From Actinomycetes bacterium (GTDB lineage Bacteria > Actinomycetota > Acidimicrobiia > Acidimicrobiales > Acidimicrobiaceae): DNA of 58,879 nt. The first letter of the stretch is position 1. Each line of letters begins with the position of its first letter. A program made the position numbers and the translations under genes. Where the stretch lies: positions 1 to 58,879 of the forward strand of contig JAJYGT010000030.1 of assembly GCA_021785005.1 (NCBI GenBank), read 5' to 3'. Below the pieces are notes generated by a model. It worked only from the letters and a program-made list of their open reading frames with translations, had not been told where the DNA came from and searched no databases. Shown in pieces: positions 1 through 58,879 of the stretch.

Positions 1-584
1 TTTCCTCTTATAAGTGGCAACAATGTAGATCGTACATACTGAACCGCTGCTCCGTATAGAGTCAATATTCCCAAATATGAAAGTGTGAGACCGAACTCAT
101 GTATAACATGCAAATTCGGTCTTTGCGATTCGCCAATCAATAACAAGGGAAGAGAAACAAGTAACATTAGTGTTCCAAATTTACCTAACCAAATTACTTC
201 AAGTCGGTGATTCTTCACTTTTAGTAAATAAATTGATAGCAATGTAATAAATGTTTCCCGAAATAATATCAATATTGCAAGCGCGTATGGCACCCATCCC
301 ATAAATAACGCCATCACGATCATGGAAACAATCACGATACGATCTGCCGATGGATCAATTATCTTACCTAATTCGGAAACTTGATTAAAATGTCGAGCGA
401 CGTATCCATCTAGAAAATCTGTGGTACCGATAAACGCCAAAATTGCCGTGCCCACGATAAAATTCCTGCGTCCTACAAGCTCATAAACCACGACGGGCAA
501 AAGAAGTAACCTTGCAACGGTAATAACATTTGGGACAGTCAGAACCCTACGCGCGCAAGGATCTGACTTCGATGCTTCTTCCAC
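1..584 (-). CDS. CDP-alcohol phosphatidyltransferase, partial (C-terminus beyond left edge)
   Basis: This membrane enzyme family joins a CDP-activated lipid to an alcohol such as glycerol-3-phosphate or inositol phosphate; it belongs to phospholipid synthesis in the cytoplasmic membrane. Reading from a GTG at 584, the frame stays open to the window edge (about 194 residues). The complete family signature DG-x2-AR-x8-G-x3-D-x3-D is visible at about residues 59-81, and hydrophobic segments lie on both sides. An in-frame stop lies at 594-596, so the start must be downstream of it, and GTG 584 is the first usable codon; no strong ribosome-binding site is seen. It resembles PgsA-type phosphatidylglycerophosphate synthases, but the substrate cannot be fixed from this fragment. 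Confidence 0.8.
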   Translation of the reverse strand, partial: MEEASKSDPCARRVLTVPNVITVARLLLLPVVVYELVGRRNFIVGTAILAFIGTTDFLDGYVARHFNQVSELGKIIDPSADRIVIVSMIVMALFMGWVPYALAILILFRETFITLLSIYLLKVKNHRLEVIWLGKFGTLMLLVSLPLLLIGESQRPNLHVIHEFGLTLSYLGILTLYGAAVQYVRSTLLPLIRG

Positions 585-932
585 TAGCTTGATCTAACCC
601 TTCGTCCCACCGCATAAACCTTGTTCGATTCATCCCTAGGCTAGTTGCGACAAAGCCATCAGAATCAATCCCCACGCGTAGCGCCCCAAAACCCACAATT
701 ATTAACCCCTTCGCGCGAAGTTTATATCGCCTGTATGATCGTCAAATACCAACCTGAAACCTACTAGCAAAAACCTCTATTCAGCGTACCGTCATAGATA
801 TCGAATTTTTCCGTTGGGTAGAAGTTCGACTTCTTGTCAGACGCTCACGCTCACCATGACTAAAGTTCGGTAGAGCCTTTAGCGGGTGCCCTCCAAAGAT
901 ATTCATAGTTCTCTTTTGTTTTAGCAGAATCG
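585..932. other. Intergenic, no gene seen
   Basis: This 348-bp stretch lies upstream of the phosphatidyltransferase and downstream of the MBL-fold hydrolase, both on the minus strand. I see no convincing ORF, RNA gene or strong hairpin. It presumably carries the promoter of the phosphatidyltransferase, but no clear -35/-10 pair could be picked out. Confidence 0.5.
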
Positions 933-1676
933 CTAAAGTTGGATTGACAAATTATCGATAGCGGTAATAACGTTGCCACCAAAATGCCCTTTAACTAACG
1001 CTGAGGCGTCAATGGGATCACCTGGGTACGCAACGTGAGTCACCATTACCGAGTCAACGTTAGCCAGCTTTGCTAGTTCACCAAGTTCAAACGCATCATG
1101 GTGCAGCCCTGATCCAACACGCGCGGGCCTATGAATCCAAGTACACTCGCCAATCAGTAGATTTGCTCCGTGGGAAAAATGCGCAAGCTCAGAGCTGGGA
1201 CCAGCGTCACCGGTATACACAACACAATTACCGTCTAACCCGACGATTCGAATTGCAAGTGACCCATCCATATGCGAGGTATCAAAAAATGTCATATGAA
1301 AATCACCCAAAGTAGTTAAAGATTGGGGATTTACCGTGACCAGGTCAAATACTGATTCAAACTCTAGCGCAAAAATAGTATCAAAAGACGACAACGTACT
1401 AGCCGAAGCGATCAGTTTTATCTTACGTCGAAATGCACTCGGTACAAATCGGAGAAAATGAAAAAACGAAGCAAGGTCAACCACGTGATCATGATGTGAA
1501 TGCGAGATCAATACTGCGTCGATCTTGCCTGGATCAATTACCGTCGACAAGTTCGAAAAAGAACCGTTGCCACAATCTAGCACGACATTTGCTTCGTCGG
1601 ACTGCAACAAGTAGCTAGAACACGCCCTGCCTGGAGATCCGTACGATCCAGCTGAGCCACAAACAGTCAGTCTCAC
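933..1676 (-). CDS. MBL-fold metallo-hydrolase (RNase Z/phosphodiesterase-like)
   Basis: A 247-residue cytoplasmic protein with the metallo-beta-lactamase fold. The metal-binding motif HSHHDH with a following Asp is at residues 59-67. Further ligand candidates are a TSH motif near residue 133, GDAG near 156 and a late His (THVAYPGD) near 214. Size and spacing resemble the small RNase Z/cyclic-nucleotide phosphodiesterase-like hydrolases found in most actinobacteria, often near murI and rph. The actual substrate is unknown. The gene stands alone here, with no overlapping partner. The ATG at 1676 is followed at once by the first beta-strand, so the start is well placed. Confidence 0.8.
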   Translation of the reverse strand: MRLTVCGSAGSYGSPGRACSSYLLQSDEANVVLDCGNGSFSNLSTVIDPGKIDAVLISHSHHDHVVDLASFFHFLRFVPSAFRRKIKLIASASTLSSFDTIFALEFESVFDLVTVNPQSLTTLGDFHMTFFDTSHMDGSLAIRIVGLDGNCVVYTGDAGPSSELAHFSHGANLLIGECTWIHRPARVGSGLHHDAFELGELAKLANVDSVMVTHVAYPGDPIDASALVKGHFGGNVITAIDNLSIQL

Positions 1677-2050
1677 AAACGATAGTCTATCTTATTTCTA
1701 TCCAAATTACAGGCAAAACAATTCGTTATTACAAACGATATTCTCGGTCATAAAAAGTCCAGTGACGCATTTAATTATTCAAAACCATCTCTATCGAACA
1801 TTACAGTGAACAAAAAAATTATGGTCTTTTTGTGTGGAACAGTTGGAAAAGTATTTGGCCCAAAACCATTGCATGCGCATCGCTTGACACATCTTCAACT
1901 CGAGAATAGCAACGCCGACCATTTTGGTAATTGAAAAGCTTCAATACCTTTTGGCTATCGACACGCGCTTCCCCACGTTCAAAGTTTGAAAGCCAAACTA
2001 TAGTTGAAGACAAAAGCAAAATGCATTTTGAATGAAAAGGAGCTCTTTAC
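1677..2050. other. Intergenic between divergent genes; possible XRE-regulator remnant
   Basis: This spacer separates the minus-strand hydrolase from the plus-strand DHA2 exporter. On the minus strand, 1819-2019 encodes 66 residues. Part of them (WLSNFERGEARVDSQKVLKL) looks like the second half of an XRE/HipB helix-turn-helix, where an S-x-FERG-x-R pattern is typical. No first helix or sensible start is present, so at best this is a remnant. The ribosome-binding site of the exporter (AAGGAG, about 2036-2041) is at the right end. Confidence 0.3.
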
Positions 2051-3538
2051 GTGGCTCATAAATCAAGTTCGATCGAAAGCAAAAAGAATCCAACTTATTC
2101 ACATCGCAATCTAAAGATGGGCTTAATCGCAGGTGCACAGCTCATGGTCGTCCTAGACATCACCATCGTCAATATTGCACTTCCATCAATTGCCCACGGA
2201 CTATCGATTAGCTCCACCACTCTTGCATGGGTCGTGGACGCATACACACTTGTTTTCGGAGGCCTCTTGCTCCTCGGCGGTCGTTCGGGTGATATATTTG
2301 GTCGTCGAAAAATGTTCGTAGTTGGAATATTGATCTTTGCTGCGGCAAGTTTTATGGGAGGTCTCGCAACTTCAGAAGCCACTTTAATAGCAGCTCGAGC
2401 AATTCAAGGCATCGGTGGCGCAATTGCTTCACCTAACGCACTGGCGCTAATTACAACCAACTTTCCAGAAGGGAGAGATCGCAACGAAGCTCTAGGCATT
2501 GCTGCATCAGTATCTGCCTTAGGTGCTTCGATGGGACTAATCTTTGGGGCAATACTGACGCAGTATCTCAGTTGGCGATGGGTGTTTTTTGTCAACACGC
2601 CTATCGCGATTGTCATTGCCGTTCTGGCGCCCAAATTTCTAAAAGAATCGTCCCGAAACAAAATTCCTTCCGACTTATTAGGTTCAGTGACATCAGTCGC
2701 AATGATAGGGTCGTTAGTGTATGGTCTTATCCATTCGGCAAGTTCCGGCTGGACTTCCACGATAAGCGTTGTGGCATTTGCTGGCGCTGTGATTTTTGGT
2801 ACAATTTTTATTTTCCGTGAGAAATCGCATAAGGCACCTCTGGTTGACTTCATGGTCTTTTCTAACCGAAATAGAAGTGGTGCCTACGCAGTCATGTTCC
2901 TGGTGGCAGCCGCACTATTTTCACTTTGGTTCTTCCTTACCCAGTATCTGCAGATCGTTTTAGGGTACTCAGCCCTAAAAGCTGGGTTCGCCTTTCTGCC
3001 CATGACACTTACAGTGATGGTTTTAGCGAAGGTGGGATCTAAATATGTAAAACGCATTGGACCGACCCTTTATCTCATCTATGGTCCCAGCGCAATAGCA
3101 GTTGCTCTGTTTATCTTTGGACATCTTGGTCCCCATTCAAGTTATCTGACATTTGTTTTGCCTGCATTATTGCTAAATGGAACCGGACTCGCCGCGACAT
3201 TTGCAGCTGTTTTAATTACTGCGCTAAGCGCAGTCACTCCAAAGCATGCAGGATTAGCATCCGCTATGGTGTCGGTAAGTCAGCAAGTGGGAGGCACCCT
3301 AGGCATATCGGTCTTGATTACTGTAGCTACAGGTCTAATTCACGCAAGCACGCACCTGGCAAATGGTACTGCAATCCCCTCAACGAAGGCACTTACGGTA
3401 CTAGCAGAAATGCACGCATGGACGGGTGGTTTTAAAGTCGGAGCGATCATTGCAGGCACAGCAGCTCTCGTAGGGGCATTGACGATCCGTCGTCCAAACA
3501 CAACGAATCTAGTGCCAATCATCGCAGACGCAAGCTAA
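2051..3538 (+). CDS. MFS drug exporter, DHA2 (EmrB/QacA) family
   Basis: A 495-residue polytopic inner-membrane protein of the 14-TM DHA2 branch of the major facilitator superfamily, which uses the proton gradient to export drugs or other hydrophobic compounds. The loop 2-3 motif A (GGRSGDIFGRRKM) is near residues 76-88, and the motif-C-like segment (ALGASMGLIFG) near residues 157-167 is typical of antiporters. The start is GTG 2051, supported by AAGGAG nine bases upstream. No regulator gene is intact next to it; a possible XRE remnant lies on the other strand just upstream. The substrate cannot be inferred. Confidence 0.88.
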   Translation: MAHKSSSIESKKNPTYSHRNLKMGLIAGAQLMVVLDITIVNIALPSIAHGLSISSTTLAWVVDAYTLVFGGLLLLGGRSGDIFGRRKMFVVGILIFAAASFMGGLATSEATLIAARAIQGIGGAIASPNALALITTNFPEGRDRNEALGIAASVSALGASMGLIFGAILTQYLSWRWVFFVNTPIAIVIAVLAPKFLKESSRNKIPSDLLGSVTSVAMIGSLVYGLIHSASSGWTSTISVVAFAGAVIFGTIFIFREKSHKAPLVDFMVFSNRNRSGAYAVMFLVAAALFSLWFFLTQYLQIVLGYSALKAGFAFLPMTLTVMVLAKVGSKYVKRIGPTLYLIYGPSAIAVALFIFGHLGPHSSYLTFVLPALLLNGTGLAATFAAVLITALSAVTPKHAGLASAMVSVSQQVGGTLGISVLITVATGLIHASTHLANGTAIPSTKALTVLAEMHAWTGGFKVGAIIAGTAALVGALTIRRPNTTNLVPIIADAS

Positions 3539-3721
3539 TTAAACGTGACTTGAATCAAAATAATAGGCACCTCCTAAAAAAGTACCTCTTTTCGCCAATT
3601 AAATTTGGTGTCACATCTATGCATATGCATGGGTTCGAATGTAAGCTAAGTGACACAATTGCCACATTAAAAGCAATCTGTACAAGATAGGTGCAAGGTA
3701 CGAGATTTATTCGTTCCGTAA

Positions 3722-4219
3722 ATGGTATTAGGTGATAGTGGGGTGTCTAGAGTTTTTTTTGAATTCGCCGTGCCGACTCTCGGAATTCTATTCCTCATTG
3801 TTGCGCCGCTCGTTGGATGGCAAAAGCAAAAAATGCGCATCGAAGAGTCACGCAAAAGCCGTATCAAGGCACATTCAACTGAACGGGGAAAGCTTCTCGC
3901 GAGAACCAATATGGGCCCACACACCATAACCATTTCTGGAGTTGTCGCCGAAGCCGATACGGTTCTTATTGGCTACCGAAAGCCATATCCGCAAAACGGA
4001 GTGCTTACGCCTGGAGAAAAGATCGATGAACACGGTATGGTTTCGGGAACTTGGTTGGCTTGGGTAAAAACTGATGACCGTGTGGACATCGATAAACTCC
4101 AATTTTGGTGTCGTTCACGGTCCTCTGTTGTAATCACTGTCGACCCGATGGGGACAGATCTCCATTTCATCGAACCACTTACCTTGGACGAAGTCAAGAT
4201 GCAGCTTGTGCCCACCTAA
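3722..4219 (+). CDS. Membrane-anchored protein of unknown function
   Basis: A 165-residue protein that I do not recognise. One hydrophobic segment (about residues 11-32) is followed by a Lys/Arg-rich stretch (about 33-58) and a soluble C-terminal domain of mixed beta character (about 65-165). That layout suggests a single-pass protein with the domain in the cytoplasm. The Trp-rich centre (TWLAWV) and a final beta-rich part give no family. There is no good ribosome-binding site before ATG 3722; an in-frame GTG at 3743 is an alternative that would still keep the TM segment. The ccdA-like gene follows 67 bases downstream but appears to have its own promoter. Confidence 0.6.
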   Translation: MVLGDSGVSRVFFEFAVPTLGILFLIVAPLVGWQKQKMRIEESRKSRIKAHSTERGKLLARTNMGPHTITISGVVAEADTVLIGYRKPYPQNGVLTPGEKIDEHGMVSGTWLAWVKTDDRVDIDKLQFWCRSRSSVVITVDPMGTDLHFIEPLTLDEVKMQLVPT

Positions 4220-4221
4220 TA

Positions 4222-4250
4222 TTTACTCATAGAAGATAAATCGGTATAGT
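4222..4250 (+). promoter_or_regulatory. Predicted sigma70-type promoter of ccdA-like gene
   Basis: A -35-like TTTACT (4222-4227) and a -10-like TATAGT (4245-4250) are separated by exactly 17 bases and precede the TTG start at 4287 by about 37 bases. The spacing is ideal and the -10 matches consensus at five of six positions. This is inference from sequence only. Confidence 0.5.
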
Positions 4251-4286
4251 GTTTTTCCATAAAATGAACGAGAAGGCAACCCACGC

Positions 4287-5045
4287 TTGGCAACTGACTT
4301 AGGATATATTGCCGCCTTTGGCGGAGGCGTAATCTCATTTGCTTCGCCCTGTGTACTTCCGCTGGTGCCCGCATACCTTTCTGTAATTGCCGGGGTCGAC
4401 GTTCGGGGAACTACGCCGGGCAGCCAAACGACTCTTACTCGAATGCGCGTAGCCAAAATGACTTTGACCTTTATCGCTGGCTTTGGGTTGGTGTTTGTGA
4501 TCCTTGGCATGACCGCAACAGCTATTGGTCGATCTATTTTTTCCAACCACATTTTGATAAGTCGAATTACAGGCGTATCCGTTGTGATACTGGGCTTGTT
4601 TATCCTAGGATCATCGTTTTCAAAGTCCCTGTTATTTGCGCGAGAAATTCGATTTCATCCAAGCTTTTCCAAACTAGGAGCATTTGGTCCATCAGTGGCC
4701 GGAGTCGCATTCGGGTTTGGCTGGACCCCTTGCATCGGACCTATCCTTGGTTCGATATTGGTAGTCGCTGCTAACCAACACACCGTTGCACAAGGCGGGT
4801 TACTCCTCGGAGCCTATACTGCTGGTCTTGGTGTACCATTCATGATGACTGGGCTGGCATTTCAAAAAGTAAGTCAATCATTCAATTGGCTAAAACGCCA
4901 TAGTCGCACCCTAACGATAGCATCGGGAATTGCGTTGGTTAGCTTTGGAGTTCTCTTGACTTTTGACAAATTTTCAATTATCACGGTCGCTATGAATAAC
5001 TTCTTTACCAGTATTGGACTGGCAAAACTAATCTATCTAGGTTGA
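4287..5045 (+). CDS. ccdA: Cytochrome c biogenesis/thiol transport protein CcdA
   Basis: A 252-residue membrane protein of the CcdA/DsbD-beta family, which carries reducing equivalents across the cytoplasmic membrane to apocytochrome c or other extracytoplasmic thiols. The two pseudo-symmetric Cys-Pro motifs are visible: SPCVLP near residue 21 and TPCIGP near residue 150, each within a TM helix; about six TM segments can be counted. The start is TTG 4287, with AAGG about a dozen bases upstream. No CcsA/ResB or thioredoxin-like partner lies beside it, so its client is not shown by context. A 7-bp inverted repeat followed by five T (5132-5195, loop 45 nt) downstream is only a weak terminator candidate. 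Confidence 0.85.
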   Translation: MATDLGYIAAFGGGVISFASPCVLPLVPAYLSVIAGVDVRGTTPGSQTTLTRMRVAKMTLTFIAGFGLVFVILGMTATAIGRSIFSNHILISRITGVSVVILGLFILGSSFSKSLLFAREIRFHPSFSKLGAFGPSVAGVAFGFGWTPCIGPILGSILVVAANQHTVAQGGLLLGAYTAGLGVPFMMTGLAFQKVSQSFNWLKRHSRTLTIASGIALVSFGVLLTFDKFSIITVAMNNFFTSIGLAKLIYLG

Positions 5046-5210
5046 CTTACATTTATACATATATGAAGCGAAGTTATCCGGTATAGTCCAAAGATTTCGT
5101 GGCCATAAACCCTTTTCCATCGTTGCTAATTCGCACCTCCCATTTGAAAAGTCGACCATATATCTGCCTACCTGACAATCTCAAGGTGCGTTTTTACCAG
5201 CTAGAATGCA

Positions 5211-8200
5211 TCAAGTTCGAAGCGTAAATATTTCTTTGAGCTCTTTGTTGTTAAGATTTCCGATCCAAGTCTCCCCGGCTCCAACCGTAAAGTCAGCAAG
5301 TTCTTTCTTTGAGGAAATCATGTCGTTTATTTGCTCCTCAAAGGTTGCCTTGGTGATAAATCGATGCACCTGCACATTGCGCTTTTGTCCGATACGATAA
5401 GCTCGGTCCGTTGCCTGAGATTCCACCGCAGGGTTCCACCACAGATCGAAATGAATAACATTGTTCGCAGCTGTTAGATTGAGCCCTGTTCCGCCAGCTT
5501 TCAGCGATAAAATAAACGCTCGTTCGGTGGCGTCATTCTGGAATCGTTGAACGTACTCGTCGCGCTTTGCACGACCAATCCCGCCATGCAAATAGAGAGG
5601 TTCCCTGTCAAACCATTCACTGATCCATTTAGATAAGATTCGGCCCATTTCAGCAAATTGAGTGAAAACCAACACCTTTTCGTGGCTGGCATATATTGGT
5701 TCCAACAGGTCGTAAAGAAGTGCTGCCTTACCTGAGTGACTTGGGTCAAAGTCGTCGCTTTTGAGGAACTGAGCCGGGTGGTTACAGATCTGTTTCAGCG
5801 CCATAATCATCTGTAAGACTACTCCCTGGCGTCGAAAGGTATCTGAAGTTCCATCAAGAACTTCAATCCCCTCGCGTACCACCGATTCATACAATGCCGC
5901 CTGAATCTTGGTGAGTTCGCAGTATCCGTCACTTTCGACCTTGTCAGGCAGGTCAGCAATGATGGACTTGTCGGATTTTACTCTCCGGAGCAGAAAAGGT
6001 GCTGTAATACGCTTAAAGCGCTCTGCTACCGCCTGATCGTGGTGACTTTGGATCGGGACAGAAAATTCTTTGTTGAAGCTGGTGAGACCTCCCAAGTAGC
6101 CGCGGTTAGCAAAATCCATGATACACCAGTACTCCGAAAGGCGATTTTCCACCGGAGTACCGGTCATGGCCACAAATGACTTGGCCGGTATCGCTTTCAC
6201 CGCTTTGGTCTGGGCAGCGGTAGGATTCTTAATGTTTTGGGCTTCATCAATGACGAGCACTCTCCAACTGTGCTTTTTGAGCTTGGCAAGATCGGTTCTG
6301 GCTACCCCGTAGGTAGTAATCACCACGTCAGGCAGATCTGTGGCAATATTGCGAGCGCTACCATGAAATACCCCACAAGATATACCTGGCGCAAAACGGG
6401 AAAACTCGGTCACCCAGTTAGTGAGGAGTCCGGTAGGCACAATCACGAGCGCCTTGGCATGTGTTAGATCACCATCGTTCTTCAACTTTGCGATAGCCGC
6501 AATTACTTGTATTGTCTTACCAAGTCCCATGTCATCTGCTATAACACTGCCAAAGCCAAGGTCTAAGTTCCTACTCAACCAGGCGAAACCGCTTTTTTGA
6601 TATGGCCTTAGTTCAGCGTTTAGTCCTTTGGGAATTGCTACGGATCCAACCCTGGTCAACTCTACCACGAGTGCACGTGCCTTTTTATCGAGTGATACCG
6701 GAGTTCCAGCGAACTCCCCTGCTAGAGCCACTTGAATCAATTCATTCTTGCTAGGTGAACGGTTATTTTCTAGCTGGGTCTTCAGGCGCTCGATCGTCGT
6801 TGGATCTAAGTAGACATACTGACCACGGAACTTTACAACTCCTCGGGCATTACCAAGAGCTTCTTCGAATTCTTTTGAAGTTAGCAAAACGTCACCAACC
6901 GCCAACTTCCAGTCAAAGTCAAAAATCCCTTCCGTACTAAGCGATACCACTGAGGGGCCAGATACTCCTGATATCGACATTGAGATTCGGGGCGAAACAA
7001 GCGACTCAAGACCTTTTGGGATAATCGTGCGAATGCCGAGAATGCGCATTACGGGCAAAGTGTCAAACAGGAATCTGGCAAGGAACTCTGAATTGAATAC
7101 AATCGGGTCTTTGCCGCCCGTACTTAGATAATTATCAAGCAACGGCAAATAATCTGCGAGAAGTGAAACGTCTTGCAACACCGAGTATCGTCTCGATTTC
7201 CAAGTCTCGTCGGTCATTACTTTGGAGATCGCAACTGGCAACTCAGTCGAAGACCTCTGTGAAGTAACACCAATCGAAAGCGCGAAATTTTCACCGTGCT
7301 CCTCTAGCCACAGCGCCAACGAGTGCTCCCGCTCGCCAAGGCTAAGCCTAGAGAGCCAGACCTCGATTCCACTGGCAATCTCGCCCTCACCAGGCTGTGC
7401 AAAGCTTGCTCTTAGATTCCCAAAGAACAGTTCTGTCACCCCGTCGCGGGGCGCACGATTAGTGACAGCGTCGTTAGTGAAACTCACGACGAAGTAATCT
7501 AAAATCACGCTTAGCAACGTTGCGGCTTGGACGTCACCGTTTAAGCTACGCTCGGTTGTGCCATCATTTACGCTAACGAGTCCCTTGGGCAACATGACGC
7601 TTAGATCCAGTACCAAAGACCTTACCGCTGGATCCATGGATGCTCCAAGCCACCTAAGGCCAACAACTGGCATAGCTATTTCAAAGACCTGGGGAAACAC
7701 TGCACCTTTGGCCAAGAGGTGAAGGGCCGCCATGCGCAGATGGTAGAAAGCCGCTACTTCTGGCTGATAGTCCAATACCTGAGCATCATCCAGTGCGCCA
7801 AGCGCGGTCATGAACGCAGGCAATGATTTTATAGTTGCAAAGCCCGAAAGCTGCAAGGTGTAATCGCCTAGAATTGCGAGGTGTGGACGATCCAAGACCG
7901 TAATTACAGTAACTTTGTCCTTCGGTTGCACGCCACCAACACCCAAAGAATCAACGATCTTGCGGGCGCCACTTGAAATTCGTTTGAGCGACTTCTCGTA
8001 AATAGAACGAAAGTCCCCGTTCTGGTAAAATGGAGGGCGCTCGGACAGTAAGTCAACCAACGAAGTACTAAAGTCTTTTATTCGACTGTAGTCAAGTAAC
8101 CTATATTTATCTGGATCAGTTAAATCACGCTCTGTTTCAGTTCCACCATCTAACACGTGAGCTGCGTTATCAATTAGATGGTGTCCAAGAAAAGACTCGA

Positions 8201-8756
8201 TTTTTACCAGCCCCGCTTGAGCTTGATTTTCGATTGAGATGTCAAAAGCTTTGAGCGCAGCGGTAACGTCAACGCCTCTAATTGAAAAAACGAGAAACGG
8301 ATTGCCGTCAATCTCGCGACTAAAAAGATAGATTACCGCTGCTAAATGCTTGCAAGGCACTGCCCAATCCGGACATGAGCATTTCATCGATAAATCTTTC
8401 CACTGCGTTGGAAAGACCGAAATGCCAAGTTCGTTTGCGTATTCAAGAACCCTGTGATCAAGGTCACGGTTCAACATTTTTGAGATAACGACAGGATCTC
8501 CGGCTAAACGCGCCAAAAGCACTTCCATTTGCTTAGAAGCAATCGCAGGAACAGATATCACAACTGAATAAGGTCTAGGTCGAGAACCCCAAACCTTGGC
8601 CCGAATTACCCCGTCGCGAATCTCGAGTTCATCTACAGAACCATTGTTCGCATAGCTACGTCCCCGGGGAAGCCGATTTCCATAGTCGATACGCGCCAAG
8701 GCGTTAAGCCACTCTTGCCCCCACCAGGTCTGACCAAATCCATGTCTGTACGCCAC
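5211..8756 (-). CDS. SWIM zinc-finger SNF2/HepA-type helicase
   Basis: An 1181-residue DNA-dependent ATPase of the SNF2 family. A SWIM-type zinc motif (CSCPDWAVPCKH, residues about 122-135) is followed by a long middle region of unknown structure. The SNF2 motor comes next: Walker A (ADDMGLGKT) near 744, the DEAQ box near 837, and a helicase C-terminal half with the arginine-finger motif (QATDRAYRIGQ) near 1118. It starts at GTG 8756, with AGGT about six bases upstream. Such SWIM-SNF2 proteins are common in actinobacteria and are thought to remodel protein-DNA complexes, perhaps RNA polymerase as RapA does; the exact role is unproven. It is monocistronic here. Confidence 0.9.
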   Translation of the reverse strand: MAYRHGFGQTWWGQEWLNALARIDYGNRLPRGRSYANNGSVDELEIRDGVIRAKVWGSRPRPYSVVISVPAIASKQMEVLLARLAGDPVVISKMLNRDLDHRVLEYANELGISVFPTQWKDLSMKCSCPDWAVPCKHLAAVIYLFSREIDGNPFLVFSIRGVDVTAALKAFDISIENQAQAGLVKIESFLGHHLIDNAAHVLDGGTETERDLTDPDKYRLLDYSRIKDFSTSLVDLLSERPPFYQNGDFRSIYEKSLKRISSGARKIVDSLGVGGVQPKDKVTVITVLDRPHLAILGDYTLQLSGFATIKSLPAFMTALGALDDAQVLDYQPEVAAFYHLRMAALHLLAKGAVFPQVFEIAMPVVGLRWLGASMDPAVRSLVLDLSVMLPKGLVSVNDGTTERSLNGDVQAATLLSVILDYFVVSFTNDAVTNRAPRDGVTELFFGNLRASFAQPGEGEIASGIEVWLSRLSLGEREHSLALWLEEHGENFALSIGVTSQRSSTELPVAISKVMTDETWKSRRYSVLQDVSLLADYLPLLDNYLSTGGKDPIVFNSEFLARFLFDTLPVMRILGIRTIIPKGLESLVSPRISMSISGVSGPSVVSLSTEGIFDFDWKLAVGDVLLTSKEFEEALGNARGVVKFRGQYVYLDPTTIERLKTQLENNRSPSKNELIQVALAGEFAGTPVSLDKKARALVVELTRVGSVAIPKGLNAELRPYQKSGFAWLSRNLDLGFGSVIADDMGLGKTIQVIAAIAKLKNDGDLTHAKALVIVPTGLLTNWVTEFSRFAPGISCGVFHGSARNIATDLPDVVITTYGVARTDLAKLKKHSWRVLVIDEAQNIKNPTAAQTKAVKAIPAKSFVAMTGTPVENRLSEYWCIMDFANRGYLGGLTSFNKEFSVPIQSHHDQAVAERFKRITAPFLLRRVKSDKSIIADLPDKVESDGYCELTKIQAALYESVVREGIEVLDGTSDTFRRQGVVLQMIMALKQICNHPAQFLKSDDFDPSHSGKAALLYDLLEPIYASHEKVLVFTQFAEMGRILSKWISEWFDREPLYLHGGIGRAKRDEYVQRFQNDATERAFILSLKAGGTGLNLTAANNVIHFDLWWNPAVESQATDRAYRIGQKRNVQVHRFITKATFEEQINDMISSKKELADFTVGAGETWIGNLNNKELKEIFTLRT

Positions 8757-8879
8757 TGCGCTACCTATCTAGTGAACAATTATCAAAGAGACTGCGACAA
8801 ATGGCAAAGATATCATAAGGTTATCATATTACCCTGTGCCTAAGACCAATGGTAAAAATGATCAAACAACCAAGAACAG

Positions 8880-9182
8880 TTATGACACAGGGTGGGTCAA
8901 AAAATGTCGCTGATGTGGGTCAAAAAAACGTCGCTGTTTACAATAAGCGGCGCGCTTATTCCCATCGATTAGTGCATAATTTTTGCCCAAACGGCTACAT
9001 AAGATAGCCGCCTTCATGGCGAAATCCGGGTACATTTCCACTCCGCCGAAACTAGCGGCCGGGGCGTTCAGCGCGGAGTCGGCCAAGTTTAGTTGGGCAG
9101 TAACACACAATACCTCGGCTGGCACACCCAGCACCGCCTTTGCGATAATAAGATAGTCCGCCAGCCCAAGGTACAGGATCAT
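8880..9182 (-). pseudogene. doc: Doc/Fic-type toxin, C-terminally truncated
   Basis: Residues 1-80 match the Doc (death-on-curing) branch of the Fic family, which inactivates EF-Tu by phosphorylation; the loop DGNKR is kept. Two defects suggest that it is inactive. The catalytic His that normally stands five residues before DGNKR (H-x-F-x-D) is a Tyr here. The last 20 or so residues are not Doc sequence but translate a transposon end that runs up to the stop codon at 8880-8882. Full-length Doc is about 125 residues, so the C-terminal helices are lost. The intact antitoxin gene precedes it by 8 bases. The gene is more GC-rich than the flanking chromosome, consistent with transfer. Confidence 0.75.
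8883..8940 (+). repeat. Orphan IS21-type terminal repeat array
   Basis: This array begins with TGACAC (8883-8888), followed by two 23-bp direct repeats at 8894-8916 and 8917-8939. Each has a GGGTCAAAAAA core and then GTCGCTG. Tandem subterminal repeats of this period are typical of IS21-family ends. The inward side joins the truncated doc gene directly, so the rest of the element is gone. No matching right end in inverted orientation was found in the window. Confidence 0.6.
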
Positions 9183-9190
9183 GGCGTCGC

Positions 9191-9406
9191 CTACTCGGCT
9201 AGTCGTTGCAGAATCTGCTGGTCAGCCTTCATCCGCTCCCGCAGTCGCGCCTGAAACTCAGGGTCCAAGCGACGGTTCTTGAGGTGCTCGGCAATCGCGT
9301 CGCGAATCACCTCAGAGATCGCAACGCCGTCCACTCGAGCTACGAACTCCACCTCGTCCGCCTGGTCTATCGGTTGTCTAATCGTCGTGATGCGGGTCTC
9401 ACTCAT
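9191..9406 (-). CDS. Ribbon-helix-helix-type antitoxin of a Doc module
   Basis: A 71-residue protein with an N-terminal strand rich in Thr/Ile/Arg (about residues 4-10) and two helices (about 16-43) that fit a ribbon-helix-helix DNA-binding fold. A charged C-terminal tail rich in Arg, Glu and Gln would bind the toxin. It lies directly upstream of the doc remnant in the usual antitoxin-first order. A purine-rich GAGGGGAG precedes the ATG at 9406, and a good promoter lies 30-55 bases upstream. Such antitoxins bind their own promoter and repress it. The antitoxin looks intact although its toxin is broken. Confidence 0.72.
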   Translation of the reverse strand: MSETRITTIRQPIDQADEVEFVARVDGVAISEVIRDAIAEHLKNRRLDPEFQARLRERMKADQQILQRLAE

Positions 9407-9429
9407 CTCGGCTCCCCTCTTCCTTAACT

Positions 9430-9458
9430 ATCATACCAGTGTGATTGCGTGCTTGCAA
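9430..9458 (-). promoter_or_regulatory. Promoter of the antitoxin-doc operon
   Basis: On the minus strand, TTGCAA (9453-9458) and TATGAT (9430-9435) are separated by 17 bases, a near-consensus sigma70-type promoter 24 bases upstream of the antitoxin ATG. It is the best-formed promoter of the accessory island. Confidence 0.55.
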
Positions 9459-9499
9459 CTAATTGTATATTTGTATGCTATATGGCATGAATGACACAA

Positions 9500-10001
9500 T
9501 GACACTACTAACTTAAATATCCCCACTCCTGCTAACTAAAAATCCCCACTTAGTTGTAAAACGCAATTAGATGTAATTTCACACTTGGCGGGATTCCTGA
9601 TCTGAGATAGTTGAAAGTAATCAACTTTTCGAAGGAGGGAATCATTGATTTCAAAGGAGCAAGACGTGGAGATCCATGCATTACAGGCACAGGGTTGGTC
9701 TATATCGGCTATTTCACGACATGGTGGTTTAGACCGTAAGACTGTGAGGGCATATTTATCTGGTGAGAGAGAGCCAGGCAAACACAATGCTTCGGGACTT
9801 CGCTCGTCAAATTTAGATGCGTTTGTGCTGTATCTGAACGAGCGTTTTAGATCCGATCCCCAAATTTGGTCAACGGTACTTTATGACGAAATAACTAACG
9901 CTGATTATCGCCATAGTTACTCAAGTTTCACCAGAGAATTACGTAAACAGAACTGGGGAATTAAGTTGAGCGGCTCTGGGGAATTTTTGTAAGCGGTGTC
10001 G
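9500..10001 (+). mobile_element. 502-bp internally deleted IS21-family element
   Basis: The element is bounded by imperfect inverted ends (TGACAC at 9500; CGACAC read inward from 10001) and flanked by a 4-bp direct repeat ACAA at 9496-9499 and 10002-10005, as expected for IS21-family target duplication. Each end carries two CCCCA(C/G) boxes exactly 23 bases apart: 9521 and 9544 on the left, 9976 and 9953 (complement) on the right. The boxes stand 20-21 bases from the tips. Only the first part of istA remains; the catalytic DDE region and istB are missing. Mobility would need proteins from a full-length relative. Confidence 0.72.
9645..9992 (+). pseudogene. istA: IstA N-terminal DNA-binding fragment (IS21 transposase)
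   Basis: A 115-residue ORF starting at TTG 9645 with a very strong ribosome-binding site (AAGGAGGG, 9632-9639). Residues about 1-45 form the helix-turn-helix of IS21 transposases (pattern ISKEQ, then SISAISRHGGLDRKTVRAYL), and a second helical region follows. Full-length IstA has about 400-500 residues with a DDE catalytic core, which is absent. The frame runs into the right terminal repeat and ends there, so its last dozen residues are translated transposon end. If expressed, it could still bind the element ends and act as a repressor or competitor; that is inference. Confidence 0.72.
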
Positions 10002-10032
10002 ACAAAAGGTCAAGCCATGACCGCGATAGTTC

Positions 10033-10230
10033 ATGACCCACCAGGCCGGCGAGGTACCCATCCTCATTGACGGAAGCCGCTATATCGCGCCACACCGTAT
10101 TTTGATCGGGGCACAGCTGCGAATATTGCCAACTCCGCCGATTGGCGAGGATCGCGACTTGTGGAAGGGCTTGGCAGCCGCACTCTCCTTGCCCGAGACG
10201 TTACATGGGCACCAACGCAAGCGTGACTGA
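10033..10230 (+). pseudogene. Multiubiquitin-type (ubiquitin-like) protein fragment
   Basis: A 65-residue ORF whose residues about 7-45 resemble a ubiquitin-like beta-grasp repeat of bacterial multiubiquitin proteins. The pattern is ILIDGSRY, then a turn, GAQLR, then PPIGEDRDLW. In known systems this protein is coded beside a ThiF/E1-like activating enzyme, as here. The expected second half (a VPGG-type strand and the C-terminal tail) is missing: the sequence becomes unrelated after DRDLW, and the ORF stops inside a transposon-like end that starts near 10224. No good ribosome-binding site was seen. I rate it a truncated remnant; the family call rests on pattern memory, not on a search. Confidence 0.5.
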
Positions 10231-10298
10231 ATATTCCACTAATTCCTTTCCACCTATTCCAGTAATTCGTTTCCACCCATTCTGGAAACTCTTTACCA
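10224..10298 (+). repeat. Second orphan IS21-type end with 23-bp repeats
   Basis: TGACTG at 10224 is followed by two 23-bp direct repeats at 10232-10254 and 10255-10277 that differ at only two positions (TATTCCA-TAATTC-TTTCCACC pattern). A degenerate third copy extends to about 10298. The period equals that of the arrays at 8894 and 9521, but the sequence differs, pointing to a different IS21-family member. No transposase gene is attached to it. Confidence 0.55.
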
Positions 10299-10326
10299 GT
10301 CTTTTGGAGTAGGTAAATGCGTCAAA

Positions 10327-10363
10327 CTTGTAACTGGATCAGATTGTCTGATCCAGTTACAAG
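10327..10363. repeat. Perfect 17-bp inverted repeat with 3-nt loop
   Basis: The left arm 10327-10343 and right arm 10347-10363 are exact reverse complements around TTG. The right arm ends in AAG, which is the start of an AAGGAG ribosome-binding site (10361-10366) for the TTG at 10373. In RNA the hairpin would partly cover that site; in DNA it could be an operator. There is no T-run, so it is not a normal terminator. Confidence 0.7.
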
Positions 10364-10372
10364 GAGCAAGCA

Positions 10373-11140
10373 TTGAAAAGAAAAGGGGGGATGGTCATTG
10401 GAACCGTTGGTCGTGTCTGCAGCAGCAGCGACGACCGCGTGTCGGTAGACAAGTTCCGGATCGTGGGTGATCGCATCCGCCTGATAGTGAAACGCGACGA
10501 CGTGGGTCGGCCCAAGTCCGCGGTTCTCCACAGTATTTACGCCAAATTGGATTCAGCAATCAGATCAACGATGTCATGGTGGCCCTTCAGGATCCCCGCG
10601 CTCGCGAAGCGATCAAGCATACTAAAGTAGTCGCGGTGTTGCGTCGACGGGCATGGCGCTCGCCTCGTCCTCGACCGTTTGGCTTATGCTCATCTTGTCC
10701 AAGTTCTTGATGTTGAAGTACTGATCAGCGCCGAAGACGGCGCCGTTCGTGGAATTGATGGGCGTGTCACCTGGGTCAGTCCCAACGCGGCTTGTCTGCT
10801 CTGCCGCGGGCGATCCCACGCGGCCCTCGCTTACGCGGAGATGCTCGACCCGGATGAACGCAAGAGGCTCGCCGGCGAAGGGTACGTGCAAGAGGCTGAG
10901 AATTCACAGCCTGCGGTGGTGACACTGACAGGCTTTGTGGCGTCACTTGCCACCACCGAGCTAATGCAGCGGCTGTTCGGCTTGGCGGATGATGCGCCGA
11001 CCGAGCTACTCATGCGTATTTAAGACCGCGAACTAAGCTGCAATCAAGTACCGCAGAGACCTGGCTGCTTCTGTTCCGACAACTCTTTTTCGGGGCGCGG
11101 CCGAGAACCACCGTGCTTGGATCTCTTGTGGCCTGCGTAA
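10373..11140 (+). pseudogene. ThiF/E1-like ubiquitin-activating enzyme, frameshifted
   Basis: E1-like enzymes adenylate the C-terminus of a ubiquitin-like protein. Pieces of one gene lie in order in different frames: DDVGRPKSAVL near 10467-10530; an IN-DVMVAL to AIKHTKVVAV piece near 10564-10643; and, after a frameshift near 10640, CVDGHGARLVLDRLAYAHL onward to 11023. This third piece has a CLLC zinc pair and an LDPDERKRLAGEGYV motif. It is cut by an in-frame TAA (11021-11023), after which the same frame continues with ELLMRI-stop-DREL and CFC to a TAA at 11138. The ORF start TTG 10373 has AAGGAG six bases upstream. The glycine-rich ATP loop is degenerate. The composition is clearly more GC-rich than the chromosome. 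It is almost certainly a decayed partner of the multiubiquitin fragment. Confidence 0.72.
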
Positions 11141-11530
11141 TTACAAGACTTGTTGAATTCTGGCGCCGCTTGGGGCTCTGCGACGCTGTCATTTTTTGCT
11201 CAAACACGGGCGCGTACAGTGGTGCGACGACACCGAGCGGGGTGGGTGATACCATGCGGAGATGCAATGCTACGTAGCACCAAATGCTCCTTATGTATGA
11301 TTAGCTTACACGGGTTATAACCTTGAGTCAAAATTGGCTCCAAACATGCTACCGGCGTCTTTTTCTCGCATTACAGCCGATTTGAGGCACAAAAAACGCA
11401 TCGATATTCTCAAATTTCCGAAATACGAATTCAACCTGTTGTACGATTAACTCTTATGGCAAAAGGTCTTATAATTCCGAGTGATCTGAGTCGTTCGGGT
11501 AGCTCATTAAATTGAAAAAGGGGGAGCCAA
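11141..11530. other. End of accessory island and leader of sqr
   Basis: Up to about 11280 the DNA stays GC-rich and one frame (11139-11275) reads through a plausible but unassigned peptide (LVEFWRRLGL motif), perhaps a remnant of the next gene of the ubiquitin-like operon. From about 11290 the composition returns to the AT-rich chromosomal style, and the sqr promoter lies at 11447-11475. No intact gene is present. Confidence 0.4.
11447..11475 (+). promoter_or_regulatory. Predicted promoter of sqr
   Basis: TTAACT (11447-11452) and a perfect TATAAT (11470-11475) are separated by 17 bases, 55 bases upstream of the sqr start. This is among the closest matches to a sigma70 promoter in the window. 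Confidence 0.5.
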
Positions 11531-12745
11531 TTGGGCCCACAGGTTAATTCTCATCACAATGTACTCATAGTTGGTGGCGGAACCGCTGGAATAACGGTCG
11601 CTTCACAACTAAAGCGCAAAGGTATTACAGATATTGCAATTATCGAACCTGCGGACAAACACTACTACCAACCGTTATGGACATTAGTTGGTGGTGGACT
11701 AGTAAATGTTGAAAGTACCGAAAGACCGATGATGTCTGTTATCCCAAAGGGCGTAACTTGGATTAAAGATGCAGCCACTGGGATAGAGCCTGATGGAAAC
11801 ATGATCGAGCTTAGTTCAGGTCGATTCATTGGATACAACTACGTAGTAGTCGCACCGGGAATCCAGCTAAATTGGGACAAGGTAAATGGGCTCAGCGAAA
11901 CACTGGGCAAAAATGGCGTGTCGTCAAACTATACCTATGATTTAGCTCCCAAGACCTGGGAGAATATCAAGAAATTAACCACTGGAACTGCAATTTTTAA
12001 CATGCCCGTCGGCGCCATCAAATGCGCAGGTGCGCCACAGAAGATTGCTTATTTAGCTTGCGACTACTGGAAGCGCAACAATGTCTTGGATGCAATAAAA
12101 GTCATTTTGGTCCTGCCAGGACCAGCAATTTTTGGTGTGCCACAATTTGCAAAGCCACTTATGGATGTGGTACGGCGTTATGGCATTGAAGTCATGTATC
12201 AATCTGAGGTAGTCTCGGTGAACGGTGACACTAAAGAAATAACCGTCAGAGACCTCGCCAACAAAGACGCCGAGAACAAGGTAATTCATTTTGACATGGC
12301 ACATATCGTGCCACCTCAATCTGCGCCAGATTGGATTAAAGATTCCAAGTTGGCCGATCAATCTAACCCTGCGGGATACGTCGAAATTGACAAGCACACC
12401 ATGAAACATACTCGGTATGAAAACGTATTCTCACTTGGCGATGCAGGGTCATCTCCGAACTCTAAGACTGGCGCTGCTATCCGCAAACAAGCTCCCGTTG
12501 TAGTCTCGAACTTGCTTAGCGCAATGGGCAAAACCGCAACGCAAAAGTCCTACGATGGCTACGCATCGTGCCCCTTGGTAACCTCGCATAATCGGTGCAT
12601 TATGGCCGAATTTGACTATGAACCCAAGCCAACGCCTACGTTTCCAATACTAAATATGCAAAAAGAGCGCTATGACATGTTTTTGGTCAAGCGATACGCA
12701 CTGCCAATCATGTACTGGAACTTCATGCTAAAAGGTCGTGCCTAA
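11531..12745 (+). CDS. sqr: Sulfide:quinone oxidoreductase, type II-like
   Basis: A 404-residue FAD-dependent peripheral membrane enzyme that oxidises sulfide to sulfane sulfur and passes electrons to the quinone pool. The N-terminal FAD-binding GGGTAG motif is at about residues 11-16. The two redox-active cysteines of the SQOR-like (type II) group are in IKCAGAPQK (Cys about 165) and SCPLVT (Cys about 347); a second dinucleotide-type segment ending FSLGDAGS is near residue 308. The start is TTG 11531, with a GGGGAG ribosome-binding site six bases upstream. It is monocistronic, with its own promoter. No persulfide dioxygenase or rhodanese gene lies beside it, so the fate of the sulfane sulfur is not shown here. 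Confidence 0.9.
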   Translation: MGPQVNSHHNVLIVGGGTAGITVASQLKRKGITDIAIIEPADKHYYQPLWTLVGGGLVNVESTERPMMSVIPKGVTWIKDAATGIEPDGNMIELSSGRFIGYNYVVVAPGIQLNWDKVNGLSETLGKNGVSSNYTYDLAPKTWENIKKLTTGTAIFNMPVGAIKCAGAPQKIAYLACDYWKRNNVLDAIKVILVLPGPAIFGVPQFAKPLMDVVRRYGIEVMYQSEVVSVNGDTKEITVRDLANKDAENKVIHFDMAHIVPPQSAPDWIKDSKLADQSNPAGYVEIDKHTMKHTRYENVFSLGDAGSSPNSKTGAAIRKQAPVVVSNLLSAMGKTATQKSYDGYASCPLVTSHNRCIMAEFDYEPKPTPTFPILNMQKERYDMFLVKRYALPIMYWNFMLKGRA

Positions 12746-12846
12746 ATAGAAATATTTAGATACTCTTTTCTGGCCGTGGCATCAGGTACTGGTTTACTAC
12801 AAATTCACAATAACCCGAACTTTATGAGGCGTCCGACGCCAAATAT

Positions 12847-13545
12847 TTAGGAGAATCGCCCACTTTGTCGAGATAGACTTCCGACTTTGTGGGCAATCTT
12901 CTTTGCTGCTATCGATTGCTCATCGGTAGCGAGTGCTAGTTGTTCGATCCGCGCGGCGTTCTCGGCAACTTGATGCACAATATCTGATAATACGGCATAA
13001 GTATTTTGAATTAGAGCGTCGCTTTCGCCGGTCTTTTCCATGCTTTGCCCAATTATTGCCACTAGGCGATCTGAGTCTCCTCGAATTTCAGAGATGGTCT
13101 TGGTTATCTCTGACGCCGCCTTCCTAGATCTCTCTGCAAGGCTTCTCACTTCGTCGGCAACTACCGCAAAGCCACGTCCCGCATCGCCAGCTCTTGCGGC
13201 TTCGATCGCGGCGTTTAAAGCCAAGAGATTTGTTTGATCTGCGATACTTTTTATAGCTGCCACTGTCGAGTCAATCCGTTCCATGCGTGATGCAAAACTT
13301 TGGATCTTATTCTCGACATCGGCCATAATTTCAGACACAACACCCATAGATTCCGAGGCTCGTTCTGCTGATGACTGCCCAACTTGGGCGGCGTGCTCAG
13401 CACCTTTAGCATTTGCCGCCGCTTCCTGGGCGCCGCGAGCTACTTGAGCAATAGCGACACTCATTCGATCGGCTACCTCAAGAATCTCACTCTCGACGTC
13501 AATATGACCATCATGCTCGATGTCAAACGTATTTAACGATGCCAA
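12847..13545 (-). CDS. Soluble methyl-accepting chemotaxis signalling domain
   Basis: A 232-residue all-helical protein that consists almost only of a chemoreceptor signalling hairpin. The conserved tip ([19 protein letters not shown]) is near residues 104-122, followed by [18 protein letters not shown]. There is no TM segment, HAMP or sensor domain; about 25 residues precede the coiled coil. It starts at TTG 13545 after a strong GGAGGAG. Such short receptors may act as cytoplasmic partners of CheA or, where chemotaxis genes are absent, as coiled-coil scaffolds. No CheA/CheW gene is in the window. It is convergent with sqr, which ends 101 bases away. Confidence 0.82.
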
Positions 13546-13712
13546 GGCTCCTCCAGGTGCAACTAATGGCGACTACTAAAGTAACGAACTTTATAATTGC
13601 TTGTCAAAATTAATCGGATGTTTACGCAACGTACTTTAAACGAACTACAACGTCGATGGGCATTTTTTGTCCACTAGTCGAATACGATTTCCGATCCTTA
13701 GATATTGATGAC

Positions 13713-15398
13713 TCAGCATTCCAGTGGTATCTCATAAAATTCATCGAGCCCGACAACTAAGGTTCCAACAATGGCGAAAATCATCGCTTCAATCCAAAGA
13801 ATTTCTCGAATCGATACAAGGAAATCCGTTTGCGCAATGTTTTGACCAACGGTGGTAAAAATACCAATCAATTTTTGTTGTACTGATGCAGCAATTGGTG
13901 CTGTATCGATGCCAACGCCTAGGGCCTCACAACTAAGTGGTAACGCGCTCGGATCATTGGCAACCGCTTTATCGTGCACGCAAATCTTAAAGGCATGTTC
14001 CCCTTCGGAAATTAACGTCGGTGAAATTTTCAAAATGTGTAATTCTTGGGTCACCGACCCAATTTGAGAGTTGAATGCAAGGTCAGCATTATTTCCCATC
14101 AACGTGAAAAATGCGAGGCCGATTATCGCGATACCAATCGCGCCTCCGACTTGTTGCGCAGTGGAAATTGCACCCGAGGCGGTCCCAGCTTCAATTTGGG
14201 GCACGCGCGAAAGAATAAGAGATGACCCAGGACCCATAAAAATTCCTAGACCTGCCCCAGCGAGAAAAAGTGGTATAACCAACTGAAATCCGCTCAACTG
14301 TGCACCAACGTGGTATAAAAGCTCAACCATTACCATCATTGCCACGATCAATGCGCCACTTCCTAGCAGCATGAGTCTTTTCGCGAGCTCTGGCTTTAAG
14401 CGGGATGCAAAAAGGCTAACTATCGCTGCACCGGCCGCAAACGGAATAGTAGTAACACCAGCAGCAAGTGGCGTATAGTTGTTGCCCTCTTGCAAAAATA
14501 TCGAAAATGCAAAGAAGAACGGAGTGATACCAGCAAAAAACACTAAGAACACAATCAACCCGAGCGCAAACGAGTGCTGGGTCAAAAAAGAGTACTTTAT
14601 CAATCCGTCTTTACCCGACAACGACGCTTTTTGCTCGATTACTAAAAACAATATGATAAGCAAAACCGCGATTAATAAATCTGCCAAAATCCACAAGGGC
14701 CATCGTAGATTTCTTCCATCCACTAAACCAAAGACTAAAAGACCAATTCCTAGCGCGATTGTGGCAGCGCTGCGATAATTGATCTTTACCAAATTGCTAC
14801 TTCTTGTTTCGCTAAGCAGCGCCATCCCACCAACAAAAGAAAATATACCCACTGGAATGTTGACGAAAAAGATCAAACGCCAATCTAGTTTGGCAAGATC
14901 TAAGCGTATTAATATTCCTCCGGCTAACGGACCAGCAACTGTAGCCAAGCCGATAATCCCACCATAAGCCCCTAATACGCGTGCCCGTTTAGCGCCTATA
15001 TACGTTACTTGAACGATCGAAATAACTTGGGGAATCATAAGCCCTGAAAACAATCCCTGGAAAATCCGAGCAATAATAAGATAGGATATTTTTGGCGCCA
15101 CTCCGCAAAACGCGGATGCGATCACAAACCCAGCTACTCCGATGAGAAACAATCGACGCCGACCATACCGATCGCCAAGCTTGCTAGCTATTAGTAAAGA
15201 TGTTGCAAAGGCCACTTGATATGAGGTCACAATGGATTCGATATCGCTGTAACTTGCGTTTAAGTTGGATTGAATTGATGGGATTGCGACGTTAAGAATA
15301 CTGACATCAAGAAGCTGCATAAATGCCGAGGAAAATAACACAGCCGATGCCCATTTTGATCGATCCTGAGATCTAAAACCTATCGCCAACTCATTCAC
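13713..15398 (-). CDS. MFS transporter, DHA2 (EmrB/QacA) family
   Basis: A 561-residue polytopic membrane protein of the 14-TM DHA2 group. Motif A (SKLGDRYGRRRLF) is near residues 57-69, and the D-x-S/T-I-L-NVAIPSIQ motif of TM1 is near residues 31-42. A large loop of about 75 residues (near 440-520) with two Cys lies before the last TM segments, longer than in the exporter at 2051. The start is GTG 15398. It is likely a proton-driven exporter; the substrate is unknown and no regulator is adjacent. Confidence 0.87.
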   Translation of the reverse strand: MNELAIGFRSQDRSKWASAVLFSSAFMQLLDVSILNVAIPSIQSNLNASYSDIESIVTSYQVAFATSLLIASKLGDRYGRRRLFLIGVAGFVIASAFCGVAPKISYLIIARIFQGLFSGLMIPQVISIVQVTYIGAKRARVLGAYGGIIGLATVAGPLAGGILIRLDLAKLDWRLIFFVNIPVGIFSFVGGMALLSETRSSNLVKINYRSAATIALGIGLLVFGLVDGRNLRWPLWILADLLIAVLLIILFLVIEQKASLSGKDGLIKYSFLTQHSFALGLIVFLVFFAGITPFFFAFSIFLQEGNNYTPLAAGVTTIPFAAGAAIVSLFASRLKPELAKRLMLLGSGALIVAMMVMVELLYHVGAQLSGFQLVIPLFLAGAGLGIFMGPGSSLILSRVPQIEAGTASGAISTAQQVGGAIGIAIIGLAFFTLMGNNADLAFNSQIGSVTQELHILKISPTLISEGEHAFKICVHDKAVANDPSALPLSCEALGVGIDTAPIAASVQQKLIGIFTTVGQNIAQTDFLVSIREILWIEAMIFAIVGTLVVGLDEFYEIPLEC

Positions 15399-15925
15399 CG
15401 ACTATCCAACCACTAGAACGTTCGATATCACTGTCTATCTCGCTAAAGTTCTTTGTCTTTTAGCTTCCGTAGCCAATTGAAGTATGCACACTGAATACTT
15501 AGAGATTGCCAAAACCTACCTTTCGTCAACTCATCGGTACTCACCGAAACTCTCCGAACAGCTTCACCAAGATTAGCTACAAATACACTCAAACGCCGTT
15601 CAAAACGCAATGGGCCAGCCGTATCTCTATCGGTTTACACGTCAATACCAACTTCGCCTCCGAACACCGTCAGTTTTTCTGCACTGCCGCTGACTAGGTA
15701 TAATTAGCAGTTACATAAACTAATTTTTTCCATTAAAATTGCTTTTGATCAAAATATACGCATATGTGACGGCCGAACCACGCAAAGTAGGCCATTATGC
15801 TTTAGCCAAGAGTATTGGTTTTGTCGCAAAAATGACATAGGACTTCCTCATCTTTTTTTCGTTTGTTCAGCGGAATCAGCGAGGCGAGATCCCCGCCAAG
15901 CTGATAGCAAAACAAACAAAAAGGA
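15399..15925. other. Intergenic, leader of DEAD-box helicase
   Basis: This 527-bp region lies between divergent genes. The only structured element that I can support is the hairpin at 15875-15905; a TATAAT at about 15699 has no convincing -35 partner. A 63-codon ORF at 15506-15697 has no ribosome-binding site or protein-like composition and is not annotated. Confidence 0.45.
15875..15905 (+). promoter_or_regulatory. Stem-loop in the 5' leader of the DEAD-box helicase
   Basis: ATCAGC (15875-15880) pairs with GCTGAT (15900-15905), and an inner GGCG (15883-15886) pairs with CGCC (15894-15897). The hairpin ends about 16 bases before the ribosome-binding site. Long structured leaders are common in cold-induced DEAD-box helicase genes; a regulatory role is inference. 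Confidence 0.35.
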
Positions 15926-17353
15926 ATGAATTTGACAACCTTCGAAGAACTAGGTGTAGATCCCCATATATCTCAACAACTAGCCGCAAGTGGAATTACG
16001 GAACCCACGCAGATCCAAGCGCTCACAATTAAAGATGCACTCGAGGGAAAGGATCTCTGCGGTAAAGCCGGAACTGGTTCTGGAAAAACTTTGGCGTTTG
16101 CAATCCCAGCTTTCCAAAACAGCGAGCGCGCTCAACCCAATGCACCAATTTCCCTGATTCTGGTACCTACACGCGAACTCGCAACCCAAGTACGAGACGT
16201 ATTTTTGTCAATGGCTGGATCGTCACGCCGCGGAGCTCCAAGAATAATAGCAATATACGGCGGAACCTCCATGGAACGACAAATTCGTGATCTATCGCGC
16301 GGTGTCGATGTCGTAGTCGCTACGCCAGGACGCCTAATCGACTTGATGGATCGTCGAAAAATCTCTCTTAATAACGTCAAATTGGTTGTTCTTGACGAGG
16401 CGGATCGAATGGCCGACATGGGATTCTTACCTCCAGTTGAAGAGATTCTCTCTAAAACCAATCCCAATCACCAAACGATGTTATTTTCAGCAACTCTAGA
16501 CGGTGATGTCGACTCGCTGATTCGCAATCACATGAAGAACCCAGCTCGCCACGAAGTTGAATCTAAAACCAACACCATGGAAAATATGTCACATTATTTT
16601 CTTGTAACCCGCGACACTGACAAAATTGATATCTTGAAGAGAGTCTCATCTAGTGCTCGTAAGACAATCGTCTTTGTAAGAACACGAAATAACGCTGACA
16701 GCCTTGCTGAGCATCTATACAAAGATGGAATTGAAGTCGATGCGCTTCACGGAAACATGCGTCAAAGTGCACGCGAGCGAGTTTTGCACAGATTTTCAAA
16801 AGGGAAAACATCGGTTCTCATTGCAACCGATGTTGCAGCACGTGGGATCGACGTAACCGGACTTGATCTCGTGGTCCACTATGAGATACCCGAAGATCAC
16901 AAAGCCTACATTCACCGCTCAGGGCGTACGGCAAGAGCTGGCGCAACCGGAGCAGTGGTGACCCTTCTTGGGCGTTCACAAATTCGAGCTATTACTGGAA
17001 TGCAAAAGCATCTAGGACTTCCTCAACAAATGTTCAAGGGCAATCCAGACGAACCAACACTTTCGAACATCGCCACTACCGATGAATTCATCGGTGAAGT
17101 TATGGAAATAGAAGAGTTTCGATCACGCGGTGGAAGTAGTCAAGGCGGCTTTAGCTCACCACGACGCTCATACGGTGGGAATTCAGGTTTTCAACGCTCA
17201 GGCGGTAGCAGCAGAGGCGGATCCGGATCAGGTTCTCGATATGGCTCGTCATCAGGCGGTTCACGTGCATCTGGAGGCAGAAGCTTCTCAAATGATTCCG
17301 ATCGACGTCCTAGAGATTCAGATCAAGATCGTCGTCGCTACGCCGGCGAATAA
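15926..17353 (+). CDS. DEAD-box ATP-dependent RNA helicase with Gly/Ser-rich tail
   Basis: A 475-residue RNA helicase (RhlE/DeaD-like) that unwinds RNA duplexes, for example in ribosome assembly or at low temperature. The Q motif and Walker A (AGTGSGKT) are near residue 50, PTRELA near 80, the DEAD-box variant DEAD-RMADMGF near 158, SAT near 188, and HRSGRTARAG near 330. Residues about 395-475 form a low-complexity tail rich in Gly, Ser and Arg, with RGG-like elements that bind RNA. ATG 15926 touches the AAGGA ribosome-binding site (15921-15925) directly; the in-frame TTG at 15932 has the normal 6-base spacing and may be the true start, removing two residues. A strong terminator follows. Confidence 0.92.
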   Translation: MNLTTFEELGVDPHISQQLAASGITEPTQIQALTIKDALEGKDLCGKAGTGSGKTLAFAIPAFQNSERAQPNAPISLILVPTRELATQVRDVFLSMAGSSRRGAPRIIAIYGGTSMERQIRDLSRGVDVVVATPGRLIDLMDRRKISLNNVKLVVLDEADRMADMGFLPPVEEILSKTNPNHQTMLFSATLDGDVDSLIRNHMKNPARHEVESKTNTMENMSHYFLVTRDTDKIDILKRVSSSARKTIVFVRTRNNADSLAEHLYKDGIEVDALHGNMRQSARERVLHRFSKGKTSVLIATDVAARGIDVTGLDLVVHYEIPEDHKAYIHRSGRTARAGATGAVVTLLGRSQIRAITGMQKHLGLPQQMFKGNPDEPTLSNIATTDEFIGEVMEIEEFRSRGGSSQGGFSSPRRSYGGNSGFQRSGGSSRGGSGSGSRYGSSSGGSRASGGRSFSNDSDRRPRDSDQDRRRYAGE

Positions 17354-17437
17354 TGTCGAAGTCGAATTAGCAATAAAGTAGGTTCTCTACCTAGAACACC
17401 GGGCTTTCGGTAATCTAGATTGCAGTTGGCAAATCTT

Positions 17438-17485
17438 AAAGCACCCTCTGATCACGTTGAACAAGGATCAGGGGGTGCTTTTTGC
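17438..17485. terminator. Rho-independent terminator, likely bidirectional
   Basis: AAAGCACCC-TCTGATC (17438-17453) pairs with GATCAG-GGGGTGCTTT (17466-17481) around a 12-base loop, with a T-run on the plus strand and A-run on the other side. It sits between the convergent helicase and tetR genes and can serve both. Confidence 0.85.
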
Positions 17486-17493
17486 TCTAAGGT

Positions 17494-18108
17494 TTAGGGC
17501 CAATGATTCTCTGATGTAAGAATCGCCCGGAATATATCTAGTAACACTTCGAAACTCAGCGGTAACTGGCCTTTAGACGTCATAAATTTGTCTACTACAA
17601 ATCCGTCACCCACTGCTATTAACGCGCGACTTGCCGACTCGCTAACGTTTACATCTACTTTTGACAACAGGGTTCTAAGTGCGTCTCTAAAAGCTCTTCG
17701 ATGATTGTCAACAAGTTCAAAAAGCGTCGGCCAAGTGGTTGATCTTAAAAACACTTCCAATCTGGCCCGCTGATTAATGACGTTTTCCTCGTCTCCGAGA
17801 AACTTTGTCATAGCGTCTGCTAAAATTCGCATTGCAGAATCAATACCGGGCTCGGAGACATCAGCAGCCGCGAGCGCACTATTTAGCACGTAAATATCAA
17901 TTTCACATATTCGCACAAATATTGCGATTTCAAGAGCATGTCTTGTCCTGAAATAGTTTGAAGACGAACCCTCTGGAAGCTTCAGAAAGCTATCGACTGC
18001 ACGATGCGTTAGCCCACGCGATCCACAAGTGCCAAGTACATGAATGGCGCCATCGACTATATCCGACCTGCGCCCAACGCCTAATGTGCTTTCGAATTGC
18101 ACTTTCAC
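17494..18108 (-). CDS. TetR/AcrR-family transcriptional regulator
   Basis: A 204-residue protein with the TetR N-terminal helix-turn-helix at residues about 13-58 (GLTHRAVDSFLKLPEGSSSN and then YFRTRHALE). The helical C-terminal ligand domain has no recognisable specificity. TetR proteins repress an adjacent gene until a small ligand binds. No transporter or enzyme is divergently placed close by: the next gene upstream is the lipoprotein, over 0.5 kb away. The target is therefore unclear. It shares the terminator with the convergent helicase gene. The start is GTG 18108, with a weak ribosome-binding site. Confidence 0.82.
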   Translation of the reverse strand: MKVQFESTLGVGRRSDIVDGAIHVLGTCGSRGLTHRAVDSFLKLPEGSSSNYFRTRHALEIAIFVRICEIDIYVLNSALAAADVSEPGIDSAMRILADAMTKFLGDEENVINQRARLEVFLRSTTWPTLFELVDNHRRAFRDALRTLLSKVDVNVSESASRALIAVGDGFVVDKFMTSKGQLPLSFEVLLDIFRAILTSENHWP

Positions 18109-18660
18109 CCCAAGTTAATGAAATTGCCACCAAATGACTGATTGCGTCCACAGCTAAACACAATTCCAGTGTGAACTTAGACAGACTAGCCCTCAGCCAT
18201 AAAGCCAAACTTTTGCTTCCCGCTTGCAATATTACGGCTCCGCGTAACACAATACACCAGCTTGGCTGCCAATACTCAAAAATTGGAACATTCTTGTATT
18301 CATCTCGGAATCCTTTCGCCAAACTTGTGTCGCAATTATGGATCGAATTTCAACCCTGCATTTGTTCTGTGTAAACGCGAAAACAAAAGGCAAAAAATTC
18401 GAAATACAGCTGGCCTTTTGAAAAGTGAACCTATTGATTCGAACGCAGACTTTAACAGTGATTGTCCACTGCTATTACTCTTTGTCAAATCGCGCCAAAT
18501 TATGAAAGCGCCAGATCAAACGCGTCACGCTTAGTGCCAATGAGCGCTACACTTGTTGTGCGCGATCGATTGTCTAGAATCCCAACAGCAAGCACAAGGT
18601 TCGTGAGATTTGAAAAATGCACGCCATCGATACAATTAAATTCGAGACTTAGGAGCCAAA
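18109..18660. other. Intergenic between tetR and lipoprotein gene
   Basis: This 552-bp region between divergent genes contains several 60-90-codon open frames on both strands. They overlap one another, lack ribosome-binding sites and have no protein-like pattern. The last ten bases hold AGGAG (18651-18655), a candidate ribosome-binding site for the lipoprotein gene. Confidence 0.4.
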
Positions 18661-18729
18661 CTGTCATTTCTTGATCCATCAAGAGCAATCGACAAGACAT
18701 TTCAAAGTAAGAGCCGTGTTGGATCACCT

Positions 18730-19581
18730 TTGTCGAGCATTATGGGAGTATTTTTTTTACTCGGTGCGGCCTCAGTAATGGTTTCCGCGTGTGGATCGAC
18801 ATCCTCAGGACATAATCAAACTTCCACGGTACAACCTTCTCAACTTACCCCGTTACAAGCGGTCTCGTCAGCTGGAGCCGCATCCTCTCGCAGTAAATCT
18901 ACGTCGGTATATATTCGCACTTCAATTCAAAGTTCAGGTATTCCAGGTGGAGATGTCAATGAGACACTAACGGCAAACGGAGTAGTTGATTTTTCATCCG
19001 ACCAAGCATTTGTTACAATCAGCGGACCAGGAACAACTGTCTCTGGGACTCCGTTGCAAATACTCGAGATTGGCAACAAGACCTATGTGGATGGGCCGTA
19101 CGCGGGTGCCGCGGCAGATACTTTTGTGCCGGCACCAACGACAAGTTCGAGCACTACCTCACTCCCCTTTTCAGTTAATCCCAGCGACATCTCTAGTGTC
19201 CTACCAAAGAATGTTTTTGCTCAGCTCGGTGCCTTGCGCAACGTAACGAGACTTGGCACATCGGTGATCGCTGGTATAACGGTAACCAAGTACCGAGCAA
19301 CTTACAAGAGTTTCGCCCAGTCTCCATTCGCTGAATTGATGGGGCAATCAAATATTTCCGCTACTAGTCTCGCTGGTATTGGTAGTCCAACCGAATATAT
19401 ATGGTTGGATTCCAAAGGCAGGGTTGTCCAGGTCGCAACCTCAACAGATTTGAGTAGCTTTTTGAACTCGCTACTGTCGTCGTTTAGCGCTACTACGGCT
19501 GTGCACCCGATCAAGCTAGTTATCACTCTTAACGAACAATTTAACAACTACGGAGCGAAGGTTCACATCCCAACTCTCTGA
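18730..19581 (+). CDS. Lipoprotein of unknown function (LppX/LprG-like fold possible)
   Basis: A 283-residue exported protein. A hydrophobic segment ends in a lipobox (VSAC, Cys at residue 21), followed by a Ser/Thr-rich linker and a beta-rich domain (about 50-283). Its pattern of repeated strands and late V-x-K-YRATYKSF and EYIWLDSKGRV elements recalls LolA/LppX/LprG-like lipid-binding lipoproteins; this is fold-level inference. The TTG at 18730 has no ribosome-binding site and would give a signal peptide without positive charge. The frame is open upstream to a CTG at 18661, which stands five bases after AGGAG and would add 23 residues including Lys and Arg before the hydrophobic core. That CTG is a serious candidate start. 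Confidence 0.7.
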   Translation: MSSIMGVFFLLGAASVMVSACGSTSSGHNQTSTVQPSQLTPLQAVSSAGAASSRSKSTSVYIRTSIQSSGIPGGDVNETLTANGVVDFSSDQAFVTISGPGTTVSGTPLQILEIGNKTYVDGPYAGAAADTFVPAPTTSSSTTSLPFSVNPSDISSVLPKNVFAQLGALRNVTRLGTSVIAGITVTKYRATYKSFAQSPFAELMGQSNISATSLAGIGSPTEYIWLDSKGRVVQVATSTDLSSFLNSLLSSFSATTAVHPIKLVITLNEQFNNYGAKVHIPTL

Positions 19582-19950
19582 AGCGAGCTCGAACATCCTT
19601 CGGGTATTTGCGGGCATGACAACTTGTACTCCTGAGCGTACATAACTGCGATTCATACACAAGATTTACAGCTTTCGCATGTGGAAGATACCGATAGAAA
19701 TTTGTAGTTTGTCATTCGTTGATTTAACCTCAGAATTTAGCCAGTGCGTGAAGGCGCTTTTTGATTCCCAACTTTCAGTTCCGTGACATCGTGTGTCTCA
19801 GCAGAACAAAATAATTCGCAACTGGTTGAGGAATCCTTCTAGCATTCCGTGGGTAAATGAATTAGAAGGCGAATAAGAATAGGTTGACTTGGTTTTACGA
19901 TACCGTGCAATATACCTGTGGTGGCAAGGTTGACGAGGTAGAATAACAAT
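19582..19950. other. Intergenic upstream of the AbiE-like module
   Basis: No gene is seen in this 369-bp stretch. TTGACT at about 19881 could be a -35 element, but no good -10 stands at the right distance. The antitoxin ATG is preceded by GAGGTAG-like bases only. Confidence 0.4.
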
Positions 19951-20256
19951 ATGGAGTTGACGACTAAGCAAAAGGAGTTGTTGAGGAAATTTACGCACTA
20001 CATATGGTGGCAAAGTCCCGAAGTTTCACTCAACTATCCCGAGCGGCTCATCGCACAAGTGATGGACCTAGGTGACTGGAATGACGAGTGTCAGCTTATG
20101 GACACCTTCGGTGATGACATCCTACGAAGCGTTCTAAGTCAAGCAGAGGCGGGATGGTTTCGCCCAAAATCCTGGGCATTTTGGAATTATCGCCTTCGAA
20201 TCGTTTCGTTTGATTCAGAACCCCCTAATTTACCACGTCGCAACTTCAGTGGCTAA
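19951..20256 (+). CDS. Putative AbiEi-like antitoxin (DUF6922-like)
   Basis: A 101-residue protein with a pattern seen in small antitoxins paired with nucleotidyltransferase toxins: an aromatic WW-x-SPE segment near residue 19, a middle helix with RLIAQVMDLGDW, and a C-terminal FRPKSWAFW motif near residue 70. It lacks a separate winged-helix domain, so it is a short version rather than classical AbiEi. It overlaps the next gene by up to 47 bases, a strong sign of co-translation. The family name is from pattern recognition, and the role follows from the pairing with the toxin-like gene. Confidence 0.55.
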   Translation: MELTTKQKELLRKFTHYIWWQSPEVSLNYPERLIAQVMDLGDWNDECQLMDTFGDDILRSVLSQAEAGWFRPKSWAFWNYRLRIVSFDSEPPNLPRRNFSG

Positions 20257-20866
20257 ATTTACACCACGTTTAACTGCTTTGCCTATCCAACAACAAGCAC
20301 TATGGCAGCACCTTCGACCAACGCGCGATCTCGGATTGATTCTGTACGGGGGAACAGCGGTAGTGCTACGATATGGAACTCGCATATCTGTCGACTTCGA
20401 TTTCTTCGGTCCACGACCACTCGACAAGGAAAAACTACGCGCCGTACTTCCAATCATCGCAAATGGAAAGGTTCTCCAGGATGAGGCCGACACTCTCACC
20501 CTGATTGTCCGAGGAGTTAAATTGTCATTCTTTGGAGTTGGAATCGCAACCCTTGAACCGCCTGAGCTAACTGACGATGGGGTAATTCTGGTTGCATCGC
20601 CTCTCGATCTTCTGGCTAACAAGTTAAAAGCAATCTTACAAAGAGCCGAAGCCAAGGATTATTACGACATTGCTGCGTTATTAAACAACGGCATTTCCCT
20701 AAGCAATGGCCTAGCAGGGGCACGAACTCTTTTCGGTCAGTCGTTCCAAGTGGCTGAGGCGCTTAAAGCGCTTACCTACTTCGGTGATGGCGACTTAGCG
20801 AGTGTCGACATGCCGACAAGAACGTTGCTAAGAAACGCTGTCGACGAGATCCGGTCATTGTTCTAA
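20210..20866 (+). CDS. Nucleotidyltransferase AbiEii/AbiGii-type toxin
   Basis: A 218-residue member of the AbiEii/AbiGii nucleotidyltransferase group, whose studied members (e.g. MenT) block growth by adding nucleotides to tRNA acceptor ends. The polymerase-beta-like core is visible: GGTAV near residue 47, then VDFDFF near residues 61-66 with the metal-binding Asp pair, and the late KAILQRAEAKDYYDI segment near residue 138 typical of the family. TTG 20210 gives the full frame; an in-frame GTG at 20249 overlaps the antitoxin stop by 8 bases and is an alternative start. Neither start has a clear ribosome-binding site, fitting translational coupling. Phage-defence or addiction function is inferred. 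Confidence 0.75.
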   Translation: MIQNPLIYHVATSVAKFTPRLTALPIQQQALWQHLRPTRDLGLILYGGTAVVLRYGTRISVDFDFFGPRPLDKEKLRAVLPIIANGKVLQDEADTLTLIVRGVKLSFFGVGIATLEPPELTDDGVILVASPLDLLANKLKAILQRAEAKDYYDIAALLNNGISLSNGLAGARTLFGQSFQVAEALKALTYFGDGDLASVDMPTRTLLRNAVDEIRSLF

Positions 20867-21013
20867 TCATTCGAGAACTTTGTTATCCCGCACTGTCTCG
20901 ATACAGACCAGAGCTTGCATGGACGCATAAATCGTCCTTGGCATATGCATACAGCCAGGGCGATTAAATGCTAGCATTTTCGAATCTGACGTTGAGAGAT
21001 ACCTGACGAGTCC

Positions 21014-21055
21014 AATAAGGAATCGACCTAAGAATTTTCAGATCGATTCCTTATT
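21014..21055. terminator. Perfect 13-bp hairpin between convergent genes
   Basis: Arms 21014-21026 and 21043-21055 are exact reverse complements (AATAAGGAATCGA) around a 16-base loop. It lies between the toxin gene and the convergent membrane-protein gene and is probably a bidirectional terminator, although the flanking T-run is short. Confidence 0.6.
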
Positions 21056-21069
21056 TGCCCTAACCTCTG

Positions 21070-21654
21070 CTATTGATGGGCTGAGGCAACTTTACGATTT
21101 TCGGTTGAACCTAATGATGGAACACTTAGTTTAAACAGTGGATACAAAATACCTAGAGACATTCCGTAGACCGCATGTTCTAGTGCCCAGGTTCCCCAGC
21201 CAACAATATTTGCCATGTTCGAAAGCGTAGACCCTGCCCCAGACAGCGAGCCAGCGATTGGCAACGCAATAAAACCGCTAAATGCGGCTACCACTAATCC
21301 GAATACGATTCCCGTTCCCAAGACGAGACTCTTTGACAACTTTGGCACTATCAAAAAGAACAAAGCCCCGAACATCGCAGCTGTAATCATATGAACTAAT
21401 GCTCCCAGCAAGGCAGCGCTCGTATCAAACCAAAAAGCGTTGCCAAGCGCCGTTTGCTTCACCGACTCCATCAGAGCAGTCGTTGAACCGAAGACACTAG
21501 AAATGAAGTAAAGAGGTGTAAAAAAACCTTTATTCATGTAGGTGGAAGACGCAAGCATCGCCACCATTGCCATCGCTAATGACGCCACCATTCCAGCGAT
21601 AATTCCATTTATTAACCTACGCTTAATTTCAACAATTGATAGTTTGGATTGCAT
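21070..21654 (-). CDS. Four-TM membrane protein of unknown function
   Basis: A protein of 194 residues from the chosen start, with about four hydrophobic segments: near residues 18-37, 86-107, 112-133 and 142-170. The Gly/Ala/Ser-rich helices and lack of charged residues in them suggest an integral membrane protein; I do not recognise the family. The ATG at 21654 has GGGAG seven bases upstream and is preferred to the in-frame codon at 21681. Two nested inverted repeats lie about 50-75 bases upstream and may be an operator. It is convergent with the toxin gene. Confidence 0.65.
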   Translation of the reverse strand: MQSKLSIVEIKRRLINGIIAGMVASLAMAMVAMLASSTYMNKGFFTPLYFISSVFGSTTALMESVKQTALGNAFWFDTSAALLGALVHMITAAMFGALFFLIVPKLSKSLVLGTGIVFGLVVAAFSGFIALPIAGSLSGAGSTLSNMANIVGWGTWALEHAVYGMSLGILYPLFKLSVPSLGSTENRKVASAHQ

Positions 21655-22209
21655 TATGACTCCCTTGGTATTACCTAACAACTTCCCATTTAGTAATAAG
21701 GTAATCCCCTCGGGGAATGCATTATTCCACCGCTATCGATATAGTTCGAATAACCAAACTCGTCACAACGGACTAAAACTTAAGTGTTTAACAAAACATT
21801 AGTCCGATAGTATCTATTTATCAACAACAGAGCGTTGAGGATTATTCGCTTTGTAGAGTTTATCCAGAACTGGCGACACAAAACTATTCAAGTGACATAC
21901 GATGACTTGATATTTATGGATTCGAATAATTCGAATCTAAACTGTATTTTGAATTTAGGAAGGCGTATTGGATAGCGAACATCCACACAATCGCGAATTT
22001 TTTAAAATCGTGCTAAAGGTGTAGAGCATGGTATATCGGTAAAACGCGACTGCAAATTAATCCGAAATCCAAAGCTAAACGTGTGTTGTCAACACGTCAC
22101 ACTACAAAACCGTCGCTAAACAGCAAAATAGATAAAACGACGCGACCAACGACGAATAAATAAACATTAACGCGGTCTTATGCGTCACATCGCGTCACGT
22201 ACTTTAGAT
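21655..22209. other. Intergenic, no gene seen
   Basis: Apart from the dyads at 21703-21728 and a short perfect palindrome GTGTTG-T-CAACAC near 22085, this 555-bp AT-rich region shows nothing that I can interpret. It lies upstream of the membrane-protein gene and downstream of the anti-sigma gene. Confidence 0.4.
21703..21728. promoter_or_regulatory. Overlapping inverted repeats upstream of the membrane-protein gene
   Basis: CCCC-TC-GGGG (21706-21715) overlaps GGAAT-N5-ATTCC (21714-21728). Two dyads in 26 bp, placed 50-75 bases before the start of the minus-strand gene, look like a regulator-binding site. No specific regulator is suggested. Confidence 0.3.
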
Positions 22210-22485
22210 CTAGTCGTTCTTGGGTTCAGACTGATACACTAAGCGCTCGCCAAATTGACGCAGATGTTCCAAAGTTTCACGCTCAGCTGGGGCATCAAAT
22301 CCCTGTAAAACACTTTTTATTTGTGTAAATACTGATGCCTCTAGTCCACAACGTCGGCAATCCTCGATATGTAACGCTATCTGCTTAGCTTGGTCGTGGT
22401 CAAGCGTACCGTCGAGATACTCTTGTAACACTGATATAACGTGCATGCAATTTATACGACCACGTGCAATTTCCCACGGCTTCAT
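22210..22485 (-). CDS. Zinc-binding anti-sigma factor (RsrA-like)
   Basis: A 91-residue ZAS-type anti-sigma factor that would hold the preceding ECF sigma factor inactive. The zinc motif H-x3-C-x2-C (HIEDCRRC) is near residues 40-47, with an earlier Cys near residue 13, the arrangement of RsrA of Streptomyces, where thiol oxidation releases zinc and frees SigR. The ATG overlaps the sigma stop codon (ATGA, 22482-22485), so the two are translationally coupled. A redox-sensing role is inferred from the cysteine pattern. Confidence 0.8.
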   Translation of the reverse strand: MKPWEIARGRINCMHVISVLQEYLDGTLDHDQAKQIALHIEDCRRCGLEASVFTQIKSVLQGFDAPAERETLEHLRQFGERLVYQSEPKND

Positions 22486-23036
22486 CGTAAACTCCTCTTT
22501 GGTACTATTCCTGCTAACCCAAGCTCCTTGCGAATTCGTGCACGTGCCCGATGTAATCGACTCATTACAGTGCCAACGGGAATTCCCAGCACTTCGGAAG
22601 CTTCAGCATACGATAATCCTTGAATGTCAACCAGCTCGACGACTTGACGATACGCGATGTTCAAAGAGCAAAGAATATTCGCTACCGCATCTCTAAAGGG
22701 GTCGTCAACTACAACTTTTTCTGGAGATGCTGCGTCCAAAGGACCAAAAGCCAAGCCTTCAATCGCATCTCCCTCGCGTAAAAGGATTGGACGTCGTTTG
22801 CGGTGTCTTTTAGCTTCAGCATTTCTCATGATTGTCAGTAACCATGCTCTCGGAAATGTACCGTCAAATCTATCAATTGCTCGAAATGCATTGAGCAAAG
22901 TATCTTGTACTAAGTCTTCAGCATCCGCTCGATTTCTTGTAATCGCAAGCGCCACTCGCGCCAAAATTTCTATTTCGGGCAACACATAGAGCGCGAAAGC
23001 GTTCGCCCTGATCTTGTCAGCCTCTACAATGCACAT
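22482..23036 (-). CDS. ECF RNA polymerase sigma factor (SigH/SigR-like)
   Basis: A 184-residue group IV sigma factor. Region 2 (residues about 28-95) contains DAEDLVQDTLLNAFRAI, and region 4 (about 125-175) ends with the helix-turn-helix GLSYAEASEVLGIPVGTVMSR. Together with the downstream zinc anti-sigma factor it forms a stress-response pair like SigR-RsrA of Streptomyces or SigH-RshA of mycobacteria, which respond to disulfide stress. I looked for an autoregulatory GGAAT-N18-GTT promoter upstream; a GTGGAAT is there, but the second element is at the wrong distance, so autoregulation is not shown. Confidence 0.88.
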   Translation of the reverse strand: MCIVEADKIRANAFALYVLPEIEILARVALAITRNRADAEDLVQDTLLNAFRAIDRFDGTFPRAWLLTIMRNAEAKRHRKRRPILLREGDAIEGLAFGPLDAASPEKVVVDDPFRDAVANILCSLNIAYRQVVELVDIQGLSYAEASEVLGIPVGTVMSRLHRARARIRKELGLAGIVPKRSLR

Positions 23037-23421
23037 TCCATAGAAATACCATTCGCAATTACTTTATTCCACCAATTCAACTATTTAATCATTCTCCAAC
23101 ATAAGCGCCAAATTCGATGCACACTTCTTAATCCAATACGCATGTCTCGCCTTTTTAATTATCCTTGTGTCTAGGTTGAATATATGTAACACCGACAATT
23201 CAATATATAAATTAAGCGAAACGACTTGTTTGTTCTTTTCTTCAACATTCGATAGGTAGCAATTTACGTTGGTCGATGGCCTACGAAATGTCAAAGGAAT
23301 GAGTTGAACACCTACCTGAGAGCAGCATACGCATTTCCCTGCAATAAATAAGGTCAAATTCTGCTATCGATACGCAGGTAACCGTTCGGTACAAATAATT
23401 GCATAGTACAATGATTGCTAT
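23037..23421. other. Intergenic between divergent sigma and marR genes
   Basis: This 385-bp region has no credible gene; a 90-codon minus-strand frame (23085-23357) lacks a ribosome-binding site and recognisable pattern. It should contain promoters for both flanking genes. The end near marR holds a dyad at 23398-23427. Confidence 0.4.
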
Positions 23422-23427
23422 ATGCAT
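23398..23427. promoter_or_regulatory. Candidate MarR operator overlapping the marR start
   Basis: ATTGCATAG (23398-23406) is an imperfect inverted copy of CTATATGCAT (23418-23427). The second arm covers the ATG of the MarR gene. Autorepression by MarR proteins through such dyads is common; here it is inference from position and symmetry. Confidence 0.35.
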
Positions 23428-23895
23428 GATTTAGAGGTGGATTCAACCACCGTCGAAGCAATTATTGTCGCTTCTCGTACTTTGGTTGCCATAGCGGCCA
23501 GGTCTTTAGTCGGGGTTGATTCAGAAGTAACCCTTGGACAATATCGTGCGCTAGTTTTTGTCGCAACTCGTCGTCAAGTTAATCTCGTAGACCTAGCAAA
23601 CGATCTCAGAGTGCATCCTGCCAGTGCGACACGGATGTGTGATCGACTAGTCGAAAAAGGTTTAATCGAGCGCAACGGTAATCCGGGTGACAGACGACAA
23701 CATATTATTTCGCTCAGCAAGGCTGGAAGCGAACTCGTTGCAAAGGTAACTCAAATTCGTCGCGACGAAGTGAATAGAATCATTTCACGAATGCCAGCTG
23801 ACATATGCGATATGTTGACCCGATCTCTCAGAGCATTTTCCGAAGCTGCAGATGAATCCATTGATGGCGAAAGGTTTGTACTGTGGCCCTTTTAG
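23422..23895 (+). CDS. MarR-family transcriptional regulator
   Basis: A 157-residue winged-helix repressor. The DNA-binding core is at residues about 45-105: VDLANDLRVHPASATRMCDR is the recognition part, followed by LVEKGLIERNGNPGDRRQ, whose D-x-R wing is the family hallmark. It lies 93 bases upstream of the ClC gene on the same strand, so control of chloride or acid homeostasis is possible. A dyad overlaps its own start. No ribosome-binding site is visible for ATG 23422; GTG 23437 is an alternative. Confidence 0.83.
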   Translation: MHDLEVDSTTVEAIIVASRTLVAIAARSLVGVDSEVTLGQYRALVFVATRRQVNLVDLANDLRVHPASATRMCDRLVEKGLIERNGNPGDRRQHIISLSKAGSELVAKVTQIRRDEVNRIISRMPADICDMLTRSLRAFSEAADESIDGERFVLWPF

Positions 23896-23988
23896 TAAAT
23901 ACTTCCGCGGGTACCGCAATTCGCAACTACCCGGAGCGAACCATATGACCTACGGAGCCGAAATCAACCGTGAATTGGCGTTGATACA

Positions 23989-25368
23989 GTGATTGAATCA
24001 AATGACTCTAGGTCGGTAGTCAATGCTTGGTTTAACTCAAAGCCGACGATCGTAAGGCGCATCATTTTGGCAATTGCCATTGGCATCGTTGCAGGGCTCG
24101 GGGCTGTTTTGTTTTATAGCGCACTTGAGTACGGAACAAGATTTTTTTTACAGGACCTAGGAGGATACTTAGTTCCAACTCCTGGTGGTGAAGGTAATGT
24201 AGCTGGGTCTTCTTCGTTTGCTCATCCTCTTCTAATTCCACTCATCGTTACCCTTGGTGGCTTGATATCAGGTTTGATGGTTTTTACCTGGGCCCCCGAA
24301 GCCGAAGGACACGGTACAGATGCAGCCATATCTGCTATTCATCACAATCCCAGAGGCATCAGGGTTAGAGCAGTTGCGGTTAAAATTTTTGCGTCTGCTA
24401 TCACCATCGGCTCGGGCGGATCTGGTGGCCGTGAAGGACCAACCGCCCAAATATCCGCCGGATTCGGGTCACTATTGTCTCGAACGCTAAATCTATCGGA
24501 CGCCGACGCAAAGATGGCTGTGTCGATAGGTGTAGGATCAGGAATCGGAGCGATATTTTCCGCACCACTTGGGGGTGCGCTTTTAGCCTCAGAGATCGTG
24601 TACCGTGACGATTTTGAATCAGAAGCATTGCTACCTGGCTTAGTAGCTTCTGGTATAGCATATCTAATCTTTGGCTCGGTATATGGATTTCAGCCGATTT
24701 TCACTGTCGTTGAACACGGGCTTTTTACATCCAATATTCAGCTGATTTACTATGCTTTGCTTGGCATACTTTGCGGAGTAATCGGCATCATCTATTCTAA
24801 AACCTTTTACCTTACAGTAAACCTCAGCAAAAAAATTGCATTGCCCCGAAAATACCACCCGGCCCTAGGAGGCTTGTTAGTCGGAATCACAGCTCTTTTT
24901 GCACCCGAAGTTCTGGGAACTGGCTATGGCTGGATACAAAAAGCGCTCTCAGCTAATTCACTTGAGGCAATACCTTTCTGGATAGTAATATTGCTGCCAT
25001 TCCTTCGTATAATTGTCACTTCCCTTTCAATAGGTTCTGGCGGTTCTGGCGGAATATTTGGTCCAGGGATGGTTATCGGCGCATTCATAGGTGCTGGCTT
25101 CTGGCGGGTTGCCGAGATCTATTTGCCTCACGTTCCAAATTCTCCAGCTGGATTCGTGATAGTCGCCATGATGGCTTGCTTTGGATCAATTTCGCGAGCG
25201 CCAATTGCGGTTACCATAATGGTTGCCGAGATGACTAGTAACATCTCGATGATTTTTCCGGCCGTCGTAGCAGTTGGAATAGCCTCATTAATCGCAGCTG
25301 CGTTCGATGTGACAATTTACCAAGCGCAGCTGCGCGACCGCAATGACCTTGGTCTGAGCACTAGCTAA
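23989..25368 (+). CDS. ClC-family chloride channel/transporter
   Basis: A 459-residue polytopic membrane protein of the ClC family, without C-terminal CBS domains. The selectivity-filter and gating motifs are present: GSGGSGGREGPT (residues about 143-154, with the external gating Glu) and GSGGSGGIFGPG (about 345-356). In the APLGGALLASEIV segment the position that matches the internal proton-relay Glu203 of E. coli ClC appears to be Ile, with the neighbouring Glu kept. If the alignment holds, this favours passive chloride conduction over proton exchange. The start is GTG 23989. It probably follows marR in one transcript. Confidence 0.87.
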   Translation: MIESNDSRSVVNAWFNSKPTIVRRIILAIAIGIVAGLGAVLFYSALEYGTRFFLQDLGGYLVPTPGGEGNVAGSSSFAHPLLIPLIVTLGGLISGLMVFTWAPEAEGHGTDAAISAIHHNPRGIRVRAVAVKIFASAITIGSGGSGGREGPTAQISAGFGSLLSRTLNLSDADAKMAVSIGVGSGIGAIFSAPLGGALLASEIVYRDDFESEALLPGLVASGIAYLIFGSVYGFQPIFTVVEHGLFTSNIQLIYYALLGILCGVIGIIYSKTFYLTVNLSKKIALPRKYHPALGGLLVGITALFAPEVLGTGYGWIQKALSANSLEAIPFWIVILLPFLRIIVTSLSIGSGGSGGIFGPGMVIGAFIGAGFWRVAEIYLPHVPNSPAGFVIVAMMACFGSISRAPIAVTIMVAEMTSNISMIFPAVVAVGIASLIAAAFDVTIYQAQLRDRNDLGLSTS

Positions 25369-26037
25369 CGTCCGCAGAATAAAATCAGTGACCACCAATA
25401 TATCTGTATAGTATTGCTAGTTAGATCACCATGTTCGAAGTCGTTACTAACACGAGATCGGAAAACCTAAAACACCTCAAATTTTCGTTAGGTTTTACAC
25501 CTTTACTCGTAATCCTCTTCTGAAACAAAACAACAAAACAACACTGATGGTCAAAAGTGCCCGGACAATCTCACGAGCTGCGCCAGTTTGAACGCTCCAA
25601 AAGTGGTTCGCCAATGGTCAAATAGCCTTAAAATTGCCACATTAACACTTGCAAGTACATTTAAAGTACTAATCGCGAAATGAAGCAATTTCGTTTAGTC
25701 TGCGCACAAATAATATACTTGGCGCCAATGCCAATCCACAAAAGCCAAAAGCAATACGTTGAAGTGACGTTGGCGCAATTAATTACGACATAAACGAATA
25801 TACCGATGTTTACAAAGTTGGATCTCCAAGAGCAAGCTCATAAAAAGCCTCAGTAGATTTTGCAATAACGCGAGTAGATCTCTTTCGGGCTCCGACCGCT
25901 ATTGCTATGACAATAAATACCGTAACGCCGACCATGCCAACAAAAGTTTCATCGTCGATGATTTTTTCGCAATGCTCATCGAGAGGTTTCAGCTGAACTT
26001 AGCGGAGTCAGCAAACCAACATATCCTTTACCCAGAC
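25369..26037. other. Intergenic region with one possible small gene
   Basis: This 669-bp region lies between the convergent ClC and nrdJ genes. No terminator with a T-run stands out. The only protein-like frame is the 41-codon one at 25810-25935 on the minus strand, described separately. The rest is AT-rich sequence without visible structure. Confidence 0.4.
25810..25935 (-). CDS. Possible small single-pass membrane protein (41 aa)
   Basis: From ATG 25933-25935 the frame encodes a hydrophobic segment of about 14 residues (VGVTVFIVIAIAVG), then a basic stretch (ARKRS) and a soluble tail ending ELALGDPTL. This is the layout of a small N-out/C-in membrane protein and is unlikely by chance in noncoding DNA. 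No ribosome-binding site is seen before the ATG; the frame is open 14 further codons upstream to a CTG. It lies 228 bases downstream of nrdJ and could be the last gene of that transcript. Confidence 0.35.
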   Translation of the reverse strand: MVGVTVFIVIAIAVGARKRSTRVIAKSTEAFYELALGDPTL

Positions 26038-28857
26038 TTACGAACAACCGCTAGTGGTACCACAACTTGTGCATACATAGCACGATCCAGCCCGTTGCAT
26101 CACATTTCCACACTGGTAGCAATATGGTGCATCCCTCGCAACTTCCCTGGAAAGCAGCTCTTGATGTACCGGGGGCTCGTTACTAGTTAACGTCGAAGCT
26201 GATTTTCCGTTCGCGTTTGATTCCCTACCATTATGTTCACCATAGGAAGCGTCTAGATCTTCAGTTGGTTGAAATAGTAAAGGTTGCTTACGCTCGCTCG
26301 AGGTAAAGATACCTAGTTCGCTACGTTCGTCAAACGACAGATAGTCAATTGCGAGTCTCCTGAATATATAATCGACCAAGGACGAAGCAATTCTGAGATC
26401 GGGATCATCGGTCATTCCAGCGGGTTCAAACCTCATGTTGGTATATTTACGAACAAAGGTCGAAAGCGGAACACCATGTTGTAGTCCAAGACTTACTGAA
26501 ATCGAAAAAGCATCCATGATTCCAGACAGGGTTGATCCTTGCTTGGATACCTTCATAAAGACTTCGCCCGGTCGGCCACCTTCATATTCGCCGACAGTCA
26601 CATAGCCTTCGCAATCTGAAACCCTAAACGCGAACGTCGTCGAACGTCGTCGGCGCGGCAGGCGCTCTCTTACCGGCTTTTTGACAACAACTGTTTGTTG
26701 GTTAGCAAGCGATGTCTCGAGCTCTTGAATACGCTCTTGTAATCCGCTGTCTAATTCAGTATCGTTATTTGACTTCTTCGAACTAGACAGAGGCTGAGCA
26801 ACTTTGCAGTTGTCACGGTAAATCGCGACCGCTTTTACTCCCATTTTCCAGGCATCGACATATAGACTTTCAATATCTTCTACCGTCACATCCTCAGGCA
26901 TATTTACTGTCTTTGATATCGCGCCAGAGATAAAAGGCTGAACCGACGCCATCATCTTTACATGACCTAGATAGTGAATTGTATTGTCACCCATTGAACA
27001 AGCAAATACCGGAAGATCCTGAGGATCTAAACCGGGCGCACCAACAATTGTTCCGTGCAAGTTTATGTATGCGACGATATCATCGGCCGCTTTGCCATGG
27101 TAACCCAAGCTGTTGAGTGCTCTAGCTACGCCTTGGTTGACAATCGACATAGTGCCGCCACCGACAAGCTTCTTCATTTTCACAAGCGCCAAATCAGGCT
27201 CAACGCCAGTGGTATCGCAGTCCATCAATAAACCAATTGTGCCCGTAGGCGCCAAAACTGAAGCTTGCGCATTTCTTACTCCGTAAACCGCAGATGATTC
27301 AACGGTATCAGACCAAACTCTTTTAGCTGACTGCAATAGCTTTTGGGGAACTAGGGTCGAGTCAATCTCTTCAACTTTATCTTTATGCATCTGCAATACG
27401 CGGAGCATAGCTTCTTTGTCGTTGGCATACCCAGAAAATGGGCCTAATGCGCGAGCCATTCGAACAGAAGTCAAATAGGAATTACCAGTTAAAATCGCCG
27501 TTAGCGTCCCTGCTACTGCACGGGCGCCGTCAGAATCATAAGGAAGTCCAAGTGTCATCAATAGGGCACCTAAATTGGCATATCCAATTCCAAGCTGCCT
27601 GAATTTCCGCGAGTTCTCCCCAATTTTCTCCGTTGGGTAATCAGCGTTTCCTACCAAGATGTCTTGCGCGATAAAGACCAACGTAGCAGTGTGCAGGTAC
27701 GCTTCAAGGTCAAATTCATTATCTAGCTTTAAGAACTTCATCAAGTTTAGACTTGCCAGATTGCAAGCGGAGTTGTCTACGTGAAGGTACTCGGAACACG
27801 GATTCGAAGCGGTGATTCTGCCGTAGTTGGGAGCAGTATGCCACCTATTTATAGTACTGTCATATTGAATGCCTGGATCAGCACATTCCCAGGCAGCTAG
27901 CGATATTTGTCGTAGCAAATCCCTTGCCTTCATAGTCTTTACAACTTCGCCAGTGGTGACCGCGACCAAATTCCAATCACCGTCGTCTACCACAGACTCC
28001 ATGAACTCATCTGTAATCCGCACTGAGTTATTGGCATTCTGATACTGAATCGAAAACGAATCTTTGCCGTCTAGATCCATGTCGAATCCGGCTTGCTTTA
28101 GCGCTCGGGCTTTATTTTCTTCAATAGCCTTGCACCAAATAAACTCTTCTATGTCGGGATGCGAAGCATCGAGAATCACCATCTTTGCTGCGCGCCTAGT
28201 CTTGCCTCCAGACTTGATCGTTCCCGCAGAGGCATCAGCCCCGCGCATGAAAGACACGGGGCCAGAAGCTGTACCTCCGCCTTTTAGGTGCTCTTTTGAT
28301 GAGCGAATCCGCGATAAGTTGACACCTGCGCCCGATCCACCTTTAAAGATGGTACCTTCTTCGGCGTACCAGTTGAGAATCGACGACATATCATCATCTA
28401 CAGACAAGATAAAGCATGCTGAAGCTTGCTGGGGAACACCCGCCACTCCAATGTTGAACCAAACAGGAGAATTAAACGCAGCCATCTGATTAATCAGGGC
28501 GTATTTGAGCTCGTCGCTAAAAACTTGAGCGGTTTCCGTGTCGGAAAAATACCCATCTTTTTCGCCCCAGGCTGTAATCGTATCTACAATCCTATTGACG
28601 ACTTGCTTTAGGCTTGTCTCACGACCTTGCGTGCCAAGAGTTCCACGGAAATACTTTTGTGCCAAAATATTCGTAGCATTGACAGACCAGAAATTTGGAA
28701 CTTCCACTCCAAGCTGTTCAAAGGCCACGCTGCCATCGCGATAGTTCGTAATTCTGGAGTCTCTGATTTCCCAGGTGACGTACGAAAATGGATCTTTACC
28801 AGCTTCGGTAAAATGTCTGTTGATTCCCAAATTAAGGCTTTGTGGAATGACGGCCAT
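26038..28857 (-). CDS. nrdJ: Adenosylcobalamin-dependent (class II) ribonucleotide reductase
   Basis: A 939-residue enzyme that reduces ribonucleotides to deoxyribonucleotides using coenzyme B12, so it works with or without oxygen. Visible elements include GGSGAGVNLS (about residue 173) and the SACNLASLNL segment with an active-site Cys (about 362). The APTGTIG loop is near 533, and a C-terminal Cys-rich tail (CYQCGN, then CYVCTSC) carries the redox-active or zinc-binding cysteines. No N-terminal ATP-cone is seen. It starts at ATG 28857, with GAAGGGA ten bases upstream. Two NrdR-box-like sites lie about 260-300 bases upstream, suggesting NrdR repression. Confidence 0.93.
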   Translation of the reverse strand: MAVIPQSLNLGINRHFTEAGKDPFSYVTWEIRDSRITNYRDGSVAFEQLGVEVPNFWSVNATNILAQKYFRGTLGTQGRETSLKQVVNRIVDTITAWGEKDGYFSDTETAQVFSDELKYALINQMAAFNSPVWFNIGVAGVPQQASACFILSVDDDMSSILNWYAEEGTIFKGGSGAGVNLSRIRSSKEHLKGGGTASGPVSFMRGADASAGTIKSGGKTRRAAKMVILDASHPDIEEFIWCKAIEENKARALKQAGFDMDLDGKDSFSIQYQNANNSVRITDEFMESVVDDGDWNLVAVTTGEVVKTMKARDLLRQISLAAWECADPGIQYDSTINRWHTAPNYGRITASNPCSEYLHVDNSACNLASLNLMKFLKLDNEFDLEAYLHTATLVFIAQDILVGNADYPTEKIGENSRKFRQLGIGYANLGALLMTLGLPYDSDGARAVAGTLTAILTGNSYLTSVRMARALGPFSGYANDKEAMLRVLQMHKDKVEEIDSTLVPQKLLQSAKRVWSDTVESSAVYGVRNAQASVLAPTGTIGLLMDCDTTGVEPDLALVKMKKLVGGGTMSIVNQGVARALNSLGYHGKAADDIVAYINLHGTIVGAPGLDPQDLPVFACSMGDNTIHYLGHVKMMASVQPFISGAISKTVNMPEDVTVEDIESLYVDAWKMGVKAVAIYRDNCKVAQPLSSSKKSNNDTELDSGLQERIQELETSLANQQTVVVKKPVRERLPRRRRSTTFAFRVSDCEGYVTVGEYEGGRPGEVFMKVSKQGSTLSGIMDAFSISVSLGLQHGVPLSTFVRKYTNMRFEPAGMTDDPDLRIASSLVDYIFRRLAIDYLSFDERSELGIFTSSERKQPLLFQPTEDLDASYGEHNGRESNANGKSASTLTSNEPPVHQELLSREVARDAPYCYQCGNVMQRAGSCYVCTSCGTTSGCS

Positions 28858-29542
28858 GCTTGATTATTCCCTTCCGAAGTTTCGATTCAATAGAACCCTT
28901 ACAATATTGAGCCACCGTATATCGAACTCGATACGACCCAAGTCGAATATACGAAAACTCTTATTTGCGCCCAAATCAGAGATCTATCTCTCCGGTTTCT
29001 CAAAAACCCAAAGAACCTAATTTTCGGTGATTGCCGAACCAGCTTGCCTGGCAAAACTCGTCGACCAATACTTGTCAATCAGGAAAGCCAATAACGGACA
29101 ATCAATCTCACAGACACAACATGTAGTGGAACTTGCGTCCCTTAACTACTATATAGTGTGTTTTCACGGTTTGAATTACGAAATTGTAATTTCTCAAAAA
29201 ACGTAACAATCCGTTCATTTCGCAATTCGTATCCTTCGATGCCAACTTGAGCATAGTTGTAAAATGTAACACAAACAAAGCAGTGTTTGCGCGATATCTT
29301 GCCCAAAACTAAAAAGCATTTATTGGGTTGCGTTCGATTTCGCCTTCTAGCTCCCCGAACAGTAAAATTACGCTCAGAAACCCGAACTGGAAAAAATATC
29401 GATTAATCAATCGCCCCAATGCCTAACTGACTTACCTCAACAAAGTTGCGCTTGGATAAACTGGTACGTTACATAGCACACGCACAAAGCGCGAGGCAAG
29501 GGATAATAAGGAGATCTTACGATAAGTTCCTATCGCCATGCG
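28858..29542. other. Divergent intergenic region with nrdJ control sites
   Basis: This 685-bp region separates nrdJ (minus) from the GT2 gene (plus). It contains two NrdR-box-like sites at 29114-29159. The stretch 28858-29113 would be the nrdJ leader if the promoter is at the boxes. I searched that leader for a cobalamin riboswitch (B12 box and conserved core) and did not find one. No other gene is seen. Confidence 0.45.
29114..29159. promoter_or_regulatory. Tandem NrdR-box-like sites upstream of nrdJ
   Basis: The NrdR consensus is a 16-bp dyad with C at position 4 and G at position 13. Site 1 (29114-29129, ACACAACATGTAGTGG) keeps both and most of the core. Site 2 (29144-29159) matches about 12 of 16 positions, with a perfect right half. 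Their start-to-start spacing is 30 bp, about three helical turns, as in known paired NrdR boxes. NrdR, not coded in this window, represses ribonucleotide reductase genes when dATP is high. Confidence 0.55.
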
Positions 29543-30370
29543 TTGATCAAGAAAATTCCACCAACCTTATTCGCCCGTCTCGAACATGAGTTGGATCCGT
29601 TAGAAACTCAACTACAAGCGGACTGCAAGGAATTGTTTTCCCACCGTGCGCATTCGCCATATCTAATCATTATTCCAGCATTCAACGAAGCTGAATCAAT
29701 AGGTTATGTTGCTGATCTACTACCGTCAACGATTCTCGGTGTTCGACCAGACGTTTTAGTCGTCGACGACGGATCCACTGACGGAACTGCGGCTATCGCA
29801 CAAAAACACGGCTTGAACTGTATTACATCATCGGTAAACCGCGGTCAGGGAGCGTCTCTTAGAACCGGTTACCTAGCAGCAATTGCCAATGACTTCGTAG
29901 TCGTAGCAATTATTGACGCCGACGGACAATGGAGCCCAAGTGACCTGGAGCAGGTGATGATGCCGGTCATAAACCACACCGCGGATCTCAGCCAAGGTTC
30001 GCGAAGTTTAGGCGAAACGCGCGTAGGCGACCGATTTCGCGATATCGGCGTGGCCTTCTTTGCCAGGCTAATTTCAATAATCACCCGGCGAAAAGTCACA
30101 GATACCTCAAGTGGAATACGAGCGATTTCAGTGAATCAGCTAAAGTCCATCCGTTTGACCCAACCCCAGTATCAGTCCTCTGAACTTCTGATTGGAGCAC
30201 TTATACAGGGCGGTCGCCTTAGTGAAATACCTGTCATAATGGAATCTCGACATGCTGGTTATTCGAAAAAGGGTCGTAACCTAAAGTACGCCTTGGCTTA
30301 CTCGCAGGTCGTTTTCAAAACAACACTTCGTGAATTTGGCGTTCTGTTACTCAATAAACTCATATCGTGA
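29543..30370 (+). CDS. Family 2 glycosyltransferase (polyprenyl-phosphate mannose synthase-like)
   Basis: A 275-residue GT-A enzyme. The nucleotide-sugar-binding region (LIIIPAFNEAESIG, residues about 38-51; VVDDGSTDGT, about 73-82; and IDADGQW, about 124-130, with the metal-binding D-x-D) resembles dolichyl/polyprenyl-phosphate mannose or glucose synthases that load a lipid carrier at the inner membrane. It overlaps the next gene by GTGA, so the two are coupled and the product probably feeds the GT-C-like protein. TTG 29543 is the first common start, but the strong AAGGAG (29508-29513) sits 8 bases before an in-frame ATA (29522), hinting at an upstream noncanonical start. Confidence 0.85.
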   Translation: MIKKIPPTLFARLEHELDPLETQLQADCKELFSHRAHSPYLIIIPAFNEAESIGYVADLLPSTILGVRPDVLVVDDGSTDGTAAIAQKHGLNCITSSVNRGQGASLRTGYLAAIANDFVVVAIIDADGQWSPSDLEQVMMPVINHTADLSQGSRSLGETRVGDRFRDIGVAFFARLISIITRRKVTDTSSGIRAISVNQLKSIRLTQPQYQSSELLIGALIQGGRLSEIPVIMESRHAGYSKKGRNLKYALAYSQVVFKTTLREFGVLLLNKLIS

Positions 30371-33156
30371 GATTTACCAGACCTGTGCAACCATACAAAT
30401 TAGTCAGCAATGAAGAACTTGGTTCGTGGCGAGATTATGGCCGTTTCTTCTCCTTCATCTTCATGATTGCATTACTGGCCAACTTGCTGCCTGTAGCATA
30501 TGGACACCCGCTTATCGTGTCGGATAATCTTACGCAGAACAACCCTTTACGCTATTTGGTTGCACAGTCTTATCTACATGGGCATCTTCCATCATGGAAT
30601 CCATTTTCGTGGACAGGTACTCCTCTTGCTGCTGGATTTAACTCAGGAGCGTTTTATCCACTTATATTTCTATATTTGATTTTTCCGCCCGATATTGCGC
30701 TTGGCGTCTTTCAAGCTATCCTGGAAGCCGTTTTCGCACTTGGAATGTACCAGCTGTTTCGCAATCTTGGCTTTGAACGAAGACCGTCGAGGATCATAGC
30801 TGCGATCTCGCCGTTTGTGGGTTATTACGCTGCACAAAGTGTCCATTTAGATATGGTTGGCGGTCTGGCGATGCTACCTTATCTCACCCTCGCCCTCATT
30901 AAAGGTCTTAGGGCTACTTCGGTTGCCGTATCAGCGAGATACGGGCTTTTATTTGGCATTGCCTATGCCTTGGTAGTACTTGGCGGTGCGCCCGAGGCAA
31001 TGATTTACGAAGCAATATTTATGGCCGTCTTTGGCATATTGGAGTTGGTATATTTACGACCTAAGGCAAAACTTATCAGTGTCTTTTTCGGAGTCGGTGC
31101 AATTGCTGCGTTACTTCTCCCAGAAGTACAAATTCTTCCCGGACTTTTATTCATAAATGCCTCTCAACGTGGCGCTCTCCCCTTTGACTATGCCACAGCT
31201 GGACCGTTTTATCCAACATCGTTTCTATCGCTGGTTACACCGTTTCTTTTTGGCGGTCCGGGGGGATTTACCGAGCCAAATTATTTTGGTCCATATGGTT
31301 TTGAAGAAGTGACAATTTATATCGGCATCGTTCCTCTCATCCTGGCAATGACGACGCTCGCTGGACTATTTGGAGCAAACAAAAGTCTCGTGCGCGCTAC
31401 AGATTTGCCACATCGTAGAACGATTATTCATCTGGTCATTGCCGGCGTCGCTTCGACCATATTGGCTTTAGGTTCATTCACACCGTTCGAACAACTCATG
31501 CTTTATGTGCCGATTTATAACAAACAGCGGCTTCCGTCAAGAAATATATTTGGTTTCGACTTCGTCGCCTTAATTCTTGCAGTACCGGCATTGGGAAGCC
31601 TTCTTCGGTATAGTCATCGCGATAAATTCGCTTGGCGATCAGCCTGGATCACATTTAGTGCGGTTGTCATTGCGACACTTGCCCTACTGGTTTTCAATGG
31701 TAATCTCGTTCGCATTTTGGATGGCCTTGCATCTGATTACAAAAACCCAACGGAAATTGCCATATCTTCCCTAGTCCAGATGACACTAGTGGTCTCGGTA
31801 TTGCTCGTGATTTGGTACCGTCCACGAATAACTATATCTTCTACGCAAATCGCGTTGACACTAATACTAGTTATTGATGTAATCTCATTCAATTTCCAAG
31901 CGTACTACGCGAGCGCTCCCACGACTTCTGTCACTGAGGCCAAAACTTCTCAAGCGCTTGCGCTCAAAGACGTGATGAAAAACAACGGAGGACGCTTTGG
32001 AATTTTTGATCCTGATCTGTTCTATTACGGCGAACTTCTTCTGGTTGGAACTCCAAACTTGAACCTATTCAACGAGATTTCCAGTATCGGAGGATACTCT
32101 TCGCTCTCCCTTGGAAACTACAACGCTGCAACGAAATCGCACATACAAGCATCAGATCGCCCGTCGTTACTCTATTCACCGTTGGGAAAACAGTTGGAAC
32201 TTACCACGATTTTAACCGGGCCTGTATATTTTGGCACTCGCACACCACTTGGCGATACGGCGACGGCGATTCAACCGCCGATTTCCATGAGCACAAACGG
32301 CACGTCTAAAACTGTCGCACATGTCGGTGACTTTACCGGGTCACCAATAACTGCTAGTTCGATAGTATTGTCCTTCTATTCGCCTCATGCAGCAACAAAA
32401 ACATTTAGATCGGACCCCAACTTGGGCATTGCAAGCATCAAGGAATTGTCGGTCGTTCCGATCAATTCCGACCATCGCGTCCGAGCTACATTGCAAGGAC
32501 CCGTCAAAACCCAAGTTCCGAATGTATTGGCGTATAAATTTAGTCTGCCAAGGGCGATTACATTTGGACAAATCCTTGCAACGCAAGTAATGCCCGCGGG
32601 CATAAAAGACCCCACTTATGCGATAGCTGCCGGAATTACTATTCCCCAGCAAAACTACAACATTTCATTAGATGGGACGCTCTCTAATTACCTAACGCCG
32701 ATGCTGTACCACATTACGACCAAAATTGGAACATTGACTGTCTATACCAAGAATGAAATCTCTTCCGAAATAAAAGCTTTGGCCGCTCAAACGCCCAGCC
32801 CCCCAATTGTTCGTGGAGCTACACCTATTGACATCACTGGTGCAAAACTTACCTTAGATGGGATGATTAGCTATCGTGTTTCAAGTGTCAGGGCCACGAC
32901 ATTGACAGTATCCGAGACGTACACCTCGGGCTGGAGGGCAACAATTACGAATGCGTCGGGAATCTCACACTCCGCATCGGTAAGGGCTTGTGGAATATTC
33001 GTCTGTTTCGATATTCCAAGTGGTTCGAGTCAAATCACGCTAAATTACGTGACGCTACGAGAAAGAGATGGTGCAATACTTAGCCTGGTGGGTCTGTTGT
33101 TTGTGGCTACGATCTTGATCCGGACACGAAAGACCAGGCGCCTACCGCGGCAATGA
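30367..33156 (+). CDS. Large polytopic membrane protein, YfhO/GT-C-like
   Basis: A 929-residue protein with about 12 TM segments in its first 500 residues and again one near the C-terminus. The long extracytoplasmic part (about 520-890) is rich in beta strands. An early loop with LTQNNPLRYLVAQSYLHGHLPSWNPFSWTGTPL has the conserved SWNPF element of YfhO-family proteins, which belong to the GT-C superfamily and transfer sugars from polyprenyl-phosphate donors to cell-wall polymers. Its GTG start lies in the stop of the GT2 gene (GTGA, 30367-30370), supporting a donor-synthase/transferase pair. The acceptor is unknown. Confidence 0.78.
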   Translation: MRFTRPVQPYKLVSNEELGSWRDYGRFFSFIFMIALLANLLPVAYGHPLIVSDNLTQNNPLRYLVAQSYLHGHLPSWNPFSWTGTPLAAGFNSGAFYPLIFLYLIFPPDIALGVFQAILEAVFALGMYQLFRNLGFERRPSRIIAAISPFVGYYAAQSVHLDMVGGLAMLPYLTLALIKGLRATSVAVSARYGLLFGIAYALVVLGGAPEAMIYEAIFMAVFGILELVYLRPKAKLISVFFGVGAIAALLLPEVQILPGLLFINASQRGALPFDYATAGPFYPTSFLSLVTPFLFGGPGGFTEPNYFGPYGFEEVTIYIGIVPLILAMTTLAGLFGANKSLVRATDLPHRRTIIHLVIAGVASTILALGSFTPFEQLMLYVPIYNKQRLPSRNIFGFDFVALILAVPALGSLLRYSHRDKFAWRSAWITFSAVVIATLALLVFNGNLVRILDGLASDYKNPTEIAISSLVQMTLVVSVLLVIWYRPRITISSTQIALTLILVIDVISFNFQAYYASAPTTSVTEAKTSQALALKDVMKNNGGRFGIFDPDLFYYGELLLVGTPNLNLFNEISSIGGYSSLSLGNYNAATKSHIQASDRPSLLYSPLGKQLELTTILTGPVYFGTRTPLGDTATAIQPPISMSTNGTSKTVAHVGDFTGSPITASSIVLSFYSPHAATKTFRSDPNLGIASIKELSVVPINSDHRVRATLQGPVKTQVPNVLAYKFSLPRAITFGQILATQVMPAGIKDPTYAIAAGITIPQQNYNISLDGTLSNYLTPMLYHITTKIGTLTVYTKNEISSEIKALAAQTPSPPIVRGATPIDITGAKLTLDGMISYRVSSVRATTLTVSETYTSGWRATITNASGISHSASVRACGIFVCFDIPSGSSQITLNYVTLRERDGAILSLVGLLFVATILIRTRKTRRLPRQ

Positions 33157-33327
33157 TAGTTCAAAAACTTAGATTTCAAGTTTTGACAACCGATGAAAGA
33201 AAGGCCTAGTACTTTCTAGTTGCACGAAACTCAATCCTTATAAATCAATTACCTGTTGCATCAAGATGTGATTGATTATCGACTCGCCTACCTTTGCAAC
33301 GAAAGATGCAGGCCTCGCCGAAAGAAT

Positions 33328-33843
33328 CTAGCTTTCTGGCTCTACTGCAGGAGAAACCGATGCATTGACTTTTTTGCTGCCGTCGTCGGAAAACAAGATG
33401 CGATTCAAAAAAGAAAACTTGGCGACCCATAGAACCGCAAACGAGCCAAAGTACGCGCCGTCAACCCAGAGAAAACGCAGTAAAGCTGAACTTTTTACAA
33501 ATCCCTGATGAGAATCTGCAAAATCCACCGACCAAGTGGAAAATACGAGACCCAAGATAGCCACTGCAAGATAAGGAAGTACTTCCTGTGTAAAGCTATT
33601 TTTTTCGCGCTTTTCAAACGCCCAGTACCTGTTCAAAACATATGACGGCACCGCACCTATCAAAGTCGCCATGATCGAGGCCGTACGTGCCTCCACAAGC
33701 TGCGCGCCAAAAAGCACCATAAATGCAACCTGTGAAACGACAACCGAAATTACAGAGGTAACCGAATATCTGAACTGCTTCTTACCTTCAGTACTCGACA
33801 CCCAATTCAATACGCGATATCTCAATTGTTTCACGTTAATCAC
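33328..33843 (-). CDS. GtrA-family membrane protein
   Basis: A 171-residue protein with four TM helices in the GtrA pattern; the hallmark SYVLNRYWAF follows TM2 near residue 67. GtrA-like proteins are thought to help flip polyprenyl-phosphate-linked sugars across the membrane, which fits the GT2 and GT-C-like genes that end 171 bases away. The GTG at 33834 (three codons inside) has AAGGTG six bases upstream and is the likelier start. It is encoded on the opposite strand to those genes, so it is not in their operon. Confidence 0.82.
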   Translation of the reverse strand: MINVKQLRYRVLNWVSSTEGKKQFRYSVTSVISVVVSQVAFMVLFGAQLVEARTASIMATLIGAVPSYVLNRYWAFEKREKNSFTQEVLPYLAVAILGLVFSTWSVDFADSHQGFVKSSALLRFLWVDGAYFGSFAVLWVAKFSFLNRILFSDDGSKKVNASVSPAVEPES

Positions 33844-33977
33844 CTTAGTTGTTCGTTAGTAAACTTCGCAACCCGCTACTAGACTGTTTCGACTGAAGTT
33901 AACATTTGCTATATGAATAGTAGGCATACAATTAACGGTTCCACAATTTAGATTTTCATGGTAGAAAGCGCGAACAG

Positions 33978-34877
33978 TTGAGTTCAACGATAGTAATTAG
34001 TGGTGCCAGCGGATTTATTGGATCTAAGCTAGCGATACGGGCAAACGAACTCGGTTACTCGGTAGTCAATTTAGATCTATTAGACCGAACTATTCCCGGA
34101 ACACAAACGCGCATTTGTGACATTCGCGACCCAAAAAGTGTAGCAGACAATTTTCCCCCAGATGCTACATCAGTTTTTCACCTCGCCGGGTTGACATCGG
34201 TACTCCAGTCGAAACTCAATCCTCAAGGCGTCTTTGATTCAAATGTGGTCGGAACGCAGAATCTCCTAGAGGCGGCCAGAACTAACGACGTCGAAAGTTT
34301 TATCTTCGCTTCAACAAACGCAGTAGTTGGCAATACCGAAATCGATCGAATCGACGAATTTCAGCCGCTTAATCCTTTGACACCGTATGGCGCGACCAAG
34401 GCCGCATCTGAAATGCTACTCAGCTCCTACGAGGGATCGTACGATATCCGAGCGTCGTCAATGCGACTTACAAATGTCTATGGCCAAGACATGTTCGCCA
34501 AGGACTCCATAATGCCACGCATTATGCGTGCGCTTTTAGGGGGGGCACCCCTTGAAGTCTATGGCGACGGTGAACAATGGCGAGATTTCGTATTTGCATC
34601 TGACGTCGTTGACGCCTTTTTCATGGCGCTGGACCGAAAGATTACCGGACCCCTTACGATAGGATTTGGTGAGAGTTTCACCGTGCGCGAAATTATCCAG
34701 ACCGTAGAGGAAGTGACCGGTCTAAAAGTACCTCGAATTACAGGACCAGCCAAAGTCGGAGAAATGCGCGGCGTTAGAGTAAACATTTCGAAAGCTAAGT
34801 CTTTAGGGTTCACACCAAAAGTAAACCTTAGAGCCGGAATTAGTGCACTTTGGCAAGACTTCAAAACTAAAGCTTGA
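33978..34877 (+). CDS. NAD-dependent sugar-nucleotide epimerase/dehydratase
   Basis: A 299-residue extended short-chain dehydrogenase. The Rossmann motif GASGFIG is at about residues 8-14, and the catalytic YGATK (Tyr about 137, Lys about 141) follows a Ser/Thr in FASTNAV near 113. Length and the late ERQWRDF-type segment (GDGEQWRDFVFASDV, about 196) match GalE/RmlB-like enzymes acting on UDP- or dTDP-sugars. The start is TTG 33978. Its product may supply the nearby glycosyltransferases; the specific sugar cannot be told. Confidence 0.85.
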   Translation: MSSTIVISGASGFIGSKLAIRANELGYSVVNLDLLDRTIPGTQTRICDIRDPKSVADNFPPDATSVFHLAGLTSVLQSKLNPQGVFDSNVVGTQNLLEAARTNDVESFIFASTNAVVGNTEIDRIDEFQPLNPLTPYGATKAASEMLLSSYEGSYDIRASSMRLTNVYGQDMFAKDSIMPRIMRALLGGAPLEVYGDGEQWRDFVFASDVVDAFFMALDRKITGPLTIGFGESFTVREIIQTVEEVTGLKVPRITGPAKVGEMRGVRVNISKAKSLGFTPKVNLRAGISALWQDFKTKA

Positions 34878-34891
34878 AAATGAACTTGGGA

Positions 34892-34945
34892 GTTGTTTTT
34901 GACATTTGATTGTTTTGATAATCCAAATAAAGTGTCAGAAACAAC
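34892..34945. terminator. Bidirectional terminator-like hairpin
   Basis: GTTGTTTTTGACATTT (34892-34907) is complementary to AAGTGTCAGAAACAAC (about 34930-34945) apart from two mismatches. It fills most of the 73-bp gap between the convergent epimerase and GGDEF-EAL genes. The T-runs lie within the arms. Confidence 0.6.
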
Positions 34946-34950
34946 CGGCT

Positions 34951-37900
34951 TTAACCCGACACACTACCGTCGTAATTGATGACATCGGACATTTTAAAGC
35001 GCTCAATAAATCTCCCTAAGTCGCCTTCGGGTAACGGTTTACTAAAGAGAAATCCTTGTATGTGCTCACAACCTAGATCGCGCATCATCTCTAATTGTTC
35101 TACAGTTTCAACCCCTTCGGCGATGGTTTCGACCCCAAGCACTTTTGCGATTCTGATAATTGCCTCGACGATCGCACGCACCTCACGATCGTGGCACACA
35201 TCTTCGACAAAAGTCCGGTCAATTTTTATGTTTGATACCTGAAATTTCCGGAGATAACTAAGTGAGGAATAACCAGTTCCAAAGTCGTCAATTGAAATAC
35301 TTACGCCCAGGTCACGCAACTTCCCAATCTGGTTTATCACATCAGCCAGGTTGTCCATGGCTACGGTTTCAGTTATCTCTAAATCGATATGGCTCGCGGG
35401 AATCGAATATGACTCGAGTACGCCACTCAAGTTTTCCACGAGTGACCCATGTAAGAACTGAAACGCCGATACATTTAGAGCTAACTTCTTGAAATAGATA
35501 CCTTGGGATCGCCAAGTTGCTAGTTGTCTTACGGCAGTTTCAAGTACCCAGTCACCCAATTCTAAAATAAAGCCCGTATCTTCAGCAACACGGATGGTTT
35601 CAAACGGTGGAACGAATCCCAAATCTGGATGATTCCACCTAAGAAGTGCCTCGCATCCATACACCTTTCCATCCAGTAGCGATATCAGAGGCTGGTAGAC
35701 CAAAAAAAGTTGGTTTTTCTCAAGCGCGGATCTAAGTGAATCCTGGATGAGGAGCGTACGCGAATAACTTTCGTTTAGCTGTGCATCGAAAAGCCTAACC
35801 TGATTTCGCCCTTCTTGTTTCGACCTGGTCAGTGCACTACCTGCCAAGCGAAATATAGACTCAAGGTCGTTAGCATCGGTTGGGCAATGTGCAATTCCTA
35901 CCGATGCACGCAGCCTAAATACATGACCGTCGATATTGAATGGCGCCCCAATTGCATCAAGTGCCCGTCTCGCAACCCTCATGGACGATATCACATCGCT
36001 TCCGGGTACAGCGAGGGCAAATTCATCGCCGCCCACCCGACAAACCAGCACACTTTCGGCTTCAAATACACTTAGCCTACGTCCCACTTCAATCAGAGCC
36101 TTGTCGCCAAATACGTATCCATGCAACTCGTTTAACTGTTTGAAATTGTCGAGATTGACCAAAATAAGGGAGTACTGCGCTACCAGTTGTCCTACCTGGG
36201 GCATAATGCTATCGATCCCACCGGAAAACGCATCTCTATTCCAAAGCATCGTCAGGGCGTCGCTTCGCGAAGCAAATTTAATTCGATCCTCATTCTGGCG
36301 CTCAATAGTCACATCGCGACAAAATCCAGCAAATCCTTGGACTTCGCCGTTGGAATCAACTATTTCGGTCATTGTTACATGATTTATAAAGGTACTACCG
36401 TCTTTTCGGGTATTTGTAACTTCGATCTCTTTGATTCCACGCTCCATAAAGATCGACCAGATTTCATCGAAGGCTCGGTCAGTTTGCAGGTCGCTCAGTA
36501 GCACACTTGCTTCTTTACCAATCAATTCATGTTCCGAATACCCAATCAGGGCTGAGAAAGCAGCGTTGACTGTCGCGATCTTGTTATCTTGATCAAAGAT
36601 TACGATACCTTCGCGACTATTAGTAAACAAACTCGCAGCGCGGTTTAACTTTGCTTCAATCTCTTGACGCGCAGAAATGTCAAGCACTACTGCGATGAAC
36701 ATATCAGACGAAAGATGAGGCGCTAGCTGCAGCCTTATTTCTACTGGATATCTACTTCCATCCTTGCGCTCATGACAAGTCACAAACATAATTTGAGATT
36801 CTCGCTTGGATAGCAAAGGATCTAATAATGCGCGAAAAGTTTTTTCGTCGAACTCTGGCTTAATGTCAACCGGTGTCATGCCTAAAAGTTCTTCTCTTGT
36901 GTAACCTAAGTTTTTTTCGGCGCCCCGATTGACCCAATCGAACTTTAGCGATTTTGAATGAAACATATATATTTCATTCAGCGACTCGTCAATAGAACGC
37001 CCTAATTGTTCAAGTCGGGCTCCCTCCAGCACCTTTTCGGTGGTATTTTCCACCGTACTTACCACGTATTCAAAATCTCCATTTTGGTCTCTAACCGCAC
37101 CAGAGGTTATGTGTGCGTATATGGTAGAGCCGTCTTTGTGCACGTAGCGCTTGTCAAACGCTGCAAAATTTAGCTCACCCAGAACCATTCTTGAGAAATA
37201 ATCGGCACTCAAGTCCTTATCATCTGGGTGAGTCAGTCGATCCCATTTCATAGCGGTTATTTCTTCTATAGTGAAGCCAACCATTTCCAAAAATCTCGAA
37301 TTAGCTTCAATCCAGGTTCCATTTTTACTAACCGCCGCCATACCCACCATCGCGCTGTCGAAGTATGCTCGAAAATGTCGTTCTCGCGCAAGCAACATCT
37401 GCTGACCAAATTCAATATCACGCAGCCGATCAAAATTATCTAGCGCGAACGAAACATCACTTACCAGCTCTTTAATGAGGCCTACAACGTCGGAGTCGAA
37501 TGCATTTGGCTCATGATGATAGACAGCTAGCACCCCGACCACATTCCCTGCGCGCATGATTGGAAAAGATGCATTCGACCCCAAACCGAAAGCTTTAGCT
37601 CGAAGACGCCAAGGCTTGGTGGCTGGAGATGTGTAATCGTTATTTATTACCGACTCGCCGGTTCGCCAGCAAATTCCGCTCGGTCCGTTACCTTCTGGCA
37701 CGTTCGGATCACCCGATACGACAATTCCTTGAAGATAACCTACCTTTCCCCTGCTTACGACCTCAACAAAACGACCGGTCTCTGTATCTGGGTGACCAAT
37801 CCAAGCTAAAGCCATTCCGCCGTATTCCACGCAGATTTCACAGACGAGTGGGAAAAGCAATTCCTCGTCTTCAAGCCTTATGATGGCCTGATTGATCTCA

Positions 37901-37953
37901 CTTAACGCTCGATATAGCCGAGTCGTTTTATCAAGAGAATTCACGAAATGCAC
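34951..37953 (-). CDS. GAF-PAS-PAS-PAS-GGDEF-EAL cyclic-di-GMP protein
   Basis: A 1000-residue soluble signalling protein. The order from the N-terminus is a GAF domain (about 10-180), three PAS domains (about 190-310, 315-430, 435-555), a diguanylate cyclase with intact GGDEF (about 650) and an EAL phosphodiesterase with intact EALLRW (about 770) and DFGTGYSS (about 895). No TM segment is present, so it senses cytosolic or diffusible signals. Both catalytic motifs are kept, so it could make or break cyclic di-GMP; no RxxD inhibitory site is visible before GGDEF. Start codons GTG 37953 and GTG 37944 are both possible. Confidence 0.9.
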   Translation of the reverse strand: MHFVNSLDKTTRLYRALSEINQAIIRLEDEELLFPLVCEICVEYGGMALAWIGHPDTETGRFVEVVSRGKVGYLQGIVVSGDPNVPEGNGPSGICWRTGESVINNDYTSPATKPWRLRAKAFGLGSNASFPIMRAGNVVGVLAVYHHEPNAFDSDVVGLIKELVSDVSFALDNFDRLRDIEFGQQMLLARERHFRAYFDSAMVGMAAVSKNGTWIEANSRFLEMVGFTIEEITAMKWDRLTHPDDKDLSADYFSRMVLGELNFAAFDKRYVHKDGSTIYAHITSGAVRDQNGDFEYVVSTVENTTEKVLEGARLEQLGRSIDESLNEIYMFHSKSLKFDWVNRGAEKNLGYTREELLGMTPVDIKPEFDEKTFRALLDPLLSKRESQIMFVTCHERKDGSRYPVEIRLQLAPHLSSDMFIAVVLDISARQEIEAKLNRAASLFTNSREGIVIFDQDNKIATVNAAFSALIGYSEHELIGKEASVLLSDLQTDRAFDEIWSIFMERGIKEIEVTNTRKDGSTFINHVTMTEIVDSNGEVQGFAGFCRDVTIERQNEDRIKFASRSDALTMLWNRDAFSGGIDSIMPQVGQLVAQYSLILVNLDNFKQLNELHGYVFGDKALIEVGRRLSVFEAESVLVCRVGGDEFALAVPGSDVISSMRVARRALDAIGAPFNIDGHVFRLRASVGIAHCPTDANDLESIFRLAGSALTRSKQEGRNQVRLFDAQLNESYSRTLLIQDSLRSALEKNQLFLVYQPLISLLDGKVYGCEALLRWNHPDLGFVPPFETIRVAEDTGFILELGDWVLETAVRQLATWRSQGIYFKKLALNVSAFQFLHGSLVENLSGVLESYSIPASHIDLEITETVAMDNLADVINQIGKLRDLGVSISIDDFGTGYSSLSYLRKFQVSNIKIDRTFVEDVCHDREVRAIVEAIIRIAKVLGVETIAEGVETVEQLEMMRDLGCEHIQGFLFSKPLPEGDLGRFIERFKMSDVINYDGSVSG

Positions 37954-38530
37954 CCTGCCTTTATAAAAGGGCGGCGTACGAAGAAAACGGTCAAATCAAA
38001 ATCAAATGAATTTCCCAACGACTGGCACAATCGACAAGGTTGCAGCACATTATCATACAAGTTTTGGCGAGTCATACAAAAGACCATCGCCGTGCATAAA
38101 TAGCACGCGCCTTTGATTTATACTGCCAAGGCCTAATCGACAAACTGCCCCCTCGATTAGTAATTGGAATTGAGGATAAGCTTTGCAACCATTCACTGGC
38201 TCCAACTAGCGTAAAGCTATTCCCCATCCGTGCTCAGATTCATCTAGTCCACATTGGATCTGTATTGTTAGCGTTTTGTATTTACTGAATGTACCCTATC
38301 ATAAGAAATAAGTAACGTTTATGCAAGCTTTTTGCGATCTAATTTGCATGTAGTGCGATCGATACGATTAATACCCGACCAAGCGATTAGACGCGTCGGA
38401 GTTTACGCAGGACGGCCTTGGTAAACGGCTTTCAAACGCGCTGGTAACGCGTAGTTTCGATTAAATTTTTCAAACTGAAACACAATAAGAGTCGCAGTCG
38501 ATCGATATCGAACTAGCTTTTCATACATCC
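37954..38530. other. Divergent intergenic region, nothing recognised
   Basis: This 577-bp region lies between the GGDEF-EAL gene and the ATP-grasp operon and must hold both promoters. I see only short dyads (for example ACGCG...CGCGT near 38440) and no credible ORF or RNA gene. Confidence 0.4.
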
Positions 38531-40093
38531 ATGGAAAATCCATTTGAAAATTACAAGAGTAAAGGCGAATCGTTTGACGAAATGATCGACGATCAAGGTG
38601 TGCACGATGGCAATTGGCAACTTCTCACAAAAGCCGTGGAAGCCATGGGGATCGACGAGCTCAAAAGGCGAACTTTAGAGTGCGAGGAAAGCTTCAAAGC
38701 CCGCGGTATTACTTTTTCCCTAGGCGGCCAGGAACGTACTTTCCCTTTAGATCCAATCCCACGCATCGTCACCTCAACTGAATGGGAAACCGTTGAAGCG
38801 GGACTAATCCAGCGAGTTCGAGCAGTTGAGATGTTCCTCGACGACATCTACTCCCAAGGTGAGGTGCTAAAAGACAAAATAGTGCCAAGGCGCCTTGTAG
38901 TTGGATCAAGTCAATTTGCCCGACGGGCATTCGGTATCAACAATTTCGGCCAAGTTCGCATCACCGTAGCGGGTCTGGACTTGATTAGAGACGAAAAAGG
39001 CGCTCTAACGGTCTTAGAAGATAACCTAAGAACACCATCTGGCATTTCCTACGTTTTAGAGAATCGCAGAGCAATGGCGCGAATCTTACCCGAGTTGTTC
39101 GAAAGTTACGAGATCGAACCTGTTGTCGACTACCCGTCGAAGCTCCTATCTGCTTTGCTCGCGCAAGCTCCCCATCACGTAGCAAATCCCATGGTCGTTC
39201 TTCTTACACCTGGCGTGTATAACTCCGCATATTTCGAACATTCTTTTCTCGCGCGTCAAATGGGGATACCATTGGTCGAAGGACGAGATCTTTTTTGTCG
39301 CGCAAATAACGTATACGTGCGGACTACCGAAGGCGATTTGAAAGTCGATGTCATATATCGGCGTATCGACGACGACTACTTGGATCCCGTTCAATATAAA
39401 GGGGACTCCGTACTTGGTGTTCCGGGGTTGATCAATGCAGCGCGAGCGAATAACGTTGTCATCGCCAATGCTGTAGGCAATGGTGTTGCCGATGATAAAT
39501 TACTTTATACATACGTGCCTGAACTGATAGAGTATTACCTTGATCAAAAGCCGATACTGCCAAACGTAGAGACGTATCGCTTAGAGGATCGCGACATGCG
39601 AGAATATGTACTCAAAAATATCGATCGACTGGTACTAAAGCCTGTGGATGCAAGCGGTGGAAAAGGCATCGTAATCGGTCCCACCGCGTCTGACGAGGAG
39701 TTAGCACACGTCGCGAAAGAGTTAGTAGCAAACCCAAGGGGTTGGATTGCCCAACGTGTCGTAAAGTTCTCCACAATACCTACTGTGGTCGGTTCTAAGC
39801 TGGCCCCGAGACACGTGGATCTGCGGCCATTTATTGTGTCTAGTCCGGGTGAACGTTGGGTATTACCAGGTGGTCTTACCAGAGTTGCATTGCCGGAAGG
39901 ATCCATGGTTGTAAATTCCTCCCAGGGAGGAGGATCTAAGGATACCTGGGTCCTATCAAGCCGACACAGTGCCAAAAAAATCTCGATCCGACAAACACCA
40001 CAATTAAGAGTTGAGGATACCCAAAGCACCCTCGACTTCGCCGAAATTCTAGAGTCGTTTTCATCGGAGCAATTTACTGGATCTGACGAATGA
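38531..40093 (+). CDS. Circularly permuted ATP-grasp protein (type 2)
   Basis: A 520-residue cytoplasmic protein of the DUF404/DUF407 group, a circularly permuted ATP-grasp fold expected to form peptide or amide bonds with ATP. Conserved elements include VLEDNLRTPSGISYVLENR (about residues 161-179), KPVDASGGKGIVIG (about 370-383, the nucleotide-binding Gly loop) and WIAQRVVKFSTIP near 413. Its stop overlaps the ATG of the Alpha-E gene (ATGA, 40090-40093). The three-gene operon with Alpha-E and transglutaminase proteins is widespread but its product is unknown. Confidence 0.9.
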   Translation: MENPFENYKSKGESFDEMIDDQGVHDGNWQLLTKAVEAMGIDELKRRTLECEESFKARGITFSLGGQERTFPLDPIPRIVTSTEWETVEAGLIQRVRAVEMFLDDIYSQGEVLKDKIVPRRLVVGSSQFARRAFGINNFGQVRITVAGLDLIRDEKGALTVLEDNLRTPSGISYVLENRRAMARILPELFESYEIEPVVDYPSKLLSALLAQAPHHVANPMVVLLTPGVYNSAYFEHSFLARQMGIPLVEGRDLFCRANNVYVRTTEGDLKVDVIYRRIDDDYLDPVQYKGDSVLGVPGLINAARANNVVIANAVGNGVADDKLLYTYVPELIEYYLDQKPILPNVETYRLEDRDMREYVLKNIDRLVLKPVDASGGKGIVIGPTASDEELAHVAKELVANPRGWIAQRVVKFSTIPTVVGSKLAPRHVDLRPFIVSSPGERWVLPGGLTRVALPEGSMVVNSSQGGGSKDTWVLSSRHSAKKISIRQTPQLRVEDTQSTLDFAEILESFSSEQFTGSDE

Positions 40094-41058
40094 AATACTC
40101 TCAGCGATCACAAACAATGTTATCAAGGACGGCCGAATCGCTGTTTTGGCTTGGTCGTTATCTCGAGCGTGCTGAAGCGACGGCACGGGTTCTAGACGTG
40201 CATCTCCATGATTTAATCGGAACAACTTCAATGCACCAACTGCGATGGGCGAATGAGATCCAGGCTTTGGTAGGTATGGATATTTCTGAAACCACCTTCG
40301 ACGAACTGGCTACAATTTTATCTCTCAGCAAAAATCACCCAAGTTCGATATCGATGTGTTACGAACTCGCATGGCAAAACGCCAAGAGTGCACGCGACAC
40401 GGTATCTCTCGAACTTTGGGAATCTATTAATGTGACATATTCTCGCTTACGACGCACGTTCGTTACAGACCTTGGACATTCACCTCATGCCTTTTTTGCC
40501 TGGATAAAAGATAGGTCCGCGATGGCTAGAGGTATCAGCGATACTACGATGAATCGAGATCAGGCTTGGTTTTTTTTACATATTGGCCGAAGCTTGGAAC
40601 AGCTTGATGGAACGGCACGACTCCTAAGGGTAAAACTGGTCGATCCCGATGGCGAGGATTGGGTTGTGGCCCTGCGCTGTCTTGGCGGACATGAGGCCTA
40701 TATACGCGCAGTACAACGACCAGTTGACAAAGCAAAAGCCATTGAATTCTTACTTACCGATACCAGCTTTCCAAAATCGATACTTTTCTTGGCTGAAAGT
40801 ATCACGGACTCGCTTGGGGAACTTTCCAGACACATCGTTGATCCTCCACATAAGCCAACCGTTCCGCCATCGTTGGCGCGCCTTGTCGCCAACCTCAGAT
40901 ACCCGCGCATCAATGAATTAGCTGACCAAGCCGACAGTTACCTGGCTGAAGTTGAAGAAGCACTAATTGACCTAGGGCAGACACTAGACAGTTCGCTCTT
41001 TGCTCCCGCACCAGAGAGCATTACATCTCATACTCAACGTTTGGAAGTTTGGATATGA
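40090..41058 (+). CDS. Alpha-E domain protein (DUF403)
   Basis: A 322-residue all-helical protein. The N-terminal signature LSRTAESLFWLGRYLERAEATAR (cited here by its elements: RTAESLFWLGRY and ERAE) is at residues about 12-33. Alpha-E proteins are almost always coded between a permuted ATP-grasp enzyme and a transglutaminase-like protein, as here, and no enzymatic activity has been assigned to the domain. It overlaps both neighbours: ATGA with the upstream gene and ATGA (41055-41058) with the downstream gene. Confidence 0.9.
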   Translation: MKYSQRSQTMLSRTAESLFWLGRYLERAEATARVLDVHLHDLIGTTSMHQLRWANEIQALVGMDISETTFDELATILSLSKNHPSSISMCYELAWQNAKSARDTVSLELWESINVTYSRLRRTFVTDLGHSPHAFFAWIKDRSAMARGISDTTMNRDQAWFFLHIGRSLEQLDGTARLLRVKLVDPDGEDWVVALRCLGGHEAYIRAVQRPVDKAKAIEFLLTDTSFPKSILFLAESITDSLGELSRHIVDPPHKPTVPPSLARLVANLRYPRINELADQADSYLAEVEEALIDLGQTLDSSLFAPAPESITSHTQRLEVWI

Positions 41059-41903
41059 CCTGGCGTCTTGAGATAACCCATCGCACTATGTACCAATACA
41101 ACGGTCCAGTTTATTCAAGTTACAACGAAGTAAGAATGACTCCAAGACGAGGCGGAAGCCAAAACCTGCTCTCTAGCACAATTACCGTATCACCGAGTGC
41201 ATCTTTGTATGGCTACATTGATTACTTTGGAACCGCCGTTACGGCGTTTGATTTGCATCGCGTCCACGACTATCTAGATATAGCGGCTTCGTCACACGTC
41301 GAGGTACTCACCACCAAGGGACCAGAACATACCATTGATTGGAACAATCTCCTCTCTGACGATACGGCAGATAACTTCGCAGAATTTTTAATGACGACCA
41401 AGTACACGACCCTTGGCCCGGAAGTCGCGTCGGAATTAAAGGACCGAATAAGATCTGAGCCCACTCCTCAAGATGGACTAGAAGTCGGACTCGAGTGGGT
41501 CGAAGAGCACCTAAGCTACGAACGCGGTATTACCCATGTAAGATCTTCCGCCGCAGAAGCGCTCACTATTGGTAAGGGTGTTTGCCAGGATTTTAGCCAT
41601 CTCACAATTGCATGTATGAGATCGGCCGGAATTCCCATGCGTTATGTGTCAGGGTATCTGTACCCAGGTGAGTCTCCGGCAGTGGGAGAAAGTTCGGTAG
41701 GTGAAAGCCACGCGTGGGTCGAGGCTTGGCTTGGACGATGGATCGGGCTCGATCCTTCCAACCACGTGTCTCACATCGACCAGCGGTACGTAGCAGTTGG
41801 CAAAGGACGTGACTATGGCGATGTTTCGCCTTTTACTGGAATATTCTATGGTGGCGAATCATCATCACCCATGGTGACAGTTTCAATCACAAGACGACAG
41901 TAA
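41055..41903 (+). CDS. Transglutaminase-like cysteine peptidase family protein
   Basis: A 282-residue protein with an N-terminal beta domain (residues about 1-85) that begins with the typical TWRLEITHRTMYQY, and a transglutaminase-like core. The Cys-His-Asp triad is visible: GVCQDFSH (Cys about 178), SHAWVEAW (His about 219) and GLDPSN (Asp about 234). There is no signal peptide, so it acts in the cytoplasm. The ATG at 41055 lies in the stop of the Alpha-E gene (ATGA) and is preferred to the TTG two codons earlier. It may process the product of the ATP-grasp enzyme. Confidence 0.9.
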   Translation: MTWRLEITHRTMYQYNGPVYSSYNEVRMTPRRGGSQNLLSSTITVSPSASLYGYIDYFGTAVTAFDLHRVHDYLDIAASSHVEVLTTKGPEHTIDWNNLLSDDTADNFAEFLMTTKYTTLGPEVASELKDRIRSEPTPQDGLEVGLEWVEEHLSYERGITHVRSSAAEALTIGKGVCQDFSHLTIACMRSAGIPMRYVSGYLYPGESPAVGESSVGESHAWVEAWLGRWIGLDPSNHVSHIDQRYVAVGKGRDYGDVSPFTGIFYGGESSSPMVTVSITRRQ

Positions 41904-41963
41904 TCGCACCTAAGAGACTCATTTGCCAAAGCGGGCACAGCTTCAAAGCTGATTGGTTCCAAA

Positions 41964-42000
41964 GTGTCAATTAATAAATTAATATTTGATACAACTTTTT
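41964..42000. terminator. Terminator-like hairpin between convergent genes
   Basis: GTGTCAATTAAT (41964-41975) is largely complementary to ATTAATATTTGATAC (41978-41992), followed by five T. The stem is AT-rich. Its position between the transglutaminase gene and the convergent queF supports the call. Confidence 0.4.
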
Positions 42001-42037
42001 CATACTACGTGTTCAAATCTCCTAAGGCTAATTCAAG

Positions 42038-42523
42038 TCAGTGGGTATTTGGATTTAACTGATCGTAGGTTCTAATTAGTGACTCTATTTCATTTTTGAG
42101 TTCCAAGCTTTGGCCTTCGCTGCGTCTTATTGCCAAAGGCTTTATAGCAATTCCACCGCGTACATTAAAATCGCCAAATACTCTTATGTAGTGTGGATTG
42201 ATTACACCGACTATGTCGTTCGCAATCCGATTCACACAATCCTCGTGAAATGCACCATAATTTCTATAACTAACTAAATAAAACTTCAAACTTTTGCTTT
42301 CAATGCACAAGGCGTCAGCTACATAAACAATCCGGATGATCCCGTAATCCGGTTGTCCGGTCATGGGACACAAACTGGTAAATTCCAATGAGTGCAACCC
42401 AATTACATAGGGTGTGTCTTTATGTTGGTTCTCGAACACCTCAAGTATCTTCGAGTCAGGTGAATCATAACTGAATTTGGTAGAGTTATTACCTAGTAAT
42501 GTCAGCTTGGATGTATCGCTCAT
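42038..42523 (-). CDS. queF: NADPH-dependent 7-cyano-7-deazaguanine reductase QueF
   Basis: A 161-residue enzyme of the short, single-domain QueF type that reduces preQ0 to preQ1 in queuosine synthesis. The catalytic region SLCPMTGQPDYG (Cys near residue 53, Asp near 60) and the later NYGAFHEDCVN with its conserved His and Glu are present. It is followed on the same strand by nothing, but queC lies 123 bases upstream in the same direction, so the two may be co-transcribed. The start is ATG 42523; AAAGGAC stands at 17 bases and AAAGGT abuts the ATG. Confidence 0.92.
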   Translation of the reverse strand: MSDTSKLTLLGNNSTKFSYDSPDSKILEVFENQHKDTPYVIGLHSLEFTSLCPMTGQPDYGIIRIVYVADALCIESKSLKFYLVSYRNYGAFHEDCVNRIANDIVGVINPHYIRVFGDFNVRGGIAIKPLAIRRSEGQSLELKNEIESLIRTYDQLNPNTH

Positions 42524-42646
42524 ACCTTTAATGTCCTTTTTCGCTATATTCGTGCTTGATTACAAAATTCGCTCTGGCTGCCGATGATAGAAAGAAATGT
42601 CAAGTGTCATCAACGATTTCAATACTCACAAAGCTTCGTTACATCT

Positions 42647-43387
42647 TCACTGGGGTTGCGCAGGATCAGCAATACCAGCGGCCTCAAACGCTCGCCTTCT
42701 CAAGAAACAAGCCTCACATGACCCACACGGTCGTCCAGCAATATCTGGATCATAACACGAAAGTGTAATTGAATAATCAACGCCAAGATTTAAACCCGTT
42801 TGGATAATCGAGGACTTCGTCATCGCAATTAAAGGTGCATGAATCCGAAGTTTGGCACCTTCCACCTGAGCTTTTGTAGCTAAGTTCGCCATTGCCTCGA
42901 AAGCGACAATAAACTCAGGGCGACAATCTGGATAGCCAGAATAGTCCAGAGCATTTACGCCAATAAAGATGTCTGTAGAACCAACGGTCTCGGCACGCGA
43001 TAGGGCCAAAGATAAAAATACCGTGTTTCTTGCCGGAACATATGTTATGGGAATTTCAAGACCAGGTATTTGGCCAGGAAACAATCGTGGCACCTCGGAA
43101 TCCCCCGTGAGCGCCGATCCGCCAAACGCCGCCAAATTGACATCAAGAACTACATGGCTAGCAACGCCCGCTAAATGGGCAATTTGTTTCGCGGATTCTA
43201 ACTCAATTACATTACGTTGACCATAGTTCACGCTGAGCGCATGGACCTCGTACCCGTCTGCTTTAGCTATTGCTAGCACCGTCGAGGAGTCAAGTCCTCC
43301 ACTCAATAGCACCACCGCTGGCAACAATGCGACCACCACCTGAAACTTGCGCGAATCTGCATAACTTTTGTGTACTTTTATATACAA
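42647..43387 (-). CDS. queC: 7-cyano-7-deazaguanine synthase QueC
   Basis: An ATP-dependent enzyme that converts 7-carboxy-7-deazaguanine and ammonia to preQ0. The PP-loop SGGLDSST (about residues 29-36 of the longest frame) and the C-terminal zinc site C-x9-C-x2-C-x2-C ([17 protein letters not shown]) are both present. The longest frame starts at ATG 43387, but the TTG at 43327 has AGGTGG eight bases upstream and gives the usual short N-terminus before VVLLSGG, so it is the likelier start. queF follows downstream; queD and queE are not in the window. No preQ1 riboswitch was recognised upstream. Confidence 0.92.
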
Positions 43388-43531
43388 GCTAGCCCTAAAT
43401 GCAAAATAATCAATGAATTCACGCGGCGATAACGTGACAATGCGCTTAGAGCTAGTATCTGTTTACACAATGGAAACAAATGTCACCTTGTGCACAATTG
43501 GTGACTTTCAAGTGTTCTTTGATACTGATCC

Positions 43532-45034
43532 TTGCAAATTCATATAGCTTCTAGTGCCATGGAACTATTTGTATCTCTAGATATTGGTACCTCGTCTATT
43601 CGAGCGATGGCGATCACTAAAACCGGCGAACTCCTAAATGTCGCAACTCGAATCGTGCCACTAGCGTTTCCGGGGCCATCACAAGTCGAACAAGACCCAA
43701 CGGAAATACTTTGGGCCTGCATCGCTTGTCTTGGTGAGCTTGAGACGGCACTTGGCGACAACGCCAAACAAGTCGTTGCACTTGGCATTACGAACCAGCG
43801 AGAAAGTGTCGTGGCTTGGGATCGTGCCGATCAACGTATATTGTACCCTCTTATTTCCTGGCAAGATGGTCGCACGCACGGCGACTGCGAAAATCTAAAG
43901 AAACAACTTGGCAATTTAGACATTAAAAACATAACCGGACTCGAACTAAATCCTTACTTTTCAGCGACCAAGATTGCCTGGTTGAGTGCAAATAATTTCC
44001 TAGCAACTGCCAAAATTCCATCGGTTGCAACCCTAGATGCTTTTATCGCGTGGCATTTGACTGGCGGTCAACCCGATTCTAGGTACATTACGGATTCATC
44101 AAATGCATCTAGGACACTGTTGATGAATTTAAATACCTTGAGCTATGACCCTTTGTTGCTAGATTTTTTCGAGACCAACGCGCAATGGTTACCCGAAATC
44201 GTACCAACGGCTGGCAACCTCCTGGCATCAATTCAAGGTCAGCTACCATTTGCGAGAACGCCAATTTCGTGTTTAGTCGGCGACCAACAAGCTTCGTTGT
44301 TTGGAAATCGTTGTCTTTCTAAAGGTGAATCAAAAATAACGCACGGTACAGGAACTTTTTTTGTCACCAACATAGGACAAACGCGCAAGCAACCACGCCT
44401 TGAAGTACTCGAATCAGTGGCATGGCAAATTAAAGACCAGAAAGTGAACTATTGCCTAGAAGGAACTATATTTTCCAGTGGAACAGTGCTGCGGTGGTTG
44501 CGTGACGAAATTCATTTGTTGGATGACTATCTGGATTTAGATCAAGTACTAAAGCACACCCGCACATCTGATGGCGTGGTCTTTGTGCCAGCCTTCACCG
44601 GACTTGGAACCCCATACTGGAACAGAGATGTTCGCGCGACTATCTTTGGGATATCTTCCACCACTACCCCGTCACACATTATTCGGGCGGCCCTTGAGGG
44701 TATATGCCTTAGAACTCAGGAAGTTTTAGATTCGATAGAGCAGAATCTTGGTGAGCCAGTGCAAAAGCTTGTAATTGATGGCGGGCTGACACAAAGCGAT
44801 CAATTTTGTCAGCTTCAAGCTGATCAACTGCAACGCGATCTAATCAGACCAAACAATATTGAGGCTACAGCTCTTGGAGCTGCAATGCTTGCAGGAATTG
44901 GCGTGGATATAATAGATGAAACAGACTTTGCGTCGACACACTTGGCTCACGAGACATTTGAAGCAAAGTCACGACCATCGGTTAGTCAATCTCGAAAAAC
45001 GCTATGGAATAGATACCTTACCCGAATAATCTAA
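43532..45034 (+). CDS. glpK: Glycerol kinase (FGGY family)
   Basis: A 500-residue FGGY-family carbohydrate kinase closest to glycerol kinases, which phosphorylate glycerol for lipid and energy metabolism. Diagnostic parts are LDIGTSSIRA (residues about 16-25), GITNQRESVV (about 86), GDQQASLFG (about 250), GTGTFF (about 271) and FTGLGTPYW (about 355). The DIGTSS instead of DQGTTS in the first motif is a small deviation. The ATG at 43559, nine codons in, gives a more typical N-terminus. It is divergent from queC and convergent with the ACT gene; no glycerol facilitator or glpD is adjacent. Confidence 0.83.
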   Translation: MQIHIASSAMELFVSLDIGTSSIRAMAITKTGELLNVATRIVPLAFPGPSQVEQDPTEILWACIACLGELETALGDNAKQVVALGITNQRESVVAWDRADQRILYPLISWQDGRTHGDCENLKKQLGNLDIKNITGLELNPYFSATKIAWLSANNFLATAKIPSVATLDAFIAWHLTGGQPDSRYITDSSNASRTLLMNLNTLSYDPLLLDFFETNAQWLPEIVPTAGNLLASIQGQLPFARTPISCLVGDQQASLFGNRCLSKGESKITHGTGTFFVTNIGQTRKQPRLEVLESVAWQIKDQKVNYCLEGTIFSSGTVLRWLRDEIHLLDDYLDLDQVLKHTRTSDGVVFVPAFTGLGTPYWNRDVRATIFGISSTTTPSHIIRAALEGICLRTQEVLDSIEQNLGEPVQKLVIDGGLTQSDQFCQLQADQLQRDLIRPNNIEATALGAAMLAGIGVDIIDETDFASTHLAHETFEAKSRPSVSQSRKTLWNRYLTRII

Positions 45035-45190
45035 ACCAGAAAAGTATCACCTGGTTCCAGAAAATAATGTGGTCCTTGGCCAAACTTTGGGCGTTTGGAT
45101 GTCGAGAAAGCAAAACCCTCGTAGAACAACCTGCAATGTGGCAATTTAGAATCGCTTGAGAATGCATTCAAAAACGCAGTTCGGCCGAAC

Positions 45191-45859
45191 TTATGATTTA
45201 GCTGTCGGCAATCCCAGATCGAGTTGCGTGGAATATTGACCTGCGATCCTGCACAACATCCAAAGTTGCGATCGTTCGAGTGCCCGAAAAGGTCGCTGTT
45301 CTCTCCCAGCCACAAGAATCCATCCACCGTAATCTAGACCATGCATCATTATCTCATCAGTACCGCTGCCAAGCCCAGTAAGCGTTTCTCGCGCAGTGCC
45401 ACCTTTGACAAATGCCCTGATCCAAGTGTCATTGGGCGCGGCGCCCTCAAGCGCTACAATGACCTGATCGGTATCACTCGAAACAACTGCCGCCCATCCG
45501 AGGTCAAAAACGTCGATCGAGCGCATAACAAGCGTTTTTGCAATGGATGCTGGATCTACCTCTTCAAGAAGTTTTGTCGCGATTTCTAGGGGTGCTAAAC
45601 GTATGTCTTGCGCATCGTGTCTCCACTCCCTCACTTCTTCTACGTCCACCCCGTCGACTTCGTGAACTTCACGGACGAGTAAATCTAGCAAGTCTGCAGA
45701 AGGAATTTCCACAATGAGTTCATCAATGGCCCGATTTGCGCCACGTTCTAGAATTTCGATTCCAACCAGGTCGCCCCGCACCGATCCGATGCGTGAGGCT
45801 ACCGCCCCTAGCGCTCCCGGCCTGTCATCCAACCATACTCGCATCACGTACCTGTGCAC
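45191..45859 (-). CDS. ACT-domain regulatory protein
   Basis: A 222-residue protein with an N-terminal ACT domain (residues about 3-78, with RPGALGAVASRIGSVRGDLVG at its ligand-binding turn, cited by element RPGALG). ACT domains bind amino acids and regulate metabolism. The rest (about 85-222) is a less conserved alpha/beta region that may hold a degenerate GNAT-like or second ACT-like fold; I do not recognise it. The ATG at residue 6 has AGG seven bases upstream and is an alternative start. It stands alone next to the aminotransferase gene. Confidence 0.75.
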   Translation of the reverse strand: MHRYVMRVWLDDRPGALGAVASRIGSVRGDLVGIEILERGANRAIDELIVEIPSADLLDLLVREVHEVDGVDVEEVREWRHDAQDIRLAPLEIATKLLEEVDPASIAKTLVMRSIDVFDLGWAAVVSSDTDQVIVALEGAAPNDTWIRAFVKGGTARETLTGLGSGTDEIMMHGLDYGGWILVAGREQRPFRALERSQLWMLCRIAGQYSTQLDLGLPTAKS

Positions 45860-46068
45860 AACAACACCATACCCGTCAAGTATTACGAATATATTTCAAT
45901 GCATGTTTTTCTATACGTTTGGGTCAAAGGAACCTCGCAATTGTTTCTAAATATCTGGTTCTGATTGTCAATAATCTCTTCATTTCAAGGCTGCTTGATG
46001 TGAATCTTGGTCGATCGTACCTCAAGTACAAGTTGATGATGTGATGCTAATAGTCCGGGATTAATAAG

Positions 46069-47262
46069 CTAATTTAGCTTCACCAATGCCCGTTTTAGGT
46101 TTCGTACAGCTTGTGCGATTCTCTTTTCGTTCTCAATAAGTGCAAATCGGACGAATCCCTCGCCGCCAGGACCAAAACCGTTACCTGGAGATGTTGCAAC
46201 ATTTGCCTCAAGCGCTAAAAATTTTGAAAATTCTAGCGAGCCCATCTCCTTATATGCCTCTGGTAGGGGTGCCCAAACAAACATGGTACCCTTAGGTTTT
46301 TCAATTTTCCAGCCGATTTTTTCCAAACCATCGCAAAGCGCGTTGCGGCGTTCAAAATATTGGGCATTTACCTCAAGAGGGTAACCATCCATTTCATTAA
46401 GGGTTACCGTAGCTGCAATTTGTATCGGTTGAAATGTCCCATAGTCAAGATAGGTCTTAAGTTTGGTTAAAGCCTGAACTACTTCACGATTGCCTAACAT
46501 AAAGGCAACTCGCCATCCGGCCATCGAATATGACTTTGTCATAGTGTAAAACTCCACTGCAACGTCTTTCGCACCCTTGACCTCCAGAATTGACGGAGGT
46601 CGATATCCATCGAACGAGGTATCAGAATAGGCAAAGTCATGCACGATTATGACGCCACGGTCCCTAGCGAAGGCTACCAAACGTTCCATCCATGGCAAAT
46701 CCACGCACATTGTTGTGGGGTTATGAGGGAACGAGACAACAATAACTCTTGGCTTTGGCCACGTAGACTCATACGCTTCAAGAAGGTTTTCCCAAAAAGT
46801 CTCTGGTGACGACCCAATCTCGCCAAGTCTCACTTGACGAACTTCAGCTCCCGCAAAAAGCGGCGCCCAAATATGTATCGGATACGAAGGTGATGGCACC
46901 AAAGCAGTGTCGCCTGGACCAACTAAAACCCACATTAAATGGCTAAGCCCCTCTTTTGCACCGATTGTCGTTACGACTTCGGTGGCAGGGTCGATTTCCA
47001 CGCCATACTTTCGCATATAAAGATCTGCGATAGCTTTTCTAAGGTTGGGAATTCCACGAGATGAAGAGTACCGATGATTCCTGCTGTTGGTTGCCGCCTC
47101 GGCAAGCTTTCTCACTGACAGTTCTGGCGACGGTATATCCGGGTTGCCAAATCCAAGATCGATGACGTCTTCTCCGTTTCGGCGTAACTCTAATTTGATG
47201 GAGTCAATAATCCCGAAAACGTATGGAGGAAGTCCATTAATTCTGCGAAAGTCCATTGACAT
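46069..47262 (-). CDS. Class I/II aminotransferase, AlaC/AlaT-like
   Basis: A 397-residue PLP-dependent enzyme of fold type I. Conserved elements are the N-terminal DLGFGNPDIPSP (about residues 35-46), the YSSSRGIPNLRKAI region (about 70), NPTTMCVDLPW (about 184), DFAYSD (about 214) and the PLP lysine in TMTKSYSMAGWR (Lys about 246). The pattern matches alanine transaminases of the AlaC type, which use pyruvate and glutamate; LL-diaminopimelate aminotransferase-like specificity cannot be ruled out. It starts at ATG 47262 or the next ATG at 47256. Confidence 0.85.
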   Translation of the reverse strand: MSMDFRRINGLPPYVFGIIDSIKLELRRNGEDVIDLGFGNPDIPSPELSVRKLAEAATNSRNHRYSSSRGIPNLRKAIADLYMRKYGVEIDPATEVVTTIGAKEGLSHLMWVLVGPGDTALVPSPSYPIHIWAPLFAGAEVRQVRLGEIGSSPETFWENLLEAYESTWPKPRVIVVSFPHNPTTMCVDLPWMERLVAFARDRGVIIVHDFAYSDTSFDGYRPPSILEVKGAKDVAVEFYTMTKSYSMAGWRVAFMLGNREVVQALTKLKTYLDYGTFQPIQIAATVTLNEMDGYPLEVNAQYFERRNALCDGLEKIGWKIEKPKGTMFVWAPLPEAYKEMGSLEFSKFLALEANVATSPGNGFGPGGEGFVRFALIENEKRIAQAVRNLKRALVKLN

Positions 47263-47322
47263 AGCCTAGCTTTTGTGAACCGATAACCATTGTCTCAAAT
47301 TCAAACAGAATTTATAAAAAAT

Positions 47323-48255
47323 TTACACGCTGTCAAGTTGCGATGCACCTAGGGCACCCGCCATTGGCCCATTTTCAATACGTATGAACTCGATATCTTG
47401 ACGCATCCGATTTGGTGCCATTACGTCATGGTATGCGCGAACAAGTTCATCTTTAAAAAAATCGAACGAACTAGAGACACCGCCGCCAATTAAGATTTTC
47501 TCTGCATCGACAATTTCTAGCATGCCCGAAACGGCAACGGCAATGTAGAAACAAAATTCCCGGTGTATGTCCTTTGCCACCGGTGACAAATAGCTGCGCT
47601 CCAAGACATCTCTTGGACTCGGGCGCTGATTTGGGTGTTGCGCGTTAAGAAATTCCCGGAGGTTTCCGTTCTCAAACTCCTCTTCAACTCGCTTTGTCAG
47701 GGCAAGTCCGCAAGAATACGCTTCTGCACAGCCGCGCTTGCCGCAAGGGCACAACCGCCCGCCCGCTTGGACAATAATGTGGCCAATCTCTCCGGCAAAG
47801 CCCCTACTTCCTCTTACAAGTCGGTTATCCAGAACAAGCGCCCCTCCCAGGCCAGTGCCGATTGTAACAAGAAAAAAAGATGGTCCGTGTGCCTTTATCG
47901 CGCTAATCGCTGCGCAATTCACGTCGTTATCAATGCCAAGTTTCCACGTACCTAGACCATTTAGTTCAAAAGACAAATCAATCTCGGCCAATGAAGGGAT
48001 ATGCGTGCAACTATAAATAGCGCCGCTATTGCTAATTAGCGCCGGTACGCCAACACCAACAAACGAAACGTCTTTAGACGTAACATTTACTGCAGTGCAT
48101 AGTTGGCCAATCATACGTTTCATGGCCATAATTACTGCATCTGCATTAGGTGAAACTAATTGCATACGCGAAGCCAAAATTTTTGAATTCGCGTCTGTAA
48201 TAACCCCAGCTAGTTTGGTCCCGCCAAGATCAAGTCCGATTCGAAAATCTTGCAC
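47323..48255 (-). CDS. ROK-family glucokinase
   Basis: A 310-residue sugar kinase of the ROK family. The ATP-binding LDLGGTKL is at about residues 8-15, the catalytic DNDVN near 107, GTGLGG near 132, and the ROK zinc motif CPCGKRGCAE near 170. In actinobacteria such kinases phosphorylate glucose (GlkA-like). The GTG start shares one base with the stop of the SRPBCC gene (TAGTG at 48253-48257), showing tight coupling. The same SRPBCC-glucokinase pair near a mannosyltransferase is seen in other actinobacteria. Confidence 0.88.
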   Translation of the reverse strand: MQDFRIGLDLGGTKLAGVITDANSKILASRMQLVSPNADAVIMAMKRMIGQLCTAVNVTSKDVSFVGVGVPALISNSGAIYSCTHIPSLAEIDLSFELNGLGTWKLGIDNDVNCAAISAIKAHGPSFFLVTIGTGLGGALVLDNRLVRGSRGFAGEIGHIIVQAGGRLCPCGKRGCAEAYSCGLALTKRVEEEFENGNLREFLNAQHPNQRPSPRDVLERSYLSPVAKDIHREFCFYIAVAVSGMLEIVDAEKILIGGGVSSSFDFFKDELVRAYHDVMAPNRMRQDIEFIRIENGPMAGALGASQLDSV

Positions 48256-48761
48256 TAACGAGAGCCTACGCCGTTCGAAGCGGCTTTAGCTTCTGCACGC
48301 TCCTTTAAATCTTTTAGAGCACTGTGGATAATTTTGGTCTCAGCCCGGCGTTTTACAAATCCCGGTATGGGTACTAAAAGTTCGACTTCAAGTGCATATG
48401 TTACCTGGGTGCGTCCATCATCTAAAGGAATAAAAACATATGTCCCGTCTAGTTTCGCCGTGAGATCGGCCTTTTCTTGTACCCAGTTAATCGTCAGAGG
48501 ATCTTTGGTGGGATACGAGTAGCGAAGTGTATACGATGCGCTTCGACCATACGCTGCAGCCCTAAAAGATACAAGAGTACCTCGATGTTGATCATCGGTT
48601 TCGTAAACGGTTACGTCTTTTATATCGCCGGCCCATTCTTGGTACTTCGAAAAATCGATCGCTACGTTATAGCATTCAATTGCGCTTGCGCCAACAACTG
48701 CCGTTTCAACGGTCCTGTCCATTGATGTCCTCACTATCTCTGCCACTCGCAAAGCTACCAC
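48255..48761 (-). CDS. SRPBCC (START-like) family protein
   Basis: A 168-residue protein with the helix-grip fold of the polyketide cyclase/dehydrase group. An N-terminal strand, the helix with YNVAIDFSKYQEWAGDIKDV (cited as YNVA and YQEWAGDIKD) and repeated antiparallel strands are visible. Such proteins bind hydrophobic ligands. Its exact role is unknown. It is directly upstream of, and translationally coupled to, the glucokinase gene. Confidence 0.8.
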   Translation of the reverse strand: MVALRVAEIVRTSMDRTVETAVVGASAIECYNVAIDFSKYQEWAGDIKDVTVYETDDQHRGTLVSFRAAAYGRSASYTLRYSYPTKDPLTINWVQEKADLTAKLDGTYVFIPLDDGRTQVTYALEVELLVPIPGFVKRRAETKIIHSALKDLKERAEAKAASNGVGSR

Positions 48762-48851
48762 AATAAATTTAGCAATTAAAGGAGTAAAAAGTCACATTCA
48801 ACATAGCCAATCCCCTACAAGACACTAACTTCCGAGTTGTCATGTCGTAAT

Positions 48852-50009
48852 TCACCCCATCAGGTCGAAGAATTCTCCGTACTTCCTTGCTATCACCTCA
48901 TAGGCAAACTCGTTGCGCACACGCTCCAGCGCATTCGCTGACATTTTGCTTCTCAATTGAGAATTATGTACAATTTCTTTAAGCCTAAGAGCTACTGCGG
49001 TTGCGTCCTTTGGTTCGCTTATGACAAATCCAGTTACCGCATCCAAAACTGCCTCACTGGCCCCACCTGAATCACCTGCTAAGGCCGTGACCCCACACGC
49101 AGCTGCTTCAATAAAGACTATCCCAAAGCCTTCTTGTTCTAAACCCCACCATCGACTCCGACAGAGCATGGCAAAAACATCTGAGGCGCGATAAAGTGCA
49201 ACTAGGTCTTCGTTAGACACCTTACCCCAAAAACGAACCGGAATACCAAATCGCGAAGCAAGCTTTTCCAAGCTTGGTCGTTGACGCCCATCACCCGCGA
49301 CAATCAACTTCAAGTTGGGAATTTCCTTTCTCGCGATGGCACTGGCTTTGATCAAAGTGTCCATTCCCTTTCGCGGCACTAGGCGTGAAACGCCAAGCAA
49401 TACGATATCAGACGGTAGAATTCCAAATTTCGCCCTGATCTGATCTTTGGTCGCTTGGGGTACCGGCGTAAAACGAGCTATGTCAACGCCAGGATGAACC
49501 ACTGTGCTTCGAGGCAAATTCGCCTTGGACAGCCCATTCAAGACATCTAGCGCATACTGGCCTCCTGATACCACACCTTGTGATCCACGTAGAAGTTTTG
49601 CTACTATGCTTCGCACACCAAAAAGAGACGCTGGGATTACCACTTCTGCACCCCAAACCAAAAATGTCACGTCTTTAATAAGCCATGGAGAAACAAGACC
49701 AAGGGGTAAAAGAGGATCTAAGGCAACTGTTTTTGGATTTAAAATCTTCAAAAGCTTATTTAATTCAATTACTAGCGAAGGGGTCGGTAACAGCACTTTT
49801 CGAGCCAATCTCACCACGGGGAAATCTAATTCTTGGTCATAATCTTTATCGTTGTCGTATGAGGTTGTTATCACGCAAATGCGGTCCGATGGCAACCTAC
49901 GGTATATCTCCATGAGATAATTTTGAATTCCGCCAACCTTTGGAGGAAAATCATTTGATATCAAGACATGATCGCACGCCTTAATCGGTTTTTGTGATGT
50001 CCATTTCAA
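48852..50009 (-). CDS. GT4 glycosyltransferase, PimB'-like mannosyltransferase
   Basis: A 385-residue GT-B enzyme of family 4. The N-terminal SNDFPPKVGGIQNYL (residues about 18-32) and the C-terminal EQEGFGIVFIEAAACG (E-x7-E donor-binding motif, about 292-307) closely match PimB', which adds the second mannose of phosphatidylinositol mannosides from GDP-mannose at the inner face of the membrane. HPGVDIARF (about 176) and SRLVPRKGMD (about 207) are further family elements. The neighbourhood (exonuclease fusion, trpD) is also that of mycobacterial pimB'. Whether this organism makes PIMs is not shown by the window. Confidence 0.85.
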   Translation of the reverse strand: MKWTSQKPIKACDHVLISNDFPPKVGGIQNYLMEIYRRLPSDRICVITTSYDNDKDYDQELDFPVVRLARKVLLPTPSLVIELNKLLKILNPKTVALDPLLPLGLVSPWLIKDVTFLVWGAEVVIPASLFGVRSIVAKLLRGSQGVVSGGQYALDVLNGLSKANLPRSTVVHPGVDIARFTPVPQATKDQIRAKFGILPSDIVLLGVSRLVPRKGMDTLIKASAIARKEIPNLKLIVAGDGRQRPSLEKLASRFGIPVRFWGKVSNEDLVALYRASDVFAMLCRSRWWGLEQEGFGIVFIEAAACGVTALAGDSGGASEAVLDAVTGFVISEPKDATAVALRLKEIVHNSQLRSKMSANALERVRNEFAYEVIARKYGEFFDLMG

Positions 50010-50174
50010 TTTTTACAATTCCCAATACTCACTACAACGCTTTGAAGATGCCCGTTCATTTGCACCATACAAGGTTAGAGGGTCACCTGAAACTAAGTGT
50101 CGCTCCAAATCAAGCTGGTATTGGTGCCTTTTTCATGATTCAACAACTACTGGCCAAACGACTTTATAAGCAAA

Positions 50175-51236
50175 TCAAACCCGGCTTTCAATAGCAGAAA
50201 TTGACCAGTTCGCATGCGTGGACAAAACGTCGTTGGAACTTGTGGCAAATTGTCTTAGGACCTTTAGAGCAATATCAACTTTGGAACTAGACATAAAAGG
50301 AAAGTTTCCAAGTGCAATTAGAGCATTTCGCCTAAGAATTGACGGGTCTCGATCTCGTATATAAAGATGGGAAAACTTATCTAACAGCTCTTTTTCACCG
50401 GCGCTCAGAAAATATAAAATATCTTCAAAGATACGATCGGGACTTTGACAGTCGTCATATGGTTGGCTAGCGTTATAGGGGCACACGTCCTGGCAAATAT
50501 CACAACCGTAAATCTTTAATCCAATTACTGCCAAAAAGCTCGGGTCGATCACTCCCGGCTTTTGCAATATCCACGCTAGACATCTCCTGGCGTCAATTAC
50601 TCCAAACTCCGCTATGGCACCTGTCGGACACGCTTCGATGCATTTAACACATCGTCCGCAACCTGCCAACCGTTCTCGTCTTTTCGTGCGAGCAATCCAA
50701 GCGTCAGTTACGATGCTTCCAAGTACAATTTGGGTACCCACTCCTTTGACCGAAATCAAAGAATTCTTTAAATACGTTCCTATGCCTGCTCTAGATGCTG
50801 CTTCTTTGTCCACCATCGCATTAGAGTCAAGTATCACCCTGCATTTATACCCTGCATCACAAATGACATCGGCGAGAGCTTGCAACTTGGCTGACAACTC
50901 CGCGTAGAAATCTTTTTTCGCGTATTTGGCAAATAGCGACGAGTGATCCAAATCGGGTTGCTCATCGTTACCATAGGCCAAAGCTGTAGTAATTACGGAT
51001 CGTGCACCAGCTAAAATTAGCCGTGGATCACTAGAGCGCAATGGGTTGCGATAGGTAAACTCCATGGTGTCAGATAGCCCTGCGGCCTTGCGATCACATA
51101 GGATTACCTCTACGTTTAGATAACGGCGCACACCAGCTACCCCAATTGCTGCGAGGCCAAGCTCTCTGGCGCTTGCAGTTAGTATTTCTAGGGTGACTCT
51201 AGAATCTCTTTGAGCGCTTCCGTCGAAGTCCGGCAC
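50175..51236 (-). CDS. queG: Epoxyqueuosine reductase QueG
   Basis: A 353-residue cobalamin-dependent iron-sulfur enzyme that carries out the last step of queuosine formation in tRNA. The two [4Fe-4S] motifs are complete: CGRCVKCIEACP (about residues 195-206) and CDICQDVCPYN (about 249-259). GTG 51236 has GGAAGG seven bases upstream, so the start is secure. It overlaps the end of the DUF4031 gene by 38 bases, so it belongs to the FNR-DUF4031-queG operon. With queC and queF at 42-43 kb it shows that the organism makes queuosine de novo or at least modifies precursors. Confidence 0.92.
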   Translation of the reverse strand: MPDFDGSAQRDSRVTLEILTASARELGLAAIGVAGVRRYLNVEVILCDRKAAGLSDTMEFTYRNPLRSSDPRLILAGARSVITTALAYGNDEQPDLDHSSLFAKYAKKDFYAELSAKLQALADVICDAGYKCRVILDSNAMVDKEAASRAGIGTYLKNSLISVKGVGTQIVLGSIVTDAWIARTKRRERLAGCGRCVKCIEACPTGAIAEFGVIDARRCLAWILQKPGVIDPSFLAVIGLKIYGCDICQDVCPYNASQPYDDCQSPDRIFEDILYFLSAGEKELLDKFSHLYIRDRDPSILRRNALIALGNFPFMSSSKVDIALKVLRQFATSSNDVLSTHANWSISAIESRV

Positions 51237-51474
51237 CTATCAACCTTCCAAGAAGTTCGCGAGGATCAACTTGAATTGCACCTGATTCCAATGCATATGA
51301 AATCATGTGAAGCGGAACATCATAGTGGTCGCCCTGGAATGCCCTAAGCGGCAAGCCTATTTCACCTGCAAACACATGAAGTTCGTCATACGATCGATCA
51401 GAGACCAAGTGAGCGTGCTTTACGCCCCTGTACAACCAAAGCGGACTGTCAATTAGAACCGCCATAATGATCAA
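51199..51474 (-). CDS. DUF4031 family protein
   Basis: A small protein (91 residues from TTG 51474, 88 from ATG 51465) of the DUF4031 family. Its typical elements are AVLIDSPLW at the start, HLVSDRSYDELHVFA (about 22-36) and a middle DHYDVP. The function is unknown. The start overlaps the stop of the flavin reductase gene, and its end overlaps queG, so the three are one operon. Confidence 0.85.
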   Translation of the reverse strand: MIIMAVLIDSPLWLYRGVKHAHLVSDRSYDELHVFAGEIGLPLRAFQGDHYDVPLHMISYALESGAIQVDPRELLGRLIGAGLRRKRSKRF

Positions 51475-52241
51475 TCATACTTCTCGGTACGTACAGAATC
51501 CGCTTGCATCCCAAGCTCAAGCAAAACGCTCTCTGCTTTTTCCACCACCTCAGGAGGACCGCAAATATAGGCTAATTTTGGACTAGTTTCCCCAAAAATC
51601 TCGGTGATCATTTCAGAGTCGATCCGACGGTGGTATCGTGCAGAGCTGTCACTGTCGTCTCGGGTAAAAGTGTGCGAAACCTTAAGCCAATCATTAGTTT
51701 TCGCCAGTTCGTCTAATTCGTCGGCATAAATTGCGAATTCTCTGTTTTTAGACGAAAAAATCAAATGCATTTCATATTTGGATCCTACTGCAACCTGATA
51801 CCTAATCATCGACATCAAAGGCACTACACCCGAACCAGCACCTACCAAGAGCAGCGGTCCAGCTTCTTTCTCAGTCCAGGTAAAAGCACCATATGGTCCA
51901 CGAACCTCTAACAAATCTCCAGGTGAGATCTCGCGAACCAGTACTGGTGAAACCAACCCACCCGGGGTCTCACGAATACCCACGTCAATTATTGAATGAT
52001 CAGGAACCGGAGAAGATCCAACGGAATAGGCTCGTTGGATCGGTCGCTCCCTGCCCGGAATTGGAATTCGAATGTTGTAATACTGCCCAGGAACAAACTG
52101 CGCCGCATCAGGAACTTCTATTCTCAATGTACTTGTCTCTGGAGTTTCCACTATTACGTGAGTGACTTTCCCAAATTGCCAAGGCTTGGGCCTTGACCGC
52201 TCACGCCGAGGTTGTGTCTCGACGCTGAGTTCGCTTGCCAT
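51471..52241 (-). CDS. Ferredoxin reductase-type FAD/NAD(P)H oxidoreductase
   Basis: A 256-residue flavoprotein of the FNR family that passes electrons between NAD(P)H and an iron-sulfur or heme partner. The FAD-binding motif RAYSVGSSP is near residue 71, GPYGAFTW near 117, the NAD(P)-binding GAGSGVVPLMS near 133, and the C-terminal YICGPP near 224. There is no ferredoxin domain. ATG 52241 has AAGGTG five bases upstream and is chosen over the longer frame from 52319. A partner oxidoreductase is not coded beside it; it heads the operon with DUF4031 and queG, so it could supply electrons to QueG (inference). Confidence 0.83.
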   Translation of the reverse strand: MASELSVETQPRRERSRPKPWQFGKVTHVIVETPETSTLRIEVPDAAQFVPGQYYNIRIPIPGRERPIQRAYSVGSSPVPDHSIIDVGIRETPGGLVSPVLVREISPGDLLEVRGPYGAFTWTEKEAGPLLLVGAGSGVVPLMSMIRYQVAVGSKYEMHLIFSSKNREFAIYADELDELAKTNDWLKVSHTFTRDDSDSSARYHRRIDSEMITEIFGETSPKLAYICGPPEVVEKAESVLLELGMQADSVRTEKYD

Positions 52242-52547
52242 TTGCACCTTAATCCTGAGCTTGCTTGAACCGATCAGTTCAAAATTCCAACGTCTACTAA
52301 ACAGTGATCCGGGTTCCAAAAGCCCATCAACGCTGCTGTGAGGCGTACTTACTTTTACCTATAACTCTAGTATCCAAACTAAAATTCAATGTTTGGTCAA
52401 ATGTTGCGACGACCGCCCAAACCATAACAAATAACGATGATTTCAACTTAAAAATTTAGCTGACACTGCAAGACGCAACGCTGGCTTGATTTAAGCAGCA
52501 CCTACACAGTCGAAATATTTTCTTTGCTAGTCCAAGGAGCTGACTTT

Positions 52548-52829
52548 TCAAACCTCGTTAGCCATGGAAGCATCGTCAACAATCGACTTGGTTGATCCGC
52601 ACCAACGACAAGTAACTGTTTCAACTTCAAGGTTAAGTATTTCCCTTGATTCGATAGATAATTCGCCGCCAAGACTGTAGTGAAAAAATGCAGTTGATCT
52701 CTCAGTCGCAACTACGTCAAATCGAGTCTTGTTTCCGCAATTGTCACATCTGTATTTGGGCATTTGCACGGGACTCACGTTATTTATACTCTTCTTTTTG
52801 TCGACAGGCTTGCTTGCTTGGCACCCCAC
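52548..52829 (-). CDS. Small double zinc-ribbon protein
   Basis: A 93-residue cytoplasmic protein. Two CxxC pairs (CDNC near residue 28 and CRWC near residue 74) flank a 40-residue segment with FFHYSLGGEL, a pattern that I associate with a conserved actinobacterial family of unknown role. The likely start is the in-frame ATG at 52763 (MPKYRCD), which leaves 71 residues; the longer N-terminus looks non-conserved. No ribosome-binding site decides it. It lies upstream of the exonuclease gene on the other strand. Confidence 0.65.
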   Translation of the reverse strand: MGCQASKPVDKKKSINNVSPVQMPKYRCDNCGNKTRFDVVATERSTAFFHYSLGGELSIESREILNLEVETVTCRWCGSTKSIVDDASMANEV

Positions 52830-53058
52830 ACGAAATATTCGCTAGAAATGTCACGAATTGATGCTACTCGCCCGAGTAGCTAACCTCGAATTCAATTCAA
52901 CATCGCGCGTGGATTTTTTACTCCCTCACAAGATTTGAATCTCAATCCAATGCACGATTTTAGCAAAATCATAAAAGATAAGATAATTATCCATACCTTA
53001 ATGGAACAGATATACGGTGACTGATATTTCATAGTACATATGTTCTATTATTAAAGAG

Positions 53059-54756
53059 ATGACTCAGCTATTTCTCGATGACCCGCAAATTCCGTTAAAT
53101 AACGTCCAATTTCTCATATTAGATATCGAAACAACGGGATTATCGCCTACAAGCTGCGAAATAACCGAGATTGCTGCAGTTGTGGTACGTGATGGACAAA
53201 TTGTCGACAGCTACCAAACACTTGTTTCGATCGATGCAGAAATACCAGCTTACATATCTGAAGCCACGGGAATTTACAGTCAAATGCTGACCAACGCACC
53301 AAAATTACCTCAAGTGTTAGACCGTTTTCTAGAATTTGCCACCGGGTCTGTCATTGTCGGCCACAATATTCGATTTGACTTAGGATTTATCATTGCAGCC
53401 TTCGAACAATTATCATTGCGCTTCAACAACGAATCGCCGATAGTCGACACATTGCATTTGGCAAAAAAACTTCTTACAGGTGAAGTCTCCAACTTCAAAC
53501 TAGAAACCTTAGCTCGCGAATTACACCTCGACCACACCCCTTCGCATCGAGCTATGCCCGATGTTTTGGCTACAGTCGATTTGTTATTTTATTTGATAGA
53601 TCGAGCTAGCAGTTACGGAGTTGAAACCGTCGAAGAACTGTTGGAGTTGCCACACGGAATCAAACATCGATCGAATGACAAGGTAAAGATCACAAAATAC
53701 ATTCCAAGATTGATGGGCGTTTATTGGATGGCAAATCACCTTGGTCAGGTGATTTATGTGGGCAAGTCGAACAACTTGAACGCGCGCTACCGCTCCTATT
53801 TCACTTCAGACGGTCGCAAAATGGCGACCAAGCTTTTATCTACCATGAAAACTTACTCCTACGTGCTGTGCAAAACCGAACTTGAGGCACTTCTGTTAGA
53901 AGCTCGCTTGGTACAGGCTCTCCAACCGCAATTCAACACTTTAGGTAAAGTTACTCCATTGCAATATTGTTTCATCCAGACCAACATGTCAGATAATAAC
54001 TACAAAGCACGTGTACAACGAGTACGTGCCAACCCAGACAATATAGTTATCGGACCGGGAATGATAGGACCATTCAGATCCATGAAGTCGGCGAAAAGTG
54101 CAGCGTTTGCTCTTCACAAGGCTCAAAATGCGCATAAAGAACCTCATGATCGAACATCGTGGACAAACTCTACGTCAATAACAGATATAAATTCGCCAGA
54201 TCAGCCAAGTTCATGGAGTGACTATCCAAATTGGTTATCTACAAATCTACGTTATCTGCTGTTAGTGCTCTCTAGACAAGAGCAATTTGAAGCAGCAGAA
54301 GAACTTCGTCTGGGGTCCAAACTTCTCATAGATGGCCTTATCAGAAGTTTGGTCTTGGAAACTTTCGCTCAACAAGACCGACTAGAAATTTTTTCTAGTC
54401 GTAACAATGTGAAGCTTGAAATCCGAAAAGGTCGTGCGTGTCTTGACATATCAAGCGTAACTGAGATTACCCTTGAATTCAACGGCTTTACAGGATCAAG
54501 CTCATTTGATCTTGACAATATCATAGGCAACTCTAAGTCAATCGCATCAGTTCCAAAGTCTCTAGAAACCTTTGAGGAACTATGGATCGTTTGGAAGACC
54601 CTAAGGTCATCGAAAGAGTGGGTTTTACTAGACGAAACATCTGTGGTCGCGAAGCTGCGTTGCCAAATATTTGACGATTTCGAGCCACATAATTGCGAGA
54701 ACAATCGCCAAAAAACCAAAGAATCACTATTGCTCGAAAGAATCAGCCCAAGCTAA
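53059..54756 (+). CDS. DEDDh exonuclease fused to GIY-YIG (UvrC N-terminal-like) nuclease
   Basis: A 565-residue DNA-processing protein. Residues about 15-180 form a DnaQ-like 3'-5' exonuclease with LDIETTG, HNIRFD and HRAMPD motifs. Residues about 218-300 form a GIY-YIG nuclease domain (GVYWMANHLGQVIYVGKSNN, cited by elements GVYW and YVGKS, with Arg in NARYRSYF). A UVR-like segment (QEQFEAAEELR) is near 416. The UvrC C-terminal endonuclease and helix-hairpin-helix domains are absent. Similar fusions are conserved in actinobacteria next to trpD. The role in repair is inferred. The start is ATG 53059 with AAAGAG just upstream. Confidence 0.88.
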   Translation: MTQLFLDDPQIPLNNVQFLILDIETTGLSPTSCEITEIAAVVVRDGQIVDSYQTLVSIDAEIPAYISEATGIYSQMLTNAPKLPQVLDRFLEFATGSVIVGHNIRFDLGFIIAAFEQLSLRFNNESPIVDTLHLAKKLLTGEVSNFKLETLARELHLDHTPSHRAMPDVLATVDLLFYLIDRASSYGVETVEELLELPHGIKHRSNDKVKITKYIPRLMGVYWMANHLGQVIYVGKSNNLNARYRSYFTSDGRKMATKLLSTMKTYSYVLCKTELEALLLEARLVQALQPQFNTLGKVTPLQYCFIQTNMSDNNYKARVQRVRANPDNIVIGPGMIGPFRSMKSAKSAAFALHKAQNAHKEPHDRTSWTNSTSITDINSPDQPSSWSDYPNWLSTNLRYLLLVLSRQEQFEAAEELRLGSKLLIDGLIRSLVLETFAQQDRLEIFSSRNNVKLEIRKGRACLDISSVTEITLEFNGFTGSSSFDLDNIIGNSKSIASVPKSLETFEELWIVWKTLRSSKEWVLLDETSVVAKLRCQIFDDFEPHNCENNRQKTKESLLLERISPS

Positions 54757-54833
54757 AAAGGCTGGCAACGCACCAATCACACGATTTAGAAACCGCAGAA
54801 AACAAAGACTCTCTAACTCTACAAAATGCGAAG

Positions 54834-55940
54834 TTAATTCAGATCACAAGAGTTCGAGACCTCAACTAACAGATCTAACGTACGCTTAGCTGCGCCAGAA
54901 TCAATCACTTGGGTAGCCAACTCGATTCCAGCAGAAATTGAAACTGAAGCACCCGAAACATAAAGAGCTGCGCCAGAGTTCAAGAGTACAATATCTCTTA
55001 TTGGACCTTTCTCACCTAGAAGCACGCTCAAAAGTGCCTTTGCGTTGGTGACGGCGTCTCCTCCTTCAAGGGCACTTGGATCACACGCAGCAAACCCGTA
55101 ATCCCCGGGATCCAAAATGTACTCATCAAATACCACCTCGCCACGATCATCGCGCTTTAGTTCAATGACTGTGTTTTGCGAAGTAATTGAAAGTTCATCG
55201 TAACCATCTTTAGCGTGTATAACCAAGGCGTGGTTGGATCCCAATTCTCCAAGTACCTTGGCCATTGTCATCAACATCGACGGATCAAATACCCCAACGA
55301 TTTGATATTTAGCCATAGCTGGGTTGACGAGCGGTCCCAAGAAATTAAATGCCGTAGGAATCCCTAGTGCACGGCGAATGGGGACCACGTGTGCCATTGC
55401 TTTATGAAAGACCGGCGCCATGCAAAAACCCATATTGGTGCGTCTTATACATTGTGCAACGCCTTTTGGACCCAGGTCTATCTTTACACCCAGGTTTTCC
55501 AAAACATCCGCCGAGCCAGCTTTGGACGAAGCAGCCCTATTGCCATGTTTTGCGACTTTTACACCCGCGCCAGCACATACGAGCGCCGCCATTGTCGACA
55601 CATTTACGGTATGTTTTTGATCTCCACCGGTGCCACAGGTATCAAGTAGCTCGCCTTCATAGTCAACGTGCAACCCAAATTCGATCATGGCGTTAGCCAT
55701 ACCTACCATCTCTTGTACCGATTCGCCCTTGGCGCGAAGAGCAACCAAAAACGCCGCGGCAATCACCGGCGAAACTTCATCCCCCAACAGAGCCGCCATC
55801 GCACTGTAGGCCTGGCTTGACGAAAGTTCCTTTTTAGAAATTAGCTGTTGAACCAAATTTGACCAGTTCAACTCGCTTTTCTCATATTTATGCGTCGATA
55901 CCTGCATCAATTCCATTCGTAAAAGACTAATGGGACCCAA
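54834..55940 (-). CDS. trpD: Anthranilate phosphoribosyltransferase
   Basis: A 368-residue enzyme that joins anthranilate to PRPP in tryptophan synthesis. The PRPP-binding DTCGTGGDQKHTVNVST region (about residues 101-117) and KHGNRAASSKAGSADVLENLG (about 133, cited as KHGNRAASS) are intact. The frame begins about 24 residues before the usual N-terminus, so the ATG at 55916 (MELMQ) or 55907 is likelier than 55940. It is convergent with the exonuclease gene, as in mycobacteria, and isolated from other trp genes. Confidence 0.93.
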   Translation of the reverse strand: MGPISLLRMELMQVSTHKYEKSELNWSNLVQQLISKKELSSSQAYSAMAALLGDEVSPVIAAAFLVALRAKGESVQEMVGMANAMIEFGLHVDYEGELLDTCGTGGDQKHTVNVSTMAALVCAGAGVKVAKHGNRAASSKAGSADVLENLGVKIDLGPKGVAQCIRRTNMGFCMAPVFHKAMAHVVPIRRALGIPTAFNFLGPLVNPAMAKYQIVGVFDPSMLMTMAKVLGELGSNHALVIHAKDGYDELSITSQNTVIELKRDDRGEVVFDEYILDPGDYGFAACDPSALEGGDAVTNAKALLSVLLGEKGPIRDIVLLNSGAALYVSGASVSISAGIELATQVIDSGAAKRTLDLLVEVSNSCDLN

Positions 55941-56049
55941 GTATCTGGCGATGTCGGTGTCTAAAATACTAAAGAGTTACAATTATCCTTATATACCACA
56001 GCACACACTCAACAATTCGACACAAGCGTCCCCGAGTTCGAAAAGCAAA

Positions 56050-56302
56050 ATGGAACATCCGACTCAATACGGTGATCCAGAAACAACTCAACCGAAACAT
56101 TCACTCGATGCTGCGCGGGTAACGTATCGACTTTTTTGGACAACGTTCAATCAAAAATTTGATGATATTTTGATTGCTTTTTCTCTGTGTTTATGGACAA
56201 AGTTTACGACCCAACTAGCGGAAGTTATTTTCTGGATCCTTGATAAAATTTTGTGCACTGAAATAAAAAAACAATTGAGCTGATCAAACTCAGCTTTTTT
56301 GC
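56050..56302 (+). ncRNA. Possible small transcript (sRNA or 77-aa ORF) with two terminator-like hairpins
   Basis: Two hairpins followed by T-runs lie in this gap on the plus strand: 56148-56182 (arms CAATCAAAA and TTTTGATTG, then five T) and 56276-56300 (arms AGCTGA and TCAGCT, then six T). No annotated plus-strand gene ends here, so they imply a transcript starting upstream, divergent from trpD. A frame from ATG 56050 to 56283 would code 77 residues with a hydrophobic C-terminal half. The first hairpin lies inside it, which argues for an RNA product. The nature of the product is open. Confidence 0.35.
56276..56300 (+). terminator. Rho-independent terminator
   Basis: AGCTGA (56278-56283) pairs with TCAGCT (56290-56295) around six bases, followed by a run of T. 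It can terminate a plus-strand transcript in the trpD-Rieske gap. Confidence 0.55.
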
Positions 56303-56438
56303 ACTTCTCACTCTGTGTTTCCCCAACCTAACTGAAACTCTTTTACGTATTTGTCCAAGGAGTGATCGATACCGAGGGTACCTAAACAACGAGATCCTAC
56401 GATTACGTGACCAGTAGCAAGTGATAAATGCGCTCGAG

Positions 56439-57572
56439 CTAATTCACTCGGGACAATGAAACTTTCAAGTTAGCGTCTCCACCTGAGCCAGCACTGGAGT
56501 TTAACGGTGCCACCTCCAAAAGTTTAGGCTCAACCTTTAGGTCATCGACTAAACCAGGCCAATTTCCCTCTCGTATCTCTATGTAGATACGCCTGATCTC
56601 AACCGTTGGTCTATCGACTTTGATGTGAACATTTGCTGTTAGCTCTTCAGAATACGGCTTCCAGATTCCCTCCAAAAGTGCTTGATCTTCCCAGGTCACC
56701 CGTCGATCGAATGCGACAATATCAGCCGCAGGAGCATCTTTTTCGGTGTCGTTTCGAACTGCCCATTGAATGAGTCGCAACCTATTATTGTCCACTGGCG
56801 TGGCGGCGGTTATGATTTGGTGAATTTTGCCGCTAGGGTACGTTGATGAAAGCATGCGCAAAAATGGCGCGTGAAATTCAGTGATAGTGCTTCGAATGGT
56901 GAGATCGTTGTCTGACTCGCCAGTGATTACGCGACCATTCTCTGGGTTAGCAACCGATAGATCATTTTTCGCGATCATGCCATACGAAGTTCGTTCCACC
57001 GAAGGAACGTCAACATCGGGACGCGCAGTATCCCCAAAAGTCGCCCGATGGACAAAAACCGTATGAGCTGGATCAAAACTGTTTTCCATCAATCTCGCGG
57101 CAGCAGTTGCCCACTCCTCGTCAAATTCACGTATTGTTCGCCATTCATCGCCTGATCCGTCGGGAAGTTCAGGAATCGGTCTAATCGGCTCATCCAGACA
57201 AATCCAAACAACACCGTATCGAGCTGAAACGAACACGGTATCTAAGCTAAATCGGCTAGGAAAACTATGTAAATCCGGAGTCTGCGGGACTATTTCTACC
57301 CGGCCATCCATCCCGTATTCCCAACCGTGGTAGGGACACACAATGCGACCTTCGCAAGTCCAACCCTGGGAAAGTCGAGCATCTCTGTGTGGACAATTAT
57401 CGATTGCGGCACAAGCCTCGCCATTTGGACCGGCCCAAATCACTAACTGTGTACCAAGTACCGTCCTAGCAAGTGGGCCTTGGGCAAGGTCCTCCACAAA
57501 AGCGACCGCATACCAAAATCTTCGCCAAATCGGCTCTGTAAGTAGATCCATTACATAATTATGATCGGGCAA
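56439..57572 (-). CDS. Rieske-type ring-hydroxylating oxygenase, alpha subunit
   Basis: A 377-residue non-heme iron oxygenase. The Rieske [2Fe-2S] ligands are CPHRD (about residues 61-65) and CPYHGW (about 79-84). The mononuclear iron site is in ENSFDPAHTVFVHRATFG (about 163-180, with two His and an upstream Asp). The single-subunit architecture recalls the vanillate O-demethylase/pheophorbide oxygenase-like branch rather than two-subunit dioxygenases. The start is TTG 57572 or ATG 57551; neither has a ribosome-binding site. No dedicated reductase is adjacent. The substrate is unknown. Confidence 0.83.
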   Translation of the reverse strand: MPDHNYVMDLLTEPIWRRFWYAVAFVEDLAQGPLARTVLGTQLVIWAGPNGEACAAIDNCPHRDARLSQGWTCEGRIVCPYHGWEYGMDGRVEIVPQTPDLHSFPSRFSLDTVFVSARYGVVWICLDEPIRPIPELPDGSGDEWRTIREFDEEWATAAARLMENSFDPAHTVFVHRATFGDTARPDVDVPSVERTSYGMIAKNDLSVANPENGRVITGESDNDLTIRSTITEFHAPFLRMLSSTYPSGKIHQIITAATPVDNNRLRLIQWAVRNDTEKDAPAADIVAFDRRVTWEDQALLEGIWKPYSEELTANVHIKVDRPTVEIRRIYIEIREGNWPGLVDDLKVEPKLLEVAPLNSSAGSGGDANLKVSLSRVN

Positions 57573-57832
57573 TATTTAATTGCGCCCAAATCACCGTTAC
57601 AGCTTGATTAATAGCGACACCGGTGCCACATGACCAGGCCAATACATCTGGCAAACATTGGCACAAGATAGCGTATTTGGATCCCAACATTCTGGCATCT
57701 AGATACGGTTACCAAGCCGACCAATGTCCAGTGCGCTTATGTCTCTGCGCGTAAAAAAACGAATAGATGTAACGAGCGATCATCGACGTTCGAATTCAAA
57801 AGCTGTCCGCAAAAGCATACAACGCAACTTTT

Positions 57833-58879
57833 TTACCAGGAGATATCACCATCGAAAACTCCCCGGGCGATCAAATCGAGCTGAATCTGACTGGTACCTT
57901 CTACAATCGTCAGCTGCTTTGCATCCCGATAGTACAGTTCGAGAGGATGATCTTCCATATATCCAGCAGCGCCCATTACCTGCAAGGACAAACTTGAGGC
58001 TCGAACCGCCATTTCAGTGGCGTAATACTTCGACATGGAAAGATATGGAACGTATTCTTTTGTAAAATGACCCTCATCAATCAAAAAAGCAGCTCGATAG
58101 GTTAAAAGACGTGCTGCTTCTAACTCGGTAACGAGTTTAGCAATCTCCCAACGCAACCCCTGGAACTCAGATATCGACCTATTAAATGCGCGCCTTGTTT
58201 TCATGTAGTCAACCGCATAGGCGATACATCCCTCAGCTAAGCCAATTCCTCGAGCCGCAACTATCGGGCGCATTGAATTCAAGGCAAGCATTGCAAGCTT
58301 AAACCCGCCAACTTCTCCTAACATCGCATCTTGGTCGACAACTACGTCGTCTAAGATCAGCTCTCCCGTATCGACGCCTTTTACGCCAAGCTTTCGATCC
58401 ACAGACCCAATCGATAACCCATCTGTGTCTCGATCAACAATGAAGCAGCTTATTGATGCGCGTGTTGCATCGTTTTTATCTAATGTCTTGGCGAATACAA
58501 CAAAGAAATCCGCTTGGGAAATACCTGATATCCAGCATTTGCGACCGTTTATTACCCAGGTACTGCTATCGGCACCAACAGGTTTGGCGTTGGTTAAAAT
58601 CCCTTTTACATCTGAACCAGCCTGGACCTCAGATAGTGCAAATGAGCCTTTAAGACTTCCGTTGGCTATTCCGGCTAAGTACTTTTGTTTTTGAGATTCA
58701 GTACCTGCAATCAATATCGGACCCGACGCTAGCCGCGTAAGAAGAAGCATCAGAGCTGCTGCGCTTGAATATTTCGCCACTTCCTCAATTGCAAGGGTAA
58801 GCCCCATCGTCCCCATGCCGGCACCACCGTACTCCACCGGAATGCAAAGCCCCAAAAGCCCCGTCTGGCGATAGACAGA
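57833..58879 (-). CDS. Acyl-CoA dehydrogenase, partial (N-terminus beyond right edge)
   Basis: A flavoenzyme that makes the first double bond in acyl-CoA beta-oxidation or a related pathway. The frame is open to the right edge (about 348 residues seen, beginning inside a GLLGLCIPVEYGG element of the first helical domain). FALSEVQAGSDV (FAD/substrate binding, about residue 100 of the visible part), RRAFNRSISEFQGLRWEIA (cited as AFNRSISEFQ) and the C-terminal IVEGTSQIQ with the catalytic Glu are intact. It is on the same strand as the Rieske gene, 260 bases upstream of it, so joint function is possible. Confidence 0.92.
   Translation of the reverse strand, partial: SVYRQTGLLGLCIPVEYGGAGMGTMGLTLAIEEVAKYSSAAALMLLLTRLASGPILIAGTESQKQKYLAGIANGSLKGSFALSEVQAGSDVKGILTNAKPVGADSSTWVINGRKCWISGISQADFFVVFAKTLDKNDATRASISCFIVDRDTDGLSIGSVDRKLGVKGVDTGELILDDVVVDQDAMLGEVGGFKLAMLALNSMRPIVAARGIGLAEGCIAYAVDYMKTRRAFNRSISEFQGLRWEIAKLVTELEAARLLTYRAAFLIDEGHFTKEYVPYLSMSKYYATEMAVRASSLSLQVMGAAGYMEDHPLELYYRDAKQLTIVEGTSQIQLDLIARGVFDGDISW

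Follow-up and report, generated by a model that had tools for sequence, protein, structure and literature searches.

The 58,879-nucleotide stretch of DNA analysed here (the window; contig JAJYGT010000030.1 of an Actinomycetes bacterium from the Acidimicrobiaceae) contains, shortly after position 10,000, broken reading frames in which a preliminary description had recognized a multiubiquitin (Multi_ubiq) repeat and a ThiF/E1-like gene, and the locus raises the question of what these fragments once formed, how they reached their present site and whether anything among them could still work. Our analysis indicates that they are very probably what is left of a decayed, once mobile polyubiquitin-like operon and its RHH-Doc companion. 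Remnants of a type 6e polyUbl operon (Multi_ubiq / Prok-E2_E / JAB-ThiF(E1) / DUF6527; Iyer, Burroughs and Aravind, 2006, PMC1779556) are collinear across 10048-11240. What survives is the N-terminal half of Multi_ubiq, the tail of JAB, E1 without its first third and the terminal piece of DUF6527 (Table 1); deletions have removed E2, the core of JAB and the nucleotide-binding loop of E1. The fossil is wider than first noted: it does not end at 11140, as had been proposed, but continues to the DUF6527 end, and a truncated Doc gene with an RHH open reading frame (8925-9406) as well as transposon debris also belong to it. No part of the conjugation pathway in the window is workable, and the RHH gene alone could still yield a product.

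Table 1. Features of the fossil operon and its surroundings, in window coordinates.
Feature	Position	Strand	Evidence or remarks
Insertion relative to congeners	5046-11530		Left neighbour a ccdA-like gene, ending at 5045; right neighbour an SQR-like FAD oxidoreductase gene, starting at 11531
Doc/Fic toxin remnant, first 86 of about 136 residues	8925-9182	-	PF02661, E 4.9e-6; homology
Intact 71-aa RHH antitoxin / candidate repressor ORF	9191-9406	-	63-73% identity to RHH adjoining intact operons
Worn Multi_ubiq promoter/operator, TTGCAA-N15-TATGCT with TTGTATAT-TTGTATGC repeats	9453-9479	+	Conserved with L066, L067 and L070, partly with L069
Debris of a transposon, with the N-terminal HTH portion of a transposase judged IS21-like by eye	9530-10000		93-95% repeats elsewhere in own genome
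Multi_ubiq beta-grasp domain, N-terminal half	10048-10164	+	53-65% identity to L066, L067, L069 and L070
Probable JAB N-terminal scrap (LLARDVTWAPTQA)	10185-10223	+	8/13 identical to G086 JAB-E1, in expected order; weak alone
Repeat debris including a 98-nt hairpin element	10226-10409		Copies in C171, C77 and C51 of own genome
JAB-E1 linker remnant, directly before E1 domain	10424-10498	+	43% over 23 residues to G086 JAB-E1; collinear
E1/ThiF remnant, nucleotide-binding N-terminus missing	10499-11134	+	tblastn, frameshift-aware alignment, tree
DUF6527 C-terminal end, metal-binding partner	11172-11240	+	39-69% identity over 14-23 residues to intact DUF6527; expected place

Both family assignments of the preliminary description proved right by homology to intact operons. 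When the JAB-E1 protein from Mycobacterium (L067) was compared with the whole window by tblastn, an E-value of 1e-58 was obtained, and the frameshift-aware alignment that had been proposed as a check, carried out with the Mycobacterium JAB-E1 against 10160-11300, reached a score of 602, compared with a maximum of 91 in 40 first-order Markov resamplings and with 68 for the reverse complement (with cheap long gaps this alignment chains into debris before 10424, and 10424-11134 alone was used). The five E1 motifs quoted earlier are all present in three-frame translation and align in order with those of intact E1s, the Cys motifs CLLC and CFC being retained, and the reading of a gene split over several frames and by an in-frame stop was borne out by frameshifts near 10529 and 10636, which compensate each other, and a TAA at 11021. 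The E1 frame is still coding-like, with a GC content of 0.75, 0.45 and 0.64 at the three codon positions. For Multi_ubiq, E-values between 1e-10 and 5e-12 were obtained against L066, L067, L069 and L070; the piece first placed at 10033-10230 is real, but homology covers only the interval in Table 1, and the remainder of that reading frame is not Multi_ubiq. The suggested family search with Pfam yielded a weak ThiF match on the bare fragments and did not detect PF14452 at the Multi_ubiq piece, although intact homologues do score PF14452, and pairwise comparison with intact operons was needed. The weak ThiF match, together with top NCBIfam matches of an intact relative to ThiF/MoeB at scores far under cut-off, might be taken to mean that the E1-like remnant began as a MoeB/ThiF gene of ordinary cofactor metabolism or in an operon of the Bil/CBASS type. 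Such an origin is scarcely credible, given that the closest E1s are all JAB fusions within Multi_ubiq/E2_E/DUF6527 operons and that the E1 scrap lies between pieces of Multi_ubiq and DUF6527, a gene order that contradicts it.

Intact operons with E2 and JAB genes, for which a search in related genomes had been recommended, were indeed found. The closest intact E1s (57-62% identity over the best segment) came from Mycobacterium, Nocardioides and Pseudonocardiales records and from one Planctomycetota MAG, and the E1 of G086, which has a Multi_ubiq gene on the same contig, is 53% identical to the cleanest E1 piece. The intact loci carry PF14452, PF14462, a protein that joins PF14464 with PF00899, and DUF6527 (PF20137), and their proteins match the window in order. 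In a maximum-likelihood tree built on about 165 residues the fossil E1 grouped with the Actinomycetota rows L067, L068, L069 and L070 (97/92), L066 being next (100/97), and no E1 relatives were found in phage records and viral contigs. In two otherwise complete operons the E1 gene is split over several frames (L070, 4736-6510; L109, plasmid NZ_CP027930.2, about 6191-7561), showing that decay (or sequencing error) recurs in this E1/operon family.

The lesions in the window removed whole domains. At about 10168 the second half of Multi_ubiq, the entire E2 and the start of JAB were lost, and no match to E2 (Prok-E2_E, PF14462) was found anywhere in the window; since the close intact relatives have an E2, the window holds a remnant and not a functional 6e member. 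Repeats also present elsewhere in the host genome occupy the place of the JAB core, and of the JAB-E1 fusion the E1 remnant is clear while JAB is represented by the linker piece and the probable scrap. Most of DUF6527 is lost as well, and the short scraps (JAB N-terminus and DUF6527 end) cannot stand alone, their identification resting on position. From E1, about 75-80 codons comprising the nucleotide-binding loop with its GxGGxG motif are missing at 10498/10499. The 98-nt element at 10312-10409 has a 17-bp hairpin stem (fold z = -6.95) and gave no match to Rfam; a copy with 78% identity lies at C51:18118-18214 of the same genome.

An intact gene spoiled by sequencing errors is excluded, since base errors cannot account for absent domains. 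The preliminary description had also allowed for assembly errors hiding an intact system, and the host assembly is indeed a draft in 176 contigs, in which frameshifts are common errors. However, no part of the window contains E2, the JAB core or the E1 loop, repeats having taken their place, and the genome holds no intact copy elsewhere: PF14452 is otherwise absent from it, and the E1 fragment matches itself alone. It is very improbable that the living strain has a complete operon.

The fossil lies in DNA that was gained by this lineage. In three genomes of the same genus (G004, G010 and G011) the ccdA-like and SQR-like genes are adjacent, about 100 bp apart, while 6485 bp separate them in the window, which identifies 5.05-11.53 kb as an insertion. 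The earlier claim of past acquisition and loss is backed, as regards acquisition, by this empty site, and the locus documents that a bacterial ubiquitin-like operon was gained and has decayed at a defined chromosomal position. Besides the remnants of RHH-Doc and of the operon, the insertion holds transposon debris and a SNF2/DUF3670 helicase gene. The helicase gene (5211-8756, minus strand) shows a weak SWIM zinc-finger match and is 73% identical in congener G007; its PADLOC matches (ZorD, DpdE) probably merely reflect shared SNF2 domains. As first noted, the fossil is richer in GC than its surroundings (0.58-0.59 compared with 0.461 for the window), but this alone does not point to a distant donor, because the examined contigs of congeners reach 0.64-0.67. 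Other, distantly related Multi_ubiq or JAB-E1 genes occur in congeners G007:C472 (L035) and G011:C163 (L036), with E1 identities of about 30-40%, and the genus has therefore probably acquired such systems more than once.

The RHH gene adjoins the Doc remnant, which is 58-63% identical to the Doc proteins of L066, L067 and L070 and 37% identical to that of L069; no Doc relatives with at least 60% identity were found on plasmids. The C-terminus of Doc is replaced by repeat debris (about 8890-8944), and the gene does not encode a complete Fic/Doc toxin with a HxFx(D/N)GNKR-type motif. A Tyr occupies the catalytic His position of HPxxDGNKR (His in most relatives), which alone is not proof of death because the L069 Doc has Arg there. 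The transposon debris, whose open reading frame matches only HTH families, separates the RHH-side promoter from Multi_ubiq. A CRISPR-DR12 match inside the RHH gene (Rfam, 28 bits) was below the cut-off of 37 and was taken as chance.

Many RHH-Doc pairs in the phylum stand alone, with no Multi_ubiq beside them, a Fic/Doc match lying within 2 kb at 17 of the 19 RHH loci examined, and the pair might for that reason be an unrelated toxin-antitoxin module that lies beside the fossil by chance. Against this, the RHH gene followed by Doc stands divergently and directly upstream of the operon in L066, L067, L069 and L070, the nearest four relatives in which the pair is retained, and the promoter motif is shared, so that a chance neighbourhood appears improbable. 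Among the five intact loci in the clade of the fossil, L068 (Nocardioides lijunqiniae) lacks RHH-Doc and the other four carry it; since pairs without Multi_ubiq are so common, RHH-Doc is probably a toxin-antitoxin module that was recruited to this operon lineage. The sister clade carries RHH with FicT (four alphaproteobacterial plasmids; L097, L098, L105 and L107) or RHH alone (L032, L136, L137 and L109). An HTH-XRE and ImmA/IrrE pair was not found beside operons of the RHH-Doc clade; it is present in others (e.g. L033, L096 and L104), and in the E1 tree such loci fall outside both the RHH-Doc clade and its sister clade. The Fic/RHH neighbourhood is already visible in databases, because RefSeq annotates both genes at these operons on Methylocystis and Phenylobacterium plasmids. 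The Multi_ubiq gene of L137 (5097-5666; G319:C12) has two nearly identical tandem domains, which suggests that an internal duplication took place very recently. A gene of about 300 codons lies near sister-clade operons (L025, 2314-3258, in G086; L137, 6017-7003; L097, 6598-7491), and in G086 and G319 it could, judged by eye, encode a ClpP/SDH_sah-type serine protease as an extra partner.

The region between RHH and Multi_ubiq offers a candidate for the control of the operon. In the Doc clade these intergenic regions contain a TTGCAA-like box, a spacer of N16 and TATGCT with an extended TG, as well as TGTATGC repeats in an 8-bp step; the sister clade has TGGTATC repeats, also in an 8-bp step. 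The best 8-bp tandem match summed over 13 RHH loci was 88, compared with 64.3 in 200 simulations (sd 3.4, maximum 74), in a test that scores a region by its best match wherever that lies, which in the window and a few loci differs from the promoter pair, and that draws its regions from related loci; periods of 6, 7, 9, 10 and 11 showed no excess in the same regions. In the window the strongest repeat picked was AATGACAC, present twice, and not the promoter pair. Since tandem repeats overlapping the -10 box suit the needs of an RHH repressor, the 8-bp repeats at the Multi_ubiq promoter are likely the RHH operator. More tentatively, and with some doubt on our part, RHH-Fic/Doc may be the control arm, perhaps also an effector arm, of an entire lineage of bacterial ubiquitin-like systems, in the position taken elsewhere by HTH-ImmA/IrrE, with RHH repressing the Multi_ubiq promoter through TGTATGCn in the Doc clade and TGGTATCn in the FicT/RHH-only clade. 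If so, loss of the antitoxin would free toxin and conjugation together.

The homology, the order of the genes, their lesions, the insertion site, the place in the E1 tree and the conserved promoter repeats were all observed, and together they make the following history very probable. A mobile 6e operon (Multi_ubiq, E2, JAB-E1 fusion, DUF6527) with its divergent RHH-Doc pair entered an ancestor of this bacterium at the site bounded by ccdA and the SQR gene. Transposons that jumped into it, deletions, shifts of frame and a stop codon afterwards ruined it. In the intact relatives, as far as knowledge of the families can guide, the Multi_ubiq precursor would be trimmed by JAB, and the modifier would be adenylated by E1, handed to targets by E2 and removable by JAB. 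RHH bound to the 8-bp tandem repeats over the -10 box may repress the operon and its own Doc gene, and expression would presumably rise once RHH is lost. The survival of the RHH reading frame and the promoter region beside a truncated toxin could also mean that the island is not dead cargo and that selection keeps RHH, for instance as an antitoxin against other RHH-Doc pairs or in a regulatory role. We regard this as unlikely, though it survives better than the other alternatives; the intact frame is no evidence of function, because at the point-lesion rate of E1 chance survival of 71 codons is likely (about 40% by our estimate). The decayed operon with its companion is itself a modest find, and the RHH-Doc association of the intact relatives and the predicted operator are the part worth testing.

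The preliminary description had presented such operons as of interest both as ancestors of eukaryotic ubiquitin and as antiphage systems; to see in the present locus either such an ancestor or a proven antiphage system outruns the evidence for this 6e type. No reports of RHH-Fic/Doc at these operons were found in the literature searched, key subscription papers being outside its scope, and searches on DUF6527 with ubiquitin and on multiubiquitin with Fic returned nothing relevant. The published work consulted ties these operons to HTH-ImmA/IrrE pairs, not to RHH-Fic/Doc. A 2016 study on Synechocystis found that 70% of Multi_ubiq genes adjoin toxin-antitoxin loci, the toxins all being COG2856/DUF955 (ImmA/IrrE) (PMC4963859). 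The multiubiquitin cassette of pSYSX in Synechocystis 6803 is an equivalent operon from which a regulator/toxin pair diverges at the matching place, but this pair, Slr6056-Slr6057, consists of HTH-XRE and ImmA/IrrE (COG2856), whereas RHH and Doc are found here (PMC4963859). Compared with the 6e polyUbl type, as covered in the sections of PMC1779556 drawn on here, the parts are the same (tandem or single Multi_ubiq, E2-like UBC, JAB-E1 fusion and metal-binding DUF6527) and their order in the intact relatives is identical; however, the copy in the window is a broken one without E2, and its clade carries RHH-Doc, which those sections do not mention. Stand-alone RHH-Doc (death on curing) pairs likewise have these two families side by side, but here the pair is divergent to a ubiquitin-like operon and its toxin is truncated. 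A further parallel comes from Bub operons, where a 2026 paper found CapW or CapH with CapP beside 219 of 544 operons and CapK with CapS beside 59 (PMC13373217). In the CapH-CapP and CapK-CapS systems (Bub, CBASS), as in the RHH-Doc clade, a regulator pair sits at the promoter of a ubiquitin-like operon; the protein families differ, and control by DNA damage was demonstrated there, whereas control by RHH-Doc is predicted here from sequence (PMC13373217). The best-preserved part of the fossil, the RHH gene with its promoter, points to an operon lineage that may be controlled unlike the described DNA-damage switches.
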